NCBI GenBank assembly: GCA_027491315.1
Contig: JAIXWL010000010.1
Location: 62,001-126,000 of the forward strand
Length of the DNA: 64,000 bases
Source: Cytophagaceae bacterium
GTDB lineage: Bacteria; Bacteroidota; Bacteroidia; Cytophagales; Spirosomataceae
Reading direction: 5' to 3'
The position numbers were made by a program, and so were the translations under genes. Shown piece by piece: positions 1-64,000 of this stretch. Position 1 is the stretch's first letter. Each line of letters begins with the position of its first letter. The notes below the pieces were generated by a model. That model was not told the origin of the DNA, did not search any database, and worked only from the letters and a program-made list of their open reading frames with translations.

Positions 1-201
1 TAATAAGGTATTGATGGAATCACCTAACCATTGGAAAATGGCTTGACCAGTATCTGTCTTCAGGATAAAAACCGCTAAAAAAATCTGTAATAGTAAACCT
101 ACACCCACCGTCCGATAATTAATCGCCTTGCGGTTATTGGACATTAAAAATGAAACTCCTAGAATTAAAACAATCCCCAATAGCCCCGTAAATCTTTCCA
201 T
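1..201 (-). CDS. NupC/CNT nucleoside transporter, N-terminal part (runs off window)
   Basis: The reverse strand opens with ATG at 201-199 and stays open for 67 codons to the window edge. The translation begins MERFTGLLGIVLILGVSFL and continues with SNNRKAINYRTVGVGL and a hydrophobic stretch ending in KTDTGQAIFQWLGD. Two membrane helices separated by the SNNRKAI(N/Y)xRTV motif are typical of the N-terminus of concentrative nucleoside transporters (CNT/NupC), which import nucleosides with H+ or Na+. Only about one sixth of the protein is present, so substrate preference cannot be judged. It lies downstream of ppk1 on the same strand, with a 26-nt gap. Confidence 0.8.
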   Translation of the reverse strand, partial: MERFTGLLGIVLILGVSFLMSNNRKAINYRTVGVGLLLQIFLAVFILKTDTGQAIFQWLGDSINTLL

Positions 202-227
202 AATGATATATTGATGTTGATGTATGC

Positions 228-2516
228 CTAAATTTTACCTTCCAATGTAACTGTAAATTGATCAAATGGCAATTGGCTCACCAAATCATCTTCTTTTATT
301 TCATAAAACGCCTGATGGATATTAAATGGATCGTTACTTTCCACTTTCCAATAGGATCCATCTTCCTGCATTTCATAAGAATTAACCGTATCTCTTAAAT
401 TCCAAAGTAAAATGGTAATAGCCATATTTTTAGCCCTTGGATTAACTAATTCAAATAAAGATTCAATTCGACGATCGAAACTACGAACCATCACATCAGC
501 CGAACCTCCATATACTTTAGGTTCGCCTGCATTATGAAAATAGTAAATACGAGTATGCTCTAGATAATTACCTACAATGGATTTAATATAAATGTTCTCT
601 GACAATCCTTTTCTTTGAGGTCTTAAACAACAGATTCCTCGGACAATCAATAATACAGGAACTCCCACCCTGGATGCTTCATAAAGCATTTCCATGGTAT
701 GCGTATCTTGCAATGAATTGATTTTCAAACAAATACCAGAAGGTAAACCATTTTGATGGTTTTCCATTTCTGTTCGAATCATTTCCAATAAACGATTACG
801 CATATCACGAGGAGCCGTAATTAAATGCTCGTAATGCGTTGGCATGGAATGTCCTGTAATAACATTGAAAAACTCAGAGATGTCCTGGGTAATCCGACTA
901 TCCGTAGTTAATAAACCGATATCGGTATAAAGCTTGGCGGTATCTTCATTATAATTTCCTGAGGAAAGGTGTGCATAACTCATCACGTAATTTCCCTCAT
1001 TACGAATTACTTGTAAGAGTTTAGTATGCGTTTTTAACCCAGGAATACCATAGATCACAAAACAACCCGCCTTTTGTAATTTAGTCGCTTCACGAATGTT
1101 ATTTTCCTCATCAAAGCGAGCTTTTACCTCAAATAAAACCGATACGTGTTTCCCTTGCTCAGCCGCGCGTAATAAGGCATGAGAAATTCTAGAATTCTTA
1201 GAAATACGATACAAGGTAATTTTGATGGCCAATACATTGGGATCATCTGCCGCTTGGTCTAGTAATTGAACCACGGGGTCAAAATTATTATACGGGTGAT
1301 GAAGTAAAATATCACCACGCTTCATGGTCTCAAAAATATCATCAATCTTCACCGATTTTAAGCCTAAGGCTGGAACCACTGGAGGATTAGAAGCCATTTT
1401 ACCCTTGAATTCAGGATGTTTGACTATTTGCCAAAATGCGGTAAAATCCAAAATGGATGACTTGATGAATATATCAGATTTCTCAAGGGACCATCGTTTC
1501 AACATTTCTTCAAGAAGATACTCAGAATGCTCTTTCTCTACTTCTACCCTGGTCACACGGCCCAAACGACGATCTTTTATTTTCTTTTTTATCTCATCTA
1601 CAAAATCAATTTCTGCATCTTCATGCTCTACCACATCAAAATCACCATTTCTTGTGATACGGAATAAGGTAGTAGATTCAATTTCAACATTTCGGTAAAG
1701 CACCTGTAAATGATGACGAATTAATTGTTCTATCGGCAAAAAAAGCACTTTGTCATCTCGTTCAATCACATAGAATCTGGCCAAATTCAAAGGAATTTGA
1801 ACGAAAGAAATCTTTTTATCTTTCTCTGACTTATGCTTTCCGAGATTTTTCTTATCGGAATTTCCTATGGTAACTACTCCAAAAATTAAAGTTTTGGCCA
1901 ATAAGCTTGGAAATGTATGCGTATGGTCAAAAACCATGGGAGTGAGCATTGGATAAATGGTCCGATGGAAATAGGTTTCCACCTCTTGCATTTCCTCCGA
2001 ACTAAGGTCATCCAAATTAGCCATCAATAGTCCATTTTCAGGAAAAAGAGGCAGTATTTCTTCAATAAATAAACGATGCTTTTCTAGACTAAATTCTTGT
2101 GCAGCTGCAATCAAGGTCTGTTTGAAAGGAATTTCCCTCAATCCAGAGTAGTCGGTTCGCTCCTTACCAAAATCAATGTAATTATATAATGAACCAATAC
2201 GAATGGTAAAAAACTCATCTAAATTAGAAGCCGTAATTGCTAAGAACTTTAGTCGGTCAAATAAAGTCCTTTGATTATCTCTTGCTTGATCTAAAACTCG
2301 TTCATCAAATTTCAACCAAGATAAATCCCTCGAAATAAATTTAGATTTTGCAATAATGTCTTTCGACTTCTGCATGGCCTTCTCTACTCGGCGAGAAGAA
2401 TCCCTAGGAGCCACTAAATTGATCTTCCAATTCTTAGGCTTTAGTAATGACAAAAGATTCCCTGTGGAGGAATCTTTTGTATCGCTATGTTTAGTTGCTT
2501 TATTCGAATGATCCAT
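228..2516 (-). CDS. ppk1: Polyphosphate kinase 1
   Basis: Catalyses reversible transfer of the ATP gamma-phosphate to polyphosphate. The conserved PPK1 core starts near residue 60 (SRDLSWLKFDERVL, then ASNLDEFFTIRI). The two histidines of the active centre are visible: GLKTHTKLL (H497), the phospho-accepting one, and YYFHNAGEPKVYGG (H661). About 60 residues precede the core, longer than in E. coli PPK1, lysine-rich and poorly conserved. I chose the ATG at 2516, 7 nt after the stop of the upstream small gene. An ATG at 2552 would add 12 residues and overlap that gene by 29 nt; it cannot be excluded. Last gene of the gyrB operon on this strand. Confidence 0.93.
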   Translation of the reverse strand: MDHSNKATKHSDTKDSSTGNLLSLLKPKNWKINLVAPRDSSRRVEKAMQKSKDIIAKSKFISRDLSWLKFDERVLDQARDNQRTLFDRLKFLAITASNLDEFFTIRIGSLYNYIDFGKERTDYSGLREIPFKQTLIAAAQEFSLEKHRLFIEEILPLFPENGLLMANLDDLSSEEMQEVETYFHRTIYPMLTPMVFDHTHTFPSLLAKTLIFGVVTIGNSDKKNLGKHKSEKDKKISFVQIPLNLARFYVIERDDKVLFLPIEQLIRHHLQVLYRNVEIESTTLFRITRNGDFDVVEHEDAEIDFVDEIKKKIKDRRLGRVTRVEVEKEHSEYLLEEMLKRWSLEKSDIFIKSSILDFTAFWQIVKHPEFKGKMASNPPVVPALGLKSVKIDDIFETMKRGDILLHHPYNNFDPVVQLLDQAADDPNVLAIKITLYRISKNSRISHALLRAAEQGKHVSVLFEVKARFDEENNIREATKLQKAGCFVIYGIPGLKTHTKLLQVIRNEGNYVMSYAHLSSGNYNEDTAKLYTDIGLLTTDSRITQDISEFFNVITGHSMPTHYEHLITAPRDMRNRLLEMIRTEMENHQNGLPSGICLKINSLQDTHTMEMLYEASRVGVPVLLIVRGICCLRPQRKGLSENIYIKSIVGNYLEHTRIYYFHNAGEPKVYGGSADVMVRSFDRRIESLFELVNPRAKNMAITILLWNLRDTVNSYEMQEDGSYWKVESNDPFNIHQAFYEIKEDDLVSQLPFDQFTVTLEGKI

Positions 2517-2523
2517 TATTAAT

Positions 2524-2736
2524 TTAGGCATTTGATTGCTTAATTGCTTCATAATCTGAGCCTAATCTACCTACCTCATGAAGCAGGTATCGTTGAAGCT
2601 CGGCATTAAAAACTTTCTTTTCCTCCTCGTCCAAACTGGCATAAAAGTCCTTTAATTCTTGGTTGATGGCTTTCTTCTCAGTTTCGTCTGCCGCATTAAT
2701 GGCTCTGACATGGTAAGACTTAAAATCAAACTTCAT
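2524..2736 (-). CDS. Small conserved-looking protein, unknown function (70 aa)
   Basis: A 70-residue, highly charged protein, predicted largely helical, beginning MKFDFKSYHVRAINAADETE and rich in Glu, Lys and Leu, with no signal peptide, Cys or membrane segment. It sits 3 nt after gyrB and just before ppk1, so it is probably translated from the gyrB message. I do not recognise a named family. The codon use matches its neighbours and the frame is tightly packed between two real genes, which supports it being a gene. A role next to gyrase or polyphosphate kinase is only suggested by position. Confidence 0.75.
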   Translation of the reverse strand: MKFDFKSYHVRAINAADETEKKAINQELKDFYASLDEEEKKVFNAELQRYLLHEVGRLGSDYEAIKQSNA

Positions 2737-2739
2737 AAC

Positions 2740-4740
<2,001 letters not shown>

Positions 4741-4792
4741 CTATTTCCATAGGACAGTCCTCTAAAAATTCTTGAATTAATTTTTTAAAAAT

Positions 4793-4841
4793 AAGGATTT
4801 TTTCCCTGAAAAACTAGCAATACTTCAGGGAAAAAATCCTT
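4793..4841 (-). terminator. Rho-independent terminator of purH
   Basis: An 18-bp perfect inverted repeat, AAGGATTTTTTCCCTGAA at 4793-4810 and its complement at 4824-4841, with a 13-nt loop. On the minus strand the stem is followed by ATTTTTAAAAAATT. It begins 7 nt past the purH stop codon and separates purH from gyrB. Confidence 0.85.
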
Positions 4842-4847
4842 GTAATA

Positions 4848-6368
4848 TTAGTGTTTGAAATGACGAATTCCCGTCATGACCATCGCCATTTGATGAGCAT
4901 TACAGAAATCAATGGAATCTTGATCCTTGATAGATCCTCCTGGCTGCGTAACAGCCACCACACCTGCTTTACTAGCAATCTCCACACAGTCTGGGAATGG
5001 GAAAAAAGCATCAGATGCCATCACCGAACCCTGTAAATCAAAACCGAATTCTTTGGCTTTTTCTATGGCCTGCTTCAAAGCATCCACACGAGAGGTTTGA
5101 CCCACTCCAGAGGCCAATAATTGCCCTTCTTTTGCTAAAACAATAGTATTGGATTTGGTATGCTTACAGATTTTCAAGGCAAAAGCCAAAGCTCTTTTTT
5201 GCTCCTCCGTCGGCGCTACCGTGGTAACCGTTTTAAAATCAGCTACCCCTTCCATCACTAAATCTTTATCTTGTTCCAACACCCCATTCAACAGGGTCTT
5301 AAACATTACCTTTGGAAACTCAACTTGATTTCTTTTTAAAAGAATTCGATTCTTTTTTGTTTTTAATATGGCCAATGCCTCCTCTGTAAACGATGGAGCA
5401 ATTAATATTTCACAAAACAATGGATTGATGGATTCAGCAGCTGCCTTATCTACTTCTTGGTTAGTCGCTAAAACACCACCAAATGCCGATACCGGATCGC
5501 ATGCCAAGGCTTTATCATAAGCCTCTTTGACCGAATTACCTGTTGCCACGCCACAAGCATTCATATGTTTGATGATAACAAAGGCTGTTTCTTCAAATTC
5601 ATCCAATAAAGACAAACAAGCGTCTACGTCAACTAAGTTATTGTATGACAATTCTTTACCATGCAATTTGTCAAACAAAGCCGCTAAATCTCCATAAAAT
5701 TTACCTTGCTGGTGAGGGTTTTCTCCATAACGTAAGGAATGGGAGGGCAAAGTAGTATAATTGGCTAAGTCAGCAGATTCTCCAGCGAAATAACGCTGAA
5801 TGGCACCATCATAATGGGAGGAAACCGCAAATGCCTTTTGAGCAAAACTTCTTCTTTGTTCCAAGGTAGTGCCTGCTCCATTCACTTCAAAAATGGAAGA
5901 AACCTCAGCATATTGATCTCTTGATGACACAATTAACACATCGGCAAAATTTTTCGCCGCACCACGGATTAAGGAGATTCCTCCAATATCAATTTTCTCA
6001 ATAATATCTTCATCAGAAGCTCCTGAAGCTACCGTTTCTTCAAATGGATATAAATCCACCATGACCAAATCCAAAGCAGGAATCTCGTATTGTTTAGCTA
6101 CTTCTACATCAGAAGCATTATCACGACGGTATAAAATACCTCCAAAAACCTTAGGGTGTAAAGTTTTCACACGTCCTCCAAATATGGATGGATATCCTGT
6201 TAAATCCTCCACCGCAATCACGGGAATTCCCAAATCTTCAATAAAGGATTGAGTTCCTCCGGTTGAATATAAGGTCACTCCTTCTTCATGAAGCTTTTGA
6301 ATGATTGGTGCTAAACCATCTTTGTAATAAACAGAAATTAAGGCTGATTGAATTTTTTTAATCGACAT
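4848..6368 (-). CDS. purH: Bifunctional AICAR formyltransferase / IMP cyclohydrolase
   Basis: Carries out the last two steps of purine biosynthesis: formylation of AICAR with 10-formyl-THF, then ring closure to IMP. The N-terminal MGS-like IMP cyclohydrolase domain has YSTGGTQSFIEDLGIPV and GGRVKTLHPKVFGGIL; the C-terminal transformylase has SLRYGENPHQQG and the catalytic-region motif VIIKHMNACGVATG. The C-terminus ends in an RHFKH motif typical of the family. I chose ATG 6368, giving 506 aa that start MSIKKIQSALISVYYK; an in-frame upstream start at 6395 adds nine residues (MWLHLFPSP) not expected in PurH. Monocistronic, with its own terminator. Confidence 0.95.
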   Translation of the reverse strand: MSIKKIQSALISVYYKDGLAPIIQKLHEEGVTLYSTGGTQSFIEDLGIPVIAVEDLTGYPSIFGGRVKTLHPKVFGGILYRRDNASDVEVAKQYEIPALDLVMVDLYPFEETVASGASDEDIIEKIDIGGISLIRGAAKNFADVLIVSSRDQYAEVSSIFEVNGAGTTLEQRRSFAQKAFAVSSHYDGAIQRYFAGESADLANYTTLPSHSLRYGENPHQQGKFYGDLAALFDKLHGKELSYNNLVDVDACLSLLDEFEETAFVIIKHMNACGVATGNSVKEAYDKALACDPVSAFGGVLATNQEVDKAAAESINPLFCEILIAPSFTEEALAILKTKKNRILLKRNQVEFPKVMFKTLLNGVLEQDKDLVMEGVADFKTVTTVAPTEEQKRALAFALKICKHTKSNTIVLAKEGQLLASGVGQTSRVDALKQAIEKAKEFGFDLQGSVMASDAFFPFPDCVEIASKAGVVAVTQPGGSIKDQDSIDFCNAHQMAMVMTGIRHFKH

Positions 6369-6500
6369 GGGGCTTGGAAATAAATGAAGCCACAAAGGTA
6401 CGAATTAAAACAAAAACCGACTAATCTTAATGCGATTGCTTAATAGTGTTTTGGGGAGAATTGCTAACAAAAACCAAGTCTGAATGACTTTCAATAAAAA

Positions 6501-6528
6501 GGGAATCCAATTCTTACATTGGATTCCC
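6501..6528 (-). terminator. Terminator of the KduD-GH88 operon
   Basis: A perfect 11-bp inverted repeat, GGGAATCCAAT (6501-6511) and ATTGGATTCCC (6518-6528), with a 6-nt loop. On the minus strand it is followed directly by TTTTTATTGA. It lies about 20 nt downstream of the GH88 stop codon. Confidence 0.85.
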
Positions 6529-6548
6529 TAGATTTCGCTTCAAGCTGT

Positions 6549-7721
6549 TTATTTTCTACCTTTTTTAGTCAAGGCTTCATAACGTAAAAGACTTTCTAAA
6601 AAATAATAGTCGGCATACACCAATGGCACATCTATCTCAGAATTAAGAGACTTAGCCCCTACACAATGTTTAATTAAGAAATTATTATTCTCTCCCAAAG
6701 CCGCCCTATAAGCCGGGCTAGATAAGGCGCTTAACATGGTGACAGCATCTTGGAAATACCGTTTACCCTTGGCACCAGCATAGGTACTCAACTCGAACAA
6801 TGCCGAAGCTGTGATGGCACCTGCTGAAGCATCTCGTTCCTCGTTGGGAATATTAGGTGCATAAAAATCCCAATATGGAATTTTATCTGCAGGTAAATTG
6901 GGATGGTTCAAATAGTAATCTGCAATATTTTGAGCAAATTCCAAGTACTTCTTATTCTTCGTCTCTCGGTACATGGTGGTAAATCCGTAAATCGCCCAAG
7001 CATGTCCACGGGTCCAAGTAGATTCATCTTGGTAACCTTGATGTTGTTTCTTGGCTAGTACCTTTCCCTCTTCATCATATAAAATCACGTGATAGCTGGA
7101 GTAATCCGGTCGGAAATGATGCTTGATTGTGTTTTCAGCATGGGTAATGGCTATGTCATGAAATCGCTTATCGCCTGTTTCGCGTGAAGCCCAAAAAAGC
7201 AATTCCAGGTTCATCATATTATCAATGATAACAGGGTATTTAAATCCACCTTTAAAGCTATTCCATGATTTTATCAGTCCAACTTTAGGGTCGAAACGAG
7301 TTGCCAAGGATTTAGCTGATTGAATCAAAACCTGCTTGGCCTGAGGATCCTTGGTCAAACGTAATTGATTTCCAAAGGAATCAAACATCATAAAACCTAA
7401 ATCATGTGTTCCTTTATTGAATTGCTCCTTTTTAACAGCTGCCGTCCATAACCTAGCCGCTTTCTCCCACTGAGGATCTTTCGTTTTTTCAAATAAAAAC
7501 CAAAGGCTTCCTGGAAAGAAACCAGAACACCACCAGCTGGATGGCATATTTCGATAGGTTCCATCCGGACGGGCTGAATGAACCGTAGTACTCGTATCTG
7601 GGTGATCGGCCAACATACGTTGGTACTGTTGACCAGCCAAGGCAAACTGTTTGTTTACATCAATTTTCTGAGCCATGAGCCCAGTACTGATGAAACACAA
7701 AATTAAATAGACATATCTCAT
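6549..7721 (-). CDS. GH88 family unsaturated glucuronyl hydrolase
   Basis: A secreted hydrolase (390 aa; signal peptide MRYVYLILCFISTGLMAQ with a clear A-x-A-like end). The family removes 4,5-unsaturated uronic acids from the non-reducing end of oligosaccharides left by polysaccharide lyases, by hydrating the double bond. Visible landmarks are SSWWCSGFFPGSLWFL, THDLGFMMFDSFGN (catalytic-acid position), YPVIIDNMMNLELLFWAS (second Asp) and TWTRGHAWAIYGF. The paired aspartates in DLGFM and IIDNMMN match GH88. It is 64 nt downstream of a KduD-like gene on the same strand, so the pair likely processes an unsaturated uronate. The parent polysaccharide (glycosaminoglycan, ulvan, xanthan or other) cannot be told from this sequence. 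Confidence 0.88.
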   Translation of the reverse strand: MRYVYLILCFISTGLMAQKIDVNKQFALAGQQYQRMLADHPDTSTTVHSARPDGTYRNMPSSWWCSGFFPGSLWFLFEKTKDPQWEKAARLWTAAVKKEQFNKGTHDLGFMMFDSFGNQLRLTKDPQAKQVLIQSAKSLATRFDPKVGLIKSWNSFKGGFKYPVIIDNMMNLELLFWASRETGDKRFHDIAITHAENTIKHHFRPDYSSYHVILYDEEGKVLAKKQHQGYQDESTWTRGHAWAIYGFTTMYRETKNKKYLEFAQNIADYYLNHPNLPADKIPYWDFYAPNIPNEERDASAGAITASALFELSTYAGAKGKRYFQDAVTMLSALSSPAYRAALGENNNFLIKHCVGAKSLNSEIDVPLVYADYYFLESLLRYEALTKKGRK

Positions 7722-7785
7722 AGGTTTGTAATTTGTTTCAAGGAGTTAAAATTGAATAAGACAATTTAGCAAATACAATATAATG

Positions 7786-8541
7786 TTATCTTCCCATCCA
7801 TCCTCCGTCTACTGTCAAAATAGTTCCATGAACATAGTTTGATGCTTCGGAGGCCAAGAATACCAAGGGGCCTTTGAAATCATCAGGGCTCCCCCATCTT
7901 CCCGCGGGAATTCGACTAAGGATGGAAGTGCTACGGTCAGGATCGTCCCTAAGAGCAGCAGTATTGTCAGTGGCAATATAGCCCGGAGCAATGGCATTCA
8001 CATTAATACCTTTGGAGGCCCACTCGTTAGCTAAGGCCATGGTCAAACGGGCTATACCTCCTTTACTTGCGGCATAACCTGGCACATTGATGCCTCCCTG
8101 AAAACTTAATAAAGAAGCAGTAAAAATGATTTTTCCGGAACCTTGTTTCAGCATGATTCGACCAATTTCTCGACTTAAAATAAACTGGGAGCTTAAGTTG
8201 ACTTCCAATACTTCATCCCAATATTCATCGGAATGTTCGGCAGCAGGATCACGTAAAATAGTCCCCGCATTATTAACTAAAATATCGATTCTTGGGAAGT
8301 CGAAACTGACATTTTTTATAAGTTGATACAAAGACTCACGGTTAGAAAAATCAGCTTGATAGGCTTTAAATTTCCGACCTAAAGCAAGCACTTCTTTCTC
8401 TATTTCCGAGCCCTGCAATTCCAAATTGGCTGAAACACCAATGATGTCCGCACCAGCCTCAGCTAAGCCGATGGCCATAGCCTTTCCTATACCTCTTTTG
8501 CATCCCGTTACCAATGCAAGCTTTCCACTTAAATCAAACAT
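7786..8541 (-). CDS. kduD: KduD-like SDR (2-deoxy-D-gluconate 3-/5-keto-uronate dehydrogenase)
   Basis: A classical short-chain dehydrogenase of 251 aa. It has the Rossmann glycine motif VTGCKRGIGKAMAIGLAEAGA, NNAG, the catalytic Ser in TASLLSFQG and YxxxK in GYAASKGG. It ends VHGTILTVDGGWMGR, the KduD-like C-terminus. KduD reduces 5-keto-4-deoxyuronate-type intermediates to 2-keto-3-deoxygluconate in pectin and other unsaturated-uronate catabolism. The neighbouring GH88 enzyme releases exactly such unsaturated uronates, which supports the call. A plain gluconate 5-dehydrogenase is the main alternative. No KduI, KdgK or KdgA is in the window. Confidence 0.8.
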   Translation of the reverse strand: MFDLSGKLALVTGCKRGIGKAMAIGLAEAGADIIGVSANLELQGSEIEKEVLALGRKFKAYQADFSNRESLYQLIKNVSFDFPRIDILVNNAGTILRDPAAEHSDEYWDEVLEVNLSSQFILSREIGRIMLKQGSGKIIFTASLLSFQGGINVPGYAASKGGIARLTMALANEWASKGINVNAIAPGYIATDNTAALRDDPDRSTSILSRIPAGRWGSPDDFKGPLVFLASEASNYVHGTILTVDGGWMGR

Positions 8542-8714
8542 CTATTTCTCTATTTTACTTTCAAAAGCCTAATTATAGATAAAATTACTCTTTAAGCCTA
8601 AAATACATGTTGTAAAACATGGTGGTTGGAATCTCATCAATTATTTGATAATGATTCAATTATTGATTTAACGCAAGTTTATATTAAAATAAAACGTGCA
8701 ATTTTAAGACTCAA

Positions 8715-8939
8715 ATGGATAAGCATATGACTAAAAAACCAAATCATGTAGTTCCTACTCTTTCGGGAGCTTGGTCAGTTAAAAAATTAGGATCATCCAA
8801 AGCCGTCAGAAATTTCGATAGCCGAGAAAAAGCAATTCAGTTTGGCCAAGAATTAAGTAAATCTGAAAAAAATGATTTTTATGTCCATAAAATAAATGGC
8901 ATTGTAGAGAAAAAAATCTCCTATAAAACCCATTTATAG
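8715..8939 (+). CDS. DUF2188-like small protein
   Basis: A 74-aa basic protein with the DUF2188 pattern: NHVVPTLSGAWSVKKLGSS, then a conserved helix (FDSREKAIQFGQELSKSE), then VHKINGIVEKKISY. Function of the family is unknown. It ends 2 nt before the start of the next gene, so the two are almost certainly co-translated. The DNA is visibly more AT-rich than the flanking sugar genes, which suggests an acquired cassette. A start at the second ATG (8727) is equally possible. Confidence 0.7.
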   Translation: MDKHMTKKPNHVVPTLSGAWSVKKLGSSKAVRNFDSREKAIQFGQELSKSEKNDFYVHKINGIVEKKISYKTHL

Positions 8940-8941
8940 GT

Positions 8942-9580
8942 ATGGGTTATGAAAAGAATATATTTATCAATTGTCCGTTTGACGCTGAATTTATTGATAA
9001 TCTTTTAAAACCAACTTTATTTATCATTCTTAAAAATGGATTTAATCCAAGGATTTCTCTTGAATTTTTTGATTCAGGTCAATCAAGAATTTTAAAAATT
9101 ACTGAAATCATCAAACAGTGCCAATACAGTATTCATGATATTTCAAAAGTAAAATCTAGAGCGATAAATGAATTTGCTCGAATGAATATGCCATTTGAAC
9201 TTGGTATTGATTATGGTCTCAGGTATTCGGGAAAAAAAACATTCGAAACAAAGCAATTTTTGATTTTGGAAGCGGAAAAATACGAATACATGCCTGCATT
9301 GTCAGATATTAGTGGGTTTGACACCAAGGCTCATAAGAATGAAACAAAAGAACTCTTCAAATGCCTCTATTCATGGTTTAGTGAAACATTAAAAATAAAC
9401 AAACAAGACCCACCTGGGAAAATAATTGATGAGTTCATGGAATTCAATTCAAGATTATTGGATGAAAAACTAGATCAACTACAAGATGAAACCTTAGCCT
9501 TGGATTACATCCAGCATATCACAATTCCTGAATATATTCAGGAAATAAAAGGTCAATTTAATTTTAAAAATGAAATCTGA
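8942..9580 (+). CDS. TIR/nucleoside-deoxyribosyltransferase-like protein, possible defence effector
   Basis: A 212-aa soluble protein. The N-terminal half begins IFINCPFDAEFIDNLLKP, continues with NPRISLEFFDSGQSR and the motif YSIHDISKVKSRAINEFARM, then NMPFELGIDYGLR. A beta strand at the start, an HD(I/L)S strand and a helix carrying (Y/F)ELG(I/L) resemble the TIR and nucleoside 2-deoxyribosyltransferase fold, in which the Glu of the (Y/F)ELG motif is catalytic (here E86). The C-terminal 80 residues look helical. I know this as a widespread but unnamed family; an enzymatic NAD or nucleotide-cleaving role is inference. Translated with the DUF2188 gene upstream; AT-rich like it; convergent with the AraC gene. 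Confidence 0.6.
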   Translation: MGYEKNIFINCPFDAEFIDNLLKPTLFIILKNGFNPRISLEFFDSGQSRILKITEIIKQCQYSIHDISKVKSRAINEFARMNMPFELGIDYGLRYSGKKTFETKQFLILEAEKYEYMPALSDISGFDTKAHKNETKELFKCLYSWFSETLKINKQDPPGKIIDEFMEFNSRLLDEKLDQLQDETLALDYIQHITIPEYIQEIKGQFNFKNEI

Positions 9581-9582
9581 AA

Positions 9583-10437
9583 TCAATTAATCTTCTTAAA
9601 CATCATCTTCCTATACATATTCGGACTTACTCCAATAGTCCTTTTAAATATTTTAGTAAAGTAAGATAAGGAATCAAAACCACAAGCAAAGGCAATATCT
9701 CCGATGCTAAGATCTTTAACTAACATTTTTTTTGCCTGAGTGATTCGATACTGATTGAGGTAATTCGTAAAACTCAACTGGGTTTTTGTTTTAAAATACC
9801 GACAAAATGCTTCCTTTGATAAATGGCATTGCTCAGAAATTTCCTGCAATGAAATGGGCCTCATATAATGACTTTCAACCCAATCTTTAACCAATCTCCA
9901 GCGTTGTTGGTCTCGCTGCGTGGGGTTTTCCCAGGTTGCAGTTTCATTCAAATAAACCCAACGCATTTCTTTTGCCAATACCTGAAAAACGGATAAAATC
10001 TCCATGAACTGATCAAAATGCGATTTATCTGGCAAAGCCATCAAGCGTTGACCCAATGCTACTTTCTTGTCCCCCTCAAAAACAATCCCCGTTTTTGCCA
10101 TTTCAAACAATGTTTTAATGGCGTGTAATTCTGGCACCTCTGACCAAGTCCTTCCTAAAAAGTCTTCCTTCATTTGCACCACTATTTTCCGATAAGGCAC
10201 TTTTAGTCCATAATCGAAATTTAAATGAGGCACATGAGGACCAATAAATACCAAATCACTTTGTTGATATTGACTCACATGACTCCCTACCCTTCTTGGC
10301 CCCGATTCTGCCTCTATATAAAGTAATTCATATTCAGGATGAGAATGCCATAAGTAAAAATCCTGAAGATGAGGAGTCTGCAAAATTCTAAATGAACTTT
10401 CCTCCTTGATTTGAACTGCCTCGAATTGTACTTTCAT
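9583..10437 (-). CDS. AraC-family transcriptional regulator with cupin sensor domain
   Basis: A 284-aa regulator. The N-terminal third is a cupin-type sugar-sensing fold (FYLWHSHPEYELLYIE, LVFIGPHVPHLNF). The C-terminal hundred residues form the two helix-turn-helix motifs of AraC/XylS proteins: ISLQEISEQCHLSKEAFCRYFK and IGDIAFACGFDSLSYFTKIFK, ending GVSPNMYRK. It is divergent from the PhyH gene with 130 nt between them, so it probably controls phyH and itself, and perhaps the uronate enzymes on either side. The ligand is unknown. Confidence 0.9.
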   Translation of the reverse strand: MKVQFEAVQIKEESSFRILQTPHLQDFYLWHSHPEYELLYIEAESGPRRVGSHVSQYQQSDLVFIGPHVPHLNFDYGLKVPYRKIVVQMKEDFLGRTWSEVPELHAIKTLFEMAKTGIVFEGDKKVALGQRLMALPDKSHFDQFMEILSVFQVLAKEMRWVYLNETATWENPTQRDQQRWRLVKDWVESHYMRPISLQEISEQCHLSKEAFCRYFKTKTQLSFTNYLNQYRITQAKKMLVKDLSIGDIAFACGFDSLSYFTKIFKRTIGVSPNMYRKMMFKKIN

Positions 10438-10567
10438 TTTATCAAAATTGATATATTAAATACTATACTACTCAATAAATATCAATATTGTTATAAAATT
10501 GGTTAATTCCATTTAAAAATCAGGAAATTCATCTAACTAACTTGCCACAACAAAAGCAAACCAAAGC

Positions 10568-11533
10568 ATGAAAACAAATTCCCAAAGCACCCAATCCATG
10601 GCCACTATGAATGCCCATTTGGACATTCCTGGAAATCCTTCCCTAGCCAAAAGCAGCATTAGTCAATTGAATGATGGAAAATCAGGTAAGCCCTTGCGCG
10701 CTTTAAGCCAAGAAGAATTTGATTTCTGGAAAAGAGAAGGATATATCGTAGTTAAAAATGCCATTTCAAAAGAACAAGCAGCACAGACAGCCCAGGCTAT
10801 TTGGGAGTTTGAGGAAAAAGACCCAAATGATAAAAGTACCTGGTATACTCCACCAAGGGCAGACATGCAAATGAAGGAATTGATTGGATCCGGGATGGTG
10901 GAAATGTATAATCATCCCTTATTGTGGGCCAATCGACAAAGCCAACGTGTTTATGATGCATTTGTGGACGTTTGGGGAACGGAAGATTTGTGGGTTACCA
11001 TAGATCGATGCAATCTCAATTTTCCAGTTCAGCCAGATAAACCATTTAAAGGTTTCATTCATTGGGATTATGATCCAGAAACTAAACCAGTTAACGTACA
11101 AGGGGTCTTAGCTTTAGTAGACCAAACCGATGAAGACATGGGAGGTTTTCAATGTATTCCTGAACTATACCGCACCTATGATACTTGGAAATTAAGCCAA
11201 CCTGAAAATAGAGACCGTTTTAAACCAGATACTTCTGGCTTTCAAATGACCAAAGTGAAAATGGAAGCAGGGGATTTACTTATTTTCAACAGTTTGTTGG
11301 CACATGGTATTAGACCTAATTTAACCCAAGATAAAGTTCGAGTAGCACAATACATTTCTATGATGCCCGCCGAACCTAGTAATCACCTGTTACTAGATTG
11401 GAGGATCAACTCTTGGAAAAATAAAATTGCCCCAGAAGGTTATGCCTTTCCTGGCGATCCGAGAGAAAAAGAAAAAACACAAGCTGTGGCAGAGTTGAGC
11501 GACCTAGGAAAAAAACTGCTGGGGTATATCTGA
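10568..11533 (+). CDS. PhyH-family Fe(II)/2-oxoglutarate dioxygenase
   Basis: A 321-aa cytosolic enzyme of the phytanoyl-CoA dioxygenase family. The iron ligands are visible as HWDYDPE (HxD) and the distal His in SLLAHGIRPNLTQDKVRVAQY, which also contains the Arg that binds 2-oxoglutarate. The fold opens with EEFDFWKREGYIVVKNAIS, the usual PhyH start. Members hydroxylate a wide range of small molecules, so the substrate is not known. The gene diverges from an AraC regulator and lies among carbohydrate genes, which hints at a sugar-derived substrate. The first 40 residues are low in conservation; a later start is possible. Confidence 0.85.
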   Translation: MKTNSQSTQSMATMNAHLDIPGNPSLAKSSISQLNDGKSGKPLRALSQEEFDFWKREGYIVVKNAISKEQAAQTAQAIWEFEEKDPNDKSTWYTPPRADMQMKELIGSGMVEMYNHPLLWANRQSQRVYDAFVDVWGTEDLWVTIDRCNLNFPVQPDKPFKGFIHWDYDPETKPVNVQGVLALVDQTDEDMGGFQCIPELYRTYDTWKLSQPENRDRFKPDTSGFQMTKVKMEAGDLLIFNSLLAHGIRPNLTQDKVRVAQYISMMPAEPSNHLLLDWRINSWKNKIAPEGYAFPGDPREKEKTQAVAELSDLGKKLLGYI

Positions 11534-11585
11534 TGCATGCATCAGATTTTCAGGCAAGCATCAGATTGTCATGCATGCATCAGAT
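11528..11585. repeat. Palindrome and short direct repeats between convergent genes
   Basis: A perfect 20-bp palindrome at 11528-11547 (core CTGATGCATGCATCAG) overlaps the phyH stop codon. The unit GCATCAGAT occurs three times: inside the palindrome, at about 11557-11565 and at 11577-11585, the last preceded by the same ATGCAT. It fills the 52-nt gap between phyH and the GH105 gene. It could act as a two-way terminator, but it has no good T-run. Confidence 0.6.
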
Positions 11586-12932
11586 CTACCGCAAATGAAT
11601 CGCTGAATCTTTGATTTCAAAAGGATGATTTTTCATCATTTCCCACATGGCTGCTCCGGCTAACAATAAAGGGCCATATCCATGCGCTGCAAAAGGAGAT
11701 ATAGGACGATTGAAATAAAAGGCAGGATCCCAAGCCAGTCCAGTACCAACACAAGTACCATCTACTTGACCTTGAGCATTCACTTTTGAACTAACGGCCT
11801 GCCAACCTAAAATAGCAGCTGGACCATAGGTTCTTGGATCTAACCAACCCTGGTTGATTCCTTTAGCTAAGACATAGGTATAAATAGCTGTTGCTGAAGT
11901 TTCTAAATATGAATCAGGACGATCTAATAATTGATGCCAAAAACCAGTCCCATCTTGATGAGCTAATAGGCCCTTCAAATGCTTTTTCAATTGAATTAAT
12001 AAAGCTGGACGAGCCGGATGATTGGCCGGTAAGTGTTCCAACAATTCAGCGTTTGTTAATAAAGCCCAACCATTGGCCCTAGCCCAGTGAAATTCAGGGT
12101 GCTCCTCTGCTCCTTCTAAATAGCCATGCATAAACATACCTAATTTAGGATTGAACATTCTTTTTTGATAGGATTCAAACTGAAAAACAGCTTCATTAAA
12201 GCATTTTACATTGACGGAATCTTTTCCAAATTGAAGTAAAGCCGGTATCGCCATATACAAATCATCCAACCAAATGGTATTAGGTAATGGGCGCATACGA
12301 GCTAAGGTTTTATCAGGCAAACGATGTTCTTCCTTCAAAATAAAATTCAATGCTTTTTGCGTAATTAAGGAGTCATCACCGTCAAAACCAGCACGTTTAG
12401 CTTTCAGAAATGCCATGGACATGGCTCCAATATCATCCAAAGCTTTGGGATTAATTAAGCCACTCAACACATGTGATTTGGCAGGATTTTGCTGTGTATA
12501 TTGATAAGCCTTGGGTAATGTTTCTAAAATAAATCTCAAACGCTTAAATACGTATTCCTTGAACTTAGCATCTCCACTTACCTTTTCCAAAGCTAGCATA
12601 CCACTGTAAGTCACTCCGAATTCATACGAAACAGGCCTAAAGTCCCCTTTGGCAAAAGTTAATTGATCAGAATAAATCTGGTATGGATTCCAAGCCTCAC
12701 CGGATGCTTTGTGTATTAAGTTAGCAGGTGTAGCCTTTTCTAAATAGGTATAAACCTTATCTACGGTTGCTTTGATTTGAGCTTCATTAGGAATAATATA
12801 TGGTGTAGGGTAATCCGGTTGAAGAGCATGCAAGGGGGCGTTTGCATCCGAGGCTGCTGTAATGTTTTTTTGAGCTAAGCTAGGAAAGATGCAAAAAATG
12901 ATCACTCCCCAAGTCAAGATGTATTTTTTCAT
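11586..12932 (-). CDS. GH105/GH88-like unsaturated uronyl hydrolase
   Basis: A secreted protein of 448 aa from ATG 12932 (MKKYILTWGVIIFCIFPSLAQ signal peptide); a start further upstream at 12992 would put 20 odd residues before the signal peptide. The sequence has the (alpha/alpha)6-barrel pattern of unsaturated rhamnogalacturonyl or glucuronyl hydrolases: HVLSGLINPKALDDIGAMSM with one candidate Asp pair, NTIWLDDLYMAIPALL with the second, then FHWARANGWALLTNAELL and SATAIYTYVLAKGI. This matches GH105 (YteR-like) better than GH88. It probably works with the GH88 enzyme and KduD nearby on unsaturated uronate oligosaccharides. Specificity is not readable from sequence. Confidence 0.82.
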   Translation of the reverse strand: MKKYILTWGVIIFCIFPSLAQKNITAASDANAPLHALQPDYPTPYIIPNEAQIKATVDKVYTYLEKATPANLIHKASGEAWNPYQIYSDQLTFAKGDFRPVSYEFGVTYSGMLALEKVSGDAKFKEYVFKRLRFILETLPKAYQYTQQNPAKSHVLSGLINPKALDDIGAMSMAFLKAKRAGFDGDDSLITQKALNFILKEEHRLPDKTLARMRPLPNTIWLDDLYMAIPALLQFGKDSVNVKCFNEAVFQFESYQKRMFNPKLGMFMHGYLEGAEEHPEFHWARANGWALLTNAELLEHLPANHPARPALLIQLKKHLKGLLAHQDGTGFWHQLLDRPDSYLETSATAIYTYVLAKGINQGWLDPRTYGPAAILGWQAVSSKVNAQGQVDGTCVGTGLAWDPAFYFNRPISPFAAHGYGPLLLAGAAMWEMMKNHPFEIKDSAIHLR

Positions 12933-12990
12933 AATCGGATAATTACACAAAGAATAAAGACAAAGTGCCGACAAATCTACGCATAAACTC

Positions 12991-13037
12991 ATAAAAAAGG
13001 AGTTTTCTTGCGCTGTTAACGTATAGAAAACTCCTTT
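12991..13037 (-). terminator. Terminator of the PQQ sugar dehydrogenase gene
   Basis: A perfect 13-bp inverted repeat, AAAGGAGTTTTCT (12996-13008) and AGAAAACTCCTTT (13025-13037). On the minus strand the stem runs into CCTTTTTTAT. It lies 20 nt past the stop of the 13058-15910 gene. Confidence 0.85.
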
Positions 13038-13057
13038 AAGTGGTATTTATTGTGAGC

Positions 13058-15910
13058 TTATTGCTTCACTTCTATTCCAGAGATCTGAACCACAATTTGT
13101 TGTGGAGCTGTTTGAGGATTTACTGCCACAAAATAGACATCGTGTGTTCCAGAGACTGGTTGGATATCTACTTTGATTGGAGCAGGGCCTCCCATTCTTC
13201 TTTGTCCACCACCTTGTCCAGCAGGAGCACCCGCTACTGGTGCAGGGGCTGTAGTTGGAGTACCTAATGGAGCACCTTTTTGCTGTGGATTGGCAGCTGC
13301 TGGAGGAGGTCCAAATCCAGTGGCTTGTGAGACAGCAATTGGAGTAGTTTTTCCAATTAAAGTACCCGTTGGAGAATCTAAACGAATTTCAATCACACCA
13401 CCAGATGCATTAGTACGTGCTTGAGCAGATGCACTTATATCCATGGATTTAATACCCGTCAAATCCAATTGCTTGTAAGCAATGTAAGGATTTTGCCCAA
13501 CCATGTTGGTAGCACGGGCTGGAGTGATTAATTGCTGAATACCAAAACGTAAATCTGCCTTTTCAGGATCTAATGCAGGATGACGTAATAATAACCATTT
13601 CTCTGATTGAGCCGGAGCAATTTTATTATTTCCCTTATCTACGTAAGTAGCACGTACAACAAATACTCCTTTAGTACCCACCTGCTCCTTTGGAACTACC
13701 GCATCAATTTCACCAGCCAAAGGAATATTATTATCGGCCTTCTTGTCTCCTAAACTAAGGATGTAATTAACCATCGATTTAGCATCTGCTTTAGAAATCT
13801 GTGGGTGAGCGCTCATGGCATGTTCTCCCCAAACCCCCATTCCTCCAGAAATCACTTTAGCAGATAATTGCTCAACCACGTTTTGTCCTTTGTATTTAGC
13901 TGCCACTTCTTGGTAGCTAGGTCCTACTGAACGAACGTTAGGAAGGTGGCATGACTTACAGTCACTTTGGTTAATTAATTTCAAACCTGCAGAAGCAAAT
14001 AAATCACTATCTGCCTTACGGTGACTTTGAGACATCTCAATAGGATCATAGCCCGAAGCAATATAGTCTATCGTTGCGGCCACTGATTCAGGAGCAATGC
14101 CTTTGCCTAAAACACCATCTTCTTTATCTTCAACTTGAACTTGATAAGCTAATTTTTTACCAGGGAAATAGAATGATTTGTTACCATTTGGAACAACGAT
14201 ATCTATATTTGGAGACTCATTTCCCACTTGAACTTCTAAAGAAGCCGTATTGCTCAAGCCTTTTGGATCCGTTGCTTTTAATGTCACTTGATACTTCCCA
14301 GCTTGATTTAAAGCTAATTCTGGTGATTCTCCAGCTAGAGTCTTAACTAACTTACCTTGTTTTTTAACTGTCCAAGTATAAGTAAGCTTGTCTCCATCAT
14401 AATCTTTGGTACCTTCAGCAGATAACTTCGTTTTGAAAGGTAATGCACCGCTTAATTTACCAGCACTAACCTCTACTGATGGTTTTCTATTTCCACCTTG
14501 GTATTCAATCTTCACCAATCGAGCATTATCATTTCCTCTGAACCAAGCAGAACCATATTCTAATACATATAAATCGCCATCTGGACTAAATTTCATATCA
14601 ATGGCACTACCAAAACTTTGGTTTGGCAAGAAACGCTCCATGGACTTATAGTTTCCATTTTCATCTAAAGTAACTGACATAATCCAGCCACGCATGAACT
14701 CAACAATTAACCATTTGCCTTCATAATATGAAGGAAATGCGCGTTTTGCCGTAGTAGGAAAATCTGAACGATGATAAACTGGGCCACCGGTAGCACTTCT
14801 ACCTGAAGCACCTACTAAAGGAAATTCCTCAGATGTACCATATGGATACCAAATAAAGGCTTTCTGTGCTGCAGGTAATTCCTTTAAACCATCATTATTT
14901 GGAGATTCGTTCAAAGGCTTAGCTGGATTAAAACGAGGCCCTACTGTAGAATTTTCGAAATTATAGTCAGCATACGCTTTATTATCCCCAATAAAATAAG
15001 GCCAACCAAAAAACCCTGGGCCTTTAGCTTGGTTAAATTCATCATAACCACGTGGCCCTCTTTCAGAATCCACTGAAGCATCTGGACCAACTTCACCCCA
15101 ATAAATATATCCTGTTTTTGAATCTACACTAACTCTCCAAGGGTTACGATGTCCCATGGTATAAATTTCTGGGCGAGTCTTAGGCGTTCCTACTGGAAAT
15201 AAATTTCCTTTTGGAATCGTATATGTCCCATCTTTTTCTGGGTGAATTCGTAAAATTTTACCCAATAAGTTGTTGGTATTAGCCGCTCCACGCTGATCAT
15301 CCCAATAGGCTTGACCTGGACGCTCATCGATTGGCGCATAACCATCTGAATTACTATTACTTGTATTATTACCCACTGTCAAGAATAAATTTCCTGATTT
15401 ATCAAAAGCCATACCTCCACCTGTGTGGCAGCACTCTTCACGCTGGGTAGGTACCTCTAAAATTACTTTTTGTTGGTCTATCAATAATTCCTCACCCTTT
15501 AATTCCACACGTGCTAAAATGTGCTTGCTTTCAGTTGGATGAGCATAGTATAAATACAACCAATGATTTACCTTAAAATTTGGATCAACTGCAATACCCA
15601 TTAATCCTTCTTCCGCTTCACGTACCACGCCCACACGATTCTTGTATTTGGTATTGACGATAATATGACCAATTACCTTAGTTTCCTTGGTACTAGGATT
15701 AAATTGTTTTACATCTCCTTTTCTTTCCACAAACAAGATTCGACCATCAGGTAAAAAAACCATTTCCATGGGTTCATCTAATTTTTCCGTTAAGACAGAC
15801 TTAACAAATCGGTTTTCATCTGGAGCCTGAGCATTTCCTTGGATTGACCAAAGAGAAACGCAAGAGAGCATTAAAAGGCGGACTAACTTGACAGTAGTAA
15901 AGTGTTTCAT
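13058..15910 (-). CDS. PQQ-type sugar dehydrogenase fused to PKD, cytochrome c and a carbohydrate-binding-like domain
   Basis: A large periplasmic protein (950 aa from ATG 15910, signal peptide ending SIQGNAQA; the longer frame to 16036 adds 42 unlikely residues). Residues about 30-480 are a glucose/sorbosone dehydrogenase beta-propeller (LDEPMEMVFLPDGRILFVER, TGGGMAFDKSGNLFLTVGNN, GHRNPWRVSVDSKTGYIYWG). A PKD-like domain follows (GTKDYDGDKLTYTWTV). Next is a class I cytochrome c with haem motif CKSCH (C651, C654, H655) and a Met-rich distal part (GGMGVWGEHAMSAHP). The end resembles a family-6-like binding domain interrupted by a Pro/Gly/Ala-rich stretch near residues 862-914. It likely oxidises a sugar and passes electrons to its own haem. 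No PQQ biosynthesis genes are in the window. Confidence 0.88.
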   Translation of the reverse strand: MKHFTTVKLVRLLMLSCVSLWSIQGNAQAPDENRFVKSVLTEKLDEPMEMVFLPDGRILFVERKGDVKQFNPSTKETKVIGHIIVNTKYKNRVGVVREAEEGLMGIAVDPNFKVNHWLYLYYAHPTESKHILARVELKGEELLIDQQKVILEVPTQREECCHTGGGMAFDKSGNLFLTVGNNTSNSNSDGYAPIDERPGQAYWDDQRGAANTNNLLGKILRIHPEKDGTYTIPKGNLFPVGTPKTRPEIYTMGHRNPWRVSVDSKTGYIYWGEVGPDASVDSERGPRGYDEFNQAKGPGFFGWPYFIGDNKAYADYNFENSTVGPRFNPAKPLNESPNNDGLKELPAAQKAFIWYPYGTSEEFPLVGASGRSATGGPVYHRSDFPTTAKRAFPSYYEGKWLIVEFMRGWIMSVTLDENGNYKSMERFLPNQSFGSAIDMKFSPDGDLYVLEYGSAWFRGNDNARLVKIEYQGGNRKPSVEVSAGKLSGALPFKTKLSAEGTKDYDGDKLTYTWTVKKQGKLVKTLAGESPELALNQAGKYQVTLKATDPKGLSNTASLEVQVGNESPNIDIVVPNGNKSFYFPGKKLAYQVQVEDKEDGVLGKGIAPESVAATIDYIASGYDPIEMSQSHRKADSDLFASAGLKLINQSDCKSCHLPNVRSVGPSYQEVAAKYKGQNVVEQLSAKVISGGMGVWGEHAMSAHPQISKADAKSMVNYILSLGDKKADNNIPLAGEIDAVVPKEQVGTKGVFVVRATYVDKGNNKIAPAQSEKWLLLRHPALDPEKADLRFGIQQLITPARATNMVGQNPYIAYKQLDLTGIKSMDISASAQARTNASGGVIEIRLDSPTGTLIGKTTPIAVSQATGFGPPPAAANPQQKGAPLGTPTTAPAPVAGAPAGQGGGQRRMGGPAPIKVDIQPVSGTHDVYFVAVNPQTAPQQIVVQISGIEVKQ

Positions 15911-16082
15911 ATATGTAAGGTTGTTCATTTTACAAAAATGATACAATAAGTCGAATGAAAAAAATGGAAGGGTGCTTTTGCTACCAACCCGCACTATTTG
16001 TAGACAAAGGCCGAAATAGCCTAAGAAATCGAGCATTATTCTCCTAAAAATTCCTAATTTTCAAAAAAAAACAATCAAGCAA

Positions 16083-16505
16083 ATGGGCCGAATACTTATT
16101 CTACTTTTACTTTCATTTAGCAGTTTTGCTCAATCCAAAACGGATGAACAAGCTATCCGTGAAGTTTTAGCTACACAAAATAAACTTTGGAACCAAGGAG
16201 ATATTCCGGGCTTTATGGCCTATTATAATCACTCAGAAGATTTAAAATTCATTGGGAAAAATGGCATTACTCAGGGCTGGGATGCCACCTTAGCTCGATA
16301 TCATAAAAGCTATCCCAATCAAGAAGCCATGGGCCAACTAACCTTTGATATTTTAGAAGTGGATGTAACTGCCTCGAAAACCGCTTGGGTAATTGGAAAA
16401 TGGCATTTAACAAGGCCGAAATTGGGCGATGTGGGTGGTCATTTTACCTTACTTCTTAAAAAAGTAAAGGGTAAGTGGCTCATTTTTAGGGACCACACTA
16501 GCTAA
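16083..16505 (+). CDS. SnoaL/DUF4440-like secreted protein
   Basis: A 140-aa protein with a short signal peptide (ILILLLLSFSSFAQS) and the NTF2-like DUF4440 pattern: EQAIREVLATQNKLWNQGDIPGFM, then YYNHSEDLKFIG, and at the end GGHFTLLLKKVKGKWLIFRDHTS. Such domains bind small ligands or act as simple lyases or isomerases; no catalytic set can be assigned here. Its 3' end overlaps by 8 nt the convergent phosphatase gene. Confidence 0.8.
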   Translation: MGRILILLLLSFSSFAQSKTDEQAIREVLATQNKLWNQGDIPGFMAYYNHSEDLKFIGKNGITQGWDATLARYHKSYPNQEAMGQLTFDILEVDVTASKTAWVIGKWHLTRPKLGDVGGHFTLLLKKVKGKWLIFRDHTS

Positions 16506-17100
16506 TACATTCCAAAGCATAAAACAATTCAGATGCTATTTGCGCAGAACGCTCGTCGTATTGATAAGCTTCGTCTGGGCTATCATCATAATGCTTCGGG
16601 TCTTCATACCTCAATGGAATGCGAGCTGTAGCCCCTGGGATAAAAGGGCAATTTTCATCCGCATGCGAGCAGGTCATCACCGCCGCAAATTGCTGATGGG
16701 GATTGATGGGATTGTCAAAGATTTTGGAAAATGCCATCATGGGCTGGCTATCCTCTGAATGAAAAACAAAATAAACGGGATTCACTTGTCCTTGTTGATG
16801 TACCTGGAATCCAAATCGTTGCAATGAAGCCACTGCTCGTTCATTGAATGCCGTTTCCTCCACGCCGCCAGAATAGGCTTGTAAAGGAATACCAAAATAA
16901 TCAGCAGCCGTTTGAGCCCATATCTGTGAAAATTGACTCCTCCTGGAATTATGGGTACAAATGAAATTTAATCGCAATGGCTTACCTTGATCTAGGCAAT
17001 CTCTCAAATATGCCACTAAAACAGCAATCTGCTCTTTCCTCTCCTGCGATATAGGTCTTTGTCGGATTGCTTGAATGGTTGTTTCTAAGGCTGTAAACAT
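16498..17100 (-). CDS. Low-molecular-weight phosphatase / arsenate-reductase-like protein
   Basis: A 200-aa protein with the LMW protein-tyrosine-phosphatase loop, here LNFICTHNSRRSQFSQIWA (CTHNSRRS, the CX5R loop with catalytic Cys), and the later PDEAYQYDERSAQIASELFYAL tail. This CxxNxxRS form is shared with thioredoxin-linked ArsC arsenate reductases, but the protein is longer than classical ArsC (about 130 aa) and belongs to the Bacteroidota protein-tyrosine-phosphatase group; the true substrate is open. No ars regulator or efflux gene is adjacent. ATG 17100 (MFTALETTI) is preferred over the GTG at 17118. Confidence 0.8.
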   Translation of the reverse strand: MFTALETTIQAIRQRPISQERKEQIAVLVAYLRDCLDQGKPLRLNFICTHNSRRSQFSQIWAQTAADYFGIPLQAYSGGVEETAFNERAVASLQRFGFQVHQQGQVNPVYFVFHSEDSQPMMAFSKIFDNPINPHQQFAAVMTCSHADENCPFIPGATARIPLRYEDPKHYDDSPDEAYQYDERSAQIASELFYALECIS

Positions 17101-17166
17101 GGGTAAAAAATAAATCACATCGCAATATTACGATTTAGCAAGGAGTTCAGCAATCTGGGATAAAAA

Positions 17167-18024
17167 TCAAGGAACAATAACTTGAAAATGATTTGCCAAG
17201 ATCCGAAACTCAAACTGATCTGATATGATTAATTCCCCATCGATTTGGGCTTTTAATTTACGATCAGCGAAAATGAAAATTTGTTTAGCTTTCTCAAAGC
17301 GTAAAAATGAAATACCCTCGTGTTTTCCTTTTTGGATCTTTGGCAGATACCAAATTCGTTTAAAAATGGATAAGGGCTCACAAAGTAAGACATCCAGTTG
17401 ATTATCCCAGATCGAGGCATTGGGTACAAAATGAAAGCCTCCACCCGCTCGGGAGGAATTAAAAACCATGCATAAAAATACTTGTTTCTCTATCCATTCA
17501 TGATCTAAATTCATCCGAACATGAAATGATTTAAAAAGAAACAACTGGGGTATAGCAGCTAAAAAATAACCTATCAAACCGCCTATTGCCCGAATGGTAT
17601 TCATCGATTCCAGCACTTCCCCTTCCAAGCCCATCCCCACACCATTTAGAAATAATTGTTCATTGCAGGTACCCGCATCCACGGATTGAATATGTGCCCC
17701 TAAAATGACCTCTAAATGCTGCTCTTTGGAAATATCGCCATATAACTTCCAGTAAAAATCATTGCCTGTACCTCCTTTAAAAAAAGCTATGGGAATTTGA
17801 CAATCCGAATAGGCATTCGCGAAATAGTTATAGGTACCATCTCCCCCAAGCACCCATACTTGATCAAAACCAGCTAATTGAGCAGGCCAATCTTGGAAAA
17901 ACAAAGTTAATGTAAGCGAATTTTGAGCTTTCAGATTAACTTGATCCTCTACCCAATGTGCATAAGCTTTTGTTTTTGGGGAACAAAAAGGATTAATCAA
18001 AAAGGCGACTTGCTTTATCTCCAC
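17167..18024 (-). CDS. Diacylglycerol/lipid kinase family protein (YegS-like)
   Basis: A 285-aa protein with the DAG-kinase catalytic fold. AFLINPFCSPKTKAYAHWVE opens the nucleotide domain, VWVLGGDGTYNYFANAY is the GGDGT ATP site, IAFFKGGTGNDFYW holds the second glycine motif, and GVGMGLEGEVLE begins the C-terminal domain. Such kinases phosphorylate diacylglycerol, sphingoid bases or related lipids. The start is GTG (18024-18022); no in-frame ATG is close. It is 11 nt after the CBS gene on the same strand, so the two probably form an operon. Confidence 0.85.
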   Translation of the reverse strand: MEIKQVAFLINPFCSPKTKAYAHWVEDQVNLKAQNSLTLTLFFQDWPAQLAGFDQVWVLGGDGTYNYFANAYSDCQIPIAFFKGGTGNDFYWKLYGDISKEQHLEVILGAHIQSVDAGTCNEQLFLNGVGMGLEGEVLESMNTIRAIGGLIGYFLAAIPQLFLFKSFHVRMNLDHEWIEKQVFLCMVFNSSRAGGGFHFVPNASIWDNQLDVLLCEPLSIFKRIWYLPKIQKGKHEGISFLRFEKAKQIFIFADRKLKAQIDGELIISDQFEFRILANHFQVIVP

Positions 18025-18035
18025 ACATCCAAGTT

Positions 18036-18464
18036 TTACATCTGAATATAATTTTTTAGATGCTCAATCGTATCCAAATGGTCTTGAATTGTGGCTGTGA
18101 TCAAATCATTCACCGAAATGATTCCAATAAAATGTCCGCCTTCCAATACGGGTAGGTAACGAATATTTTTTTCAGAAACGATAATCATACACATTTCCAA
18201 GGTGGTTTCCCGGTTAATATGAGGTAAATCGGTCGACATAATCTCCTTGACAGATGCGTCAATGGAGCTTTTACCCAACAGAATTACCTTACGTGCATAA
18301 TCCCTTTCAGTCATTATGCCCAAATACTGGTTTCCATCCATCACAACTACGGAACCAATGTTTTGGTCTTGCATTATTTTCAATGCTTCAATTACATGCG
18401 TATCAGGACCTACGGAAATCGTGTCCCTTTTTCTTTGCGATAAAATGTCATTGACCTTTTTCAT
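18036..18464 (-). CDS. Tandem CBS-domain protein
   Basis: A 142-aa soluble protein made of two CBS motifs: DTHVIEALKIMQDQNIGSVVVMDGNQYLGIMTERDYARK and RETTLEMCMIIVSEKNIRYLPVLEG-type repeats (shown in shortened form; positions about 20-65 and 80-125). CBS pairs bind adenine nucleotides and act as energy sensors. No catalytic domain is attached, so it is likely a stand-alone regulator. It lies just upstream of the lipid kinase on the same strand. Confidence 0.88.
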   Translation of the reverse strand: MKKVNDILSQRKRDTISVGPDTHVIEALKIMQDQNIGSVVVMDGNQYLGIMTERDYARKVILLGKSSIDASVKEIMSTDLPHINRETTLEMCMIIVSEKNIRYLPVLEGGHFIGIISVNDLITATIQDHLDTIEHLKNYIQM

Positions 18465-18537
18465 AGCTTTAATTTTGTGTTGGAATAATTCAAGTTAAAA
18501 CAAAAATATTACAAACAAAAAGCTTTGAACATAAAAA

Positions 18538-18553
18538 AGAGGCCGGAGCCTCT
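18538..18553 (-). terminator. Terminator of the intradiol dioxygenase gene
   Basis: GC-rich hairpin AGAGGC-CGGA-GCCTCT at 18538-18553. On the minus strand it is followed by a T-run (TTTTTTAT), and it lies about 20 nt past the dioxygenase stop. Confidence 0.8.
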
Positions 18554-18572
18554 CATTTTTACATTTGCTAAA

Positions 18573-19319
18573 TTATACGGCTATAAAAATGGTATGATTC
18601 AGATCATATCCACCCGATGAATTGGCACTTACACTGGCCAATTCATTTGACAAAGAATCCTTTATGATTGAATCCGTTGTGTTTTTAGTGGAATTTTGCC
18701 CATGTAATTTGTATAAATCTGTAGCATATACGGCTGTATTAATCTCTTCAGGAAAGGCAATTTGCGTGGTTAGTTTTAACACATTATTCACATAAATTTG
18801 AGCATGAATATGGGTAACTCGCCCTTGGTACCAACCCGGGTAGATCGTTGTGAATTTAGCAATTCCATTAGCATCCGTGGTGGCTATACCTCTACAAAAT
18901 GTTTTAGCTGTATTATCTTGTGTTCCGAGATATCCCGAATTTATATATCCAGAATAATATCCATCCTTATCACAATGCCAAATGTCTACTCTGGCATTAG
19001 GAAGTAATGCGCAATCAGCGTTGACATTTTTAATGGCAATTGTCATATTCAAAGGTATTCCTGTTTTCCCTTCCGTAATATCCGAATGGGTTATACTAGC
19101 GTCCCTTTTATTATACAAGGGAAATGGACCATCAGTTTCAGTATCTCCTACTTTACATGCACTGGTAGATGAACTTGAGCTGGAACTACTTGTAGAATTT
19201 GAAGAACTAGCAGGACTTAGTGTTTCTTCTGATTTACAAGCTATCAAAGCTGCTGGTCCCATCAAAACAGAGGCCCCAGCTTTCCATATAAAATCTTTTC
19301 TTTTCAATGTCTTATCCAT
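18573..19319 (-). CDS. Intradiol ring-cleavage dioxygenase-like lipoprotein
   Basis: A 248-aa predicted lipoprotein: MDKTLKRKDFIWKAGASVLM then a lipobox (LIAC), followed by a Ser-rich linker at about residues 37-53. The rest matches the intradiol dioxygenase fold, with the Fe(III)-ligand motifs VDIWHCDKDGYYSGY (Tyr) and YPGWYQGRVTHIHAQIYV (Tyr, His, His). These enzymes cleave catechols between the hydroxyls. A membrane-anchored, extracytoplasmic version is seen in Bacteroidota and its substrate is unknown. No aromatic catabolism genes are nearby. Confidence 0.85.
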   Translation of the reverse strand: MDKTLKRKDFIWKAGASVLMGPAALIACKSEETLSPASSSNSTSSSSSSSSTSACKVGDTETDGPFPLYNKRDASITHSDITEGKTGIPLNMTIAIKNVNADCALLPNARVDIWHCDKDGYYSGYINSGYLGTQDNTAKTFCRGIATTDANGIAKFTTIYPGWYQGRVTHIHAQIYVNNVLKLTTQIAFPEEINTAVYATDLYKLHGQNSTKNTTDSIIKDSLSNELASVSANSSGGYDLNHTIFIAV

Positions 19320-19471
19320 TTAAGGTGGCGGGTAACTATTCGTTGAAATAAAGAAAACATTCACAAATAAATTTCAACAATCGGTATAAGCCCAAAACAA
19401 AAAGTCGAAATCAAGAATCTTGGCGATTTGCATATCATTTCAAATCCTTATCTTAGAAAAAAAATAGAAAC

Positions 19472-20188
19472 ATGTCACAAAAACCTCCTGTTGCCATTAT
19501 CACGGGTGCCTCCAAAGGAATAGGGAAAGCCTTAGCACTCTTATTGGCAGAACATAATTTCCAATTAAGTCTTATTGCTCGAAGCAAAGGAGAACTAAAG
19601 GATCTTGCAGAAAGCATTGCTGAGATTGGTCACCGGCCTTTATATTTTGTGGGCGATGTGGCCGACGAAAGCTTTGTAAATTATGCGGTAGAAAAAACAG
19701 CGCATACGTTTCAAGGCATTGATTTCCTAATTAACAATGCCGGTTCTGGGGTTTTCGGCCCTACTGAAAGTTATACAGTAGAAAACTGGGACCAAATTTA
19801 CAATACCAATGTAAAAGGAACATTTCTATTTTCTAAGGCGGTATTATCAAGCATGAAAACTGCCAAAAAAGGTCATATCATTTCCATTGCATCGGACGTT
19901 GCTAAGCGTGTGTTTGATGGTGGATCTCTTTATTGCTCCTCTAAATATGCTCAGCACGCTTTTACGGAAGCATTGAGAAAAGAGGTAAGAAAAGACGGAA
20001 TCAAAGTGTCCACCGTATACTCCGGATTGGTTGATACCATGTTTCACCCAGAGCCTCAGGGAGATGCTAGCCATCAAGCTTGGTTAACATGCGAAAACAT
20101 GGCAGATAGTATTTATTTTATAATGAATCAGCCTGCGAACGTGGTTATCGATGAGTTAATGATCCACCCTTTGTCGCAAGAATATTAA
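19472..20188 (+). CDS. Short-chain dehydrogenase/reductase
   Basis: A 238-aa classical SDR: cofactor motif ITGASKGIGKALALLLAEH, NNAGSGVFG, catalytic SIASDVAKR (Ser) and YCSSKYA (YxxxK). An Arg in IARSKGEL after the second strand suggests NADPH. The later VYSGLVDTMFHPEPQ loop and the PANVVIDELMIHPL tail are like 3-oxoacyl-ACP reductase and sepiapterin-reductase relatives. Substrate cannot be assigned. Monocistronic. Confidence 0.85.
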   Translation: MSQKPPVAIITGASKGIGKALALLLAEHNFQLSLIARSKGELKDLAESIAEIGHRPLYFVGDVADESFVNYAVEKTAHTFQGIDFLINNAGSGVFGPTESYTVENWDQIYNTNVKGTFLFSKAVLSSMKTAKKGHIISIASDVAKRVFDGGSLYCSSKYAQHAFTEALRKEVRKDGIKVSTVYSGLVDTMFHPEPQGDASHQAWLTCENMADSIYFIMNQPANVVIDELMIHPLSQEY

Positions 20189-20356
20189 ATAAGCATACCT
20201 AACATTCGATAAAAAAAACGAAGCTTTTGGACGACTTTGACAGATATATTTTCCAAGTTCTGCCATTGGAAGATTATTCAATCGATCATAGTCATTGTTA
20301 TTGAGTGAAACATTTCCATTGTTTTTCGTTTTGAAAGTCCTTAACCTGATTTCCCT

Positions 20357-21307
20357 ATGAGTGTACTCTGTATTGGCGAAGCCTTGATTGATATGATTTG
20401 TACCGATAAAGGATCCACTTTAGCGGCTGGAGAAAATTTTCTTAAAAAACCTGGAGGTGCTCCCACGAATGTAGCGGCGGCCATTGCGGCACTTGGTGGA
20501 GAAGTCTATTTAAGTGCCAAAGTAGGCAATGATCCCTTTGGAAAGCAATTGCAAGATGTCATGGACAGCTTTGGCGTAAATACCCAGCATGTGCATTTAG
20601 ACCATCAATATTTTACCACATTTGCTTTTGTATCGCTTATGTTGGATGGAGAGCGGGACTTTGTTTTTAACCGTGGGGCAGACGCACAATTGACGGTAGA
20701 AGAAATAAAATTGATTGATTTAAATAAGCAAGATATCATTCATTTTGGTTCAGCTACCGCTTTTTTGGATGGAAACTTGAAAGCCTCCTATTATCATTTA
20801 CTTCAAGAGGCCAAGGCACTAGGGAAAATTATCAGTTTTGATCCCAATTACCGACACCTATTATTTTCTGATAAACAAGAAAGTTTTATTGAGCAATCCT
20901 TGTTTTTCCTTCAAAAGGCCGACTTTATTAAGTTAAGCGATGAAGAAGCCATGCTAATTACCAAGACAGATTCCTTAGAAAAAGCTACCCAGCAGTTGCT
21001 TCAATGGTGCAGGGGTGTTTTTGCCATTACATTGGGTAAGGAAGGCACCCTGTTAGGCTTAGCCGGTGAAACTTTTATTGTTCCCAGTATTCCCATTAAA
21101 CCCACAGATACAACCGGTGCAGGAGATGCCTTTGTAGGGGCTGTATTATTCCAATTAAATGAAGGACGAGTAAAAAACCTAGGCCAATTAAGTCAGGCAG
21201 ATTGGACCAAAATTATATTAAATGCTAACAAAGCTGGGGCAAGAACGTGTGAATATATGGGGGCCATGGAAGCATTCCGACATTTGAATTCCAATATCTT
21301 TGATTAA
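20357..21307 (+). CDS. PfkB-family sugar kinase (fructokinase-like)
   Basis: A 316-aa ribokinase-family protein. It begins VLCIGEALIDMI, has the substrate-binding GGAPTNVAAAIAALGG, and the C-terminal signature TDTTGAGDAFVGAVLFQL with the catalytic Asp and anion hole. The overall pattern is that of bacterial fructokinases (ATP plus fructose to fructose 6-phosphate), but 2-keto-3-deoxygluconate kinase, which would fit the KduD locus 12 kb away, belongs to the same superfamily and is a real alternative. Convergent with the TIM-barrel gene. Confidence 0.85.
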   Translation: MSVLCIGEALIDMICTDKGSTLAAGENFLKKPGGAPTNVAAAIAALGGEVYLSAKVGNDPFGKQLQDVMDSFGVNTQHVHLDHQYFTTFAFVSLMLDGERDFVFNRGADAQLTVEEIKLIDLNKQDIIHFGSATAFLDGNLKASYYHLLQEAKALGKIISFDPNYRHLLFSDKQESFIEQSLFFLQKADFIKLSDEEAMLITKTDSLEKATQQLLQWCRGVFAITLGKEGTLLGLAGETFIVPSIPIKPTDTTGAGDAFVGAVLFQLNEGRVKNLGQLSQADWTKIILNANKAGARTCEYMGAMEAFRHLNSNIFD

Positions 21308-21341
21308 TTGCTGGTGCCAGTAGATTACCTTAGAAATAAAA

Positions 21342-21389
21342 AAACTGCCTATGGTCCAAGAAATACATTTCATTAGAAAAAGGCAGTTT
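21342..21389. terminator. Bidirectional terminator between PfkB kinase and TIM-barrel genes
   Basis: Inverted repeat AAACTGCCT (21342-21350) and AGGCAGTTT (21381-21389) with A and T runs on both outer sides, so it can act in either direction. The 30-nt loop is long, which lowers confidence. Confidence 0.6.
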
Positions 21390-21446
21390 ATTTTTCAAGC
21401 GCACCAGTTTTATATTATGGCGGATTCTTAGGGGATATTTAGGTAT

Positions 21447-22337
21447 TTATAAAATTTTATCCAAAGCACTTTTACCCAAACGAATGCTCTCAAATGCATC
21501 TTTTGGCATATCATGCTCCAAGAAATAGTGTTTAAGTCCGCCTATGGAAGCAGCTTTAAAGATAGGTTCATAGTTCACAATTCCTTGTCCTACCGGAACA
21601 ATGTTTTTATAATCCGTATCAAAGTCTTTAATGTGACAAAGAGGGAAACGACCTGGCTGTTTTTTGAATAATTCAATGATATTCTCTCCAGCTTTGGTAG
21701 CCCAACCCAAATCCAATTCAAATTTTAATAAATCTGCTGAGATTTGACTAGAAAATACATCAAAAGCCCTTTGGCCATCAATCACTTTGAACTCCGCATC
21801 GTGGTTGTGATAACAGAATGTTAAGCCCGCTTTCTTGGCTAATTCCGCTGATTTACCTAATATATCCACCGATTCCGAAACTTCAGATTTAGACTCTATC
21901 GGTATATTGGCACATACTAAATAGCTCAATCCTGCCTCAGCTGCATTGTCAACAATTTGACTTGCATCTGTTTTCAAGGTAAGTAATTTCGGCATTTTAC
22001 TTGAATCAAAACCTGGACGAGGTTTGAAGGGTGCTCCCAAAACATGGTGTGAAACCCAATTCAATCCTAAATTATTGGTCAATGAACGAAATTCTTTCCC
22101 CGTATAACCATAAAACATAGGCTTAAAACTAAAGGCAGATTCCAATTCCTTTATTCCTAAATCAGCTACTTTCTTCAAATTCCCAGGAACATCTTGATCA
22201 ATCACATTGAATAAAGTGAACAATTGAAGGCCTAGAGGCTTGGATGTCAGCATCTTATCCAAGGCTCCTGATTTTGATAAAAATAAAGATGAGGCAAACA
22301 GGGTGCTTGATTGCTGAATAAACTGTCTTCTTTTCAT
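21447..22337 (-). CDS. Xylose-isomerase-like TIM-barrel protein (sugar phosphate isomerase/epimerase family)
   Basis: A 296-aa protein with an export signal that looks Tat-like (MKRRQFIQQSSTLFASSLFL). The body is an AP-endonuclease-2/xylose-isomerase-like barrel: LGLQLFTLFNVIDQ, LGIKELESAF, FCYHNHDAEFKV, FELDLGWATKAG and PLCHIKDFD, the usual metal-ligand strand ends (Glu/His/Asp). Bacteroidota secrete many such proteins near sugar genes; the reaction is usually unknown. It is divergent from the Gfo/Idh oxidoreductase, a frequent partner, and may act on the same sugar. Confidence 0.82.
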   Translation of the reverse strand: MKRRQFIQQSSTLFASSLFLSKSGALDKMLTSKPLGLQLFTLFNVIDQDVPGNLKKVADLGIKELESAFSFKPMFYGYTGKEFRSLTNNLGLNWVSHHVLGAPFKPRPGFDSSKMPKLLTLKTDASQIVDNAAEAGLSYLVCANIPIESKSEVSESVDILGKSAELAKKAGLTFCYHNHDAEFKVIDGQRAFDVFSSQISADLLKFELDLGWATKAGENIIELFKKQPGRFPLCHIKDFDTDYKNIVPVGQGIVNYEPIFKAASIGGLKHYFLEHDMPKDAFESIRLGKSALDKIL

Positions 22338-22512
22338 GATTTTCGGGTTTTAATGCTACAAGTTTAATGTATTATTTTGATACAATAAAATATGTTCGAC
22401 CAGAATTCAAGTTATCGCTTTAATAAAATGTAAGAAAATCACAAAAGCATACAGGCCTTTTCTATTTATCCCCCTTTCTTTTTAATTTCACTTATCAAAA
22501 AATGGAAGAGCA

Positions 22513-23595
22513 ATGAGTTCAAAAAATAAATTACGCGTTTTAGTAGTGGGCTGTGGAAATATGGGAGCCTCTCATGCCTTGTCTTTTCATACGCATGAGG
22601 GTTTTGAGATTTGTGGATTAGTTTCTACGGGAGCCAGCAAAGAAAAATTAAATCAAGAATTAGGCGGTGCATACGATTTATACTCCGACTATTTGGAAGC
22701 CTTAGCTATCACTAAACCGGATGCTGTTTGTATTTCTACCTATCCAGATACACACGAGGCTTATTCCATTGCTGCTTTAGAGGCAGGCTGCCATGTTTTT
22801 TTAGAAAAACCTATTGCGGATTCATTAGCTGGGGCCAAAAGGGTTGCCGAAGTAGTTCGCCAAACAGGTAAAAAGCTGGTGGTTGGTTATATCCTTCGTC
22901 ATCATCCATCTTGGATTAAATTCATTGATATAGCCAAAGGTTTAGGAAAACCTTTGGTTATGCGCATGAACCTAAACCAACAAAGTCATGGATACATGTG
23001 GGATGTCCATCGTAATTTGATGAAGAGTTTAAGCCCAATTGTGGATTGTGGGGTTCATTATATAGATGTGATGTGCCAAATGACTCGTTCAAAACCGGTT
23101 CGCGTAGCGGCTATTGGTGCTAGATTAACCAACGATATTCCAGCGGGTAATTACAATTATGGCCAACTGCAAATTCATTTTGAAGATGGTTCAGTAGGTT
23201 GGTATGAAGCAGGCTGGGGACCCATGATTTCCCAAACGGCCTATTTCGTCAAAGATGTGTTTGGACCCCAAGGTTCTGTTTCCATCGTGGCTAAGGAGGC
23301 GGGAGGAGAAGGAAAATCAGATTCGGTAGAATCGCATACCAAAACAGAATCACTGCGGGTACACAAGGCTGACATCAATGCTCAAAATGAATTTACCCAA
23401 GAAGACGAATGGATTAATCTTTTGGATGAACCTGATCACCAAGGTCTATGTGATCGAGAGCAAGCATATTTCTACGATGCCATCACCCAAAACTGGGACT
23501 TAACAGACCATGTGGCAGATGCCGTAAACAGTTTGAAAATTGCATTTGCTTGCGATGATTCAGTAAAAACAGGCAAAATGATTGAGCTTGATTAA
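22513..23595 (+). CDS. Gfo/Idh/MocA-family oxidoreductase
   Basis: A 360-aa NAD(P)-dependent oxidoreductase. The Rossmann motif VVGCGNMGASHALSFHTHEGF lies at the start, followed by CISTYPDTHEAYSIAALEAGCHVFLEKPIADS with the EKP signature, and the catalytic region SPIVDCGVHYIDVMCQM (D-x-GxH). Family members oxidise sugars, inositols or amino sugars. A divergent TIM-barrel partner supports a sugar role. The gene has a purine-rich stretch just before ATG (AATGGAAGAGCA). Confidence 0.88.
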   Translation: MSSKNKLRVLVVGCGNMGASHALSFHTHEGFEICGLVSTGASKEKLNQELGGAYDLYSDYLEALAITKPDAVCISTYPDTHEAYSIAALEAGCHVFLEKPIADSLAGAKRVAEVVRQTGKKLVVGYILRHHPSWIKFIDIAKGLGKPLVMRMNLNQQSHGYMWDVHRNLMKSLSPIVDCGVHYIDVMCQMTRSKPVRVAAIGARLTNDIPAGNYNYGQLQIHFEDGSVGWYEAGWGPMISQTAYFVKDVFGPQGSVSIVAKEAGGEGKSDSVESHTKTESLRVHKADINAQNEFTQEDEWINLLDEPDHQGLCDREQAYFYDAITQNWDLTDHVADAVNSLKIAFACDDSVKTGKMIELD

Positions 23596-23614
23596 TGAAT
23601 TCCATATACAAAAC

Positions 23615-23648
23615 AAAAGCCCAAGCTGAATTAATGGCTTGGGCTTTT
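23615..23648. terminator. Bidirectional terminator between Gfo/Idh and S9 peptidase genes
   Basis: A perfect 12-bp inverted repeat, AAAAGCCCAAGC (23615-23626) and GCTTGGGCTTTT (23637-23648), with a 10-nt loop and flanking A and T runs. It sits between the converging gene ends. Confidence 0.85.
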
Positions 23649-23653
23649 TGTTT

Positions 23654-25693
23654 TTATTTCAAATAAGTAGCTAACCAATTTCGTATTTCTTGATAATGAA
23701 ACCGAGAGTTTTCAGCCTTTAAAATCCAGTGGTTTTCTTCTGGAAAAACAATCAATTTACTAGGCACTTTTTGTCGCTGCAATATACTCCAGTTTTCAAG
23801 TGTATTATTAATCGGCACCCGGAAATCATTTTCCCCGACTGTCAAGAGGATAGGCGTTTTAAAATTAGCCGCAAATCGCATGGGATTCTGTTCCTTCCAA
23901 GTTTTAGTAGGTACCCAAGGTGCTCCTCCATTCATCAATTCCCTTCCCCAAATGACATCAGATGTTCCCCATTGCGCTTCAGAATTGACTAAACCAGCAT
24001 GTGCAATCAAACATTTAAAATGACTGGTTGTAGCCTGCATCCAATTAGCTAAATGGCCACCATAACTTGCTCCTCCGGCGGCTTGTCTACTTCCATCTAT
24101 AAATGAAAATCGCTTGATAGCATCATTTGCTGCATCCAATATCTCTTGGCCAGGTCCTTTGAAGGGATCAAACTGGATATCCTGCGTAAATTTTTCGCCA
24201 TAGCCCACCGAGCCGGTATAATCGGTCATGACAATGACATACTCGGTACCTGCCAGGATATATGGATTCCATCGATACCCATACGTATCTTTAAATGAAA
24301 TGGCTGGGCCACCGTGCATTAATACGAAAAGAGGATACTTTTTATTCGGATCAAAGGAGGCTGGTTTTAATAAAAAGCTTCTGATTTTCTTTCCTCGACT
24401 TGTTGTCCAAAAAACTTCGGCATCTTTCAGATCATAATTTTTAAGGAATGCTTGATTAGCTTTTGAGATGGCTATTTCTTTATCAACATGATGTACAAAA
24501 ACCTCGGAAGGACTTGCCATACTCTCGTAAGCATATGCAAAAACATTTTCCTGTTGGGATAAGGAAACCTGATTGAATGAACCTTTTTGACCGCCCAAAA
24601 CAGGCTGAAAAGTCCCATCTTGTAAATTCACTCGAATCAAGCGATCTACGCCCTGATCCTCAATGCTCGCAATCAAATGTTTTGTGGATACTTCTAGTTG
24701 ATTAATGGGACGATCTAGGGAACTTAACAACTCCGTTTTATTTGACATATCAGGCCAATTGAATCGAAATAAATGGTCTAGTTGATATATCTTATCCTGA
24801 TGCACACTTCCGGTGGCTAAAGCATATTTCCCATCCTTTGAAAAGTAGATATTTGAATAATCCCATGAATCCTTTACTAATAAGGACTCCTTTCCACCCT
24901 GTATATTAAGCTGATAAATCTTAGATGTTGAAAATTGATACGCAGTGGTATTATAATCGGTGCTGGCAATAAAAACTACCGATTGGTTATCAGGAGACCA
25001 TTTAAATGCCCCTAATTGAAATCCTGGGGATTGAACCAAACTTAGCTCGCTAAATAAATTACGAACCTCTTTGGTTTTCAAATCCAACAAAAAGACATGG
25101 GTTTGTTTTTCATCTAGCCAGCTATCCCAATAACGAATGGGGAAAGAAGTATAAACCCTGGCTTTGTATTTCAATTTCTTTTTTTCCTCGAACTGTTTTT
25201 TATTCAAAGAATCACTAAAAACTCCTGGAAAAACCCGAGAAGAAAACAAAATTTTACTTCCATCCGAGCTTATTTGTGGACTTCCAATCCCTAAAGAGAA
25301 GTTGCTTACTCTTTGGGCATCTCCGCCCGCAAAATCTAAACTATATAATTGAGCAGATTCATCTCCTTCACGTTTAGCGGTAAAGAAAATTTTCTTCTCC
25401 GTGGGATGCCAAAAGTAATTGTCTTCACCGGCCTTTGTTTGGGTGATTTTTCTAGGAGCTTGCGTTCCATCTGTTGAGGCAATCCACAAGTCACTGGTAT
25501 TGGATTCTGCCTCATAAGAAACTGCCTGTTGGGAATAAATGACCCATTGACCATCTGGACTTATTTTGGGAGCCCCTACCCGCTTGAGCGAGGTCATGGC
25601 TTCATGACTCATGGTTTTCAAAATAGGCTGTTGAGCCAATGTAGAGCCTATTGAAAGAATTAGGATGAAAGAGAATGATAACAATTTGTTCAT
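23654..25693 (-). CDS. S9 family prolyl oligopeptidase / dipeptidyl-peptidase
   Basis: A 679-aa secreted peptidase with a signal peptide (LLSFSFILILSIGSTLAQ). The N-terminal half is a WD40-like beta-propeller of repeated strand motifs (GAPKISPDGQWVIYS, IGSPQISSDGSKILFS). The C-terminal alpha/beta hydrolase domain has the catalytic Ser in AGGASYGGHLANWMQA, Asp in TVGENDFRVPI and His in PEENHWILKAEN. It likely trims peptides in the periplasm. Divergent from the M13 peptidase 70 nt away, so the two may share control. Confidence 0.92.
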   Translation of the reverse strand: MNKLLSFSFILILSIGSTLAQQPILKTMSHEAMTSLKRVGAPKISPDGQWVIYSQQAVSYEAESNTSDLWIASTDGTQAPRKITQTKAGEDNYFWHPTEKKIFFTAKREGDESAQLYSLDFAGGDAQRVSNFSLGIGSPQISSDGSKILFSSRVFPGVFSDSLNKKQFEEKKKLKYKARVYTSFPIRYWDSWLDEKQTHVFLLDLKTKEVRNLFSELSLVQSPGFQLGAFKWSPDNQSVVFIASTDYNTTAYQFSTSKIYQLNIQGGKESLLVKDSWDYSNIYFSKDGKYALATGSVHQDKIYQLDHLFRFNWPDMSNKTELLSSLDRPINQLEVSTKHLIASIEDQGVDRLIRVNLQDGTFQPVLGGQKGSFNQVSLSQQENVFAYAYESMASPSEVFVHHVDKEIAISKANQAFLKNYDLKDAEVFWTTSRGKKIRSFLLKPASFDPNKKYPLFVLMHGGPAISFKDTYGYRWNPYILAGTEYVIVMTDYTGSVGYGEKFTQDIQFDPFKGPGQEILDAANDAIKRFSFIDGSRQAAGGASYGGHLANWMQATTSHFKCLIAHAGLVNSEAQWGTSDVIWGRELMNGGAPWVPTKTWKEQNPMRFAANFKTPILLTVGENDFRVPINNTLENWSILQRQKVPSKLIVFPEENHWILKAENSRFHYQEIRNWLATYLK

Positions 25694-25763
25694 CGATGAA
25701 GTTATACGAGTTTATCTTGAATTTATAAAAAAATCAACAAACTAAAAACAAACTAAACAACAT

Positions 25764-27797
25764 ATGAAGACAATTTACCGATACATTGTTTTAACAGGAA
25801 TGATGCTGAGTTCAGCACATTTGTTGGCTCAAAGCCCAGCCAAATTCATTGATAAGGCTAACATGAATACCAAGGTTAAACCTGGTGATGATTTTGCTGA
25901 GTATGCCAATGGTACTTGGGTTAAGAATAACCCAATCCCTGCTAAAGAAACTAGGTGGGGAAGCTTTAATGAGCTAAGGGATTTTAATATCAATGCTGTT
26001 AAATCCATACTAGAGGACCTTAAGTCAAATCAAAAGAGCTTTCCACTGGGCAGTATAGAAAGACGAGTAGCTGACTTTTATACGGCGGCCATGGACAGCC
26101 TGATTATAGAAAAATTAGGCTTTACACCCATTAAAGCGGATTTAGATAAGGTAAGTGCCATTTCAACAAAAAAAGAAGTGCTAGATGCCCTTGCTCAATT
26201 TAGAGTTTCAGGTATTGGTTCTCCATTATTTGGTTTTGGAATAGGACAAGATCGAAAAAATGTGGAAAAAATGGTACCTCAACTGGCCCAAGGTGGGACT
26301 ACCCTTCCAGATCGTGATTTTTACCTGAAATCTGATGTTCGTAGTGCTAAAGTTCAAGAGGTGTATAAAAACTACATCAAAACTTTATTTGAATTAGTAG
26401 GGAATCCATCTGAACAAGCTAAAGCAAACGCTGAGATAGTTTTTGGTTTAGAGAAGCAATTGGCCAACGCACAAATGTCAAGAGTGGAAATGCGTGACCC
26501 ATATAAAACCTATAACAAGTTTGCTTGGAATGAATTTCAGCAAAAGACAAATGAAATCGATTGGACAGATTTATTTGCTCAAATGAATGTTCCTAAACAA
26601 GACTCTATTCTAGTTTCGGCTCCAAAGTTTTTTGAAGAGGTCAACCGACTAGTTAAAGAAACTCCCATTAATCAATGGAAAGTTTATTTACAATGGTCTA
26701 TTTTAAAAGGTTCTGCCCCCAATTTGAGTAGTCCTTTCGTAAAAGCAAGTTTTAGTTTCAGTCAATTATTGACTGGCCAAAAGGTACAAACACCCCGTTG
26801 GCAGCGTATGTCAAGCCTTACGGATGGCACCGTTGGTGAATTACTCGGACAATTGTATGTTAAAAAATATTTCAAGCCTGAAGCTAAAGAGCGTATGAAG
26901 GTTTTGATTGAGAATCTAAGAAAGGCATTTGAAATCCGAATTCAAAAGTTGGATTGGATGAGTGATGTAACTAAACAGAAAGCATTGGATAAATTACATG
27001 CTTTCACCCCTAAAATTGGTTATCCTGACAAATGGAAAAATTATGAAGGTTTAGAAATTTCTGGAGATCAGTATTTTCAAAATCTTAGAAATGCCAGCGC
27101 TTGGGGCTTTAAAGAAAATGTTAGTCAAGTTGGAAAAAAAGTTGATCGTAGCCGTTGGGGCATGACCCCTCCTACTGTAAATGCGTATTATAGTCCGGTG
27201 ATGAATGAGATTGTTTTCCCAGCAGGTATATTACAATTCCCATTCTTTGACCCGAATGCAGACGACGCAGTAAATTATGGAGGTATTGGTGCGGTTATAG
27301 GCCATGAAATGTCGCACGGTTTTGATGATTCAGGAAGTAAATATGATAAAGACGGAACTTTACGAAATTGGTGGACAGACGAGGATTTGAATAAGTTCAA
27401 AGCAAAAACAGCTCTTTTAGGCGCTCAATTTGATTCCTATACTATTTTAGATACCATACATGTCAATGGCAAATTGACCATGGGTGAAAATATTGGTGAT
27501 TTAGGTGGGCTAAATATGGCTTATGAAGCCTTCAAAATGACGGAGCAAGGAAAATCGAAGAAGAAAATTGATGGATTTACACCAGATCAGCGATTCTTTT
27601 TATCCTGGGCGCAAGTTTGGCGTGGAACTACCCTACCCGAAACAGCTGCACAACTGATTATAACTGATCCACACTCTCCCAACCAATACAGAACAATTGG
27701 TGCACCAGTGAATATGGATGCTTGGTATAATGCATTTAACATTAAACCTGGAGATAAATTGTATAAAAAACCAGAAGATCGAATTAAGATCTGGTAA
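25764..27797 (+). CDS. M13 family (neprilysin/PepO) zinc endopeptidase
   Basis: A 677-aa secreted metallopeptidase with a signal peptide (MLSSAHLLAQ). It has the M13 features DDFAEYANGTWVKNNPIP near the N-terminus, NAYYSPVMNEIVFPAGILQ, the zinc motif GHEMSHGFDDSG (HExxH), and the third ligand in ENIGDLGGLNMAYEAF. It ends KPEDRIKIW, the usual C-terminal Trp of M13 enzymes. It cleaves short peptides outside the cytoplasm. Confidence 0.95.
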   Translation: MKTIYRYIVLTGMMLSSAHLLAQSPAKFIDKANMNTKVKPGDDFAEYANGTWVKNNPIPAKETRWGSFNELRDFNINAVKSILEDLKSNQKSFPLGSIERRVADFYTAAMDSLIIEKLGFTPIKADLDKVSAISTKKEVLDALAQFRVSGIGSPLFGFGIGQDRKNVEKMVPQLAQGGTTLPDRDFYLKSDVRSAKVQEVYKNYIKTLFELVGNPSEQAKANAEIVFGLEKQLANAQMSRVEMRDPYKTYNKFAWNEFQQKTNEIDWTDLFAQMNVPKQDSILVSAPKFFEEVNRLVKETPINQWKVYLQWSILKGSAPNLSSPFVKASFSFSQLLTGQKVQTPRWQRMSSLTDGTVGELLGQLYVKKYFKPEAKERMKVLIENLRKAFEIRIQKLDWMSDVTKQKALDKLHAFTPKIGYPDKWKNYEGLEISGDQYFQNLRNASAWGFKENVSQVGKKVDRSRWGMTPPTVNAYYSPVMNEIVFPAGILQFPFFDPNADDAVNYGGIGAVIGHEMSHGFDDSGSKYDKDGTLRNWWTDEDLNKFKAKTALLGAQFDSYTILDTIHVNGKLTMGENIGDLGGLNMAYEAFKMTEQGKSKKKIDGFTPDQRFFLSWAQVWRGTTLPETAAQLIITDPHSPNQYRTIGAPVNMDAWYNAFNIKPGDKLYKKPEDRIKIW

Positions 27798-27823
27798 TTC
27801 GACTGATTTATAAATTTAAATCC

Positions 27824-27856
27824 AAACGCCTCCGAATAATCGGGGGCGTTTTTTTA
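27824..27856 (+). terminator. Terminator of the M13 peptidase gene
   Basis: Stem AAACGCCTCCGA (27824-27835) with TCGGGGGCGTTT (27840-27851), one G-U wobble, then a run of T. It begins 27 nt after the stop codon. Confidence 0.85.
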
Positions 27857-28103
27857 TACCTACAGGGAAAAGGCTCGGCCTTTTAAATAAATATATTCTG
27901 AATCTTTGGTATAAATTAAATCCTAGAAACATCTTCAAATAACTTCTTATCAAATCATTTAAATTAATTTAACCAATAGGTTATTAAAACCTTAAAGGGT
28001 TTAATTATTATCATCAAAATTAAAGAAACATCTATTGACCTATTTAATATCAAAAAAAATCACTTCATTAAAAGATTATACTACCTTAGGAGAGGTATAA
28101 AAA
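27857..28103. other. AT-rich intergenic stretch with no recognised gene
   Basis: Between two converging transcription units (M13 peptidase and SusD). The sequence is very AT-rich with stop codons in all frames. Apart from the two terminators that bound it, I see no gene, RNA or repeat. Confidence 0.7.
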
Positions 28104-28130
28104 AAAGGGCTTGTCGATGACAAGCCCTTT
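28104..28130 (-). terminator. Terminator of the second SusC/SusD operon
   Basis: A perfect 12-bp stem, AAAGGGCTTGTC (28104-28115) and GACAAGCCCTTT (28119-28130), with a 3-nt loop, followed on the minus strand by TTTTTTATACC. It lies 19 nt past the SusD stop. Confidence 0.9.
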
Positions 28131-28149
28131 GATGTAGAAATCACATGAA

Positions 28150-29595
28150 TTACTTACCAATACCAGGGTTGGTTTGAGTTTCAATCAATGGAATTCCATA
28201 AATATAACGTGGATCCGTTGGAGGGATGATCGCTCCAGCACCGAATGAATTTATTGAGTCACCTCTACGCAAAACATCATTAGTACGGAAACCTTCTGCA
28301 AGGAATTCGATACGACGTTCTGTCAAGATTGCCCTTACCACATTAGCTTTAGAATCTAATCCAGTGAATACATAAGTAGGATCAGAACGCTTGTGTACAG
28401 CATTCAAGATATCAATCGCACGATTGATGTTTCCACCTTCTGCTTCAGCTTCCGCAAGGTTCAATAATACCTCAGCATAACGGATGTTTGGCACAAAATC
28501 GATGAAAGGAGACACGCCACTAAACTTAGTTGACGAAGGAAACTTCGCAATGGTAGTAGTAGGCACTGTCAACTTAGTCTTACGATCATCCGTAGCAGTA
28601 AATTGAGGATTACTATAAATACCTGTTGGACCTTGATTTAAATAATACTCCACGTTTCCTGCATTAAAATAGAAGCCCAATTGGTTTTGGGTACCCGGAG
28701 GGTTTGTCGCATCCATTGGGAATGAGAAAATCGACTCAGTAGTAGTGTATGGTGCTTTGAACACAGCAGATACGTCTGCTTGCAAAGTATGCGCTACACG
28801 AGTATTAGATCTATATGGAGCTGTTGGTGAAACAATTTTATTTGCTTCAGTAATTACACCTGCATAATCTCCTTTAGCTAACAAAACACGAGTTTTCAAA
28901 GCAATAGCCGTGTTTTTATGTGCACGAGTTGTGTTCAATAAAGCCGATGCATAGCTATCAGGTAGCTCCGTCTCAGCCTCATTCAAATCTTTCAAGATTT
29001 GGTCATATACTTGAGCAACAGTACTTCTAGCTAAATTATTATCCGCAGAGGAAGTCTGTCCTTTCAGACGCAAAGGCAAGCCCGCAGAAGCACCTTTATC
29101 TAAGATATAAGGCTTCGCGAAGAATTGTACCAAAGAGAAGTAAGTCAAAGCACGAATGAACTTCGCTTCACCACGGTAATTAGCCGCCAGTGTAGAAGAT
29201 ACTGCATTTGGATTCGCCGCAAGACCTTCCAAAAACAAATTAGCACGGTTGATAGTCAAGTAACCTTGAATCCAAAAACCAGCTAAATAAGTATCTGATG
29301 GATCTTGGTTACCTTGATACGTGGAATAACCTGTTACGGAGTTAGTCGTACGGTTAACAAATTCTTCCGCACGAATATCATTATAGATCAAGTAACGACC
29401 ACCGAATAAGCTACCACTTTTAGCTGATCCATATAAACCATTTACTTGAGAAAGCACGCGAGCTGGGGAATTAAAGACTGTCGCATCAGACAAGTCTAAT
29501 TCAGGAACTGCACTAAGAAAATCCTTACTGCAAGAGGAAACTGTCAAAGCCAAAGCGATGGTCAGATATCCAATTTTATTTGTGAATAATTTCAT
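28150..29595 (-). CDS. RagB/SusD family outer-membrane lipoprotein
   Basis: A 481-aa surface lipoprotein (lipobox SSCSKDFL). SusD proteins cap SusC transporters and bind the nutrient at the cell surface. Family features include the N-terminal LDLSDATVFNSPARVLSQVNGLYGS, the TPR-like helices (GEAKFIRALTYFSLVQFFAKPY, ALKTRVLLAKGDYAGVI), and the C-terminal RYAEVLLNLAEAEAEGG and LTERRIEFLAEGFRTNDVLRRG motifs (shown in part). It follows its SusC partner by 18 nt. No CAZyme lies next to it, so the substrate is unknown. Confidence 0.93.
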   Translation of the reverse strand: MKLFTNKIGYLTIALALTVSSCSKDFLSAVPELDLSDATVFNSPARVLSQVNGLYGSAKSGSLFGGRYLIYNDIRAEEFVNRTTNSVTGYSTYQGNQDPSDTYLAGFWIQGYLTINRANLFLEGLAANPNAVSSTLAANYRGEAKFIRALTYFSLVQFFAKPYILDKGASAGLPLRLKGQTSSADNNLARSTVAQVYDQILKDLNEAETELPDSYASALLNTTRAHKNTAIALKTRVLLAKGDYAGVITEANKIVSPTAPYRSNTRVAHTLQADVSAVFKAPYTTTESIFSFPMDATNPPGTQNQLGFYFNAGNVEYYLNQGPTGIYSNPQFTATDDRKTKLTVPTTTIAKFPSSTKFSGVSPFIDFVPNIRYAEVLLNLAEAEAEGGNINRAIDILNAVHKRSDPTYVFTGLDSKANVVRAILTERRIEFLAEGFRTNDVLRRGDSINSFGAGAIIPPTDPRYIYGIPLIETQTNPGIGK

Positions 29596-29613
29596 TTTAT
29601 CTATCCTTTAAAA

Positions 29614-32600
29614 TTATAAACCGATGTTAATACCAAATGTGAACGCTCTAGCTTGAGGGATTGAGTTTCTTTCAATACCAGAAGCTAGGTTAGAATCTCC
29701 ATTGGATGAGATTTCTGGGTCAACACCTTTGTATGGTGTTAATAGGAATAAGTTCGTAGCTTGAGCGTATAGACGTAAGCTAGTAATTCCTAAACGACTC
29801 AAATCAGCTGGGATTTTATAACCTAAAGTAGCCGTTTGTAAACGTAAGAAATCTCCTTTTTGGATGTTAGCATCGATCAAGAAAGAAGATCCATTCGATA
29901 CGTTATCTCCGTAAACAGCGCGTGGAATCTCAGTAATATCTCCTTCTTTTTTCCAAGATTTCAACACATCAACTGAGTTATTCCATACACGTTGGTCACG
30001 TAGACCCGCTTGAGAACCATTGTAAATGTAGTTTCCTCCTGAGAATGTAAAGTTCAAAGCTAAGTCGAAACCTCCATACTTAAAGGTATTATTAAAACCA
30101 CCATAGAAAGTAGGAAGTGTATTTCCTAAGATTTGTTGCTCAGAGGATGGAGAAGTTGTAGCCTTACCATCTAAGGTAGTCCAAGCCAATGCACCACCTA
30201 AATGCTGGTATTGTACCTTAGTTCCATCTCTCTTAATATAAATACGGCGACCATTTGCTGGATTAACACCATCCGTTTTAACACCATAAATTTGAGCTGC
30301 TGAGTAACCTACTTTGGTAATAGAAGTAGCCTCTAGACCGGAAGTATTTGTCAAAATAGGTGTGTTAGCATCTACCAATGATGTTACCATGTTTTCGTTG
30401 GTAGCAAAATTTATGTTGGTATTCCAGCTGAATTTACCTGTATTGATAGGCGTTGCCGTTAGAGCAATTTCAAAACCTTTATTATACATCGAACCAACGT
30501 TAGCTAAGATCGAGTTACCTGGAATACCTTTAGAAGGTGCTTGAGGCACGTTCAAGATCAAATTGTTGATATCCTTATAATAGTAGTTCGCTTCTAATGT
30601 AATACGATCGTTTAAGAAACTAACATCCAAACCTACGTTGGTTTGAGCTGATGTCTCCCATTTCAAATCCTTATTACCTGCTTGGTTAAATGATAAGGTT
30701 GGAATAGATCCGTATAAACCTGATCCAAAGGTAGAATAAGAACCATAGGCATTCGGAACATTACCGTTACCTACTTTACCATAACTTGCCTTTAAACGGA
30801 AAGAAGAAATAGTGTTTCCTAAGTCCATATTTTTGAAGAACTCTTCCTCAGAAACAGTCCAACCTAAAGACACACCACCAAAATCTCCCCAACGGTTCTC
30901 AGCAGATAAAGCTGAGTTTCCATCACGACGAAGGTTACCGCTTAAGAAATACTTTCCTTTGAAGTTATAACTCACGTTAGCGAAGTATGCCTCATAAGAT
31001 ACTTGAGAAATTCCATTACCTGCTGCCAAGTTAGTACCAAAGTTTCCTTGGAAATCAGTAAAGAAGAAATCAGCTAATGTTTGACGTTGCGCACCCCAGT
31101 TTAGGACACGGGTTTTTTGAACGTCTGAACCTACAATGGCTGAGATATTATGCTTTTCTGCTAAAGTAACGTTGTATTGTAAAGTATTGATCCAGTTCCA
31201 GTTGTCTGAACGAGCCGTGTTGTTGTAGGCATCTCCCGAAGTAGACCAACCATCACCATTGTATGGGTTAAAGAAACGGATATTCTCTGTATTTCTACGA
31301 TCCCAAGAATAGTTTGTCTTAGCCGTTAAACCTTCTAACAAACGAATCTCTGCACCTAAATTGGCGATTAAACGCGTATTTTCAGATGAAATTTTATCTA
31401 AATCACGAACCACAGCTGCATTAGGAAACTGAGCAGGTAATAAGTTGTTTAAACGACCAACCGTATTGTTTTCCAAATTGTAAGAACCATCTGGTAAATA
31501 AGCAGGCAAGTTAGGAACTTGAGCCACAGCAATACGACCCAAACCCGATGTATTGAAGGCTCCTCCAGCATTTGAACCTGACATTGGTGCCTTGTTATAC
31601 GTATTCGAGTAGTTGAAATTAGTAGTTAACTTCAACCATTTTGTTGCTTGGTGATCCATATTGAAACGACCAGAACGACGTTGGAAACTGTTGCTTCTCA
31701 AGAATCCTTCTTGATCTGAGTATCCACCAGAGAAATAATAAGTAGTCTTATCATTTCCTCCAGTAATAGTCATATTGTGATTTTGAGAAAAACCTCTTTG
31801 ATATACTTCCTTATACCAATCTGTATCAATCAAACTGCCGTCTGGATTGTAATTTGGTAAAAATGATTTATTTTCTGAGTTACGTTGAGTGGAAGTAACT
31901 GCATTTGGATTCAATAATAACGCATTGGCGATAGCCATGTTCTTATGATCCATATATTGCTGAGCGTTTAAAACGTCAGGTAAACGAACAGCTTCACTTA
32001 CACCTGCCCAAGAATCAATTGATACTTTTGCTTTTCCTGATTTACCACGCTTAGTCGTAATCAATAAAACTCCAGCACCAGCACGTGAACCATATATAGC
32101 TGCAGATGCCGCATCTTTTAACACGTCAATGGACTCAATATCAGATGGGTTAATATCCGCCAATGGGTTATTCGTAGTGGAGTTAGCCGAAACGTTGTCA
32201 GTACTGATAGGTATACCGTCAATAACAACTAATGGGAATGAGCTTAGAGACAATGAGCTAAGACCACGTACACGAATTACAGGAGGGTTATTTAATAAAC
32301 CGTTAGGCTGTGTGATATTCACACCAGCAGCCTGTCCCGTTAATCCTTGTGAAAAACTTTGAACGGGTCTTTCTGCGATGGTAGCTGCTTTAATGGTAGA
32401 AGCAGAACCAGTAAACTCAGTTCTTTTCTTGGTACCATAACCCACTACAACAACCTCGCTTAATTGCTTGGCGTCAGAAGCTAAGGCAACATCAACAACT
32501 GAACGATTTCCGATGGCGATAGTTTGGCTAGTGTAACCAACAAAACTAAAAACGAGAGAAGCTCCGTCTGCCACTTGAATGCTGTAGGAACCATCGGCAG

Positions 32601-32763
32601 CAGTGGTGGTTCCACGAGTGGAGCCTTTCGCACTCACACTTACTCCGGGTAATCCACTCCCATCATCTGATGAGGTTACCTTCCCCGTAACTTGTTTGTT
32701 TTGAGCCATTAGTGAACTGAATACAGTCATCACTAATACCCCAACGAGTAGTAGTTTTTTCAT
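29614..32763 (-). CDS. SusC/RagA-family TonB-linked outer-membrane protein
   Basis: A 1049-aa TonB-dependent transporter. From ATG 32763 there is a signal peptide (LLLVGVLVMTVFSSLMAQ); the frame extends to 32817 but that would put 18 residues before it. A carboxypeptidase-regulatory-like domain follows (GLPGVSVSAKGSTRGTTTAA), then the EVVVVGYGTKKR segment, the plug domain (NGLLNNPPVIRVRGLSS, IDVLKDAASAAIYGSRAG) and the 22-strand barrel ending in GINIGL. It moves the ligand of the downstream SusD partner. Two TCCGCTCA direct repeats lie in its 5' region. Confidence 0.94.
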   Translation of the reverse strand: MKKLLLVGVLVMTVFSSLMAQNKQVTGKVTSSDDGSGLPGVSVSAKGSTRGTTTAADGSYSIQVADGASLVFSFVGYTSQTIAIGNRSVVDVALASDAKQLSEVVVVGYGTKKRTEFTGSASTIKAATIAERPVQSFSQGLTGQAAGVNITQPNGLLNNPPVIRVRGLSSLSLSSFPLVVIDGIPISTDNVSANSTTNNPLADINPSDIESIDVLKDAASAAIYGSRAGAGVLLITTKRGKSGKAKVSIDSWAGVSEAVRLPDVLNAQQYMDHKNMAIANALLLNPNAVTSTQRNSENKSFLPNYNPDGSLIDTDWYKEVYQRGFSQNHNMTITGGNDKTTYYFSGGYSDQEGFLRSNSFQRRSGRFNMDHQATKWLKLTTNFNYSNTYNKAPMSGSNAGGAFNTSGLGRIAVAQVPNLPAYLPDGSYNLENNTVGRLNNLLPAQFPNAAVVRDLDKISSENTRLIANLGAEIRLLEGLTAKTNYSWDRRNTENIRFFNPYNGDGWSTSGDAYNNTARSDNWNWINTLQYNVTLAEKHNISAIVGSDVQKTRVLNWGAQRQTLADFFFTDFQGNFGTNLAAGNGISQVSYEAYFANVSYNFKGKYFLSGNLRRDGNSALSAENRWGDFGGVSLGWTVSEEEFFKNMDLGNTISSFRLKASYGKVGNGNVPNAYGSYSTFGSGLYGSIPTLSFNQAGNKDLKWETSAQTNVGLDVSFLNDRITLEANYYYKDINNLILNVPQAPSKGIPGNSILANVGSMYNKGFEIALTATPINTGKFSWNTNINFATNENMVTSLVDANTPILTNTSGLEATSITKVGYSAAQIYGVKTDGVNPANGRRIYIKRDGTKVQYQHLGGALAWTTLDGKATTSPSSEQQILGNTLPTFYGGFNNTFKYGGFDLALNFTFSGGNYIYNGSQAGLRDQRVWNNSVDVLKSWKKEGDITEIPRAVYGDNVSNGSSFLIDANIQKGDFLRLQTATLGYKIPADLSRLGITSLRLYAQATNLFLLTPYKGVDPEISSNGDSNLASGIERNSIPQARAFTFGINIGL

Positions 32764-32802
32764 TTTTTTTAGTTTGATAAATGAGTAATAAGTTAAAGAC
32801 TT

Positions 32803-32830
32803 TCCGCTCAAAAGCATAAAAATCCGCTCA
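32803..32830 (-). promoter_or_regulatory. Direct repeat upstream of the second susC
   Basis: TCCGCTCA occurs at 32803-32810 and again at 32823-32830, 20 nt apart (about two helical turns) and 40-67 nt upstream of the susC start. Such spacing suits a dimeric regulator. No matching regulator gene is near, and no clear Bacteroidota promoter could be assigned here. Confidence 0.35.
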
Positions 32831-32886
32831 TAAATTAGTTAAACACGTTTATAAAGAAAAATGTTTTAGGAATTTTATAACAAAAA

Positions 32887-32914
32887 AAAGAGGGCTTTTT
32901 TCAAAGCCCTCTTT
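32887..32914 (-). terminator. Terminator of the first SusC/SusD-like operon
   Basis: A 12-bp perfect stem, AAAGAGGGCTTT (32887-32898) and AAAGCCCTCTTT (32903-32914), with a 4-nt loop and A/T runs on both sides. It separates the two SusC/D operons. Confidence 0.88.
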
Positions 32915-32939
32915 TTTTATTGAAAAAATCTAAATTATA

Positions 32940-34370
32940 CTAGAATTTATCCCAATACAATTTAGTTGTAACTACGTCACCACCAATGGCAGAAGCAGCA
33001 GCTGTATAATTAGTTCCGTTCAATGTTTGCTCATTAGCAGCATAAGTTAAACGAGTTGGGAAACCAGACTTAGCACCAACTGGAGCAGAAATCTTAGGTT
33101 GGTCTAAACGACGCAATTCAACCCATCCATCATATGGTCTATTATACAAAGCAATCCACTTTTGAGTACCGATTTTTTGTTTCCAATCACCAGCAGCAGT
33201 AGCATAAGCTACAGAAGGCTGAGCTAAATAAGCATCAGCATCAGCTGCAGAACCACCCCAATAGATGATTGAAGCACGAATCGCATTATTATAGTGTGAT
33301 TCTGCAGTACCAGCTACATTAAATCCTCTTTCTTTTGCTTCAGCACGTAAGAATTCAGTTTCAACATAATCTGCCAATACACATGGAGCAGAAGCATCAA
33401 TGATTTTAGTACCAGCACGAGAGAAATCTACGTAAGTATTACCTTTTCCTACAATTCCACCAGCATAAACACCAGCATTGTTTGGAGTAAAGTAAGCACT
33501 TGTACGTGGATCATTCCATCCTAATAATTTATCCATCAAATCTTTACCAGCGATATAGTCTGAACGACCTCCCAAAACGATATCCACATATAATGGGTTT
33601 TGGTTAGGAGAAGCAGCCATGTAGGTAAATAAACCATTGTCAGCTGCTGCTGAGATAGCACCTGCATCAGAAGCTTCCACCGCAGATTTAGCCAAATTAG
33701 CATCTACATCTGCTTGAATCATACCAATCTTCATACGAAGGGTATTAGCAAACTTCAACCATTTTGAAACTGAACCTTTGTAAATCAAGTCCTCAGCCGA
33801 TGCAAAACCAGCAGCCGATGTATTGATTTTAGAGATGTCTGCATTCAAACGATTGATTAAATCCGTAGAAATGGTTTTAGCATCATCGTATTTTGGAAAT
33901 AAAATAGCAGCATTTAAAGACTCAGAGTAAGGAATATTACCAAAAGTATTAACCAAAATACTGTAGGTATAAACCTCCATGATATCAATAATCGCTAATT
34001 TATTCGCTTTCTCACCTGGAGTTAAAGCAGCGTCTGCACTGATCAATTTTGCTGACTCACGTAAATCCGCGATAACGTCACGGTACATGGTAGTCCACCA
34101 TCCTTGAGGAATGTTACGTGTTGCAAAATCATATTGAGCCTCATCTTGATATGTTGACATAGCCCAATGACTCACGGTAAAACGGAATACGTTAGTATTC
34201 ACACTAGGAGAAGCTAAAGAACCAGAGATGGTCTTAACTGCGTTCGAGAACAAGGTAGGTGCAGGTACTGCAGCTGGCCTTTTAGTCTCAATATTTAATT
34301 GAGAAATATCTTCTGTACAAGCCGATGCAAGGAGCAAAAGTGGTACAAAAACTAAAAATATTTTTTTCAT
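32940..34370 (-). CDS. SusD/RagB-like lipoprotein (SusD-like_2 type)
   Basis: A 476-aa lipoprotein (MKKIFLVFVPLLLLASACTE, lipobox SAC). It belongs to the divergent SusD-like branch rather than the classical RagB family: the sequence has TLFSNAVKTISGSLASPSVN, HWAMSTYQDEAQYDF, QGWWTTMYRDVIADLRES and NTLRMKIGMIQADVDANLAK. ATG 34370 is preferred over the TTG at 34379. It lies 21 nt after its SusC partner. Its ligand is unknown; the neighbouring genes on the other side carry no glycosidases. Confidence 0.9.
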   Translation of the reverse strand: MKKIFLVFVPLLLLASACTEDISQLNIETKRPAAVPAPTLFSNAVKTISGSLASPSVNTNVFRFTVSHWAMSTYQDEAQYDFATRNIPQGWWTTMYRDVIADLRESAKLISADAALTPGEKANKLAIIDIMEVYTYSILVNTFGNIPYSESLNAAILFPKYDDAKTISTDLINRLNADISKINTSAAGFASAEDLIYKGSVSKWLKFANTLRMKIGMIQADVDANLAKSAVEASDAGAISAAADNGLFTYMAASPNQNPLYVDIVLGGRSDYIAGKDLMDKLLGWNDPRTSAYFTPNNAGVYAGGIVGKGNTYVDFSRAGTKIIDASAPCVLADYVETEFLRAEAKERGFNVAGTAESHYNNAIRASIIYWGGSAADADAYLAQPSVAYATAAGDWKQKIGTQKWIALYNRPYDGWVELRRLDQPKISAPVGAKSGFPTRLTYAANEQTLNGTNYTAAASAIGGDVVTTKLYWDKF

Positions 34371-34391
34371 CTTTATCAAATTTTAGGATAA

Positions 34392-37300
34392 TTAGAATAA
34401 TAATTTGATGTTAAATCCAATCGAACGAGTAGTTGGATAAGCACCCGATTGATTTCCTTGGATGTTACCAGCAGAAAGGTTTTCCTCTGGATCAGCATAA
34501 GGAACATATTTCTGGATAATCCACAAGTTTCTTCCGAAAATAGAAAGATCAACTCCTTTAACACCTCCTAATTTACGTACAACCGAACTTGGTAAAGAGT
34601 AAACAATGTTTGCTTCTCTTAACTTGATGTAACTAGCATCGTAAACGAAAGCTGCAGCTGGGTTATAAGCATAACCATATGTACCATAATCATTTTCCAC
34701 ACGAATTGTATTAGCAGAACCATCCGCTAAAACTCCTGGCATAATTACACCACCACCTTCAGCAACTGGAGAACGAGAAGGATTACCTTTATCATTATTA
34801 CCAACTGACTCAGGATAAACACCCGTAGCTTGACCATAGTATTGATCTAAAGAGAATACACTACCACCACGCTTCATATCAATCAAGAAGTTCAATGTCA
34901 CATTCTTATACTTGAATGAGTTGTTGATACCACCAATCCAATCAGGATTTACGTTTCCGATATTGTTTGTTGTAGTAGAAGTCAAGTCATAACGACCATT
35001 AGCTTTAACCAATTTCTGACCATTTAAGGTCTTCCAAGTTCTGCCTTGTAAGATACCATATGGTTGACCTACTGAAGCATTTAGGCTAACACCACCTTGG
35101 AAAGTAGCTAACTGTAAGTTCTTGCTATCATTGTACAAGCTCAATACTAAACTTGTATTCTTAGTCCAGTTTACGTTAACATTCCATGAGAAATCAGCTG
35201 TTTTGATTGGGCTAGCATATAAGCTAACTTCAAAACCTTTGTTCTCAATATTACCAGCGTTCACAAAAGTACTTGAGAAACCTGTTGCAGAAGAAACAGA
35301 TGCAGGTAAGATCTGATCTAATGTATTCGTGTGGTAATACGTTAAGTCAAAACCTAAACGGTTCTGTAAGAAAGCCATCTCTAAACCGATCTCCTTACTT
35401 TGAGTTTGCTCGGGCTTTAAGAATGGGTTGTTCTGAGTCGATGGAGCAGAGAACAAAATGGTTGAACCAAATGGATCTGGTTTGTCATATACGTTCTTGA
35501 TTGATCCCCAAGGAGCATCATTACCTACTGTTGCATAGTTCATTCTCAATTTACCTGAAGTCAACCAAGGAAGATCTTCAATGTGGTGAGAGAATAACCA
35601 GCTAGCTGAACCAGCATAGTATAAGTAAGCATTGTTTGCCACTGGCAAAGTAGACGACTTATCCTGACGGATAGTACCATCTAAGGTTAAGAAATCCTTG
35701 TATGTCAAAGTTAAACCTCCAAAGATACCAAATACCTCACGTGGTTGATAATTTTCACCCGGAGCAGAAACAGTACCTCTTGAGTTAGCGATTGAGTATA
35801 AACCTGGAACGATCAAACCACCGTTAGTTGCGGCAGAAATAGAACGTATATAAGACTTACGTAAGTTCAAACCAGCTAATGCTTTTAAGTTTAAATCTTT
35901 AACGATTTCCTTGTCAAAATTAGCCATTAAATCATAGTTAAGCTCTTGGAAAGAACGATCTAAACGGCTGTAAGAAGGAACACCTTGGCTACCAACCGCA
36001 ATACGCTCCTCTTGGAACTCATTGTAACTATCTACAGTCACACGACCCATGAAATTCAAGAAATCAGCTGCTTTGTAGTTTACCATCGCATTTCCAAAAA
36101 GACGAGAACGAGTATCGTTCTGGTAGTTTTGGTAACGAGTCCAATAGTAGTTATCTGTATAGATTGGCTTCAAACCTGCCGCTGATGATGGATCAGACCA
36201 GTTCCAAGTTACGTTTTGTTGATTTCTGAAATAAGCTTCTTTTTGCTCTAAGATATCAACGTTAGTTTGATACCACTGACGGAAGTTTTGGTTAACGTTC
36301 AAACCACTATAACCAGAACCATAACGCCCTTTACCTTCAATCACTGAGAAGTTAGCTGCAGCAGATGCTGTAACTTTTTTAGAGATATTATAAGAACCAG
36401 CTAAATTCATGATGTTCTTAGTTACGTTAGAGTTAGGTAAAGTACCACGCTCATCGTTGCGTGTATAACCTAATTTGAAAGTACCTTGATCCGTAGCTCC
36501 ATCTAATTGAACGTTAACGTTATTAGAAATAGCCGTCTCATAAAATTTAGATGGCGTATTAGTTGCTGCTACATATGGTCTAGCTTTCAAGTAGTTTGGA
36601 CCAGCTGGATCAAAAGCATCCCACTGATAAACCATTAAAGATGGATTGAACTTAGTACCATAAGAAGCATCTTCTGCTGTATTGATAACTAAATCTTTTA
36701 CTCCATCACCATTGGCGTCAAAATACAAGAAACCATCTTTTTGATATGGATCAGAATAACCAGCACCATATTGATTTTGGTAAGTGGCAAAGGTAGATTT
36801 ATCAATTGTTCCTACTGTTAAACCAGCATTAATTGTCAAACCTAATCCTTTTTTCGCTTTTTTAGAGGTAATCATGATGACACCATTGGAAGCACGAGAA
36901 CCATAAAGAGCTGTTGCAGCTGCACCTTTCAATACCGTCATAGACTCGATATCATCTGGGTTAATATCTGCTGCCGCATTACCATAGTCATAACCACCAC
37001 GACCCGTTTGTTGGTTACCCGTGTTTTTGTTAGTGTTATCTACTGGTACACCATCTACTACAAATAAAGCCTGGTTGTTACCAGTTAAGGACTTATTTCC
37101 ACGAATAACGACGTTGGTAGAACCACCAATCGCATTTCCCTGAATAATTTGAAGTCCTGCTACTCTACCTGATAAAGCAGAAAATGCATTACCTGTTCTA
37201 ACACGAGTCAATTCATCTCCTTTAACCTGCTGTGCAGCATAAGGTAATGAGTTTTTCGTACGTGTTAAACCTAAGGCCGTTACAACTACCTCGCTTAATT

Positions 37301-37598
37301 CAGCTGCATCAGCCACTAACACCACATTGATCGTGCTTTGACTTCCTACAGAAATTGTTTGAGCTTTGTAACCAACAAAGGAGAACTGAAGAGCCGCTCC
37401 ATTGTCAATACTGATTTTGTAAGAACCATCAGCTGTGGTAGTTACACCACGCGAGGTACCTTTAAGGCTAACACTAACGCCTGGAAGCGCAGCGCCATCC
37501 TCTGAAGCAGTTACTTTACCGGTAACCACCCTTGATTGGGCTAGTAACGAACTGCACGCAGTCGTTACTAGTGCCATCACTAGTAAGAGTTTTTTCAT
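34392..37598 (-). CDS. SusC/RagA-family TonB-linked outer-membrane protein
   Basis: A 1068-aa TonB-dependent transporter. ATG 37598 gives the signal peptide MALVTTACSSLLAQ; the open frame to 37670 adds 24 residues unlikely to be used. The regulatory-like domain (ALPGVSVSLKGTSRGVTTTA), the EVVVTALGLTRTKNSLPYAA linker, the plug (GSTNVVIRGNKSLTGNNQAL) and the DPDD-like DINPDDIESMTVLKGAAATA are complete. It pairs with the SusD-like_2 gene downstream and is only moderately similar to the second SusC by eye, so the two systems probably take up different nutrients. Confidence 0.94.
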   Translation of the reverse strand: MKKLLLVMALVTTACSSLLAQSRVVTGKVTASEDGAALPGVSVSLKGTSRGVTTTADGSYKISIDNGAALQFSFVGYKAQTISVGSQSTINVVLVADAAELSEVVVTALGLTRTKNSLPYAAQQVKGDELTRVRTGNAFSALSGRVAGLQIIQGNAIGGSTNVVIRGNKSLTGNNQALFVVDGVPVDNTNKNTGNQQTGRGGYDYGNAAADINPDDIESMTVLKGAAATALYGSRASNGVIMITSKKAKKGLGLTINAGLTVGTIDKSTFATYQNQYGAGYSDPYQKDGFLYFDANGDGVKDLVINTAEDASYGTKFNPSLMVYQWDAFDPAGPNYLKARPYVAATNTPSKFYETAISNNVNVQLDGATDQGTFKLGYTRNDERGTLPNSNVTKNIMNLAGSYNISKKVTASAAANFSVIEGKGRYGSGYSGLNVNQNFRQWYQTNVDILEQKEAYFRNQQNVTWNWSDPSSAAGLKPIYTDNYYWTRYQNYQNDTRSRLFGNAMVNYKAADFLNFMGRVTVDSYNEFQEERIAVGSQGVPSYSRLDRSFQELNYDLMANFDKEIVKDLNLKALAGLNLRKSYIRSISAATNGGLIVPGLYSIANSRGTVSAPGENYQPREVFGIFGGLTLTYKDFLTLDGTIRQDKSSTLPVANNAYLYYAGSASWLFSHHIEDLPWLTSGKLRMNYATVGNDAPWGSIKNVYDKPDPFGSTILFSAPSTQNNPFLKPEQTQSKEIGLEMAFLQNRLGFDLTYYHTNTLDQILPASVSSATGFSSTFVNAGNIENKGFEVSLYASPIKTADFSWNVNVNWTKNTSLVLSLYNDSKNLQLATFQGGVSLNASVGQPYGILQGRTWKTLNGQKLVKANGRYDLTSTTTNNIGNVNPDWIGGINNSFKYKNVTLNFLIDMKRGGSVFSLDQYYGQATGVYPESVGNNDKGNPSRSPVAEGGGVIMPGVLADGSANTIRVENDYGTYGYAYNPAAAFVYDASYIKLREANIVYSLPSSVVRKLGGVKGVDLSIFGRNLWIIQKYVPYADPEENLSAGNIQGNQSGAYPTTRSIGFNIKLLF

Positions 37599-37641
37599 GT
37601 TGATTAGTTTATTTAATGAAAAAATAATTTGAAAACGTTGG

Positions 37642-37671
37642 CAAATTATAAATTTTCCAATAGATACCAAA
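37642..37671 (-). promoter_or_regulatory. Possible Bacteroidota-type promoter of the first susC
   Basis: Reading the minus strand, TTTG (37671-37668) is followed after 17 nt by TATAATTTG (37650-37642), close to the Bacteroidota -33 TTTG and -7 TAnnTTTG pattern but with one extra base. It lies about 45-75 nt upstream of the susC ATG. Confidence 0.35.
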
Positions 37672-37804
37672 GAAAATTATGCATAAAGACAAGTCTACAA
37701 GCGAAAAAACGCCTGTGTGAGCTATATGACAAAATTTGTTTTTGAATTTTTCCGAGTTAACTAGAATCTACTCAATTTATTATTAAAAAATTGCAAATTT
37801 TCCA

Positions 37805-39118
37805 TTAAATAAATTGATTGAGGACAAGCACCCCGATTAGCCCAACAATGGACACGATACTTTCCATGAGAGACCAAGAACGAATGGTTTCTTTAACAGA
37901 TAAGTTAAAATATTCCTTAAATAACCAAAACCCAGTATCATTGACATGGGAAAACATCAGGCTTCCTGCTCCAATACTCAAAACCATTAAGTTAGGGTTA
38001 ACTAAACCTGTAGATACTATCGGATAAATCATTCCAGCTGCGGTTAATCCTGCAATGGTGGCAGAACCCACACATACACGTATGATGGCTGCCATCAACC
38101 ATCCTAAGACTAAAGGCGGAAATGGTAATGTTTGTAGGTAGCTCGCAATCTCCTTACTTACCCCTGAAACTAATAATACTTCTTTCAATGATCCGGCACC
38201 AGCAATAATTAACAGAATCATTGCCACATCCTTTACCGCATCCGTATATATGAGCATAACTTCTTCCATTTTTTTACCCATACGTAAACCTAACGTATAA
38301 GTGGCTACACAAATAGCAATCAGCATCACCATGGAAGGATCTGCAATCAAATGAATCAATGGAGTTAAAGAAGAACTTTTATCGATTTTTAAATCTGCCA
38401 AAGTGGTTAATACCAAAAGGAATACAGGAAATAAGGCGGTAATGAAGCTAGAAGTTCGACTTGGCAAATTTGATTCAGGGATTGGTTCCCCTTGAAATGC
38501 TTTTAGCGAACGAATGGGTAAATGAGTTAAGGTTTTGGAAAATATTGGGCCTGCAAAAACAATAGCAGGAATGGATACAATGATTCCATAAAACAGGGTG
38601 GTCCCCATGTTTGCTCCAAACTGAGCAACTAAAGCTGCTGGAGATGGATGTGGAGGAAGAAAACCATGTGCCACTGATAAGGAGGCCATCATTGGAATTC
38701 CGGTAACCAAAGGGTGTAATTTAAATTGATGAACCAAAGAAAAAATAAGTGGAATCATCAAAACAAAACCAACATTATAAAAAAGAGGTATTCCTATGAT
38801 AAATCCCGTCAGCATGAGTCCCCATGCCATATTTTTCTGGCCAAATGCCTGAATCAAGCTACTTGATATTTGCTGTGCTGCTCCACTGCTCGCCACCAAC
38901 TTCCCTAACATGGCACCTAAAACAATGATGGTGACCAATGAGCCAAGCGTGTCGCCAATTCCTTTTTGAACGGATTTTGCCAAATCACCCAAAGGTAAAC
39001 CCAGTAAATACCCTGTCGTTAAACTGATGATTAAAAAGGCAATAAAAGCATTAACCTTTTGATATGTAATTAAAAAAACTAAAAGACAAATACATAAAAC
39101 GACAATAGCAATAGTCAT
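37805..39118 (-). CDS. GntP-family gluconate:H+ symporter
   Basis: A 437-aa polytopic membrane protein with about 12 hydrophobic segments. Motifs typical of the gluconate permease family include SVQKGIGDTLGSLVTIIVLGAMLGK, HGFLPPHPSPAALVAQFGANMG (shown in part), and GSATIAGLTAAGMIYPI and SHVNDTGFWLFKEYFNLSVKET near the C-terminus. GntP proteins import gluconate or related sugar acids such as glycerate or 2-keto-3-deoxygluconate. It lies downstream of a sugar kinase/nucleotidyltransferase pair with a 169-nt gap, so it may have its own promoter. Confidence 0.9.
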   Translation of the reverse strand: MTIAIVVLCICLLVFLITYQKVNAFIAFLIISLTTGYLLGLPLGDLAKSVQKGIGDTLGSLVTIIVLGAMLGKLVASSGAAQQISSSLIQAFGQKNMAWGLMLTGFIIGIPLFYNVGFVLMIPLIFSLVHQFKLHPLVTGIPMMASLSVAHGFLPPHPSPAALVAQFGANMGTTLFYGIIVSIPAIVFAGPIFSKTLTHLPIRSLKAFQGEPIPESNLPSRTSSFITALFPVFLLVLTTLADLKIDKSSSLTPLIHLIADPSMVMLIAICVATYTLGLRMGKKMEEVMLIYTDAVKDVAMILLIIAGAGSLKEVLLVSGVSKEIASYLQTLPFPPLVLGWLMAAIIRVCVGSATIAGLTAAGMIYPIVSTGLVNPNLMVLSIGAGSLMFSHVNDTGFWLFKEYFNLSVKETIRSWSLMESIVSIVGLIGVLVLNQFI

Positions 39119-39287
39119 GAGGTCATTTGATAGAGTGAATTAAATGAAGCATCAAAGATTATTAGCAAAAGCTTATTTTTTCTTTAAAATACTCCATTTA
39201 ATTCCAAATATATAGAATGCTTTGAACATTTCAGCATCCTAAGTTAGAATGCCGGCAAATCAACGCTATTTACACCTATAATCTCTA

Positions 39288-40154
39288 TTAAAAATCGCCA
39301 TAAGTATCTTCAAGATACTTTTGCATCACTAAAATATCTTCTTTAGATGTTAAATCAGGGACATTTTCAGCCAATGGAATCGCGAAAAATCCTTTACCCT
39401 CTCCTTCTCCAAATAAAGCAACCGAAGTCGGTAATTCTTTTTCATTTCTCACAGGATGGAAAGGCGTTTTGGCCAAATAAGGTAGAAAGGTAGATGCTTC
39501 GAAAACAAAAATATTCATACTTACTCCCAAACGACCTTGTTGAGCCATTAACTCATCAGCCTGTTGGGCAGTAGGTTTCTCAATAATCTCTAATAAGTAT
39601 CCTTCTGCATCAGTACGAATTAAAGCAAAGGCCGAAATTCTTTCTGCTGGATATAATAGGCTATCTCGATGATAAGAAATCAAAGCTTGCGCATGATCAG
39701 TTGACCAAAGTGTTTTTAAGGCATTAACCGAGTATAAGTTATCTGAATTGCATACGATCACCCTGCCCTGCTGCCAATCCGCATGTTGCATCAAGGCTTG
39801 ATACACTGCATCAGCTGTTCCTGCTGGTTTTTCTCTATCGGCAGGTATTTGCTGACGAGCAAACACGATTTTCAAACCCCAGCAAGCATCCCGCGACATC
39901 AAATCTTCACAATAAGCTTGAGTTACTTGATCGGTGGGGTGCAACAACAGCATAACCTCTTCTATACCAGCTAAATGAGCATTGTATAATTGATAATCGA
40001 TTAATGTCTTCCCATTTTTACCCACTTGAATCATTCCTTTGGTAACAGAATTTGCTTGGGCTACCAAGCTAGGATCCAAATCACTTCCTTCGGAAAGCGC
40101 CTTTTTCATACGAGAAGCCATGCCTCCAGCTAAAATCAATAATCTTTTTTTCAT
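39288..40154 (-). CDS. Sugar nucleotidyltransferase
   Basis: A 288-aa protein with the nucleotidyltransferase fold. The pyrophosphorylase motif is LILAGGMASRMKKAL, with KGMIQVGKNGKTLIDYQL supplying the signature Lys, then VCNSDNLYS for the metal-binding Asp. The insertion after the GGxxxR motif (EGSDLDPSLVAQANSVT) is longer than in RmlA. The nucleotide and sugar are not certain. It is 8 nt after a GHMP kinase, so together they probably make a nucleotide sugar from a free sugar by sugar 1-phosphate. Confidence 0.8.
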   Translation of the reverse strand: MKKRLLILAGGMASRMKKALSEGSDLDPSLVAQANSVTKGMIQVGKNGKTLIDYQLYNAHLAGIEEVMLLLHPTDQVTQAYCEDLMSRDACWGLKIVFARQQIPADREKPAGTADAVYQALMQHADWQQGRVIVCNSDNLYSVNALKTLWSTDHAQALISYHRDSLLYPAERISAFALIRTDAEGYLLEIIEKPTAQQADELMAQQGRLGVSMNIFVFEASTFLPYLAKTPFHPVRNEKELPTSVALFGEGEGKGFFAIPLAENVPDLTSKEDILVMQKYLEDTYGDF

Positions 40155-40162
40155 TTCCTGAA

Positions 40163-41239
40163 TTAATAAAACAAACTTTCTTTTTCCACTTTAGTACCTT
40201 CGTCTACACGAATAATGTAGGCCTTTCCTCCCACCTTTTCAATAGCTTCTACCACTTTCTCTGGATGTTTGGGTGCATACGCAAACATACAGCCTCCTCC
40301 CCCAGAACCATTGATTTTTGCTCCTAAGGCACCGGCATCTAGCGATGCTTGAATCATTCGATCGATTTTAGTAGTCGATATTTTTTTATGTTCACGTAAG
40401 TTTACCTGATGTCGATTCAACAAGTCGCCTAATTTTTCATCGCTCCACTCTGACTTTCCCTCGAACATAGCCTTAGCTTCCAATAAAATATCTCGATCTG
40501 AGATATTGGCTTGAAGTAAAACCCATTCTGCTTCCGTCAAAATGGCTTGATATGCTAAACAGTCCTCCAACTGAGCTTTTTCCAAATCAAAGTCAGGATT
40601 CACCTGCTGAATTTTTTCCAAGCCACTCAACATGCCAAACTTCACATGGGCTAATATTTTTAGTGTATCCTTGGCTTCAAGAGAATCTCCTAACACGAAA
40701 GTGCCTAAATCGCGGGAATAGGTTTCAATAGCTATCTTGGGTCTACTTTCTAAAAATATCACATTCCCTACGGCTGTAGAATACTGGTCCATCATTCCTC
40801 CTGGCTCCGTAAATTCCAACACTTCTGCTTCATAGGTAATTTCACCAATTTCCTTCTGAGTGGCAGGAATTTGATACATTTCACAAAGAAACTTAACCCA
40901 TGATACGATCAGTGCAGATGAACTTGAGGTCCCTGAATTAATTGGAATATTGCCCCGAACTTCTATTTCTAAACCTTTTGCAAGTGAATGTCCTTTACGA
41001 TGAAGAACATTGCAAACACTTTTGAAATAATCTCTTTCTTTGGTGTAAACTAATGGAAATTCTAATTCAAATTCTTCCACAGCTTGGATGTCTGGAAGGG
41101 AAAATCGAACGGTTTTGTCGGCCCGAAATTGGCCTTTCATTTGTATGCGTTTCGAAATTGCGGCTGCAATGACAGGTAATCCTAAATAATCTTGATGTTC
41201 GCCAAACAAGCAAATCCGACCGGGAGTAGAAACAATCAT
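40163..41239 (-). CDS. GHMP-family sugar kinase (galactokinase/glucuronokinase-like)
   Basis: A 358-aa kinase from ATG 41239. It opens STPGRICLFGEHQDYLGLPV, the galactokinase-type PGRxxLxGEHxDY motif, and has the ATP-binding loop IPINSGTSSSSALIVSWV and the C-terminal motif KINGSGGGGCMFAYAP. GHMP kinases of this layout phosphorylate galactose, arabinose, glucuronate or related sugars at C1. The partner nucleotidyltransferase 8 nt downstream suggests a salvage route from free sugar to a nucleotide sugar, as in plant-type glucuronokinase or fucokinase pathways; which sugar is unknown. The first 10 residues of the longer frame (to 41269) are dropped. Confidence 0.82.
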   Translation of the reverse strand: MIVSTPGRICLFGEHQDYLGLPVIAAAISKRIQMKGQFRADKTVRFSLPDIQAVEEFELEFPLVYTKERDYFKSVCNVLHRKGHSLAKGLEIEVRGNIPINSGTSSSSALIVSWVKFLCEMYQIPATQKEIGEITYEAEVLEFTEPGGMMDQYSTAVGNVIFLESRPKIAIETYSRDLGTFVLGDSLEAKDTLKILAHVKFGMLSGLEKIQQVNPDFDLEKAQLEDCLAYQAILTEAEWVLLQANISDRDILLEAKAMFEGKSEWSDEKLGDLLNRHQVNLREHKKISTTKIDRMIQASLDAGALGAKINGSGGGGCMFAYAPKHPEKVVEAIEKVGGKAYIIRVDEGTKVEKESLFY

Positions 41240-41317
41240 GCTAAAATTTAATGTATAACAAAAGTACAAATTAGATTTAAAAAAATACCTTACCTTTGAA
41301 ACACTTAAATACTATCG

Positions 41318-42403
41318 ATGATTACGAAGCGCATCCCATCCGTCGATTATTTCCGAGGCTTTATCCTCTTTCTTCTTGCTGCGGAAAGCACAGATTTGTA
41401 TCACAATCTGGACAATCTATTTCCTGACAATTTTATCATCACCCAATTTTTCCATGTCAAATGGCAGGGTTTACACTTTTGGGACTTAATCCAACCTGGA
41501 TTTATGATGATAGCTGGGGCAGCCCTGTACTTTTCTACCTATAAAAGATTAGACAGTGGGGATACCTATTTAACTCTATGGCCAAAAGTCTTAAAACGTT
41601 CCTTACTTTTATTTTTATTTGGAACAGGATTACATTGCCTTGGAAAAGAGAGACTCGTTTTTGAATTGTGGAATGTACTAACCCAGCTATCTGTCACCAC
41701 CATCATAGCATTTTTCCTACTACGTTTTTCAATTCCTTTACAAATAGCTGCTTCATTGCTGTTATTATTGCTTTCACACAGCTTATACGTATTTAGTGAC
41801 ATTCCCGGTTACAATGAGCCCTATACCCCGGATAAAAACTTTGGTTCTTATATGGATATGCTCTTAATGGGGAAATTAAGTGGTGGGCATTGGATTGCCA
41901 TCAATTGCATTCCTACGGCTGCACATACCATTTGGGGGGCATTAATTGGACGAATCATCCACCGAAGTTCATCACATCAAATTGTAATTAGAACACTAAT
42001 TGGATTGGGCTTATTAGGAATCTTAGTGGGTTATGGACTTGATTTTTCTGGAATCCCCATTATCAAAAGAACAGCTACCCTTTCCTTTACGCTTGCATCT
42101 GGGGGATGGATATCCTTAATGATGGCAGCCTTTTATGTAAATTGGGAGAGAAGTCAGGCCATCATCCCCGCGCCAAACTACATACTTTCTTTTGGCAAAA
42201 ATTCTATTTTTATTTATTTGTTTTTTGAATCCGTGGGACCACAATGGCTAAATAAAGCCTCCTTTGTATTTGTGGGTGGTTTTTTAGAGAAAATTCATAT
42301 TACTGAAAATATTGCTGAACTAATTAACTCCTTGGTGGTACTTGGAATCATTGGTTTCATTGCCGTTTGGCTAGATAAGCATAAAATCTACATTTCATTG
42401 TAG
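41318..42403 (+). CDS. HGSNAT-like (heparan-alpha-glucosaminide N-acetyltransferase family) membrane protein
   Basis: A 361-aa multi-pass membrane protein with about ten hydrophobic segments. It begins RIPSVDYFRGFILFLLAAES, matching the SxDxxRGxxx motif of the DUF1624/DUF5009 family related to the lysosomal heparan N-acetyltransferase; LIQPGFMMIAGAALYFST is the second conserved block. In Bacteroidota these genes often sit with polysaccharide genes and may acetylate sugars across the membrane. It is divergent from the sugar kinase with 78 nt between them. Confidence 0.8.
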   Translation: MITKRIPSVDYFRGFILFLLAAESTDLYHNLDNLFPDNFIITQFFHVKWQGLHFWDLIQPGFMMIAGAALYFSTYKRLDSGDTYLTLWPKVLKRSLLLFLFGTGLHCLGKERLVFELWNVLTQLSVTTIIAFFLLRFSIPLQIAASLLLLLLSHSLYVFSDIPGYNEPYTPDKNFGSYMDMLLMGKLSGGHWIAINCIPTAAHTIWGALIGRIIHRSSSHQIVIRTLIGLGLLGILVGYGLDFSGIPIIKRTATLSFTLASGGWISLMMAAFYVNWERSQAIIPAPNYILSFGKNSIFIYLFFESVGPQWLNKASFVFVGGFLEKIHITENIAELINSLVVLGIIGFIAVWLDKHKIYISL

Positions 42404-42409
42404 GCAAGA

Positions 42410-42446
42410 ACAACGTTGTCAAGGTTTTAAACCTTGACAACGTTGT
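42410..42446. repeat. 37-bp near-perfect palindrome (possible REP-like element or terminator)
   Basis: ACAACGTTGTCAAGGTTT at 42410-42427 is followed after one T by its exact complement AAACCTTGACAACGTTGT at 42429-42446. Its outer part, ACAACGTTGT, is itself a palindrome. It sits between two convergent genes. Such a long perfect stem with almost no loop is more like an intergenic REP element than a plain terminator. Confidence 0.75.
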
Positions 42447-42509
42447 TTAAACCCCTCCCGAAAAAGCAAAAAAATCCTGATTTATCACTCAAATAAATTG
42501 ATAATCTAT

Positions 42510-42899
42510 CTATTTATCCAACTTGTTCATATAATCAAATTTATATGCCCAGGTTTGAGCGATATTGAAGGCTTTCGTTTTAGCTTCCTCTGCCTTGGGT
42601 CCTTCAAATAAGGAATCTATCGTTTTGGTAAATAATTCTATCCAATGCTCGAAATAGGCTTTGGTAAGTGGGACAATTTGATTCACTAACAAATGGGGTT
42701 GCATGGGTGCCCCTTTGTAGGCATGGCCATCCAACAAAAGCATCTCCCAAAAATCATACATTTTGGGCAAATGATGATCCCAATCCACATGCATCACATC
42801 AAGAAAAATATGCCCTACCAAATCATCTGAGGTCATACTTTTATAAAAAGCATTGACAAAAACTTGAATATCTTCTTTCGATGTGATGTCGCTTTTCAT
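42510..42899 (-). CDS. Group III truncated haemoglobin
   Basis: A 129-aa truncated globin of the group III (trHb) type: VFVNAFYKSMTSDDLVGHIF, VDWDHHLPKMYDFWEMLLL, and the conserved MQPHLLVNQIVPLTKAYFEHW (proximal His). Such proteins bind O2, NO or sulfide. The start is the ATG at 42899, which overlaps the stop of the upstream gene in the sequence TAATG; a longer start at 42929 would overlap by 31 nt. The overlap implies translational coupling to the haloperoxidase-like gene. Confidence 0.9.
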   Translation of the reverse strand: MKSDITSKEDIQVFVNAFYKSMTSDDLVGHIFLDVMHVDWDHHLPKMYDFWEMLLLDGHAYKGAPMQPHLLVNQIVPLTKAYFEHWIELFTKTIDSLFEGPKAEEAKTKAFNIAQTWAYKFDYMNKLDK

Positions 42900-44212
42900 T
42901 AGTGGGTTTTTATTTTTTGTGTCAGCCAAGTAGCTACTTTTTGTCCTTGTTTCGCACCTTCATCTAAGGCTGGTAAAAAGTGAATGCCTCCATATAATCG
43001 ACTGATAGATGCCTCGTCAGCGGCTTGAATGAAAGATGTGAATTTTCTGGGTGGTAAACCATAAGGAATCTCAGTAGAATCATTAAAGGCCACATTTTCC
43101 CCAAATAACTTAGTTAAAACCACTGCTGCCGAACGCGAAATGGTGCTATGACCGGAGGTGTATTCAGGAAATGGAGGTGTTTGCAAAACAGGCATCCATG
43201 TTTTATCTATAGTAGCATTTATAATGGTTTCAGGTCGAATACGAATGGAACGATATTTTTCATCCCAACAAGAAATAAAACCATCAAAAATAGCAATGGA
43301 AGTTAAAGCAAAAGCCTCCGCTGTTTCAATGTAATTCTTTTTCAACTGCCTAGAAACCTGACCCGTTATTCCCAACCAGTGACCTCCGGGTGACATCTTT
43401 TTGGTAGCAAACATGGCATGGCCGGTGATATTCATTTTGAAAGGATTACAATCCCAAAAATTAGCAATGTCTCTTTGTTCATTCGTTAAATTCTTCACCG
43501 TTTCATAAGATTGCATCACCTCTTTGAAATAAGCACTACCCTTAGTCATATCAAATTTACTAGGTTCAGGTGCCCTAAATTGAGAAGATGAATCCAAAAC
43601 TGCCGGTCTAATTTTAGTCCAAAAAGGCTCCACCGCATCAATGTAGGCTGGAGGTGTTGGCGTCCAAGTCCCAGGTAAATTTGTCACGGTAAATCTGAAC
43701 CCCCTCGTTTGTTTGTAATTATCTTTTGCCGCGTATTTCATGATGGATTCGGCTACAGAATCACCAAAAGCAATGGAACGCGCATACACATCTTCTGGAA
43801 TACCTATTTTCTTATAATCAGCTTCCAATTTCTTATCAAATTCTTCATAAAGTTCTTGGGCAAAAGTCAACTTCTTTCCTACCGCCAAATAAGCTCGAAC
43901 AGAGGCCACTGGAAAACAGTATTCCTCTCCAGCTTTCGGTTGCGCTACTTTTTCAAATCCATTAAGTTGACCAACCAAAGATTTATACCCTTTATTCCCA
44001 TGTAAAGCAGCCTCATATCCTGCAATGCTGGCATACATGTAAATTCTTGAAGAAACCGGAGGTGCAAAAATATCATGAATGATACTTTCTGTCAGCATTA
44101 CCTCAGAGCGAATCAAAAACTCAGGATTAGCAGCTTCCTCTTGATAATTAGGGTTATCTGATTTGCAGGCAGCAAAGCATATTGCAACAAACAAAATAAA
44201 ATATCTCTTCAT
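42899..44212 (-). CDS. Vanadium-dependent haloperoxidase-like (PAP2) lipoprotein
   Basis: A 437-aa predicted lipoprotein (MKRYFILFVAICFAACKSDN, lipobox AAC). The PAP2/vanadium-haloperoxidase core has KYRSIRIRPETIINAT (Lys and Arg), EYTSGHSTISRSAA (the SGH block, catalytic His) and SRLYGGIHFLPALDEG (Arg and the vanadate-binding His). These proteins hold vanadate or phosphate in this pocket; in Bacteroidota most are uncharacterised and may be phosphatases rather than haloperoxidases. ATG 44212 is preferred over the frame start 44245. It is the first gene of a two-gene unit with the truncated haemoglobin. Confidence 0.85.
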   Translation of the reverse strand: MKRYFILFVAICFAACKSDNPNYQEEAANPEFLIRSEVMLTESIIHDIFAPPVSSRIYMYASIAGYEAALHGNKGYKSLVGQLNGFEKVAQPKAGEEYCFPVASVRAYLAVGKKLTFAQELYEEFDKKLEADYKKIGIPEDVYARSIAFGDSVAESIMKYAAKDNYKQTRGFRFTVTNLPGTWTPTPPAYIDAVEPFWTKIRPAVLDSSSQFRAPEPSKFDMTKGSAYFKEVMQSYETVKNLTNEQRDIANFWDCNPFKMNITGHAMFATKKMSPGGHWLGITGQVSRQLKKNYIETAEAFALTSIAIFDGFISCWDEKYRSIRIRPETIINATIDKTWMPVLQTPPFPEYTSGHSTISRSAAVVLTKLFGENVAFNDSTEIPYGLPPRKFTSFIQAADEASISRLYGGIHFLPALDEGAKQGQKVATWLTQKIKTH

Positions 44213-44278
44213 TGGGTTTGATTTTTGGAATAACAAATATACCAATACTTCTATTTAGAATGGAAACATTGACAAAAA

Positions 44279-45487
44279 TCAGCTAATCGCTGACTCTGCG
44301 GCTAAGCGACCCGATGCAAATGCCGCTTGCAAAGATGGGTATTGTGTGTAATCTCCCGAAAGTACGATTCCCTTTTCAAGGGCTTTCTGCTTAATCAAAT
44401 TCCAAAAACCTTGTTTAGGCAAAGATTCCGGAATTGAGTATGCTTTTAAAAATTTCCAATTTAATTTTTCCTGCCCAAGAAAGCGAGCCATTTCTTTTCT
44501 AATCTCTTCCTCGCTTAGCTCTGTTTTTAGGGTAGTAACAGAAATCAATTCTTTTCCTGCTGGTGCATAGCTTGGGTTCACCTTACTGAGACAAGCAAAA
44601 TGCAATATGTTTGATTCCTCAGCCTTAGGTATTAGATGTAATAATTTCCCCTCATTAGGAAATTCGTCGGCAGAAAAATAGCATGTTTTACTTTGAAGAA
44701 TAGCCCCCTTATCTACAGGAATATCTAAAAGGTGGCTAGCAGCCGTAGGATTAGCAGCCAAAATAACCTTTGCACATTCCAAAGTTTCACCATTTTTCAA
44801 AACGACCTTTCCTTCTTCTATACTTTCCACCTCGGTATTCAATCGAACCGAACTGGCAGGCAAAGATTGTAGCAATTGATTGGAAATAGCGCCCATACCA
44901 CCTTTTGGAAGCGCTGCCTTCCCTTCTAAAAATTGTTTCAAATAGAAAACAAATAATGAGGCAGGCTGAGTTAATGATTCATCCAAGAAAATACCATAGA
45001 AAAAAGGCTTCAAAAATCCGTCTTGGAAAGTCGGCGAAAAACGTAAGGAATCAATGTATTCTTGGGTTGTCAACGGATTGTTAGACAAAGGCTTCGCATC
45101 CAATTGAATTTTCATCCAAAGTTGAGCCAACTTAACCAAATCACCCAAGCTAATGATTCCATCACCTAAGGCTCTGAATAAAGAAAAGGTTTGTTGCCAT
45201 GGACTAAAAAAGCTCAGCCAAGATTTATCTTTCCATAAATAAGCCCCAGAATCAAAATAAGATAAATCCAAATCGGCCAATCGTAAACTTTGCTGCACCT
45301 CCGAGTAAGAAGTTTGTAAAACTTGAAAGCCATGATCCAAAGTAAATCCTTGAAAATGCTCACTTTGTACCCTACCCCCTACATGAGCTTGTTTTTCAAG
45401 CAAGACAAACGGAATTCCACCTTCATGCAACATATTAGCTGCTTGTAAGCCTGCAATACCAGCTCCGATTATAACGATTGGTTTCAT
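44279..45487 (-). CDS. FAD-dependent amine-oxidase/protoporphyrinogen-oxidase-like protein
   Basis: A 402-aa flavoprotein of the NAD(P)-binding amine oxidase type. It starts KPIVIIGAGIAGLQAANMLHEGGIPF with the dinucleotide motif, then LLEKQAHVGGRVQSEHFQGF (the GGR motif), and has the C-terminal FAD site LSGDYTQYPSLQAAFASGR. The pattern fits carotenoid or sterol-type desaturases and amine oxidases. No carotenoid genes are adjacent. Start is ATG 45487; the frame goes on to 45508. Confidence 0.82.
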   Translation of the reverse strand: MKPIVIIGAGIAGLQAANMLHEGGIPFVLLEKQAHVGGRVQSEHFQGFTLDHGFQVLQTSYSEVQQSLRLADLDLSYFDSGAYLWKDKSWLSFFSPWQQTFSLFRALGDGIISLGDLVKLAQLWMKIQLDAKPLSNNPLTTQEYIDSLRFSPTFQDGFLKPFFYGIFLDESLTQPASLFVFYLKQFLEGKAALPKGGMGAISNQLLQSLPASSVRLNTEVESIEEGKVVLKNGETLECAKVILAANPTAASHLLDIPVDKGAILQSKTCYFSADEFPNEGKLLHLIPKAEESNILHFACLSKVNPSYAPAGKELISVTTLKTELSEEEIRKEMARFLGQEKLNWKFLKAYSIPESLPKQGFWNLIKQKALEKGIVLSGDYTQYPSLQAAFASGRLAAESAIS

Positions 45488-45573
45488 GATAAATTTATAT
45501 TTAAACAAACTCTTGGAACTTACAAAAGTTTAAAGTCTTTTTTATTACTTTGCATATTAAATGATTCCCTGGA

Positions 45574-46335
45574 ATGAATTACAAAATTAAGGAGGAAAAC
45601 GGTTATCACTATATCGACGAGGGTAAAGGGGAAACATTATTGATGTTACATGGGCTTTTTGGAGCTTTAAGTAACTGGGAAGGTGTGATATCTCATTTTA
45701 AATCCAATTACAGGATCATAATTCCATTAATGCCCATACATGACATGCCTATAAAAGAGGCAGGTTGTGAGGGTTTAACTGTTTTTATAGAAGAATTTGT
45801 TGAGTTCAAACAGTTAGAAAAATTTAGCCTAATTGGCAATTCTTTGGGAGGACACGTTGCCTTAATTTATACCCTAAGACACCCAGAGAAAGTTCAAAGA
45901 TTGATTCTAACTGGTTCGTCTGGATTATTTGAAAATTCCATGGGGGGATCTTATCCCAAACGTGGAAATTACGAATACATCAAAGAAAGGGTCGAATATA
46001 CATTTTATGACCCTAAAACAGCTAGCAAAGAGTTGGTTGATGAGGTTTTTGAAATCACCAATAGTATACCTAAAGTAATGCGCATCATTGCCATTGCTAA
46101 GTCTGCGCAAAGGAATAATATGGCTAAAGATATTGTCCGTATTAAAACCCCTACCCTATTAATTTGGGGATTGAATGATACGATTACGCCTCCTCATGTA
46201 GGTCATGAATTCAATCAATTAATTCAAGGTTCAGAACTTCAATTCATTGATAAATGTTGTCATGCCCCTATGATGGAAAGACCTGATGAATTCAATGCCA
46301 TTTTAGATAAATGGTTGCAAAAAACGAAAGTTTAA
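45574..46335 (+). CDS. Alpha/beta hydrolase
   Basis: A 253-aa hydrolase with the complete triad: nucleophile Ser in LIGNSLGGHVALIY, Asp in LIWGLNDTITPP, and His in DKCCHAPMMERPDEF; the oxyanion HG motif is MLHGLFGALSNWEG. The pattern is of the esterase/dienelactone-type hydrolases; the substrate is unknown. It is the first gene of a tight operon with a CBS protein and NAD kinase, 2 nt before the next ORF. Confidence 0.9.
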   Translation: MNYKIKEENGYHYIDEGKGETLLMLHGLFGALSNWEGVISHFKSNYRIIIPLMPIHDMPIKEAGCEGLTVFIEEFVEFKQLEKFSLIGNSLGGHVALIYTLRHPEKVQRLILTGSSGLFENSMGGSYPKRGNYEYIKERVEYTFYDPKTASKELVDEVFEITNSIPKVMRIIAIAKSAQRNNMAKDIVRIKTPTLLIWGLNDTITPPHVGHEFNQLIQGSELQFIDKCCHAPMMERPDEFNAILDKWLQKTKV

Positions 46336-46337
46336 CC

Positions 46338-47006
46338 ATGTTAGTCCTATCCTATTTGTCCTTTGACTATCCTACGCTTTCTCTGCAAGATAGCCTTCAA
46401 AAGGCTTTAAAGGTAATAGAAGCACATAAAGTACCTGCACTAAGTGTATTGGATGGGAAAAAATGGGTGGGGACTATAACTGCCCTACAAGTAGCCCAAA
46501 ACCTTTCCTCAGCGGCTAAATTGAAAGATATTCAAGCAGATTTCCAACAGGATAAATTAGAATTAGAAGAAGATATTTTAGCTAGTTTGCCCCTTTTTGA
46601 AAATACCGGATTTAGTTTATTGCCAGTAGTAAATGAAGAAGGCAATTGGATGGGCTATATTCATCAAGATGTAATTTCAACCATGATTATTCAATCTGGA
46701 TTTACTGGTAAAAATGGAGGGATTTTACGCATCTCCTTTCACGCTCAGCGGGATTCCATGAGTGTAATACTCCGTATCATTGAAGAAAATAAAGGCCTAA
46801 TGGTGCGTAGTTTTTTTCATCGCTCTGAGAAAAATCCACAAGCCTTGCCTGAGTGGGTTATTCAAGTTCAAACTGACCAATTTTCTCAATTGGTAAAAAG
46901 CTTGGAACGACATGAGGTCGCCGTTGAAAAAGCCTTTACTTTTGGCCATCAAGAGGATGTGGATCAAGCTCGATTTGATTTACTTTTGAAATATTTAAAT
47001 CCATAG
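46338..47006 (+). CDS. CBS-domain protein preceding nadK
   Basis: A 222-aa protein. ATG 46338 lies 2 nt after the hydrolase stop; a further in-frame ATG (46311) lies inside that gene and is unlikely. Two CBS-like segments occupy about residues 10-55 and 75-115 (LQKALKVIEAHKVPALSVLD; FSLLPVVNEEGNWMGYIHQD), followed by an ACT-like tail with FHAQRDSMSVILRIIEENKG. The tail recalls AcuB-type proteins. It is probably a nucleotide sensor linked to NAD metabolism through the next gene. Confidence 0.78.
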   Translation: MLVLSYLSFDYPTLSLQDSLQKALKVIEAHKVPALSVLDGKKWVGTITALQVAQNLSSAAKLKDIQADFQQDKLELEEDILASLPLFENTGFSLLPVVNEEGNWMGYIHQDVISTMIIQSGFTGKNGGILRISFHAQRDSMSVILRIIEENKGLMVRSFFHRSEKNPQALPEWVIQVQTDQFSQLVKSLERHEVAVEKAFTFGHQEDVDQARFDLLLKYLNP

Positions 47007-47008
47007 TT

Positions 47009-47890
47009 TTGAGTCTAAAAATCGCCATTCATGGAAAATCCTTTACAGGTGATACCAAAAACCTAATGGTAGACTTATGGGCTGACATTATTGCTAAAAA
47101 TTGTCAGATTACCCTTTCAGATGTATTTAAAGCACACTTACTAACACATTCCTTTGATGTGGAGCATATTCCTTCCTACTCATCTATGGAAGGTCCTAGC
47201 CATGTAGATATGGCCTGGAGTATTGGAGGGGATGGCACTTTGCTAGAAACCTTGACACACATTGGAGACAAAATGATACCCATTTTAGGTATCAACACAG
47301 GTAGGCTAGGGTTTTTAGCTACCATTTCACCCCAAGAAGTTTCTCAAGCGCTAGACTTTTTATTAGAAGGAAATTATCGGGTAGAAGAACGAGGACTAGT
47401 TGCGGTAAAAACCGAGATTGATCTTTTTGAAAACAAGTCCTTTGGCCTCAATGAAGTAGGAATCATGAAAACGGATACTTCCTCCATGATTGTTATAAAG
47501 GCCTATGTAGATGGCAATTACTTGAATTCTTATTGGGCAGATGGTTTAATTGTGTCCACGGCAACAGGCTCTACTGGCTATTCGCTTTCCGTAGGAGGGC
47601 CTTTGGTCATGCCTACTTCCGATATTTTTATTATTGCCCCCATGAGTCCGCATAACCTGAATGTGCGACCATTGGTAGTTTCTAGTGACACGCATTTACG
47701 ATTCGAAGTGAGTAGTCGAAGTCAAAATTTCCTTATCTCCATAGATTCGCGATCCAAAGTAGTGGATAGCCAATTTAGTATTGAAGTTCAAAAAGCACCT
47801 TTCCCGGCTAGATTAATTAAAATCCCAGGTGATGATTTCCTTCAAACCCTAAGAAATAAATTAAATTGGGGATTGGACGTTAGAAACTAA
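47009..47890 (+). CDS. nadK: NAD kinase
   Basis: A 293-aa NAD kinase that makes NADP from NAD. The start is TTG at 47009, 2 nt after the CBS stop. The GGDGT motif is WSIGGDGTLLETLTHIGD, followed by ILGINTGRLGFLAT and the C-terminal NAD-binding run TATGSTGYSLSVGGPLVMP and MSPHNLNVRPLV. This is the usual Bacteroidota length. It closes the three-gene operon. Confidence 0.94.
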   Translation: MSLKIAIHGKSFTGDTKNLMVDLWADIIAKNCQITLSDVFKAHLLTHSFDVEHIPSYSSMEGPSHVDMAWSIGGDGTLLETLTHIGDKMIPILGINTGRLGFLATISPQEVSQALDFLLEGNYRVEERGLVAVKTEIDLFENKSFGLNEVGIMKTDTSSMIVIKAYVDGNYLNSYWADGLIVSTATGSTGYSLSVGGPLVMPTSDIFIIAPMSPHNLNVRPLVVSSDTHLRFEVSSRSQNFLISIDSRSKVVDSQFSIEVQKAPFPARLIKIPGDDFLQTLRNKLNWGLDVRN

Positions 47891-47938
47891 TGGAATCAAG
47901 GTATTTTTGATTGATTCAATCACCTCAATAAACAATTC

Positions 47939-50575
47939 CTAATGAATCATTTTCTTGAGTTCATTTAACTTCAATAATGCCTCGATTGGAGATAGCGAGT
48001 TGACATCTAATTTTTCCAATTGATCATTAACCTCTTTTAGGCCTGCTGGTATTTCGGCACCAAAAAGACTTAATTGATAATTAGCTTTGGGCATATCTTT
48101 TAACTTTTGGTCATGATCCTCTTTGATATGATCTTTTTCTAAATGTTGTAAAATTTCATGGGCCCTAAGTACCAATGCCGTAGGCATACCAGCCATTTGA
48201 GCCACATGAATACCAAAGCTATGCGCTGAACCTCCTGGTAATAATTTTCTTAGAAAAATGATTTTATTCCCCATTTCCTTGACAGAAACATGGAAATTTT
48301 TGATTCTAGGAAAATCATCCGACAACTGATTCAATTCGTGATAGTGGGTTGCAAAAAGGGTTTTAGCCCGACTCTTTGGATGGTTATGTAAATGCTCAGC
48401 AATGGCCCAAGCCATTGATACCCCATCGTAAGTAGACGTACCCCTTCCTATCTCATCTAAAAGGACCAAAGACTTGCTCGATAAATTATTTAAAATAGCT
48501 GCCGTCTCTGTCATTTCGACCATAAAGGTAGACTCCCCTTTGGATAAATTATCTGAGGCACCTACTCGTGTAAACACCTTATCTACCAAACCAATGCTAG
48601 CTGCCTGGGCAGGTACAAAGGAACCCATTTGTGCCATCAAAACAATCAATGCGGTCTGGCGCAACAAAGCAGATTTACCAGCCATATTGGGACCTGTGAT
48701 CATCATGATTTGCTGAGATTCATTATCCAAATAAACATCATTGGGAACATAATTTTCCCCTACGGGTAATTGCTGTTCTATGACAGGATGACGACCTTCT
48801 TTGATATCAATCGTATCATTTTCCAACAATTCAGGTTGCACATACTGATGCTTTATGGCTATACTAGCAAAACTTTGTAACACATCTAGGGTTGCTATTC
48901 CTTGAGCATTCACTTGAATAAGTTCCAGATAATCCAAAGCTTCACGAATCAAATCTTGAAATATTGCATATTCAATTTGCGAAATACGATCCTCTGCGGT
49001 CAGAATTTTCTCTTCGTAAATTTTTAGTTCATCCGTAATGTATCGCTCAGCATTCACCAGCGTCTGCTTTCGAATCCACTCAGGTGGTACACGGTCTTTA
49101 TGGGAATTGGTTACTTCTAGATAGTAGCCAAAAACCTTATTATATGCCACTTTCAAGGATGAAATCCCGGTACGTTCTATTTCTCTTTTTTGTAAATCTT
49201 GTAAATATCCTTTCCCGTTGGACGAGAGTAAATGAAGCTCGTCCAATTCTGCCAAAAATCCTGTTTTAATTATTCCCCCTTGATGTGCTAACATTGGGGC
49301 ATCATCACGCAAGGCATTTTCAATTTTTTCTACTAAAAGGGTACAAGGATTTAACCGTTCGGCCCATTTTTTCAAACTTCCTTGGCTATTATCCCATAAT
49401 AATTCCTTGATTAAGGGAATTTGTTGCAATGCCCTTTTTAATTGAACCAACTCTCGGGGATTAATCCTGCTAGCTGCCACCTTTGAAATCAATCGCTCTA
49501 AATCACCTATTGGTTTCAAATAACTGAGCAATAAATCCAGTAAATCCTTGTTTTGAACCAGTTCCGCAACCCCAGATTGCCGATCTTGAATCTCAGCCAG
49601 CTGTTTAAGGGGTAGCACCATCCACTTGCGTAGTAGGCGAGCACCCATGGCTGTGAGCGTTTGATCCATTAAGGATATCAAAGGAACACCCCCTTCTTGG
49701 GAGGGATGAATTAACTCCAAATTACGAATGGTAAACCGATCTAGCCAGACATATTTATCTTCCTCAATGCGTTGAATGGAAGAAATATGAGCTACTTGTT
49801 TATGTTCCGTTTCTGCCAAATAATGGAGAATTACCCCAGCAGCTATGATACCCAAGGGCATATCTTCAATTCCAAAACCCTTTAAATTTTGGGTTTTAAA
49901 ATGCTGTGTTAATAATGGATAGGTAAAATCCTGTGTAAAAATCCATTCTTCCAAACTGAAAGAATGAAACTGATCGCCAAAGGAATCCAAAAATTGATTT
50001 CTACATTTTTTGGGATACAGAATTTCAGCCGGCAAAAAACTTTGAATCAGCTTTTGAATATAGGCCAATGGCCCCTGAGAGCACATATACTCCCCAGTAG
50101 AAATATCCAGCAATGCCAATCCAAATAGATTTTGGGTAGTTGAAGGAAAGGCAATGGAGGCCAGGTAATTATTTCTTTTGTTATCTAAGACTTGATCATT
50201 GAAAGAAACGCCAGGTGTAACTAATTCTGTCACACCACGTTTGACGATTCCTTTCGCCTCAGCAGGATTTTCCAATTGATCACAAATAGCTACTCGCTGT
50301 CCTGCCCGAACCAATTTGGGTAAATACACATCTAATGAATGATGAGGAAAACCTGCCAGGTGATCATCCGCATTTCCATTATTACGACGCGTTAAAACAA
50401 TTCCTAAAATTTTTGAAGCCTTGACTGCATCCTCCCCAAAAGTTTCATAAAAATCACCTACCCTGAAAAGCAAAATCGCTCCAGGGTACTTGGCTTTGAT
50501 TTGATTAAATTGTCGGGAAAGTGGAGTTTCACCTTTTTTTAAAGGCTCTTGTCCATCTGTTGCTTTTCTGGCCAA
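47939..50575 (-). CDS. mutS: DNA mismatch repair protein MutS
   Basis: Mismatch-recognising ATPase of DNA repair. The N-terminal mismatch-binding domain has AILLFRVGDFYETFGEDA (the F-x-E element), and the C-terminal ATPase has MITGPNMAGKSALLRQTALI (Walker A), KSLVLLDEIGRGTSTYDGVS (Walker B) and FATHYHELNQL. I chose the TTG at 50575, giving 878 aa starting (M)ARKATDGQEPLKKGETPL, close to family length. The open frame reaches a second TTG at 50659, which would add 28 residues with no family match. Confidence 0.93.
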   Translation of the reverse strand: MARKATDGQEPLKKGETPLSRQFNQIKAKYPGAILLFRVGDFYETFGEDAVKASKILGIVLTRRNNGNADDHLAGFPHHSLDVYLPKLVRAGQRVAICDQLENPAEAKGIVKRGVTELVTPGVSFNDQVLDNKRNNYLASIAFPSTTQNLFGLALLDISTGEYMCSQGPLAYIQKLIQSFLPAEILYPKKCRNQFLDSFGDQFHSFSLEEWIFTQDFTYPLLTQHFKTQNLKGFGIEDMPLGIIAAGVILHYLAETEHKQVAHISSIQRIEEDKYVWLDRFTIRNLELIHPSQEGGVPLISLMDQTLTAMGARLLRKWMVLPLKQLAEIQDRQSGVAELVQNKDLLDLLLSYLKPIGDLERLISKVAASRINPRELVQLKRALQQIPLIKELLWDNSQGSLKKWAERLNPCTLLVEKIENALRDDAPMLAHQGGIIKTGFLAELDELHLLSSNGKGYLQDLQKREIERTGISSLKVAYNKVFGYYLEVTNSHKDRVPPEWIRKQTLVNAERYITDELKIYEEKILTAEDRISQIEYAIFQDLIREALDYLELIQVNAQGIATLDVLQSFASIAIKHQYVQPELLENDTIDIKEGRHPVIEQQLPVGENYVPNDVYLDNESQQIMMITGPNMAGKSALLRQTALIVLMAQMGSFVPAQAASIGLVDKVFTRVGASDNLSKGESTFMVEMTETAAILNNLSSKSLVLLDEIGRGTSTYDGVSMAWAIAEHLHNHPKSRAKTLFATHYHELNQLSDDFPRIKNFHVSVKEMGNKIIFLRKLLPGGSAHSFGIHVAQMAGMPTALVLRAHEILQHLEKDHIKEDHDQKLKDMPKANYQLSLFGAEIPAGLKEVNDQLEKLDVNSLSPIEALLKLNELKKMIH

Positions 50576-50871
50576 ATTAGAATAATATAAGGGAGGTAAA
50601 AATAAGAATTTTGCCCGAATTATTTCATCCTTCAGCTTAATTTTGAAGCTTAAATCCAAACAAAAATGAAAGTATTTTGGTTAAGAAAAAATAGCTTTTT
50701 AACGAAATACAAAAACTGAACAATGGATAATTTTCCGTTAAATAAACCTACCGAAAGAAGACAAATAAATTAGCGTTCAATATTCCTAGGTAAGCTATTT
50801 TTCAGGATAAGAAAATTAGAAATTGAAAAATTATTTCCCTATTTTGCCAAATAATTTCGAAACCCATAACT

Positions 50872-52626
50872 ATGATTATTTCTTCCATATACATCAAATC
50901 TCAACAAGAGGTTTTTGATGTGGTGATTGTTGGCTCAGGTGCTGGTGGTGGTATGGCTGCCCATATGTTAACCAAAGCAGGAGCGAAAGTCTGTTTATTA
51001 GAAGCAGGTCAACCTTATGACCCAGCTGATCCCAAAAATATTACCCAATTAAAATGGCCTTATGAATCGCCGCGCCGTGGTGCAAACACCACTCGTCCAT
51101 TTGGTGATTTTGATGCAGCCTATGGTGGCTGGGATATTGATGGTGAACCCTATACTCGTAAAGAGGGAACCAAATTTGATTGGTTTAGATCCCGTATGGT
51201 GGGAGGTAGAACCAACCACTGGGGACGTATCTCTTTGCGTTTTGGTCCAGATGATTTTAAAAGAAAAAGTATTGATGGTTTAGGTGATGACTGGCCTATT
51301 GGCTACGATGACATGAAGCCATATTACGATAAAGTAGACCGTTTAATTGGTGTTTTTGGAACCAATGAAGGAATGAGAAATAATCCAGATGGTATTTTCT
51401 TACCTCCTCCTAAGGCGCGTTTGCACGAATTAATGATTAAAAAGGCGAATAAGGCCATTGGTATTCCAACCATTCCTTCTCGTTTATCTATTTTAACTAA
51501 GCCCATAAATAATGAGCGTGGACAATGTTTCTATTGTGCACAATGCTCGAGAGCTTGCCAGGCCTATGCCGACTTCTCTTCATCTTCGGTATTAGTTAAA
51601 CCCGCTGCAGCAACAGGTAATTTAACCTTATTGCCTTATGCCATGGCCAGAGAAGTCATGACAGATCCAATTTCAGGATTAGCCACTGGCGTTTCTTATG
51701 TACACACAGGAACCTTGCAAGAATACTCAGTAAAAGGTAAAATTGTTGTATTAGCGGCCTCTGCAGGAGAAACGGCACGTTTATTATTAAACTCAAAAAG
51801 CTCTCGCTTCCCGAATGGCATCGCTAACTCCAGTGGAGTGGTAGGTAAATACATCAACGACTCAACAGGAGCTTCTCGCTCAGCCATTATACCGGCTTTA
51901 TTTGATCGTAAAACATACAATGAAGATGGTGTGGGTGGATCTCACATTTACTCTCCTTGGTGGGGTGATAACAGTAAATTAGATTTCCCTCGTGGATACC
52001 ATATTGAATACGGTGGTGGTATGGGTATGCCTAGCTACGGTTTTGGTTGGGGTATTGAAGGATTAAATGGACGTGAAAACTTCACCCGTGATGGTTTGAA
52101 AAAAGCAGCCGGTGGATATGGAGCGACCTTGAAGGAAGATTACCGTCGCTTCTATGGTTCTTATGTCAGCTTTGCTGGTCGTGGAGAACCTGTACCAAGA
52201 GAAGACAACTACTGTGAAATTGATCCAAACGTAGTGGACAAATATGGTATACCAGTACTACGTTTCAACTATAAGTGGAGCGATTACGAAATCAAGCAAG
52301 CTAAGCACATGCAAGATACATTTGAACAAATTATCGATGCGATGGGTGGAAAGCCGATGGGTAAGAAACCTGGTGCTGATTCCAATTACGGTTTAGCTGA
52401 TCCAGGACGTATCATCCACGAAGTAGGAACTGCTCGTATGGGTAACAATCCTAGTACATCCGTGGTAAACTCTAACTGTCAAGCGCATGATGTGAAGAAC
52501 TTGTTCTTAGCTGATGCTGCACCATTTGTGTCTCAAGGGGATAAAAATGCCACTTGGACCATCTTAGCTTTATCGATGCGTACTTCCGAATATATTATTG
52601 ATCAACGTAAAAAAGCCAATTTGTAA
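50872..52626 (+). CDS. GMC-family oxidoreductase, FAD subunit of a gluconate-2-dehydrogenase-like complex
   Basis: A 584-aa GMC flavoenzyme: FDVVIVGSGAGGGMAAHML (dinucleotide fold), RMVGGRTNHWGRISLRF, and the C-terminal SQGDKNATWTILALSMRTSE. Four cysteines at 219, 222, 225 and 229 (C-x2-C-x2-C-x3-C) lie where related dehydrogenases hold an Fe-S cluster. There is no signal peptide, while the partner in the next gene has a Tat-like one, so this subunit may travel folded with it. It overlaps the next gene in TAATG. Likely oxidises a sugar or sugar acid in the periplasm; the usual cytochrome subunit is absent. Confidence 0.88.
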   Translation: MIISSIYIKSQQEVFDVVIVGSGAGGGMAAHMLTKAGAKVCLLEAGQPYDPADPKNITQLKWPYESPRRGANTTRPFGDFDAAYGGWDIDGEPYTRKEGTKFDWFRSRMVGGRTNHWGRISLRFGPDDFKRKSIDGLGDDWPIGYDDMKPYYDKVDRLIGVFGTNEGMRNNPDGIFLPPPKARLHELMIKKANKAIGIPTIPSRLSILTKPINNERGQCFYCAQCSRACQAYADFSSSSVLVKPAAATGNLTLLPYAMAREVMTDPISGLATGVSYVHTGTLQEYSVKGKIVVLAASAGETARLLLNSKSSRFPNGIANSSGVVGKYINDSTGASRSAIIPALFDRKTYNEDGVGGSHIYSPWWGDNSKLDFPRGYHIEYGGGMGMPSYGFGWGIEGLNGRENFTRDGLKKAAGGYGATLKEDYRRFYGSYVSFAGRGEPVPREDNYCEIDPNVVDKYGIPVLRFNYKWSDYEIKQAKHMQDTFEQIIDAMGGKPMGKKPGADSNYGLADPGRIIHEVGTARMGNNPSTSVVNSNCQAHDVKNLFLADAAPFVSQGDKNATWTILALSMRTSEYIIDQRKKANL

Positions 52627-53264
52627 TGAAAAGAAGAGATTATTTAAAAAATATCGGCTTAAGTTCATTGGGCTTAGCTGCATTGAATCCTCAAGTAAAA
52701 GCCATGGAGGCTTTAGAAGGGGCACCCGATCCTAAAAAAGTCGCTCCGATTAAAGTACCCAATGGTAGAACCTTAGATGAAGCGGAACGTGATGCCAAAT
52801 TAATGGCTGAGAAGTTCCTAAATGCGCATGAATTAGCGACGATCACCATATTATCAGATATTATTATCCCGGCAGACGGTAAATCAGGAAGCGCTTCTCA
52901 AGCAGGAGTGACTAAGTTTATTGAGTTTATCGTTAAGGATAAGCCAGAATTTAAAACACCTATGCGAGGTGGATTAAGATGGTTAGATGGTGAATCTAAA
53001 CGTCGTTTCAGTAAAGTATTCACTGAAATTACCCCTAAGCAACGTATTGAGATTGTCGAGGACATCGCCTATCCTGAAAAAGTTAAGCCGCAGTTTTCTC
53101 AAGGTGTTAGTTTCTTTTCTTTGATGAGAAATTTAACAGCCACAGGATTCTATACGTCTAGAATCGGATTGGACGATTTAGCCTATAAAGGCAACACACC
53201 AAACGAATGGAAAGGTGTTCCTGATGACGTATTAAAGCAATACGGATTATCTTACGATGATTAA
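52626..53264 (+). CDS. Gluconate 2-dehydrogenase subunit 3 family protein
   Basis: A 212-aa small subunit with a Tat-type signal (MKRRDYLKNIGLSSLGLAAL). It carries the subunit 3 pattern ATITILSDIIIPADGKSGSASQAG, then FIEFIVKDKPEFKTPMRGGL and a C-terminal SFFSLMRNLTATGFYTSRIG. In known relatives this subunit brings the FAD subunit to the Tat exporter and stabilises it. It is coupled to the GMC gene by the overlap TAATG and overlaps the next gene by 8 nt. Confidence 0.88.
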   Translation: MKRRDYLKNIGLSSLGLAALNPQVKAMEALEGAPDPKKVAPIKVPNGRTLDEAERDAKLMAEKFLNAHELATITILSDIIIPADGKSGSASQAGVTKFIEFIVKDKPEFKTPMRGGLRWLDGESKRRFSKVFTEITPKQRIEIVEDIAYPEKVKPQFSQGVSFFSLMRNLTATGFYTSRIGLDDLAYKGNTPNEWKGVPDDVLKQYGLSYDD

Positions 53265-54003
53265 ACATTCCGATTTATATCTTAAACCGGAAATTTTCAA
53301 ACATATTCCTCATTTAGTGGCGGGTGTAAGTACCCGCCACGGAGGAAAAAGTCAAGCTCCCTATCATTCGCTAAACCTAGGGGTACATACTGACGACTCC
53401 CCTCATATCATTCAGGAAAATTTAAAGCTTCTATGTCAATCATTGGGTATCAATCCCCAAGACTTTGCTAGATCTTATCAAACTCATCAAGATCAAATTT
53501 GGGAATGCCAAAGTCCAGATTATCTGAGTGGATATGATGCCATCATCAGCATTAAAAAACAAATATTTTCAGCTGTTGGAATAGCGGATTGCTGTCCCGT
53601 ATTATTAGTCGACCCCATTCAAAAAATTACTGCTGCTATCCATGCAGGCTGGAAAGGGTCTGTATTAGGCATAGTTACAAAAACGGCCCATGTTTTATTA
53701 GATAAATACCAAAGCAAACCTGAAGATATTTTGGCCTATATTGGACCATGCATTAGTTTAACTCATTTTGAGGTTGGGGATGAAGTGGCTGCCCAATTTC
53801 CTGATGATTGTAAACAAAAACCTGGCCTAAAATGGCATGTAGATTTAAAAAAACATCAGGTAAATCAATTAGAGGGTCTAGGGATTTCCCACATAGAAGT
53901 ATCTCCTTGGTGTACGGTTGAACATAACGAACACTTTTTTTCGCATCGAAAAGAGCAAGGAATTACTGGCCGAATGCTAGCTTTTGCTGGTTTTCGAGAC
54001 TAA
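53257..54003 (+). CDS. pgeF: Peptidoglycan editing factor PgeF / laccase-domain (YfiH) protein
   Basis: A 248-aa protein of the DUF152/YfiH family. It has GVSTRHGGKSQAPYHSLNLG, the metal-site block GIADCCPVLLVDP, AIHAGWKGSVLGIV and GPCISLTHFEVGDEV. Family members act on purine nucleosides and on peptidoglycan precursors; laccase activity was an early assignment. It overlaps the preceding gene by 8 nt. It is the last gene before the RiPP cluster. Confidence 0.92.
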   Translation: MIKHSDLYLKPEIFKHIPHLVAGVSTRHGGKSQAPYHSLNLGVHTDDSPHIIQENLKLLCQSLGINPQDFARSYQTHQDQIWECQSPDYLSGYDAIISIKKQIFSAVGIADCCPVLLVDPIQKITAAIHAGWKGSVLGIVTKTAHVLLDKYQSKPEDILAYIGPCISLTHFEVGDEVAAQFPDDCKQKPGLKWHVDLKKHQVNQLEGLGISHIEVSPWCTVEHNEHFFSHRKEQGITGRMLAFAGFRD

Positions 54004-54121
54004 ATTTTTACCAAGTTTTTGAAATCTACTCGGCTTCGACTTTTCCAAATATGCCTCCTTAGGGGCTCTTCAAACAGATTCTAACCTTTCAAATTATCTA
54101 TAAACTGATATTGTGCTCATC

Positions 54122-54159
54122 ATGCCTTGACAAGCATTGGGGAATTAAGGCATTTTTTT
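54122..54159 (+). terminator. Terminator-like hairpin upstream of the RiPP precursor
   Basis: ATGCCTT (54122-54128) pairs with AAGGCAT (54147-54153), followed by a run of seven T. It lies 45 nt before the precursor start and about 120 nt after pgeF. It could end the GMC-pgeF transcript or act as a leader attenuator; the 18-nt loop is long. Confidence 0.45.
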
Positions 54160-54203
54160 GAAATTGCCTTCGAAATAATTCAATCAACCTAACCCTAAAC
54201 ACA

Positions 54204-54356
54204 ATGAAAAAGTTAAAATTGACTTTAACTGTTTTAGAAAACAGAGATGCCTCTTTCGGAGGATCAAACGAAGTAGCCCTTGCTGGATCAACTTGTACCT
54301 GTACTTGTACTTGTTGCAAATCAAACAATGATGCACCTGCAGAAGCAACTGCCTAA
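54204..54356 (+). CDS. RiPP (LAP/TOMM) precursor peptide with alternating Thr-Cys core
   Basis: A 50-aa peptide, too short for ordinary ORF lists. The leader begins MKKLKLTLTVLENRDASFGG and continues to ALAG at residue 28; the core that follows begins STCTCTCTCC (S29-C38) and ends KSNNDAPAEATA. Thr and Cys alternate at residues 30-37, with a tenth possible site at C38 and S29 just before. The KKLKLxLxxLEN start resembles leaders of other Bacteroidota RiPPs. The cluster behind it holds a complete LAP synthetase set, so Cys and perhaps Thr and Ser would be turned into thiazole/oxazole rings. The cut after G28 is a guess. ATG 54204 is the only start that includes this leader. Confidence 0.88.
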   Translation: MKKLKLTLTVLENRDASFGGSNEVALAGSTCTCTCTCCKSNNDAPAEATA

Positions 54357-54364
54357 TTATTGAT

Positions 54365-54396
54365 ATGGGTGAAGATTTTTATCTCCACCCATTTTT
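54365..54396 (+). terminator. Terminator-like hairpin after the precursor gene
   Basis: ATGGGTGAAGA (54365-54375) pairs with TCTCCACCCAT (54382-54392), 11 bp with one mismatch and a 6-nt loop, then TTTTT. It starts 9 nt after the precursor stop and 24 nt before the next gene. Partial termination here would let the precursor be made in excess over the enzymes, as in other RiPP operons. Confidence 0.7.
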
Positions 54397-54415
54397 ATAA
54401 AATACCTTTCCACAC

Positions 54416-55282
54416 ATGAAAACTACGATACCCCACCAAGCCATATTTTGTGGTCCAGATTCTCTATTCATTTTAGATGGTGACCAAAATTTAATAGAAA
54501 TCAATGGAGAATCATCCTCCCTTATCAAAGAGATTCTTAACGAAATTAGTCAGGAGCATTCGCTAAAAAGTATTTTCGAAATCCACCAAGATCAATTTGA
54601 AAACGATAATGCCTCATTTCAAGAATTAATAGATTGGATGTTGGATAAACAACTAATCCAACAATCAGCCCAAATTCAAAAAATTAAAATTCATGTATTA
54701 ATTGATTCCTTCCCAACTAAACAATCCGCCTACCTCATTGATTCCCTAAATCAAGTAAATGAAAATCAAATAGAATACATCCAGGAGGACTCCCTCAAGA
54801 ATGCCGATTTAATCCTTTTTGTAGGTTCACTTTTAAATCAACGCAAAAAAATCCAGCAATTAGCCCAACTTAGTTATGAAACAAAAATCCCATTGCTGTA
54901 TTCAGAAATTGATCGTTCGTCCTTCACGATTGGTCCTATTATTTCCTCCGATCTGTTAAGCCCATGCTTGAATTGTTTTGCCGATAGAAAGCAAGTGATG
55001 TTAAAAAATCCCAAAGCTTTTTCGTCCCTACAAAAAGCGCAAAACCACGAATATATTTTCAAGCCATCCCTTAAACATAAATTATATTATGCTGCCTTCG
55101 TGAATTTCCTGGGTCGTGAAATTCAAAAATTTTTCTACTCCAACTTGTCCAATTCTCCTCTGCTGGGTCAAAGCTATTATGTAAATGGACAGTCATTAGA
55201 AATACAAAAAAGCAAAATCCTAAAAGTGCCTCATTGCACCATTTGCAGCAAGAAGAATCAATCCATGACTTTCAATAATTAA
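54416..55282 (+). CDS. SagC-like E1/RRE partner (LAP cyclodehydratase C protein)
   Basis: A 288-aa protein that, in heterocycle-forming systems, binds the leader peptide and presents the core to YcaO. The N-terminal 80 residues are helical and winged-helix-like, as in the RRE domain. The rest has the E1-like pattern ending FTIGPIISSDLLSPCLNC. Two CxxC pairs, C184/C187 and C274/C277, form the typical structural zinc site of these proteins. No ATP-binding site is obvious, as expected for this partner. Starts 59 nt after the precursor and ends 1 nt before YcaO. Sequence identity to known C proteins is low, so the call rests on the pattern and on context. Confidence 0.8.
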   Translation: MKTTIPHQAIFCGPDSLFILDGDQNLIEINGESSSLIKEILNEISQEHSLKSIFEIHQDQFENDNASFQELIDWMLDKQLIQQSAQIQKIKIHVLIDSFPTKQSAYLIDSLNQVNENQIEYIQEDSLKNADLILFVGSLLNQRKKIQQLAQLSYETKIPLLYSEIDRSSFTIGPIISSDLLSPCLNCFADRKQVMLKNPKAFSSLQKAQNHEYIFKPSLKHKLYYAAFVNFLGREIQKFFYSNLSNSPLLGQSYYVNGQSLEIQKSKILKVPHCTICSKKNQSMTFNN

Positions 55283-55283
55283 G

Positions 55284-56567
55284 ATGAAGAATCCAACAAT
55301 AAATTGGGTTAAAGGTGATTTAATCCATGGAAATCAATACCAAATTCCAACAAGAAGGTGCTTACCTACTGGCTTGTTTCAAAGCTATGTTGAAGCCTCG
55401 CATCTCAATTTATTGGCTTCGAATACTGACAAGATCCAAGGTTCAGGAATTGGTTTTAATCAAATTGAGGCTCATAATTCAGCCATAGGTGAATGGGTAG
55501 AAAGATATGCTGCCTCTCATCAAGATTTCAAGGACTTGGTATTTGCCACGGAAGATGAATTAAAAAGTCAGCACAAATCAATTTTACCTGTTGAATCCTA
55601 CATTCCCTTTCTTCCAGAACAATATGGAGAAGATTTACCATATCACCCTTGGAATAAAGAGGCTAAAATTAGTTGGATTGAAGGTAAAAATATATTGAAC
55701 CAACAGTCCATTTTGGTACCAGCCTTCGCTGTTCATTTACCCCATAATACGGATTGGGATCAAAAAAAGTCCTATGTTCTTCAAACTTCCACAGGAATAT
55801 CAGCAGGAGAAAACTTACAAAAATCCATGATAGGAGGCTTTTTGGAATGCGCTGAAAGAAATGCATTTGCTGAATTTTGGTACCGACAAGATTATTGGAT
55901 ACATCGCATTAGACGAATGAATCAAAGCTCAGTATTAAAGGCCTACCCAAACCCAAACATCCAGCATTTATTTGATAATACGAGAGTTCAAATCCAACTA
56001 TTTGATTTATCTCCAATTAGTCCGATTGAAACGCACGTGGTTGTTTTATTTTTCCCGTACAAAGGACAAATACTCCAATCCATGGGCTGTGCTGCTCGAT
56101 TTAATCGGGAAGATTCCATCATCAAAGCATGCTTGGAAGCTTACCAAGGAATTGAATATGCCATTGGATTAAGTCAAAAACCTACTGACTGGATACTAGA
56201 TCAGGAAGGATTTGTTTCCATCAATAGTTTTGACAAGCATTTTGCATTTTATAATCGCTTTCCTCATTGGAGAGTAAAATCTCCCATACTTCAAGCCGCC
56301 TCCTTGTTGGATACCTTCTTTCCAAAAAATGAAAAAACAAAGAAAAAAATTCGTGCTTGGGAAGAAGTAAACCAGCTTGGCTTAAGTCATATTTTGGTCG
56401 TACCCTTAAGCACAGAAGATGTACAATCCCAAGGTTTTGAAGTAGTCCGAGTGATTGTCCCTGGGTGGAATTTACTCACCGGAGTACATACTCAGCCCTT
56501 TTTGAAAAATTTACATCCACAAGTAGGTGAAAACCTATTTACTACCTATCCACATCCTTTCCCATAA
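55284..56567 (+). CDS. YcaO-family azoline-forming cyclodehydratase (D protein)
   Basis: A 427-aa YcaO protein that uses ATP to activate backbone amides and form thiazoline/oxazoline rings on Cys, Ser or Thr of the core. The ATP site is seen as HNSAIGEWVERYAAS (S66, E70, E73), GGFLECAERNAFAEFWY (E188, E191) and ACLEAYQGIEY (E285, Q288). The protein ends in YPHPFP, i.e. P423-x-P425-x-P427, the PxPxP tail of azoline-forming YcaO enzymes that is required for cyclisation. The C protein is a separate gene, 1 nt upstream. YcaO relatives that make thioamides or amidines lack this tail, which argues against those reactions. Confidence 0.93.
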   Translation: MKNPTINWVKGDLIHGNQYQIPTRRCLPTGLFQSYVEASHLNLLASNTDKIQGSGIGFNQIEAHNSAIGEWVERYAASHQDFKDLVFATEDELKSQHKSILPVESYIPFLPEQYGEDLPYHPWNKEAKISWIEGKNILNQQSILVPAFAVHLPHNTDWDQKKSYVLQTSTGISAGENLQKSMIGGFLECAERNAFAEFWYRQDYWIHRIRRMNQSSVLKAYPNPNIQHLFDNTRVQIQLFDLSPISPIETHVVVLFFPYKGQILQSMGCAARFNREDSIIKACLEAYQGIEYAIGLSQKPTDWILDQEGFVSINSFDKHFAFYNRFPHWRVKSPILQAASLLDTFFPKNEKTKKKIRAWEEVNQLGLSHILVVPLSTEDVQSQGFEVVRVIVPGWNLLTGVHTQPFLKNLHPQVGENLFTTYPHPFP

Positions 56568-56570
56568 ATC

Positions 56571-57290
56571 ATGAAAACAAGATTCATTTTTTTACTCCTC
56601 ACCTTCCTATTACCAAGCATTTGCTGGTCACAAGGCAATTTAGAATCCTTCATTCAAGATGTTCAAAAAATAACTTGGAAGACACCTAAAGATAGTTTAC
56701 AAAAAATCATATCCTCTATGAATAACCATCCCAGCAACGACTATTACTATTGGTATTGGAATGCCTATGCACATTATATGGATTATTTCAATTATAAAAT
56801 ATCTATACCTGCCGAAGAGAAAAAAGCACAGTTATGCCTAGAAGAAGCCAGCAAATACTTAAGCAAAATACCCAAATCTAACTCTGAAACCCTGGCTTTG
56901 CAGTCGCTCATAGATGGCTTGAAACTCAATTTTACCAATGTCTTTTTATTGCCTATTAAAGCCGGAAAGGTGGGTAAATTAGCCGAAAGAGCCATCGAAT
57001 TAAATCCAAAAAATCCTCGTGCTTATTATGCATTAGCGATTTATGATTTTTATACCCCAAAAATGTATGGAGGTAGAAAAATCGTAGAATTAAATCTGAG
57101 CAAAGCCATTTCACTCCCTTTAAGCTCACCTGAAAACGCGAAGGAACCACAATGGGGAATCACGGAATCCTATTTATTCCTCATTCGATATCTAAAGGAA
57201 GAAAATCAAAAGGCTAAAGCATTACACTATTTGCAAGAGGCCAAAACCAAGTTTCCGAATAATACCTTATTTCTTCAGTATAAACTTTAA
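56571..57290 (+). CDS. Secreted TPR-repeat protein of the RiPP cluster
   Basis: A 239-aa protein with a signal peptide (FIFLLLTFLLPSICWSQ) and helical TPR-like repeats; the best is AERAIELNPKNPRAYYALAIYDFY at residues about 133-156 and ALHYLQEAKTKFPNNTLFLQY at the end. It is periplasmic by prediction. No enzyme motif is seen. Its place between YcaO and SagB with 3- and 4-nt gaps shows it is part of the operon, with a possible role in binding, export or immunity, which is inference. Confidence 0.75.
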   Translation: MKTRFIFLLLTFLLPSICWSQGNLESFIQDVQKITWKTPKDSLQKIISSMNNHPSNDYYYWYWNAYAHYMDYFNYKISIPAEEKKAQLCLEEASKYLSKIPKSNSETLALQSLIDGLKLNFTNVFLLPIKAGKVGKLAERAIELNPKNPRAYYALAIYDFYTPKMYGGRKIVELNLSKAISLPLSSPENAKEPQWGITESYLFLIRYLKEENQKAKALHYLQEAKTKFPNNTLFLQYKL

Positions 57291-57294
57291 CACC

Positions 57295-58125
57295 ATGGCA
57301 AAGGTCAGAAACCTATTATTTGAACCGTGCATTGCTGATGTTTCCTATGATTTTTTGGAACAAAGTAAACTTTATAGCTTTCAAGCTAAGGAATATGGTG
57401 AGCGACTTAATGCGGTTATGTCCAGTGACTATTTCATGAGACATATCAGTCAGCATAGCATTGAGTTGGGATTTTGTGAAGAATATGATTTATTGAAAAT
57501 GGATGAAATACCTCCTTTGGCGCAAGCCTTGAATCATTTAAATCGCCTAAGAAATAGCCAAAGAAATTACGACCAAATCAACAAAATATCTTTGCAAGAC
57601 CTTTCCCATTTTCTTCAGCTGAGCTATACCATAACCCAACGGTTTGACGCATCATTATTAATGCCTCCACGTAGAAATATACCATCCGGGGGAGGCTTAT
57701 ACCCTATCGATGTGTACCTCATAAACCAACATATTACCGAGCTTCCTTTAGGTGTCTTTATATACGACTTGTTTACCAATAAACTTAAATTATTGCATGC
57801 TTTTGACCTTCAAGAATCGCTAAATCAAGCATTAAATAAGACCCTGTTTGCTCAACAAAAAAATGATATAGATTATAGCCATGCCAGTGCATTTTTAGTT
57901 TTAGGGGCAGAATTAGAGAGATCTTGTTTCAAATACCTAGACAGAGGCATTCGCTGGGCTATCCTAGAGGCAGGAGAAATCGTGCAAGCCATGTATTTAG
58001 CAAGCGCATCTTTAGACCTGGGAAGTTGTGCTATCGGGGGATTCAATGATGAAGCCTTAGCTCAGTTAATCGGCTATCAAAATCCAAGTCAAATTACACT
58101 CTTAGCTCTAGCCTTAGGAAAATAA
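57295..58125 (+). CDS. SagB-type FMN-dependent azoline dehydrogenase (B protein)
   Basis: A 276-aa nitroreductase-fold protein that, in LAP systems, oxidises azolines to aromatic azoles with FMN. The key motif PPRRNIPSGGGLYPIDVYL lies at residues 124-142 and the C-terminal part has EAGEIVQAMYLASASLDLGS followed by GGFNDEALAQLIGY, as in SagB/McbC proteins. It starts 4 nt after the TPR gene. Its presence means the rings in the final product are likely oxidised to thiazoles or oxazoles. Confidence 0.88.
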   Translation: MAKVRNLLFEPCIADVSYDFLEQSKLYSFQAKEYGERLNAVMSSDYFMRHISQHSIELGFCEEYDLLKMDEIPPLAQALNHLNRLRNSQRNYDQINKISLQDLSHFLQLSYTITQRFDASLLMPPRRNIPSGGGLYPIDVYLINQHITELPLGVFIYDLFTNKLKLLHAFDLQESLNQALNKTLFAQQKNDIDYSHASAFLVLGAELERSCFKYLDRGIRWAILEAGEIVQAMYLASASLDLGSCAIGGFNDEALAQLIGYQNPSQITLLALALGK

Positions 58126-58126
58126 C

Positions 58127-59294
58127 ATGAGCTTACCTACTTAATCCTGACTTTAAGCTGATTTATCAGAAGGAAAGTTCTGAAGATCTGTTTTTTAAAC
58201 ATTCTTGGAAGGATTGTCTTATTCAAATCAGTCAATTAGAATGGGAAATACTATCCCATTTGGTCAAGCATCGAGATCAACATAAAACATTGGCTTACTT
58301 GAGGCAAAGTTATGAGGCAGATATTAACATCCTACATCAATTAATAGAGTATTCCCTAGAAATCGAATTACTGATTCCAGAGGAATCCTATGAAGCATAC
58401 TTGAACCAAAAGCATCAGAAGATTAAGCAAGGTATTTCAACTTGGAAAATGGGGGTTATTAAACTATTTTCTCTACTATCTATACCCATTGAATTCATTG
58501 GTAGTGGGAATCTACGATTTTATAAAATTGCCAAAATTCCATTGGAGAATACTTGGATCGAGGTTTTAGCAAAGAATTCTATCTTTCAATATGCCTTTAT
58601 TTCCCTGAATATAATTCTATTCACCATGGGTGTTTACCCAATAGTTAACAATGCACAATTTCTTCAGCAATGGCTATCGTTCGAATTATGGGGTGAAAGT
58701 TCGATGCTACTACCTTTTTTAATTGTCGGCTTATTAGTTACAAGCTTTTTACATGAACTAGCCCATTATACCACCTACTTGAGATATGGTGGAATGGTAG
58801 CAGATTTAGGGTTTTCTTGGGTACTAGGGTTCATTCCATTTATTCATATTACTACCAACTCGCTTCATTTCTGGGAAAATAATACCCATAAAAGAATCGT
58901 CATATTGGCAGGTATCCTACTAGACCTTTCCTTATTCTTGGGCATAAATTTTATTTTGAACTTGAATCTTGACAAAGTCTGGTTATCTCATTGGCAATTC
59001 TTACAAGGCTTTATTGCTTTCCGTGTTCTATTTAATAGTATTCCTTTTATCCCCGGAACAGATGGATATTTTTTAGTATCAGACTGGCTAAAAGAACCAG
59101 CTCTTTTTCATGAAGCTAGTCGCTCATTTCAAAAATTCAAATCGACCATCTTTCAAAGGGAAGCTAAAGAATTACGTACCAAAGACTATATCTACCTAGC
59201 CTATATCTTAATGAGCTATTGCTTTATTACAGCCTATTACTGCCTACTTGCTCTTTGGATAATCCTTCCCTATTTCATTAGTATTCTACCATGA
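58127..59294 (+). CDS. M50-type membrane metalloprotease with RRE/PqqD-like N-terminus; 5' end apparently frameshifted
   Basis: Open frame 58131-59294 gives 387 residues. The only standard start in that frame is TTG at 58260, but the 43 codons before it read as well-formed protein (NPDFKLIYQKESSEDLFF... to EWEILSHL) and continue in helical style, like a PqqD/RRE leader-binding domain. The ATG at 58127, 1 nt after SagB as expected in this operon, is in another frame and hits TAA after 5 codons; one extra base lies within about 58130-58142. The C-terminal part is a site-2-protease-like membrane enzyme: HELAH at 58752-58766 and NSIPFIPGTDGYF, with about five membrane segments. It may remove the leader or aid secretion. 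Confidence 0.72.
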
Positions 59295-61402
59295 AAAGAA
59301 TAAGTTTACTCCTTTGTTATTTAGCATTTTCAAACCTGTCCAATGCACAAACTGGAATTAAGGGAAGAATAATTGACCACTACCACCAAATTTATTTGGA
59401 AAATGTAAGCTTATATTTAATCCAAAATAAACTCAGCTCAATCAGCGATTCCACAGGCTCATTTGAATTCAAGCCATTAAACAAAGGACTTCCAGATACA
59501 TTAATTGTATCCATTCTAGGTTACAAAAAACGAATAATCCCCATCACGGATTATCTATTTAAAAACATTCAACTTGCCTTAGATAAGCCTAATGCGCTTT
59601 CAGAAATTAAAGTAAAAGCAAGTGTTCCTATGTCGGAAGATTTTGTAAATCAAAAATTAAATTTCTTAGATGTGGTATTAAATGCTTCCTCAAAAGCAGA
59701 CCCTCTATTGGCCGTACAATCCTCCACTGCTGCTAGTCCCTATGGAGAATCTGCCACCATCAGTTTTCGTGGCAGTAATCCCCAATTAAGCCAAATTTAT
59801 ATCAATGATATTCCCATACCTGAACCAGTCAAGTTCACCCAAATGTCGAGCATAGGAACTTTTAGCCTTATTCCCATCAATACGCTTAAAGATTTACTTA
59901 TTTTCCCAAGTAACCCTCCAATTGACCTGATGAATGCGAGCACCGGTGTCGTTCAAATTCAAACCATTGAATCATTCAATAAGCCAAAAGTCGAACTAGA
60001 TCTTAGCCTTGGACAAGCAGGTCTTTATTGGACTCCTTGGGTTAAAGGGAACAATGGAATAAGTGTTTTTGGGCATCATCAGTTTGGTACTTTATTAAAA
60101 CACCTTAACCCAAAGTCTTTTCTTGATTTGCCCCATTTTAATGAAAGTGATTGGGGAATAAATGCCCATTTTCAAACAAAAAACCTTTGGAGAATTAAGC
60201 TCTTTAATTTATTTATGACGGAAAAATATGCAAGTCTATTTCGGCATCCCTCCTATGAGGGTTTATTTACTTATCAAAAAACGAGACATGTTCAAACGAT
60301 CAATCTGTCGAAATTGCTTGAACGTGCTCAATGGACTTTCAAATTTGGACTGCATGAGTCTGACCAACAGGATAGCACAGGGAATTATGTATACCGACCT
60401 AAATCGATTCACATTTTCAGTGGCATCGATTTTCAATTATTTCCAAAAGAAAGTTGGACTATAAAAATGGGTTATCAATGGCTACAAGCCAAAACCAATT
60501 ACCAAATAAAAATTCCCTTTTATAACTTTGATTACCGACCACAATCACGTTTTATACCCTATTCCAATAAATCTCAACTATCACAACATGACCTTTTTAT
60601 CAGCAGTAACTATTCAATATCGAATTCATTTAGGATAGGCGCTGGCCTTAAACTCACACATTCTAGTCCTGAAAATTTATCACTTTTTTCGCATCAGCTT
60701 CACACAAGATGGTATATTCACGATTCTAAAACCTATACCAACCTAGCATGGAGCAAGCAAATAGCCAGTCTATTCCATACCGAAAAAGGTTACATCTGGG
60801 TCAATACCCAGCAATTATCATGGGATATTATTCATGAAAAAGAATTATCCAAATGGAGTTTTAATGCTTTTTATAAAACAGAAAAATCCGTCTTAAATGA
60901 AGGAAAAGCATGGGGAACAGAGTTAAACTACAGTCTTTTAAGGGCGAAATCAAAACATGAAATTGGCATTGGCAGCCATTGGAGTGAAATTCAAACAGGA
61001 TCTATTATTCAAAAATCCCCCTTCCAAATTCCCTATTTTTTGCGTACCCAATCACAATGGAAATGGCCTTGGTTTGATGTAAGTATCAGCCAAATCATCC
61101 GCTCGGGAAATTATTATAAATCTCTAGTAGCTTCTACATATGACCCTGACTTGAATATCCATATTCCACAATTTGAAAACGTGGCCAACAAGACTTTATC
61201 TCCCTATTGGAGGATGGATGCCATGATTAGTAAAATCATTCAAAAAACCGATAAATCTTCATGGATCATTTATTTGTCTGTCGGTAATATAGTCAACAAG
61301 GACAATGTTAGAGCCATGAATTACAACCAAGATTACCAATTTTCCTTTCAAGAATTTTACCAGAAAAGAATTTTCTATCTAGGCGTTCAACTGAGATGGT
61401 GA
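59291..61402 (+). CDS. TonB-dependent receptor of the RiPP cluster
   Basis: A 703-aa outer-membrane receptor with a signal peptide (LLLCYLAFSNLSNA), a carboxypeptidase-regulatory-like domain (residues about 20-95: DHYHQIYLENVSLYLIQNKL, SILGYKKRIIPI), a plug (ATISFRGSNPQLSQIYINDI, then ASTGVVQIQTIE) and a beta-barrel ending in FYLGVQLRW. It is shorter than SusC proteins and has no SusD partner, as in siderophore-type receptors. It overlaps the protease gene by 4 nt (ATGA), so it belongs to the RiPP operon. It could import the finished peptide, its metal complex, or mediate immunity. Confidence 0.88.
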   Translation: MKRISLLLCYLAFSNLSNAQTGIKGRIIDHYHQIYLENVSLYLIQNKLSSISDSTGSFEFKPLNKGLPDTLIVSILGYKKRIIPITDYLFKNIQLALDKPNALSEIKVKASVPMSEDFVNQKLNFLDVVLNASSKADPLLAVQSSTAASPYGESATISFRGSNPQLSQIYINDIPIPEPVKFTQMSSIGTFSLIPINTLKDLLIFPSNPPIDLMNASTGVVQIQTIESFNKPKVELDLSLGQAGLYWTPWVKGNNGISVFGHHQFGTLLKHLNPKSFLDLPHFNESDWGINAHFQTKNLWRIKLFNLFMTEKYASLFRHPSYEGLFTYQKTRHVQTINLSKLLERAQWTFKFGLHESDQQDSTGNYVYRPKSIHIFSGIDFQLFPKESWTIKMGYQWLQAKTNYQIKIPFYNFDYRPQSRFIPYSNKSQLSQHDLFISSNYSISNSFRIGAGLKLTHSSPENLSLFSHQLHTRWYIHDSKTYTNLAWSKQIASLFHTEKGYIWVNTQQLSWDIIHEKELSKWSFNAFYKTEKSVLNEGKAWGTELNYSLLRAKSKHEIGIGSHWSEIQTGSIIQKSPFQIPYFLRTQSQWKWPWFDVSISQIIRSGNYYKSLVASTYDPDLNIHIPQFENVANKTLSPYWRMDAMISKIIQKTDKSSWIIYLSVGNIVNKDNVRAMNYNQDYQFSFQEFYQKRIFYLGVQLRW

Positions 61403-61406
61403 AATA

Positions 61407-62129
61407 CTATTTGGCGTTCGAGTCGCGTAAAAACTGTTGTCTTGAAATATTTTCTTTGGGCAAAAACTCGTAGGCTTTTTTCCATTCCTTTTTCTTTAAA
61501 TCCCCATTTTTGATGGATTGAATGAAATTAATCCAAGCAAAAGGATTTGTTAAGGATAAAATAGGACTTGCATAAAATGTTCTGTTAGCCTGTGCAGCAA
61601 CCATTTGATCTGAGAAATTCCTGAAATTTGAGGAAGCTCCCATACCAGCTTGTAAGGCAAAAACATTGAGTTTGGATTGTTCCAAATTATTGGCCAAAAT
61701 ACCCCTTTGTTTCTCATCCCTTAAACGCATATTAAGAAACGCTTGCTTAAATTCCTCCTCAGAACTATGCGGAAAAACTTTTACTTCAGATAGTATCTTT
61801 GATTCCTCTGACAAGGAGATAATTGCTCTATGGACTTGGTCCGTATTTTTAGGAATGATGTAATATTTTTTTTGATAACCTACATATGTAAACACCAAAC
61901 TATCTCCGGGAAAAACATACATTTCCACCATACCAAAATTATCACTCAAAGCCCCTCTACCTGCCTTTGGATTATATACATAGGCTAAAGGTAAGTCTTC
62001 AGCTTTGGTTGCTGTAACTACCCTTCCTAGAAATAAAACCGTCTTATCTTGGCCTTGAGCCATAAGATCTTGACTGAGGCCTGCAACTAAAAAGAAAAGT
62101 CCCAATATGACTTGTTTGCAAATTTTCAT
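61407..62129 (-). CDS. Secreted protein with carboxypeptidase-regulatory-like domain, unknown function
   Basis: A 240-aa protein with a signal peptide (VILGLFFLVAGLSQDLMAQ). ATG 62129 is preferred; the frame runs up to 62168. Residues about 30-105 form a beta-sandwich of the regulatory-like type (AEDLPLAYVYNPKAGRGALS, YVFPGDSLVFTYVGY); the rest is helical and unrecognised (ILANNLEQSKLNVFALQAGM). It converges with the TonB receptor gene, only 4 nt apart, and is upstream of nothing on its strand here. Function unknown. Confidence 0.75.
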   Translation of the reverse strand: MKICKQVILGLFFLVAGLSQDLMAQGQDKTVLFLGRVVTATKAEDLPLAYVYNPKAGRGALSDNFGMVEMYVFPGDSLVFTYVGYQKKYYIIPKNTDQVHRAIISLSEESKILSEVKVFPHSSEEEFKQAFLNMRLRDEKQRGILANNLEQSKLNVFALQAGMGASSNFRNFSDQMVAAQANRTFYASPILSLTNPFAWINFIQSIKNGDLKKKEWKKAYEFLPKENISRQQFLRDSNAK

Positions 62130-62185
62130 TGAGCTGCAAATAATATTTTTATGTTTTAATTGATCCATTCCTAAACGAATGAAGC

Positions 62186-63016
62186 TTAAAATAATTTCAA
62201 AAAAGTAATAATAAATGGTATGGATAATAATAAACCATCAAATCGGTCTAAAAAACCACCATGCCCAGGAATTGTATTTGCAGAATCCTTGATATTAATG
62301 CTTCGCTTAAATAAAGATTCTACTAAATCACCATAAGTCCCTGCTACTACAATAATGCCTCCAATGGCAAACCATTCCCATACTTGGTAATTGGTAAAAT
62401 ATATGGAAATAAAATATGCTGCCAACATAGCACTCAATAATCCTCCTACCAAACCTTCCCAAGACTTTTTGGGAGAAACCCTTTCAAACAATTTAGTTTT
62501 ACCAAAATAAGTTCCAGCAAAATAAGCCCCAGAATCACTCGCCCATAATAAAAACAAACAACCCATAATAATGTTCGCATCATAAGCACCCGATCTCATA
62601 AAAGCCAATACGGTCAATAAGGCAAAGGGCAATGCCACATAAATTATTCCCAAAAAGGTAAAAGCAATATTCTGAAAAGGTTTTCCATCATTTGATTTAT
62701 ACAACTTGATAAAAAAGATAATGGTTAACAATGGCGATAGAATGTAATAATTATGGTAGCCTATCATCCCTTTTTCGATAAAAAATGTCAGTAAATGGAG
62801 AATAACCCCACAAAAGGTTCCATAAAAAGTCAAAGGTAAATTCCCTTCTAAACTTCCCACTAATTTATAAAATTCCAATTGAGCCAAAACACCTATCAAC
62901 AGGAATAATCCTAAAAAAGTATAGTCATTAAAATTGATACAAAATAGCAAAAATGGAACGGCAATCACCGCCGCAATAATCCTTTGCCATAAATTACTCA
63001 AATTGGACAAGCCCAT
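62186..63016 (-). CDS. cdsA: Phosphatidate cytidylyltransferase
   Basis: A 276-aa membrane enzyme that makes CDP-diacylglycerol from phosphatidate and CTP, the branch point of phospholipid synthesis. It has about eight membrane segments and the signature near the C-terminus KRSINIKDSANTIPGHGGFL followed by DRFDGLL, with SPKKSWEGLVGGLLSA before it. It lies 9 nt after the DUF2007 gene in an operon with it and the CPBP protease. Confidence 0.95.
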   Translation of the reverse strand: MGLSNLSNLWQRIIAAVIAVPFLLFCINFNDYTFLGLFLLIGVLAQLEFYKLVGSLEGNLPLTFYGTFCGVILHLLTFFIEKGMIGYHNYYILSPLLTIIFFIKLYKSNDGKPFQNIAFTFLGIIYVALPFALLTVLAFMRSGAYDANIIMGCLFLLWASDSGAYFAGTYFGKTKLFERVSPKKSWEGLVGGLLSAMLAAYFISIYFTNYQVWEWFAIGGIIVVAGTYGDLVESLFKRSINIKDSANTIPGHGGFLDRFDGLLLSIPFIITFLKLF

Positions 63017-63025
63017 AGGTTGATG

Positions 63026-63232
63026 TTAAATCTTGGTTTCAGCGATGGCTAATTTAGCCTGATCGACATGATCTTGGTGTACGTATAATTCAAATACCCC
63101 TAAATTGTAAGGGCTTATTTTCTTGTTAATTACCACGGCTGGAATTTCATAGCTATCAGCAAGCATCGACTTCAACAATTCCAAATCAATGCCATTTTGA
63201 GAAGAACCCAACAAAACCCAATCCTTGATCAT
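63026..63232 (-). CDS. DUF2007 domain protein
   Basis: A 68-aa protein from ATG 63232 (MIKDWVLLGSSQNGIDLELL). It has the short DUF2007 ferredoxin-like pattern: an opening strand, LKSMLADSYEIPAVVINK, and YELYVHQDHVDQAKLAIAE-like ending. The family is thought to act as a small signal-transducer-like protein of unknown function. It overlaps the end of the CPBP gene by 4 nt and lies just before cdsA. Confidence 0.8.
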   Translation of the reverse strand: MIKDWVLLGSSQNGIDLELLKSMLADSYEIPAVVINKKISPYNLGVFELYVHQDHVDQAKLAIAETKI

Positions 63233-63993
63233 ATTTCCTCTCTTTGTTGATACATTAAACGAATATAATAAATAAGAAACATCAATGAAATGGCCGCAGA
63301 CCACCAAGGAATCACGTCCCCTACTTGTTCAGGATCTAAATCAATCAACTTTTCTTGATGCAGGTATGATAAAGTTAATGTCCAAGCATTATTGAAAAAA
63401 TGCGCAAGAATAGGCAACCAAATATTCCTAAACCAAATGTACAGATAGCCAAAAAAAGCTCCTAAAAGCATCCTAGGAAGGAATCCATAAAATTGAAAAT
63501 GGATGAAACTGAAAATAGCCGCTGAAAGCCACACGGCCACATGAACATTGACTAGATATCGCTCCAAGAGATTTTGTAAAACACCACGAAAAAACAATTC
63601 CTCTCCAATAGCAGCCATACCAGCTATGACAGCAAGTGCTGTCAAAAAATCCATGGGTGTCTCAAAATGTAATAAAAACTTGGTCAAACGAGCCATATTA
63701 TCCTCTGAGGACCGCATCCATGTTTCTAATTCCTCATAACCTGCCGGAAGTATAATCGATTGATTCCATTCAATGATGTACTCCATCATGGGAATAGAAA
63801 CAATTAATGCAATAATCGACCATGAAAATATTCGCCAAGAAGGTGCCTCGAGTGGACTTAATTCATATAATGACTTTTTTTCTATAAATCTCAAATAAGC
63901 CCAAGAGCCTCCTACAAATGTAAATAAGGAAACAAACCATTGTAAGGCCATTATTCCCTTAAATGCACCATCGTATTTCTCGGGACTAGCCAT
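63229..63993 (-). CDS. CPBP family (CAAX-like) intramembrane metalloprotease
   Basis: A 254-aa membrane protein with about seven hydrophobic segments. The protease motifs are AIGEELFFRGVLQNLLER (EExxxR), FSFIHFQFYGF (second motif) and LAHFFNNAWTLTLSYL (HxxxN). Family members resemble Rce1 and work in membrane protein processing or self-immunity to peptides. Start is the ATG at 63993, so the gene is complete, although the window ends just upstream. It leads the operon with DUF2007 and cdsA. Confidence 0.9.
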   Translation of the reverse strand: MASPEKYDGAFKGIMALQWFVSLFTFVGGSWAYLRFIEKKSLYELSPLEAPSWRIFSWSIIALIVSIPMMEYIIEWNQSIILPAGYEELETWMRSSEDNMARLTKFLLHFETPMDFLTALAVIAGMAAIGEELFFRGVLQNLLERYLVNVHVAVWLSAAIFSFIHFQFYGFLPRMLLGAFFGYLYIWFRNIWLPILAHFFNNAWTLTLSYLHQEKLIDLDPEQVGDVIPWWSAAISLMFLIYYIRLMYQQREEI

Positions 63994-64000
63994 AAAATTC

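Follow-up and report, generated by a model that had tools for sequence, protein, structure and literature searches.

A candidate azole peptide gene cluster of Aquirufa with a HusA-family protein and a TonB-dependent transporter

Described systems and the gene block of the window

The linear azol(in)e peptides (LAP/TOMM), such as streptolysin S, microcin B17, plantazolicin and phazolicin, are known chiefly as antibiotics and toxins, and their gene sets comprise a precursor with a Cys/Ser/Thr core and the C, D and B proteins, together with a SagE-type protease. The precursor and the three enzymes are also what the locus described here has in common with them. In a different setting, the report on HusA/HusB of Porphyromonas gingivalis (PDB 6bqs/6crl; PMC6173696) describes HusA as a porphyrin-binding protein proposed to pass its ligand to the TonB receptor HusB; a TPR-like protein of the same family and a TonB receptor also share one block in our locus. 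Work on methanobactin (PMC3621798) and on the bulbicupramide RiPP of Microbulbifer (PMC12538549) provide two further parallels, both with Cys-rich ribosomal peptides: TonB transporters go with most methanobactin operons, and the Microbulbifer cluster is kept across a genus; both clusters carry an MNIO enzyme (PMC12538549). Finally, the Bacteroidales clusters that combine radical SAM and YcaO proteins (PMC10352776) belong to the same phylum and also use a YcaO RiPP enzyme.

In the 64,000-nt stretch of DNA from the freshwater bacterium Aquirufa that we analysed (the window), genes for a precursor, C protein, D protein (YcaO), TPR protein, B protein (SagB), M50 protease and TonB receptor were consecutive, all on the + strand (Table 1), which confirmed the one-strand set proposed by the first-pass annotation. 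The short gaps (1-4 nt, or an overlap) that it gave for the genes after the precursor, which lies 59 nt from the C gene, held for C-D (1 nt), D-TPR (3 nt), TPR-B (4 nt) and M50-TonB (overlap of 4 nt). The B-M50 gap, however, was not clean, because the M50 frame in the window contains no ATG, GTG or TTG codon before the TTG at 58260.

Table 1. Features of the cluster in the window
Feature	Position	Strand	Basis
Nearly invariant stretch upstream of precursor	54149-54203	+	six-species alignment
Precursor peptide gene	54204-54356	+	ORF
Hairpin of 11 bp in the precursor-C gap	54365-54392	+	pairing and covariation
C protein (TOMM leader-binding / truncated E1-like partner)	54416-55282	+	TIGR03882
D protein (YcaO cyclodehydratase)	55284-56567	+	PF02624
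HusA-family TPR-like protein	56571-57290	+	sequence family; N-terminal signal-like sequence judged by eye
B protein (SagB-type dehydrogenase)	57295-58125	+	TIGR03605, PF00881
M50-like intramembrane metalloprotease frame	58131-59294	+	HELAH and PGTDGY; canonical start missing at 5' end
TonB-dependent outer-membrane transporter with CarboxypepD_reg domain	59291-61402	+	PF13715

The comparison with related genomes that had been suggested earlier located the block in 6/38 Aquirufa genomes, at an identical site and with the seven-gene order retained in all six. The carriers are the six genomes nearest by pgeF. Among the nine cluster-free genomes fetched, the flanking genes directly neighbour each other in six; in L044 the contig stops 229 nt past pgeF, and in L046 the second flanking gene is absent from the 3270 nt after pgeF, which disagrees with a simple empty site. 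The precursor was found in 6 of 222 genomes of the family, which are the six Aquirufa among the eight genomes with this YcaO. The receptor and YcaO genes co-occur in the same 6/38 Aquirufa genomes (receptor cut-off E 1e-20), and no receptor-only "cheater" genome was detected at this threshold among the 38. The recurrence and the kept order of the genes, as well as the pN/pS of the precursor and the uniqueness of its Cys-rich frame (see below), rule out chance or mis-called ORFs; the seven-gene cluster, with its gene identities, order and co-conservation as read from the compared genomes, is genuine.

Precursor, modification enzymes and protease

The precursor consists of 50 residues, with a leader (approximately residues 1-28), a heterocyclisable run S29-C38 (STCTCTCTCC) and a C-terminal tail; the border between leader and core probably lies near residue 28. 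When all six reading frames of the window were searched for stop-free stretches of at least 25 codons that contain five Cys in a 12-residue span, the precursor was the single match. For the C-terminal precursor fragment we calculated monoisotopic neutral masses, each azole lowering the mass by 20.026 Da: a fragment starting at G28 would have 2250.832 when unmodified, 2150.701 when carrying five azoles and 2050.570 when carrying ten, and one starting at S29 would have 2193.811, 2093.679 and 1993.548, respectively. In the six Aquirufa species, which represent one clade, the precursor is 98-100% identical and its variation is confined to residue 44, while the other six cluster proteins are 54-86% identical. 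The pN/pS of 0.024, compared with 0.16-0.30 in the six other cluster genes, places the precursor gene under purifying selection. Since its pS (0.45) is similar to that of the flanking gmc1 (0.47), the near-identity does not stem from recent transfer, and we rejected recent horizontal spread as its source, though the pS of the other cluster genes is higher (0.67-0.76). The streptolysin S family was rejected as well, as the window precursor scored 11.5 bits and the G249 precursor 19.8 bits with TIGR03602 (cut-off 35).

Upstream of the precursor gene, the six species have 16/20, 18/20 and 17/20 identical columns in consecutive 20-nt bins, the last of which extends 5 nt into the gene. A regulon sharing this element was not found, a 26-nt part of it being single in the genome at up to 3 mismatches. 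For the hairpin downstream, pairing was seen in 97.0% of 66 cells, 3 of the 11 pairs were altered on both sides, and the covariation score was matched by 4 of 500 shuffles; it is possible that the hairpin acts as an attenuator or mRNA stabiliser.

The C protein had been proposed as a "SagC-like E1/RRE partner". It passed TIGR03882 (39.1 bits, cut-off 36.9), in agreement with a partner of this type, but it remained far below the full SagC model TIGR03603 (37 bits, cut-off 187.65); it had no Pfam match above the cut-off and no PDB sequence match up to E 0.1. Two CxxC motifs are present in it, and CxxC pairs occur also in L023 and L024. The identities of D and B were upheld: D passed the Pfam YcaO model PF02624 (157.3 vs 25.7 bits, E 7.7e-46) and B passed TIGR03605 (126.8 vs 78.4 bits) and matched PF00881 (E 3.5e-19). 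D was below the cut-off of the SagD-family model TIGR03604 (155.5 vs 219.25 bits). A possible lack of the YcaO ATP residues had been raised as a point against function, but E70, E73, R74, E188, E191, R192, E285 and Q288 were invariant in 9/9 aligned proteins, and so was the C-terminal P423-x-P425-x-P427 (D ends in PHPFP). We take the conserved acids to be the ATP site and the PxPxP motif to be that of a cyclodehydratase. The D profile matched six PDB entries: MusD (3e-16), LynD (4e-10), TruD (1.4e-9), MJ1094 (5.2e-9), McbD (6e-7) and YcaO (3.9e-5). Relatives of the YcaO on plasmids comprised 24 records, with 19.7-29.8% identity among the 20 matches listed. Thus, C, D and B match the families of the LAP/TOMM logic and azole formation by the cluster enzymes is very probable; the "direct evidence" for azoles claimed earlier was overstated, because azole formation is deduced from homology.

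The first-pass annotation listed an M50 protease but missed the flaw at the start of its gene. The first codons in the window are out of frame, unlike in the 5/5 relatives with an intact 387-aa gene starting with ATG. Because of the broken frame the window copy was excluded from the M50 alignment, in which the metal-site signature (H208, E209, H212 and D311) was invariant in 9/9 relatives. The M50 protein scored below the cut-offs of PF02163 (15.0 vs 27.2 bits) and of the daptide HExxH protease model NF041824 (44.2 vs 300 bits), and we did not file the cluster as a daptide one. An RRE at the M50 N-terminus, proposed by eye, is a weak candidate: the L029 copy alone gave a PqqD-type match, a weak one (WgkC, E 0.0081), and a Pfam scan of nine members detected no PqqD.

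HusA-family protein, TonB receptor and related clusters

The TPR protein had been described as secreted, and a signal-like N-terminus is indeed visible by eye, but its kinship with HusA had been missed. As judged from sequence comparison, it belongs to the family of this porphyrin-binding haemophore: phmmer matched the window protein to HusA with E 2.2e-6 over residues 60-212, and the profile of the TPR family, which takes in two second copies that are its most HusA-like members, matched HusA with E 4.9e-24 (next match E 0.097). In fold matching, HusA was tied with unrelated TPR proteins. Only one of the four haem-contributing residues of HusA is kept in the window protein (Y164, corresponding to Y161), and L123, V124 and W130 align with N120, F121 and L127. 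For this reason haem itself is not predicted as the ligand and the protein was not filed as a haemophore; binding of haem by residue retention is not supported. Of the 14 cluster proteins aligned, the second copies of L024 and L025 alone retain W130; L053 and L054 were used solely in this alignment. The frequency of HusA-like genes beyond the clusters was counted in the window's own genome, where, at E 0.01, the gene of the cluster is the single family member.

The window receptor just passed PF13715 (32.3 bits, cut-off 32.2), remained below the cut-off of the Plug model PF07715 (17.3 vs 23.9 bits) and had no barrel match. Among the relatives, the plug score was above the cut-off in L029 (24.7) and below it in L025 (18.3), L053 (21.4) and L054 (23.5); the L024 receptor passed the barrel model PF00593 (52.7 bits). 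The L054 receptor, from another order, aligned with that of the window over 620 residues (E 2e-53). The relationship of the window receptor to those of L024 and L025 is weak; the L025 receptor did not appear among the profile matches, yet was matched by tblastn (E 2.5e-9 over 173 residues). One unrelated ORF of the window also scored E 5e-4 with the receptor profile, and the weak matches may merely reflect a common N-terminal domain.

A HusA-like TPR gene was close to the YcaO gene in 12/12 genomes found, from 7 lineages and at least 2 orders, and a TonB gene was near it in 11/12, the contig of the twelfth ending there. The twelve are the genomes above the cut-offs of our scans, plus Myroides; the scans were run at E 1e-30 (family scan), 1e-60 (two scans) and 1e-40 (two scans), of which both scans at 1e-60 and one at 1e-40 were even samples overlapping the family scan. 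The cores vary by lineage yet stay Cys-rich (CTCTCTCC, CCCSCCCSCC, CCCCCCC and CCCNCNSCCCC), and the motif LxL...ExxD is common to four of the five precursor types; the L029 homologue (tblastn E 4e-7) retains the leader motif and has a different core. In Myroides (L023) no precursor was seen in the 253 bases upstream of C, where the contig begins, and a 28-aa S/T/C-rich ORF of L053 was not accepted as a precursor.

Possible roles and comparison with known systems

We consider the likeliest reading to be a polyazole product that works together with a HusA-like carrier protein and a TonB-dependent transporter, perhaps in metallophore-like uptake. In the proposed mechanism, C would bind the precursor leader via the LxL...ExxD motif, the YcaO would cyclodehydrate Cys, Thr and Ser of S29-C38, and SagB would convert the rings to azoles by oxidation; the M50 protease would then, at the inner membrane, cut the leader off and set the peptide free. 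The HusA-like protein would hold the flat hydrophobic product, or a complex of the product with its ligand, outside the cytoplasm and cooperate with the TonB transporter. The chances that the cluster encodes a LAP/TOMM system equipped with a carrier of its own and a transporter in the outer membrane are about even. A partnership of the carrier and the transporter with the product appears slightly favoured, and its use for uptake, rather than killing or export, is suggested with some reserve. Accordingly graded, a capture-and-uptake molecule is the most likely product, one that resembles a metallophore or carries a planar ligand such as a porphyrin. HusA-like genes might, on the other hand, accompany TonB genes in general.

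Alternatively, the product may be a bacteriocin or cytolysin-like LAP that kills competitors, with the HusA-like and TonB proteins used for self-protection or recapture. Among the LAPs characterised, most kill bacteria or lyse cells, the cores change from lineage to lineage as those of bacteriocins do, the G249 precursor shows its weak match to streptolysin S, and a ClpB-like ATPase, which might be protective, is encoded near the precursors of L024 and L025. However, profile scans of the window cluster recognised neither an immunity gene nor an exporter, and a precursor constant in six Aquirufa species save one residue, at a single site, is unlike a diversifying weapon. The latter argument is not strong, because conservation is also seen in some toxins of this class. 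On balance, we regard killing as rather unlikely.

It is less probable still that the cluster is decayed or silent in the window genome, with the mature product absent, a state that would fit any reading of the family. The break near the M50 start, seen in the window and in none of the five relatives, suggests decay, whereas the M50 frame is otherwise uninterrupted, all six other genes are open, and a single break in one genome could conceivably come from misassembly or be circumvented by a start at the downstream TTG.

A reading in which the TonB-type protein exports a secreted signal or surface compound, escorted through the periplasm by the HusA-like protein, seems doubtful, too. Secretion of this kind has a precedent in Oar, needed for PopC secretion in Myxococcus (PMC6434023), but TonB transporters usually import, and the partner of HusA is an import receptor (PMC6173696). 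The Aquirufa cluster contains no other export gene, and 3/12 relatives carry an ABC-2 type inner-membrane exporter (one permease below the Pfam cut-off).

Installation of a thioamide or amidine by the YcaO is highly improbable: two of its six PDB matches (MJ1094 and YcaO) are presumably not azole-peptide enzymes, but the E1-like partner, the SagB dehydrogenase, the PxPxP motif and the Cys/Thr/Ser-rich core suit azoles, and a TfuA-like match was absent among the nine window proteins scanned. The Bacteroidales YcaOs that have been described do include the amidine-forming ItfB (PMC10352776).

Returning to the capture-and-uptake reading, the HusA-like genes (12/12) and TonB genes (11/12) alongside azole enzymes point to a non-toxin use. 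If true, this would make the product an azole RiPP that serves nutrient capture and would explain the constancy of the precursor in the genus. The clusters may perhaps represent a class of Bacteroidota polyazole peptides for capture and uptake, in which a HusA-family protein was repurposed as a carrier with a dedicated TonB importer, although we put this forward only with caution. In any case, the cluster allows a direct test of the ligands of a HusA-like protein outside Porphyromonas. A description of the gene set was not found in the open-licence PMC papers searched, nor was "biosynthetic gene cluster" together with Aquirufa, and within these papers the earlier guess that the set is undescribed survives. 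New are the near-invariant precursor, the HusA-family TPR protein and the recurrence of a HusA-like gene, and in 11/12 genomes of a TonB gene, beside the YcaO gene.

Compared with the LAP/TOMM systems, the Aquirufa cluster encodes two further proteins, one of the HusA family and one a TonB transporter, lacks an ABC exporter and has an M50 metalloprotease where a SagE-type protease would be expected. It differs from HusA/HusB (PMC6173696) in that the pair is embedded in a peptide-biosynthesis block and that a single haem-contributing residue is kept. The Bacteroidales clusters have an amidine-type YcaO, a radical SAM enzyme and a PCAT transporter, and the words SagB, TonB and M50 are absent from the text (PMC10352776). 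A methanobactin-like filing was rejected, as no MNIO-type enzyme was matched among the nine window proteins scanned. In contrast to the Microbulbifer and methanobactin clusters, the Aquirufa cluster uses YcaO and SagB instead of MNIO; and the core, which varies in Microbulbifer (PMC12538549), is constant within Aquirufa.

Gene content and enzyme assignment of the cluster

The new element of this plus-strand LAP/TOMM (linear azol(in)e peptide) cluster is its joint HusA-TonB module, formed by a TPR protein of the HusA family and a TonB receptor. The first-pass annotation knew of no described product with this gene set, and among the open-licence PMC papers listed we likewise found none on such a cluster, a result that is no proof that the cluster is unpublished. 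None of the papers listed for HusA homologues named a RiPP in its title, and no word in the text of the 2015 TOMM survey (PMC4603692) starts with Flavobacter, Chitinophaga, Spirosoma, Chryseobacterium, TonB or M50.

All seven genes previously described in the window were present. They had been reported as separated, after the precursor, by 1-4 nt or an overlap; we found a gap of 59 nt between the precursor and the C gene and, further along the cluster, spacings of 1, 3 and 4 nt as well as an overlap of 4 nt between M50 and TonB. The exception is the B-M50 junction, where the first codons of the M50 gene are out of frame. In a profile scan of the window proteins, the C protein scored 39.1 bits against TIGR03882 (cut-off 36.9) and far under the cut-off of the full SagC model, and the D protein matched Pfam YcaO (E 7.7e-46) and stayed under the cut-off of the SagD-family model (155.5 bits versus 219.25). 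Since the full SagC and SagD-family models were both missed, C and D are divergent members of their families. The B protein scored 126.8 bits against TIGR03605 (cut-off 78.4), the sixth protein was M50-like (HExxH) and under every curated cut-off, and the seventh showed a CarboxypepD_reg domain barely over the cut-off and a sub-threshold TonB plug match. As judged from these profiles, the cluster chemistry is that of a divergent LAP/TOMM. The D profile matched six PDB sequences: MusD, LynD, TruD and McbD, which are enzymes of azole/azoline peptide pathways, and MJ1094 and the E. coli-type YcaO, which are not known to act in such pathways.

The M50 gene is intact in all five relatives, with 387 aa and an ATG start. 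The frame break in the window, seen in one genome, could be genuine or could stem from the assembly; the catalytic motifs are retained. By eye, the first 90 residues of M50 suggested a possible PqqD-like leader-binding domain; in profile tests the L029 copy gave a weak PqqD-type match (WgkC, E 0.0081), and Pfam returned no PqqD for the nine members scanned.

Constraint on the precursor and the insertion site in Aquirufa

Five relatives of the window genome (2.92 Mb) are Aquirufa nivalisilvae, A. beregesia, A. rosea, A. aurantiipilula and A. ecclesiirivi. The cluster YcaO was found in 6 of 38 Aquirufa genomes (6 of the 16 high-quality ones), with pgeF identities of 76-83% in the carriers and 58-65% in the other genomes with a match; as the carriers are the nearest genomes by pgeF, the cluster is characteristic of a single clade. 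Its neighbours in all six carriers are pgeF on one side and, on the other, a CarboxypepD_reg-like gene on the minus strand. Among nine cluster-free genomes used for comparison, these flanking genes adjoin in six (0-183 nt between aligned ends), two differ as listed in the table, and in one the contig stops 229 nt past pgeF. The six empty sites look like one gain at a single site, or loss in other lines.

Residue 44 is the only variable position of the precursor, MKKLKLTLTVLENRDASFGGSNEVALAGSTCTCTCTCCKSNNDAPAEATA, among the six species, while its DNA in the five relatives shows 12 to 29 differences from the window over 153 nt. Mean pN/pS for the precursor was 0.024 (15 pairs), compared with 0.16 for B, 0.19 for TPR, 0.25 for both D and TonB, 0.27 for M50 (computed without the window's first codons) and 0.30 for C, and with 0.20 and 0.018 for the flanking pgeF and gmc1. 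The mean synonymous difference of the precursor (0.45) was close to that of gmc1 (0.47), and the other cluster genes reached 0.67-0.76. The low pN/pS and the near-identical peptide despite DNA change indicate strong purifying selection on leader and core alike.

Approximately 55 nt 5' of the precursor start are nearly invariant in the six species, and the sequence further upstream is mostly variable; a 26-nt part of this element occurs once in the genome, and the whole is a possible regulatory or 5' UTR element. The hairpin between the precursor and the C gene has two-sided changes in three pairs, with a covariation score matched by 4 of 500 shuffles, and perhaps raises the precursor to enzyme ratio.

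Features of the window and of the compared loci (positions in nt of each locus)
Locus	Position	Feature
Window	53257-54003	pgeF; 72-89% identity within the clade, far faster-evolving than gmc1 (97% or more)
Window	54149-54203	Nearly invariant element
Window	54365-54392	11-bp hairpin
Window	58126-58260	M50 first codons, out of frame; first listed start TTG at 58260
L042 (cluster-free G007)	about 3378-4999	1.6 kb separating the two flanking genes
L046 (cluster-free G026)	after 5049	3.3 kb 3' of pgeF, second flanking gene not found
L029		Precursor, core CCCSCCCSCC
L024		Precursor, core CCCTTCCC
L024	6475-7131	Second HusA-like gene, beside TonB gene
L024	16380-18959	ClpB-like AAA+ ATPase near Cys-rich precursor (Pfam)
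L025		Two precursors, cores CCCCCCC and CCCCCCCC
L025	262-2928	ClpB-like AAA+ ATPase near Cys-rich precursors, two neighbouring frames (by eye)
L025	9225-9872	Second HusA-like gene, beside TonB gene
L053	561-647	28-aa Ser/Thr/Cys-rich ORF, about 1.3 kb 5' of ABC transporter genes
L054		Precursor, core CCCNCNSCCCC

Related clusters in other lineages

YcaO profile scans of overlapping genome samples had hits in 8 of 222 genomes at family level (E 1e-30), in 7 of 390 at order level and 2 of 395 at phylum level (both E 1e-60), and, at E 1e-40, in 1 of 120 genomes from the genus of G249 and 2 of 395 from the order to which G553 belongs. With Myroides phaeus, the total was 12 genomes from 7 lineages and at least two orders. 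All 12 have C, D, B and the HusA-like TPR gene, and 11 have the TonB gene, the exception being Myroides, with a contig of only 6.8 kb. A full-length M50 gene was found in ten (counting that of the window, out of frame at its start); in L054 it was short and sub-threshold, and at the L053 cluster locus none was found. ABC-2 type exporters occurred in three of the 12.

Precursors were found in ten genomes: the six Aquirufa and the carriers of L029, L024, L025 and L054. L029 and Aquirufa have the leader motif LxLT....ENRDxSFGxSxEV in common, L024 and L025 have its shorter form, LxL...ExxD, and the L054 leader is unlike the others. The short ORF of L053 could be a precursor fragment or a chance occurrence. 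Two further genes of L024, one with a DUF6734 domain and one of 752 aa that matches no Pfam family, are, like the ClpB-like ATPases of L024 and L025, possible protection or processing factors.

The TonB receptor of the window aligned with that of L054 over 620 residues (25% identity, E 2e-53) and with that of L029 over 341 residues (E 1e-43). The receptor of L053 matched more weakly, over 231 residues (E 3e-13) and by profile at E 2e-33, as did those of L025, over 173 residues (E 2.5e-9; absent from the profile listing), and L024, by profile only (E 8e-17); the profile test also returned an unrelated window ORF at E 5e-4. Unlike the window protein, the second HusA-like copies of L024 and L025 retain the tryptophan of HusA, within RWxxYG.

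Proposed pathway and known systems

In the pathway that we consider most likely, C would bring in the precursor through its leader, D would form azolines from Cys, Thr and Ser within S29-C38, B would oxidise them and M50 would trim. The HusA-like protein, with its signal-like N-terminus, would then, we infer, bind the planar, hydrophobic product, alone or as part of a complex, for the TonB transporter to move. A standing physiological role is favoured, since the precursor is constant within the genus, the cluster occupies one site in the clade and the receptor never occurs without the biosynthetic enzymes among the 38 Aquirufa genomes. We keep alive the reading of the product as a bacteriocin, which is supported by the change of cores between lineages and by the record of LAPs, which are known as toxins. 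For the HusA-like/TonB module, there are precedents in three directions: porphyrin import, by HusA-HusB (PMC6173696); methanobactin import, with MbnT (PMC3621798); and TonB-dependent secretion, as by Oar (PMC6434023).
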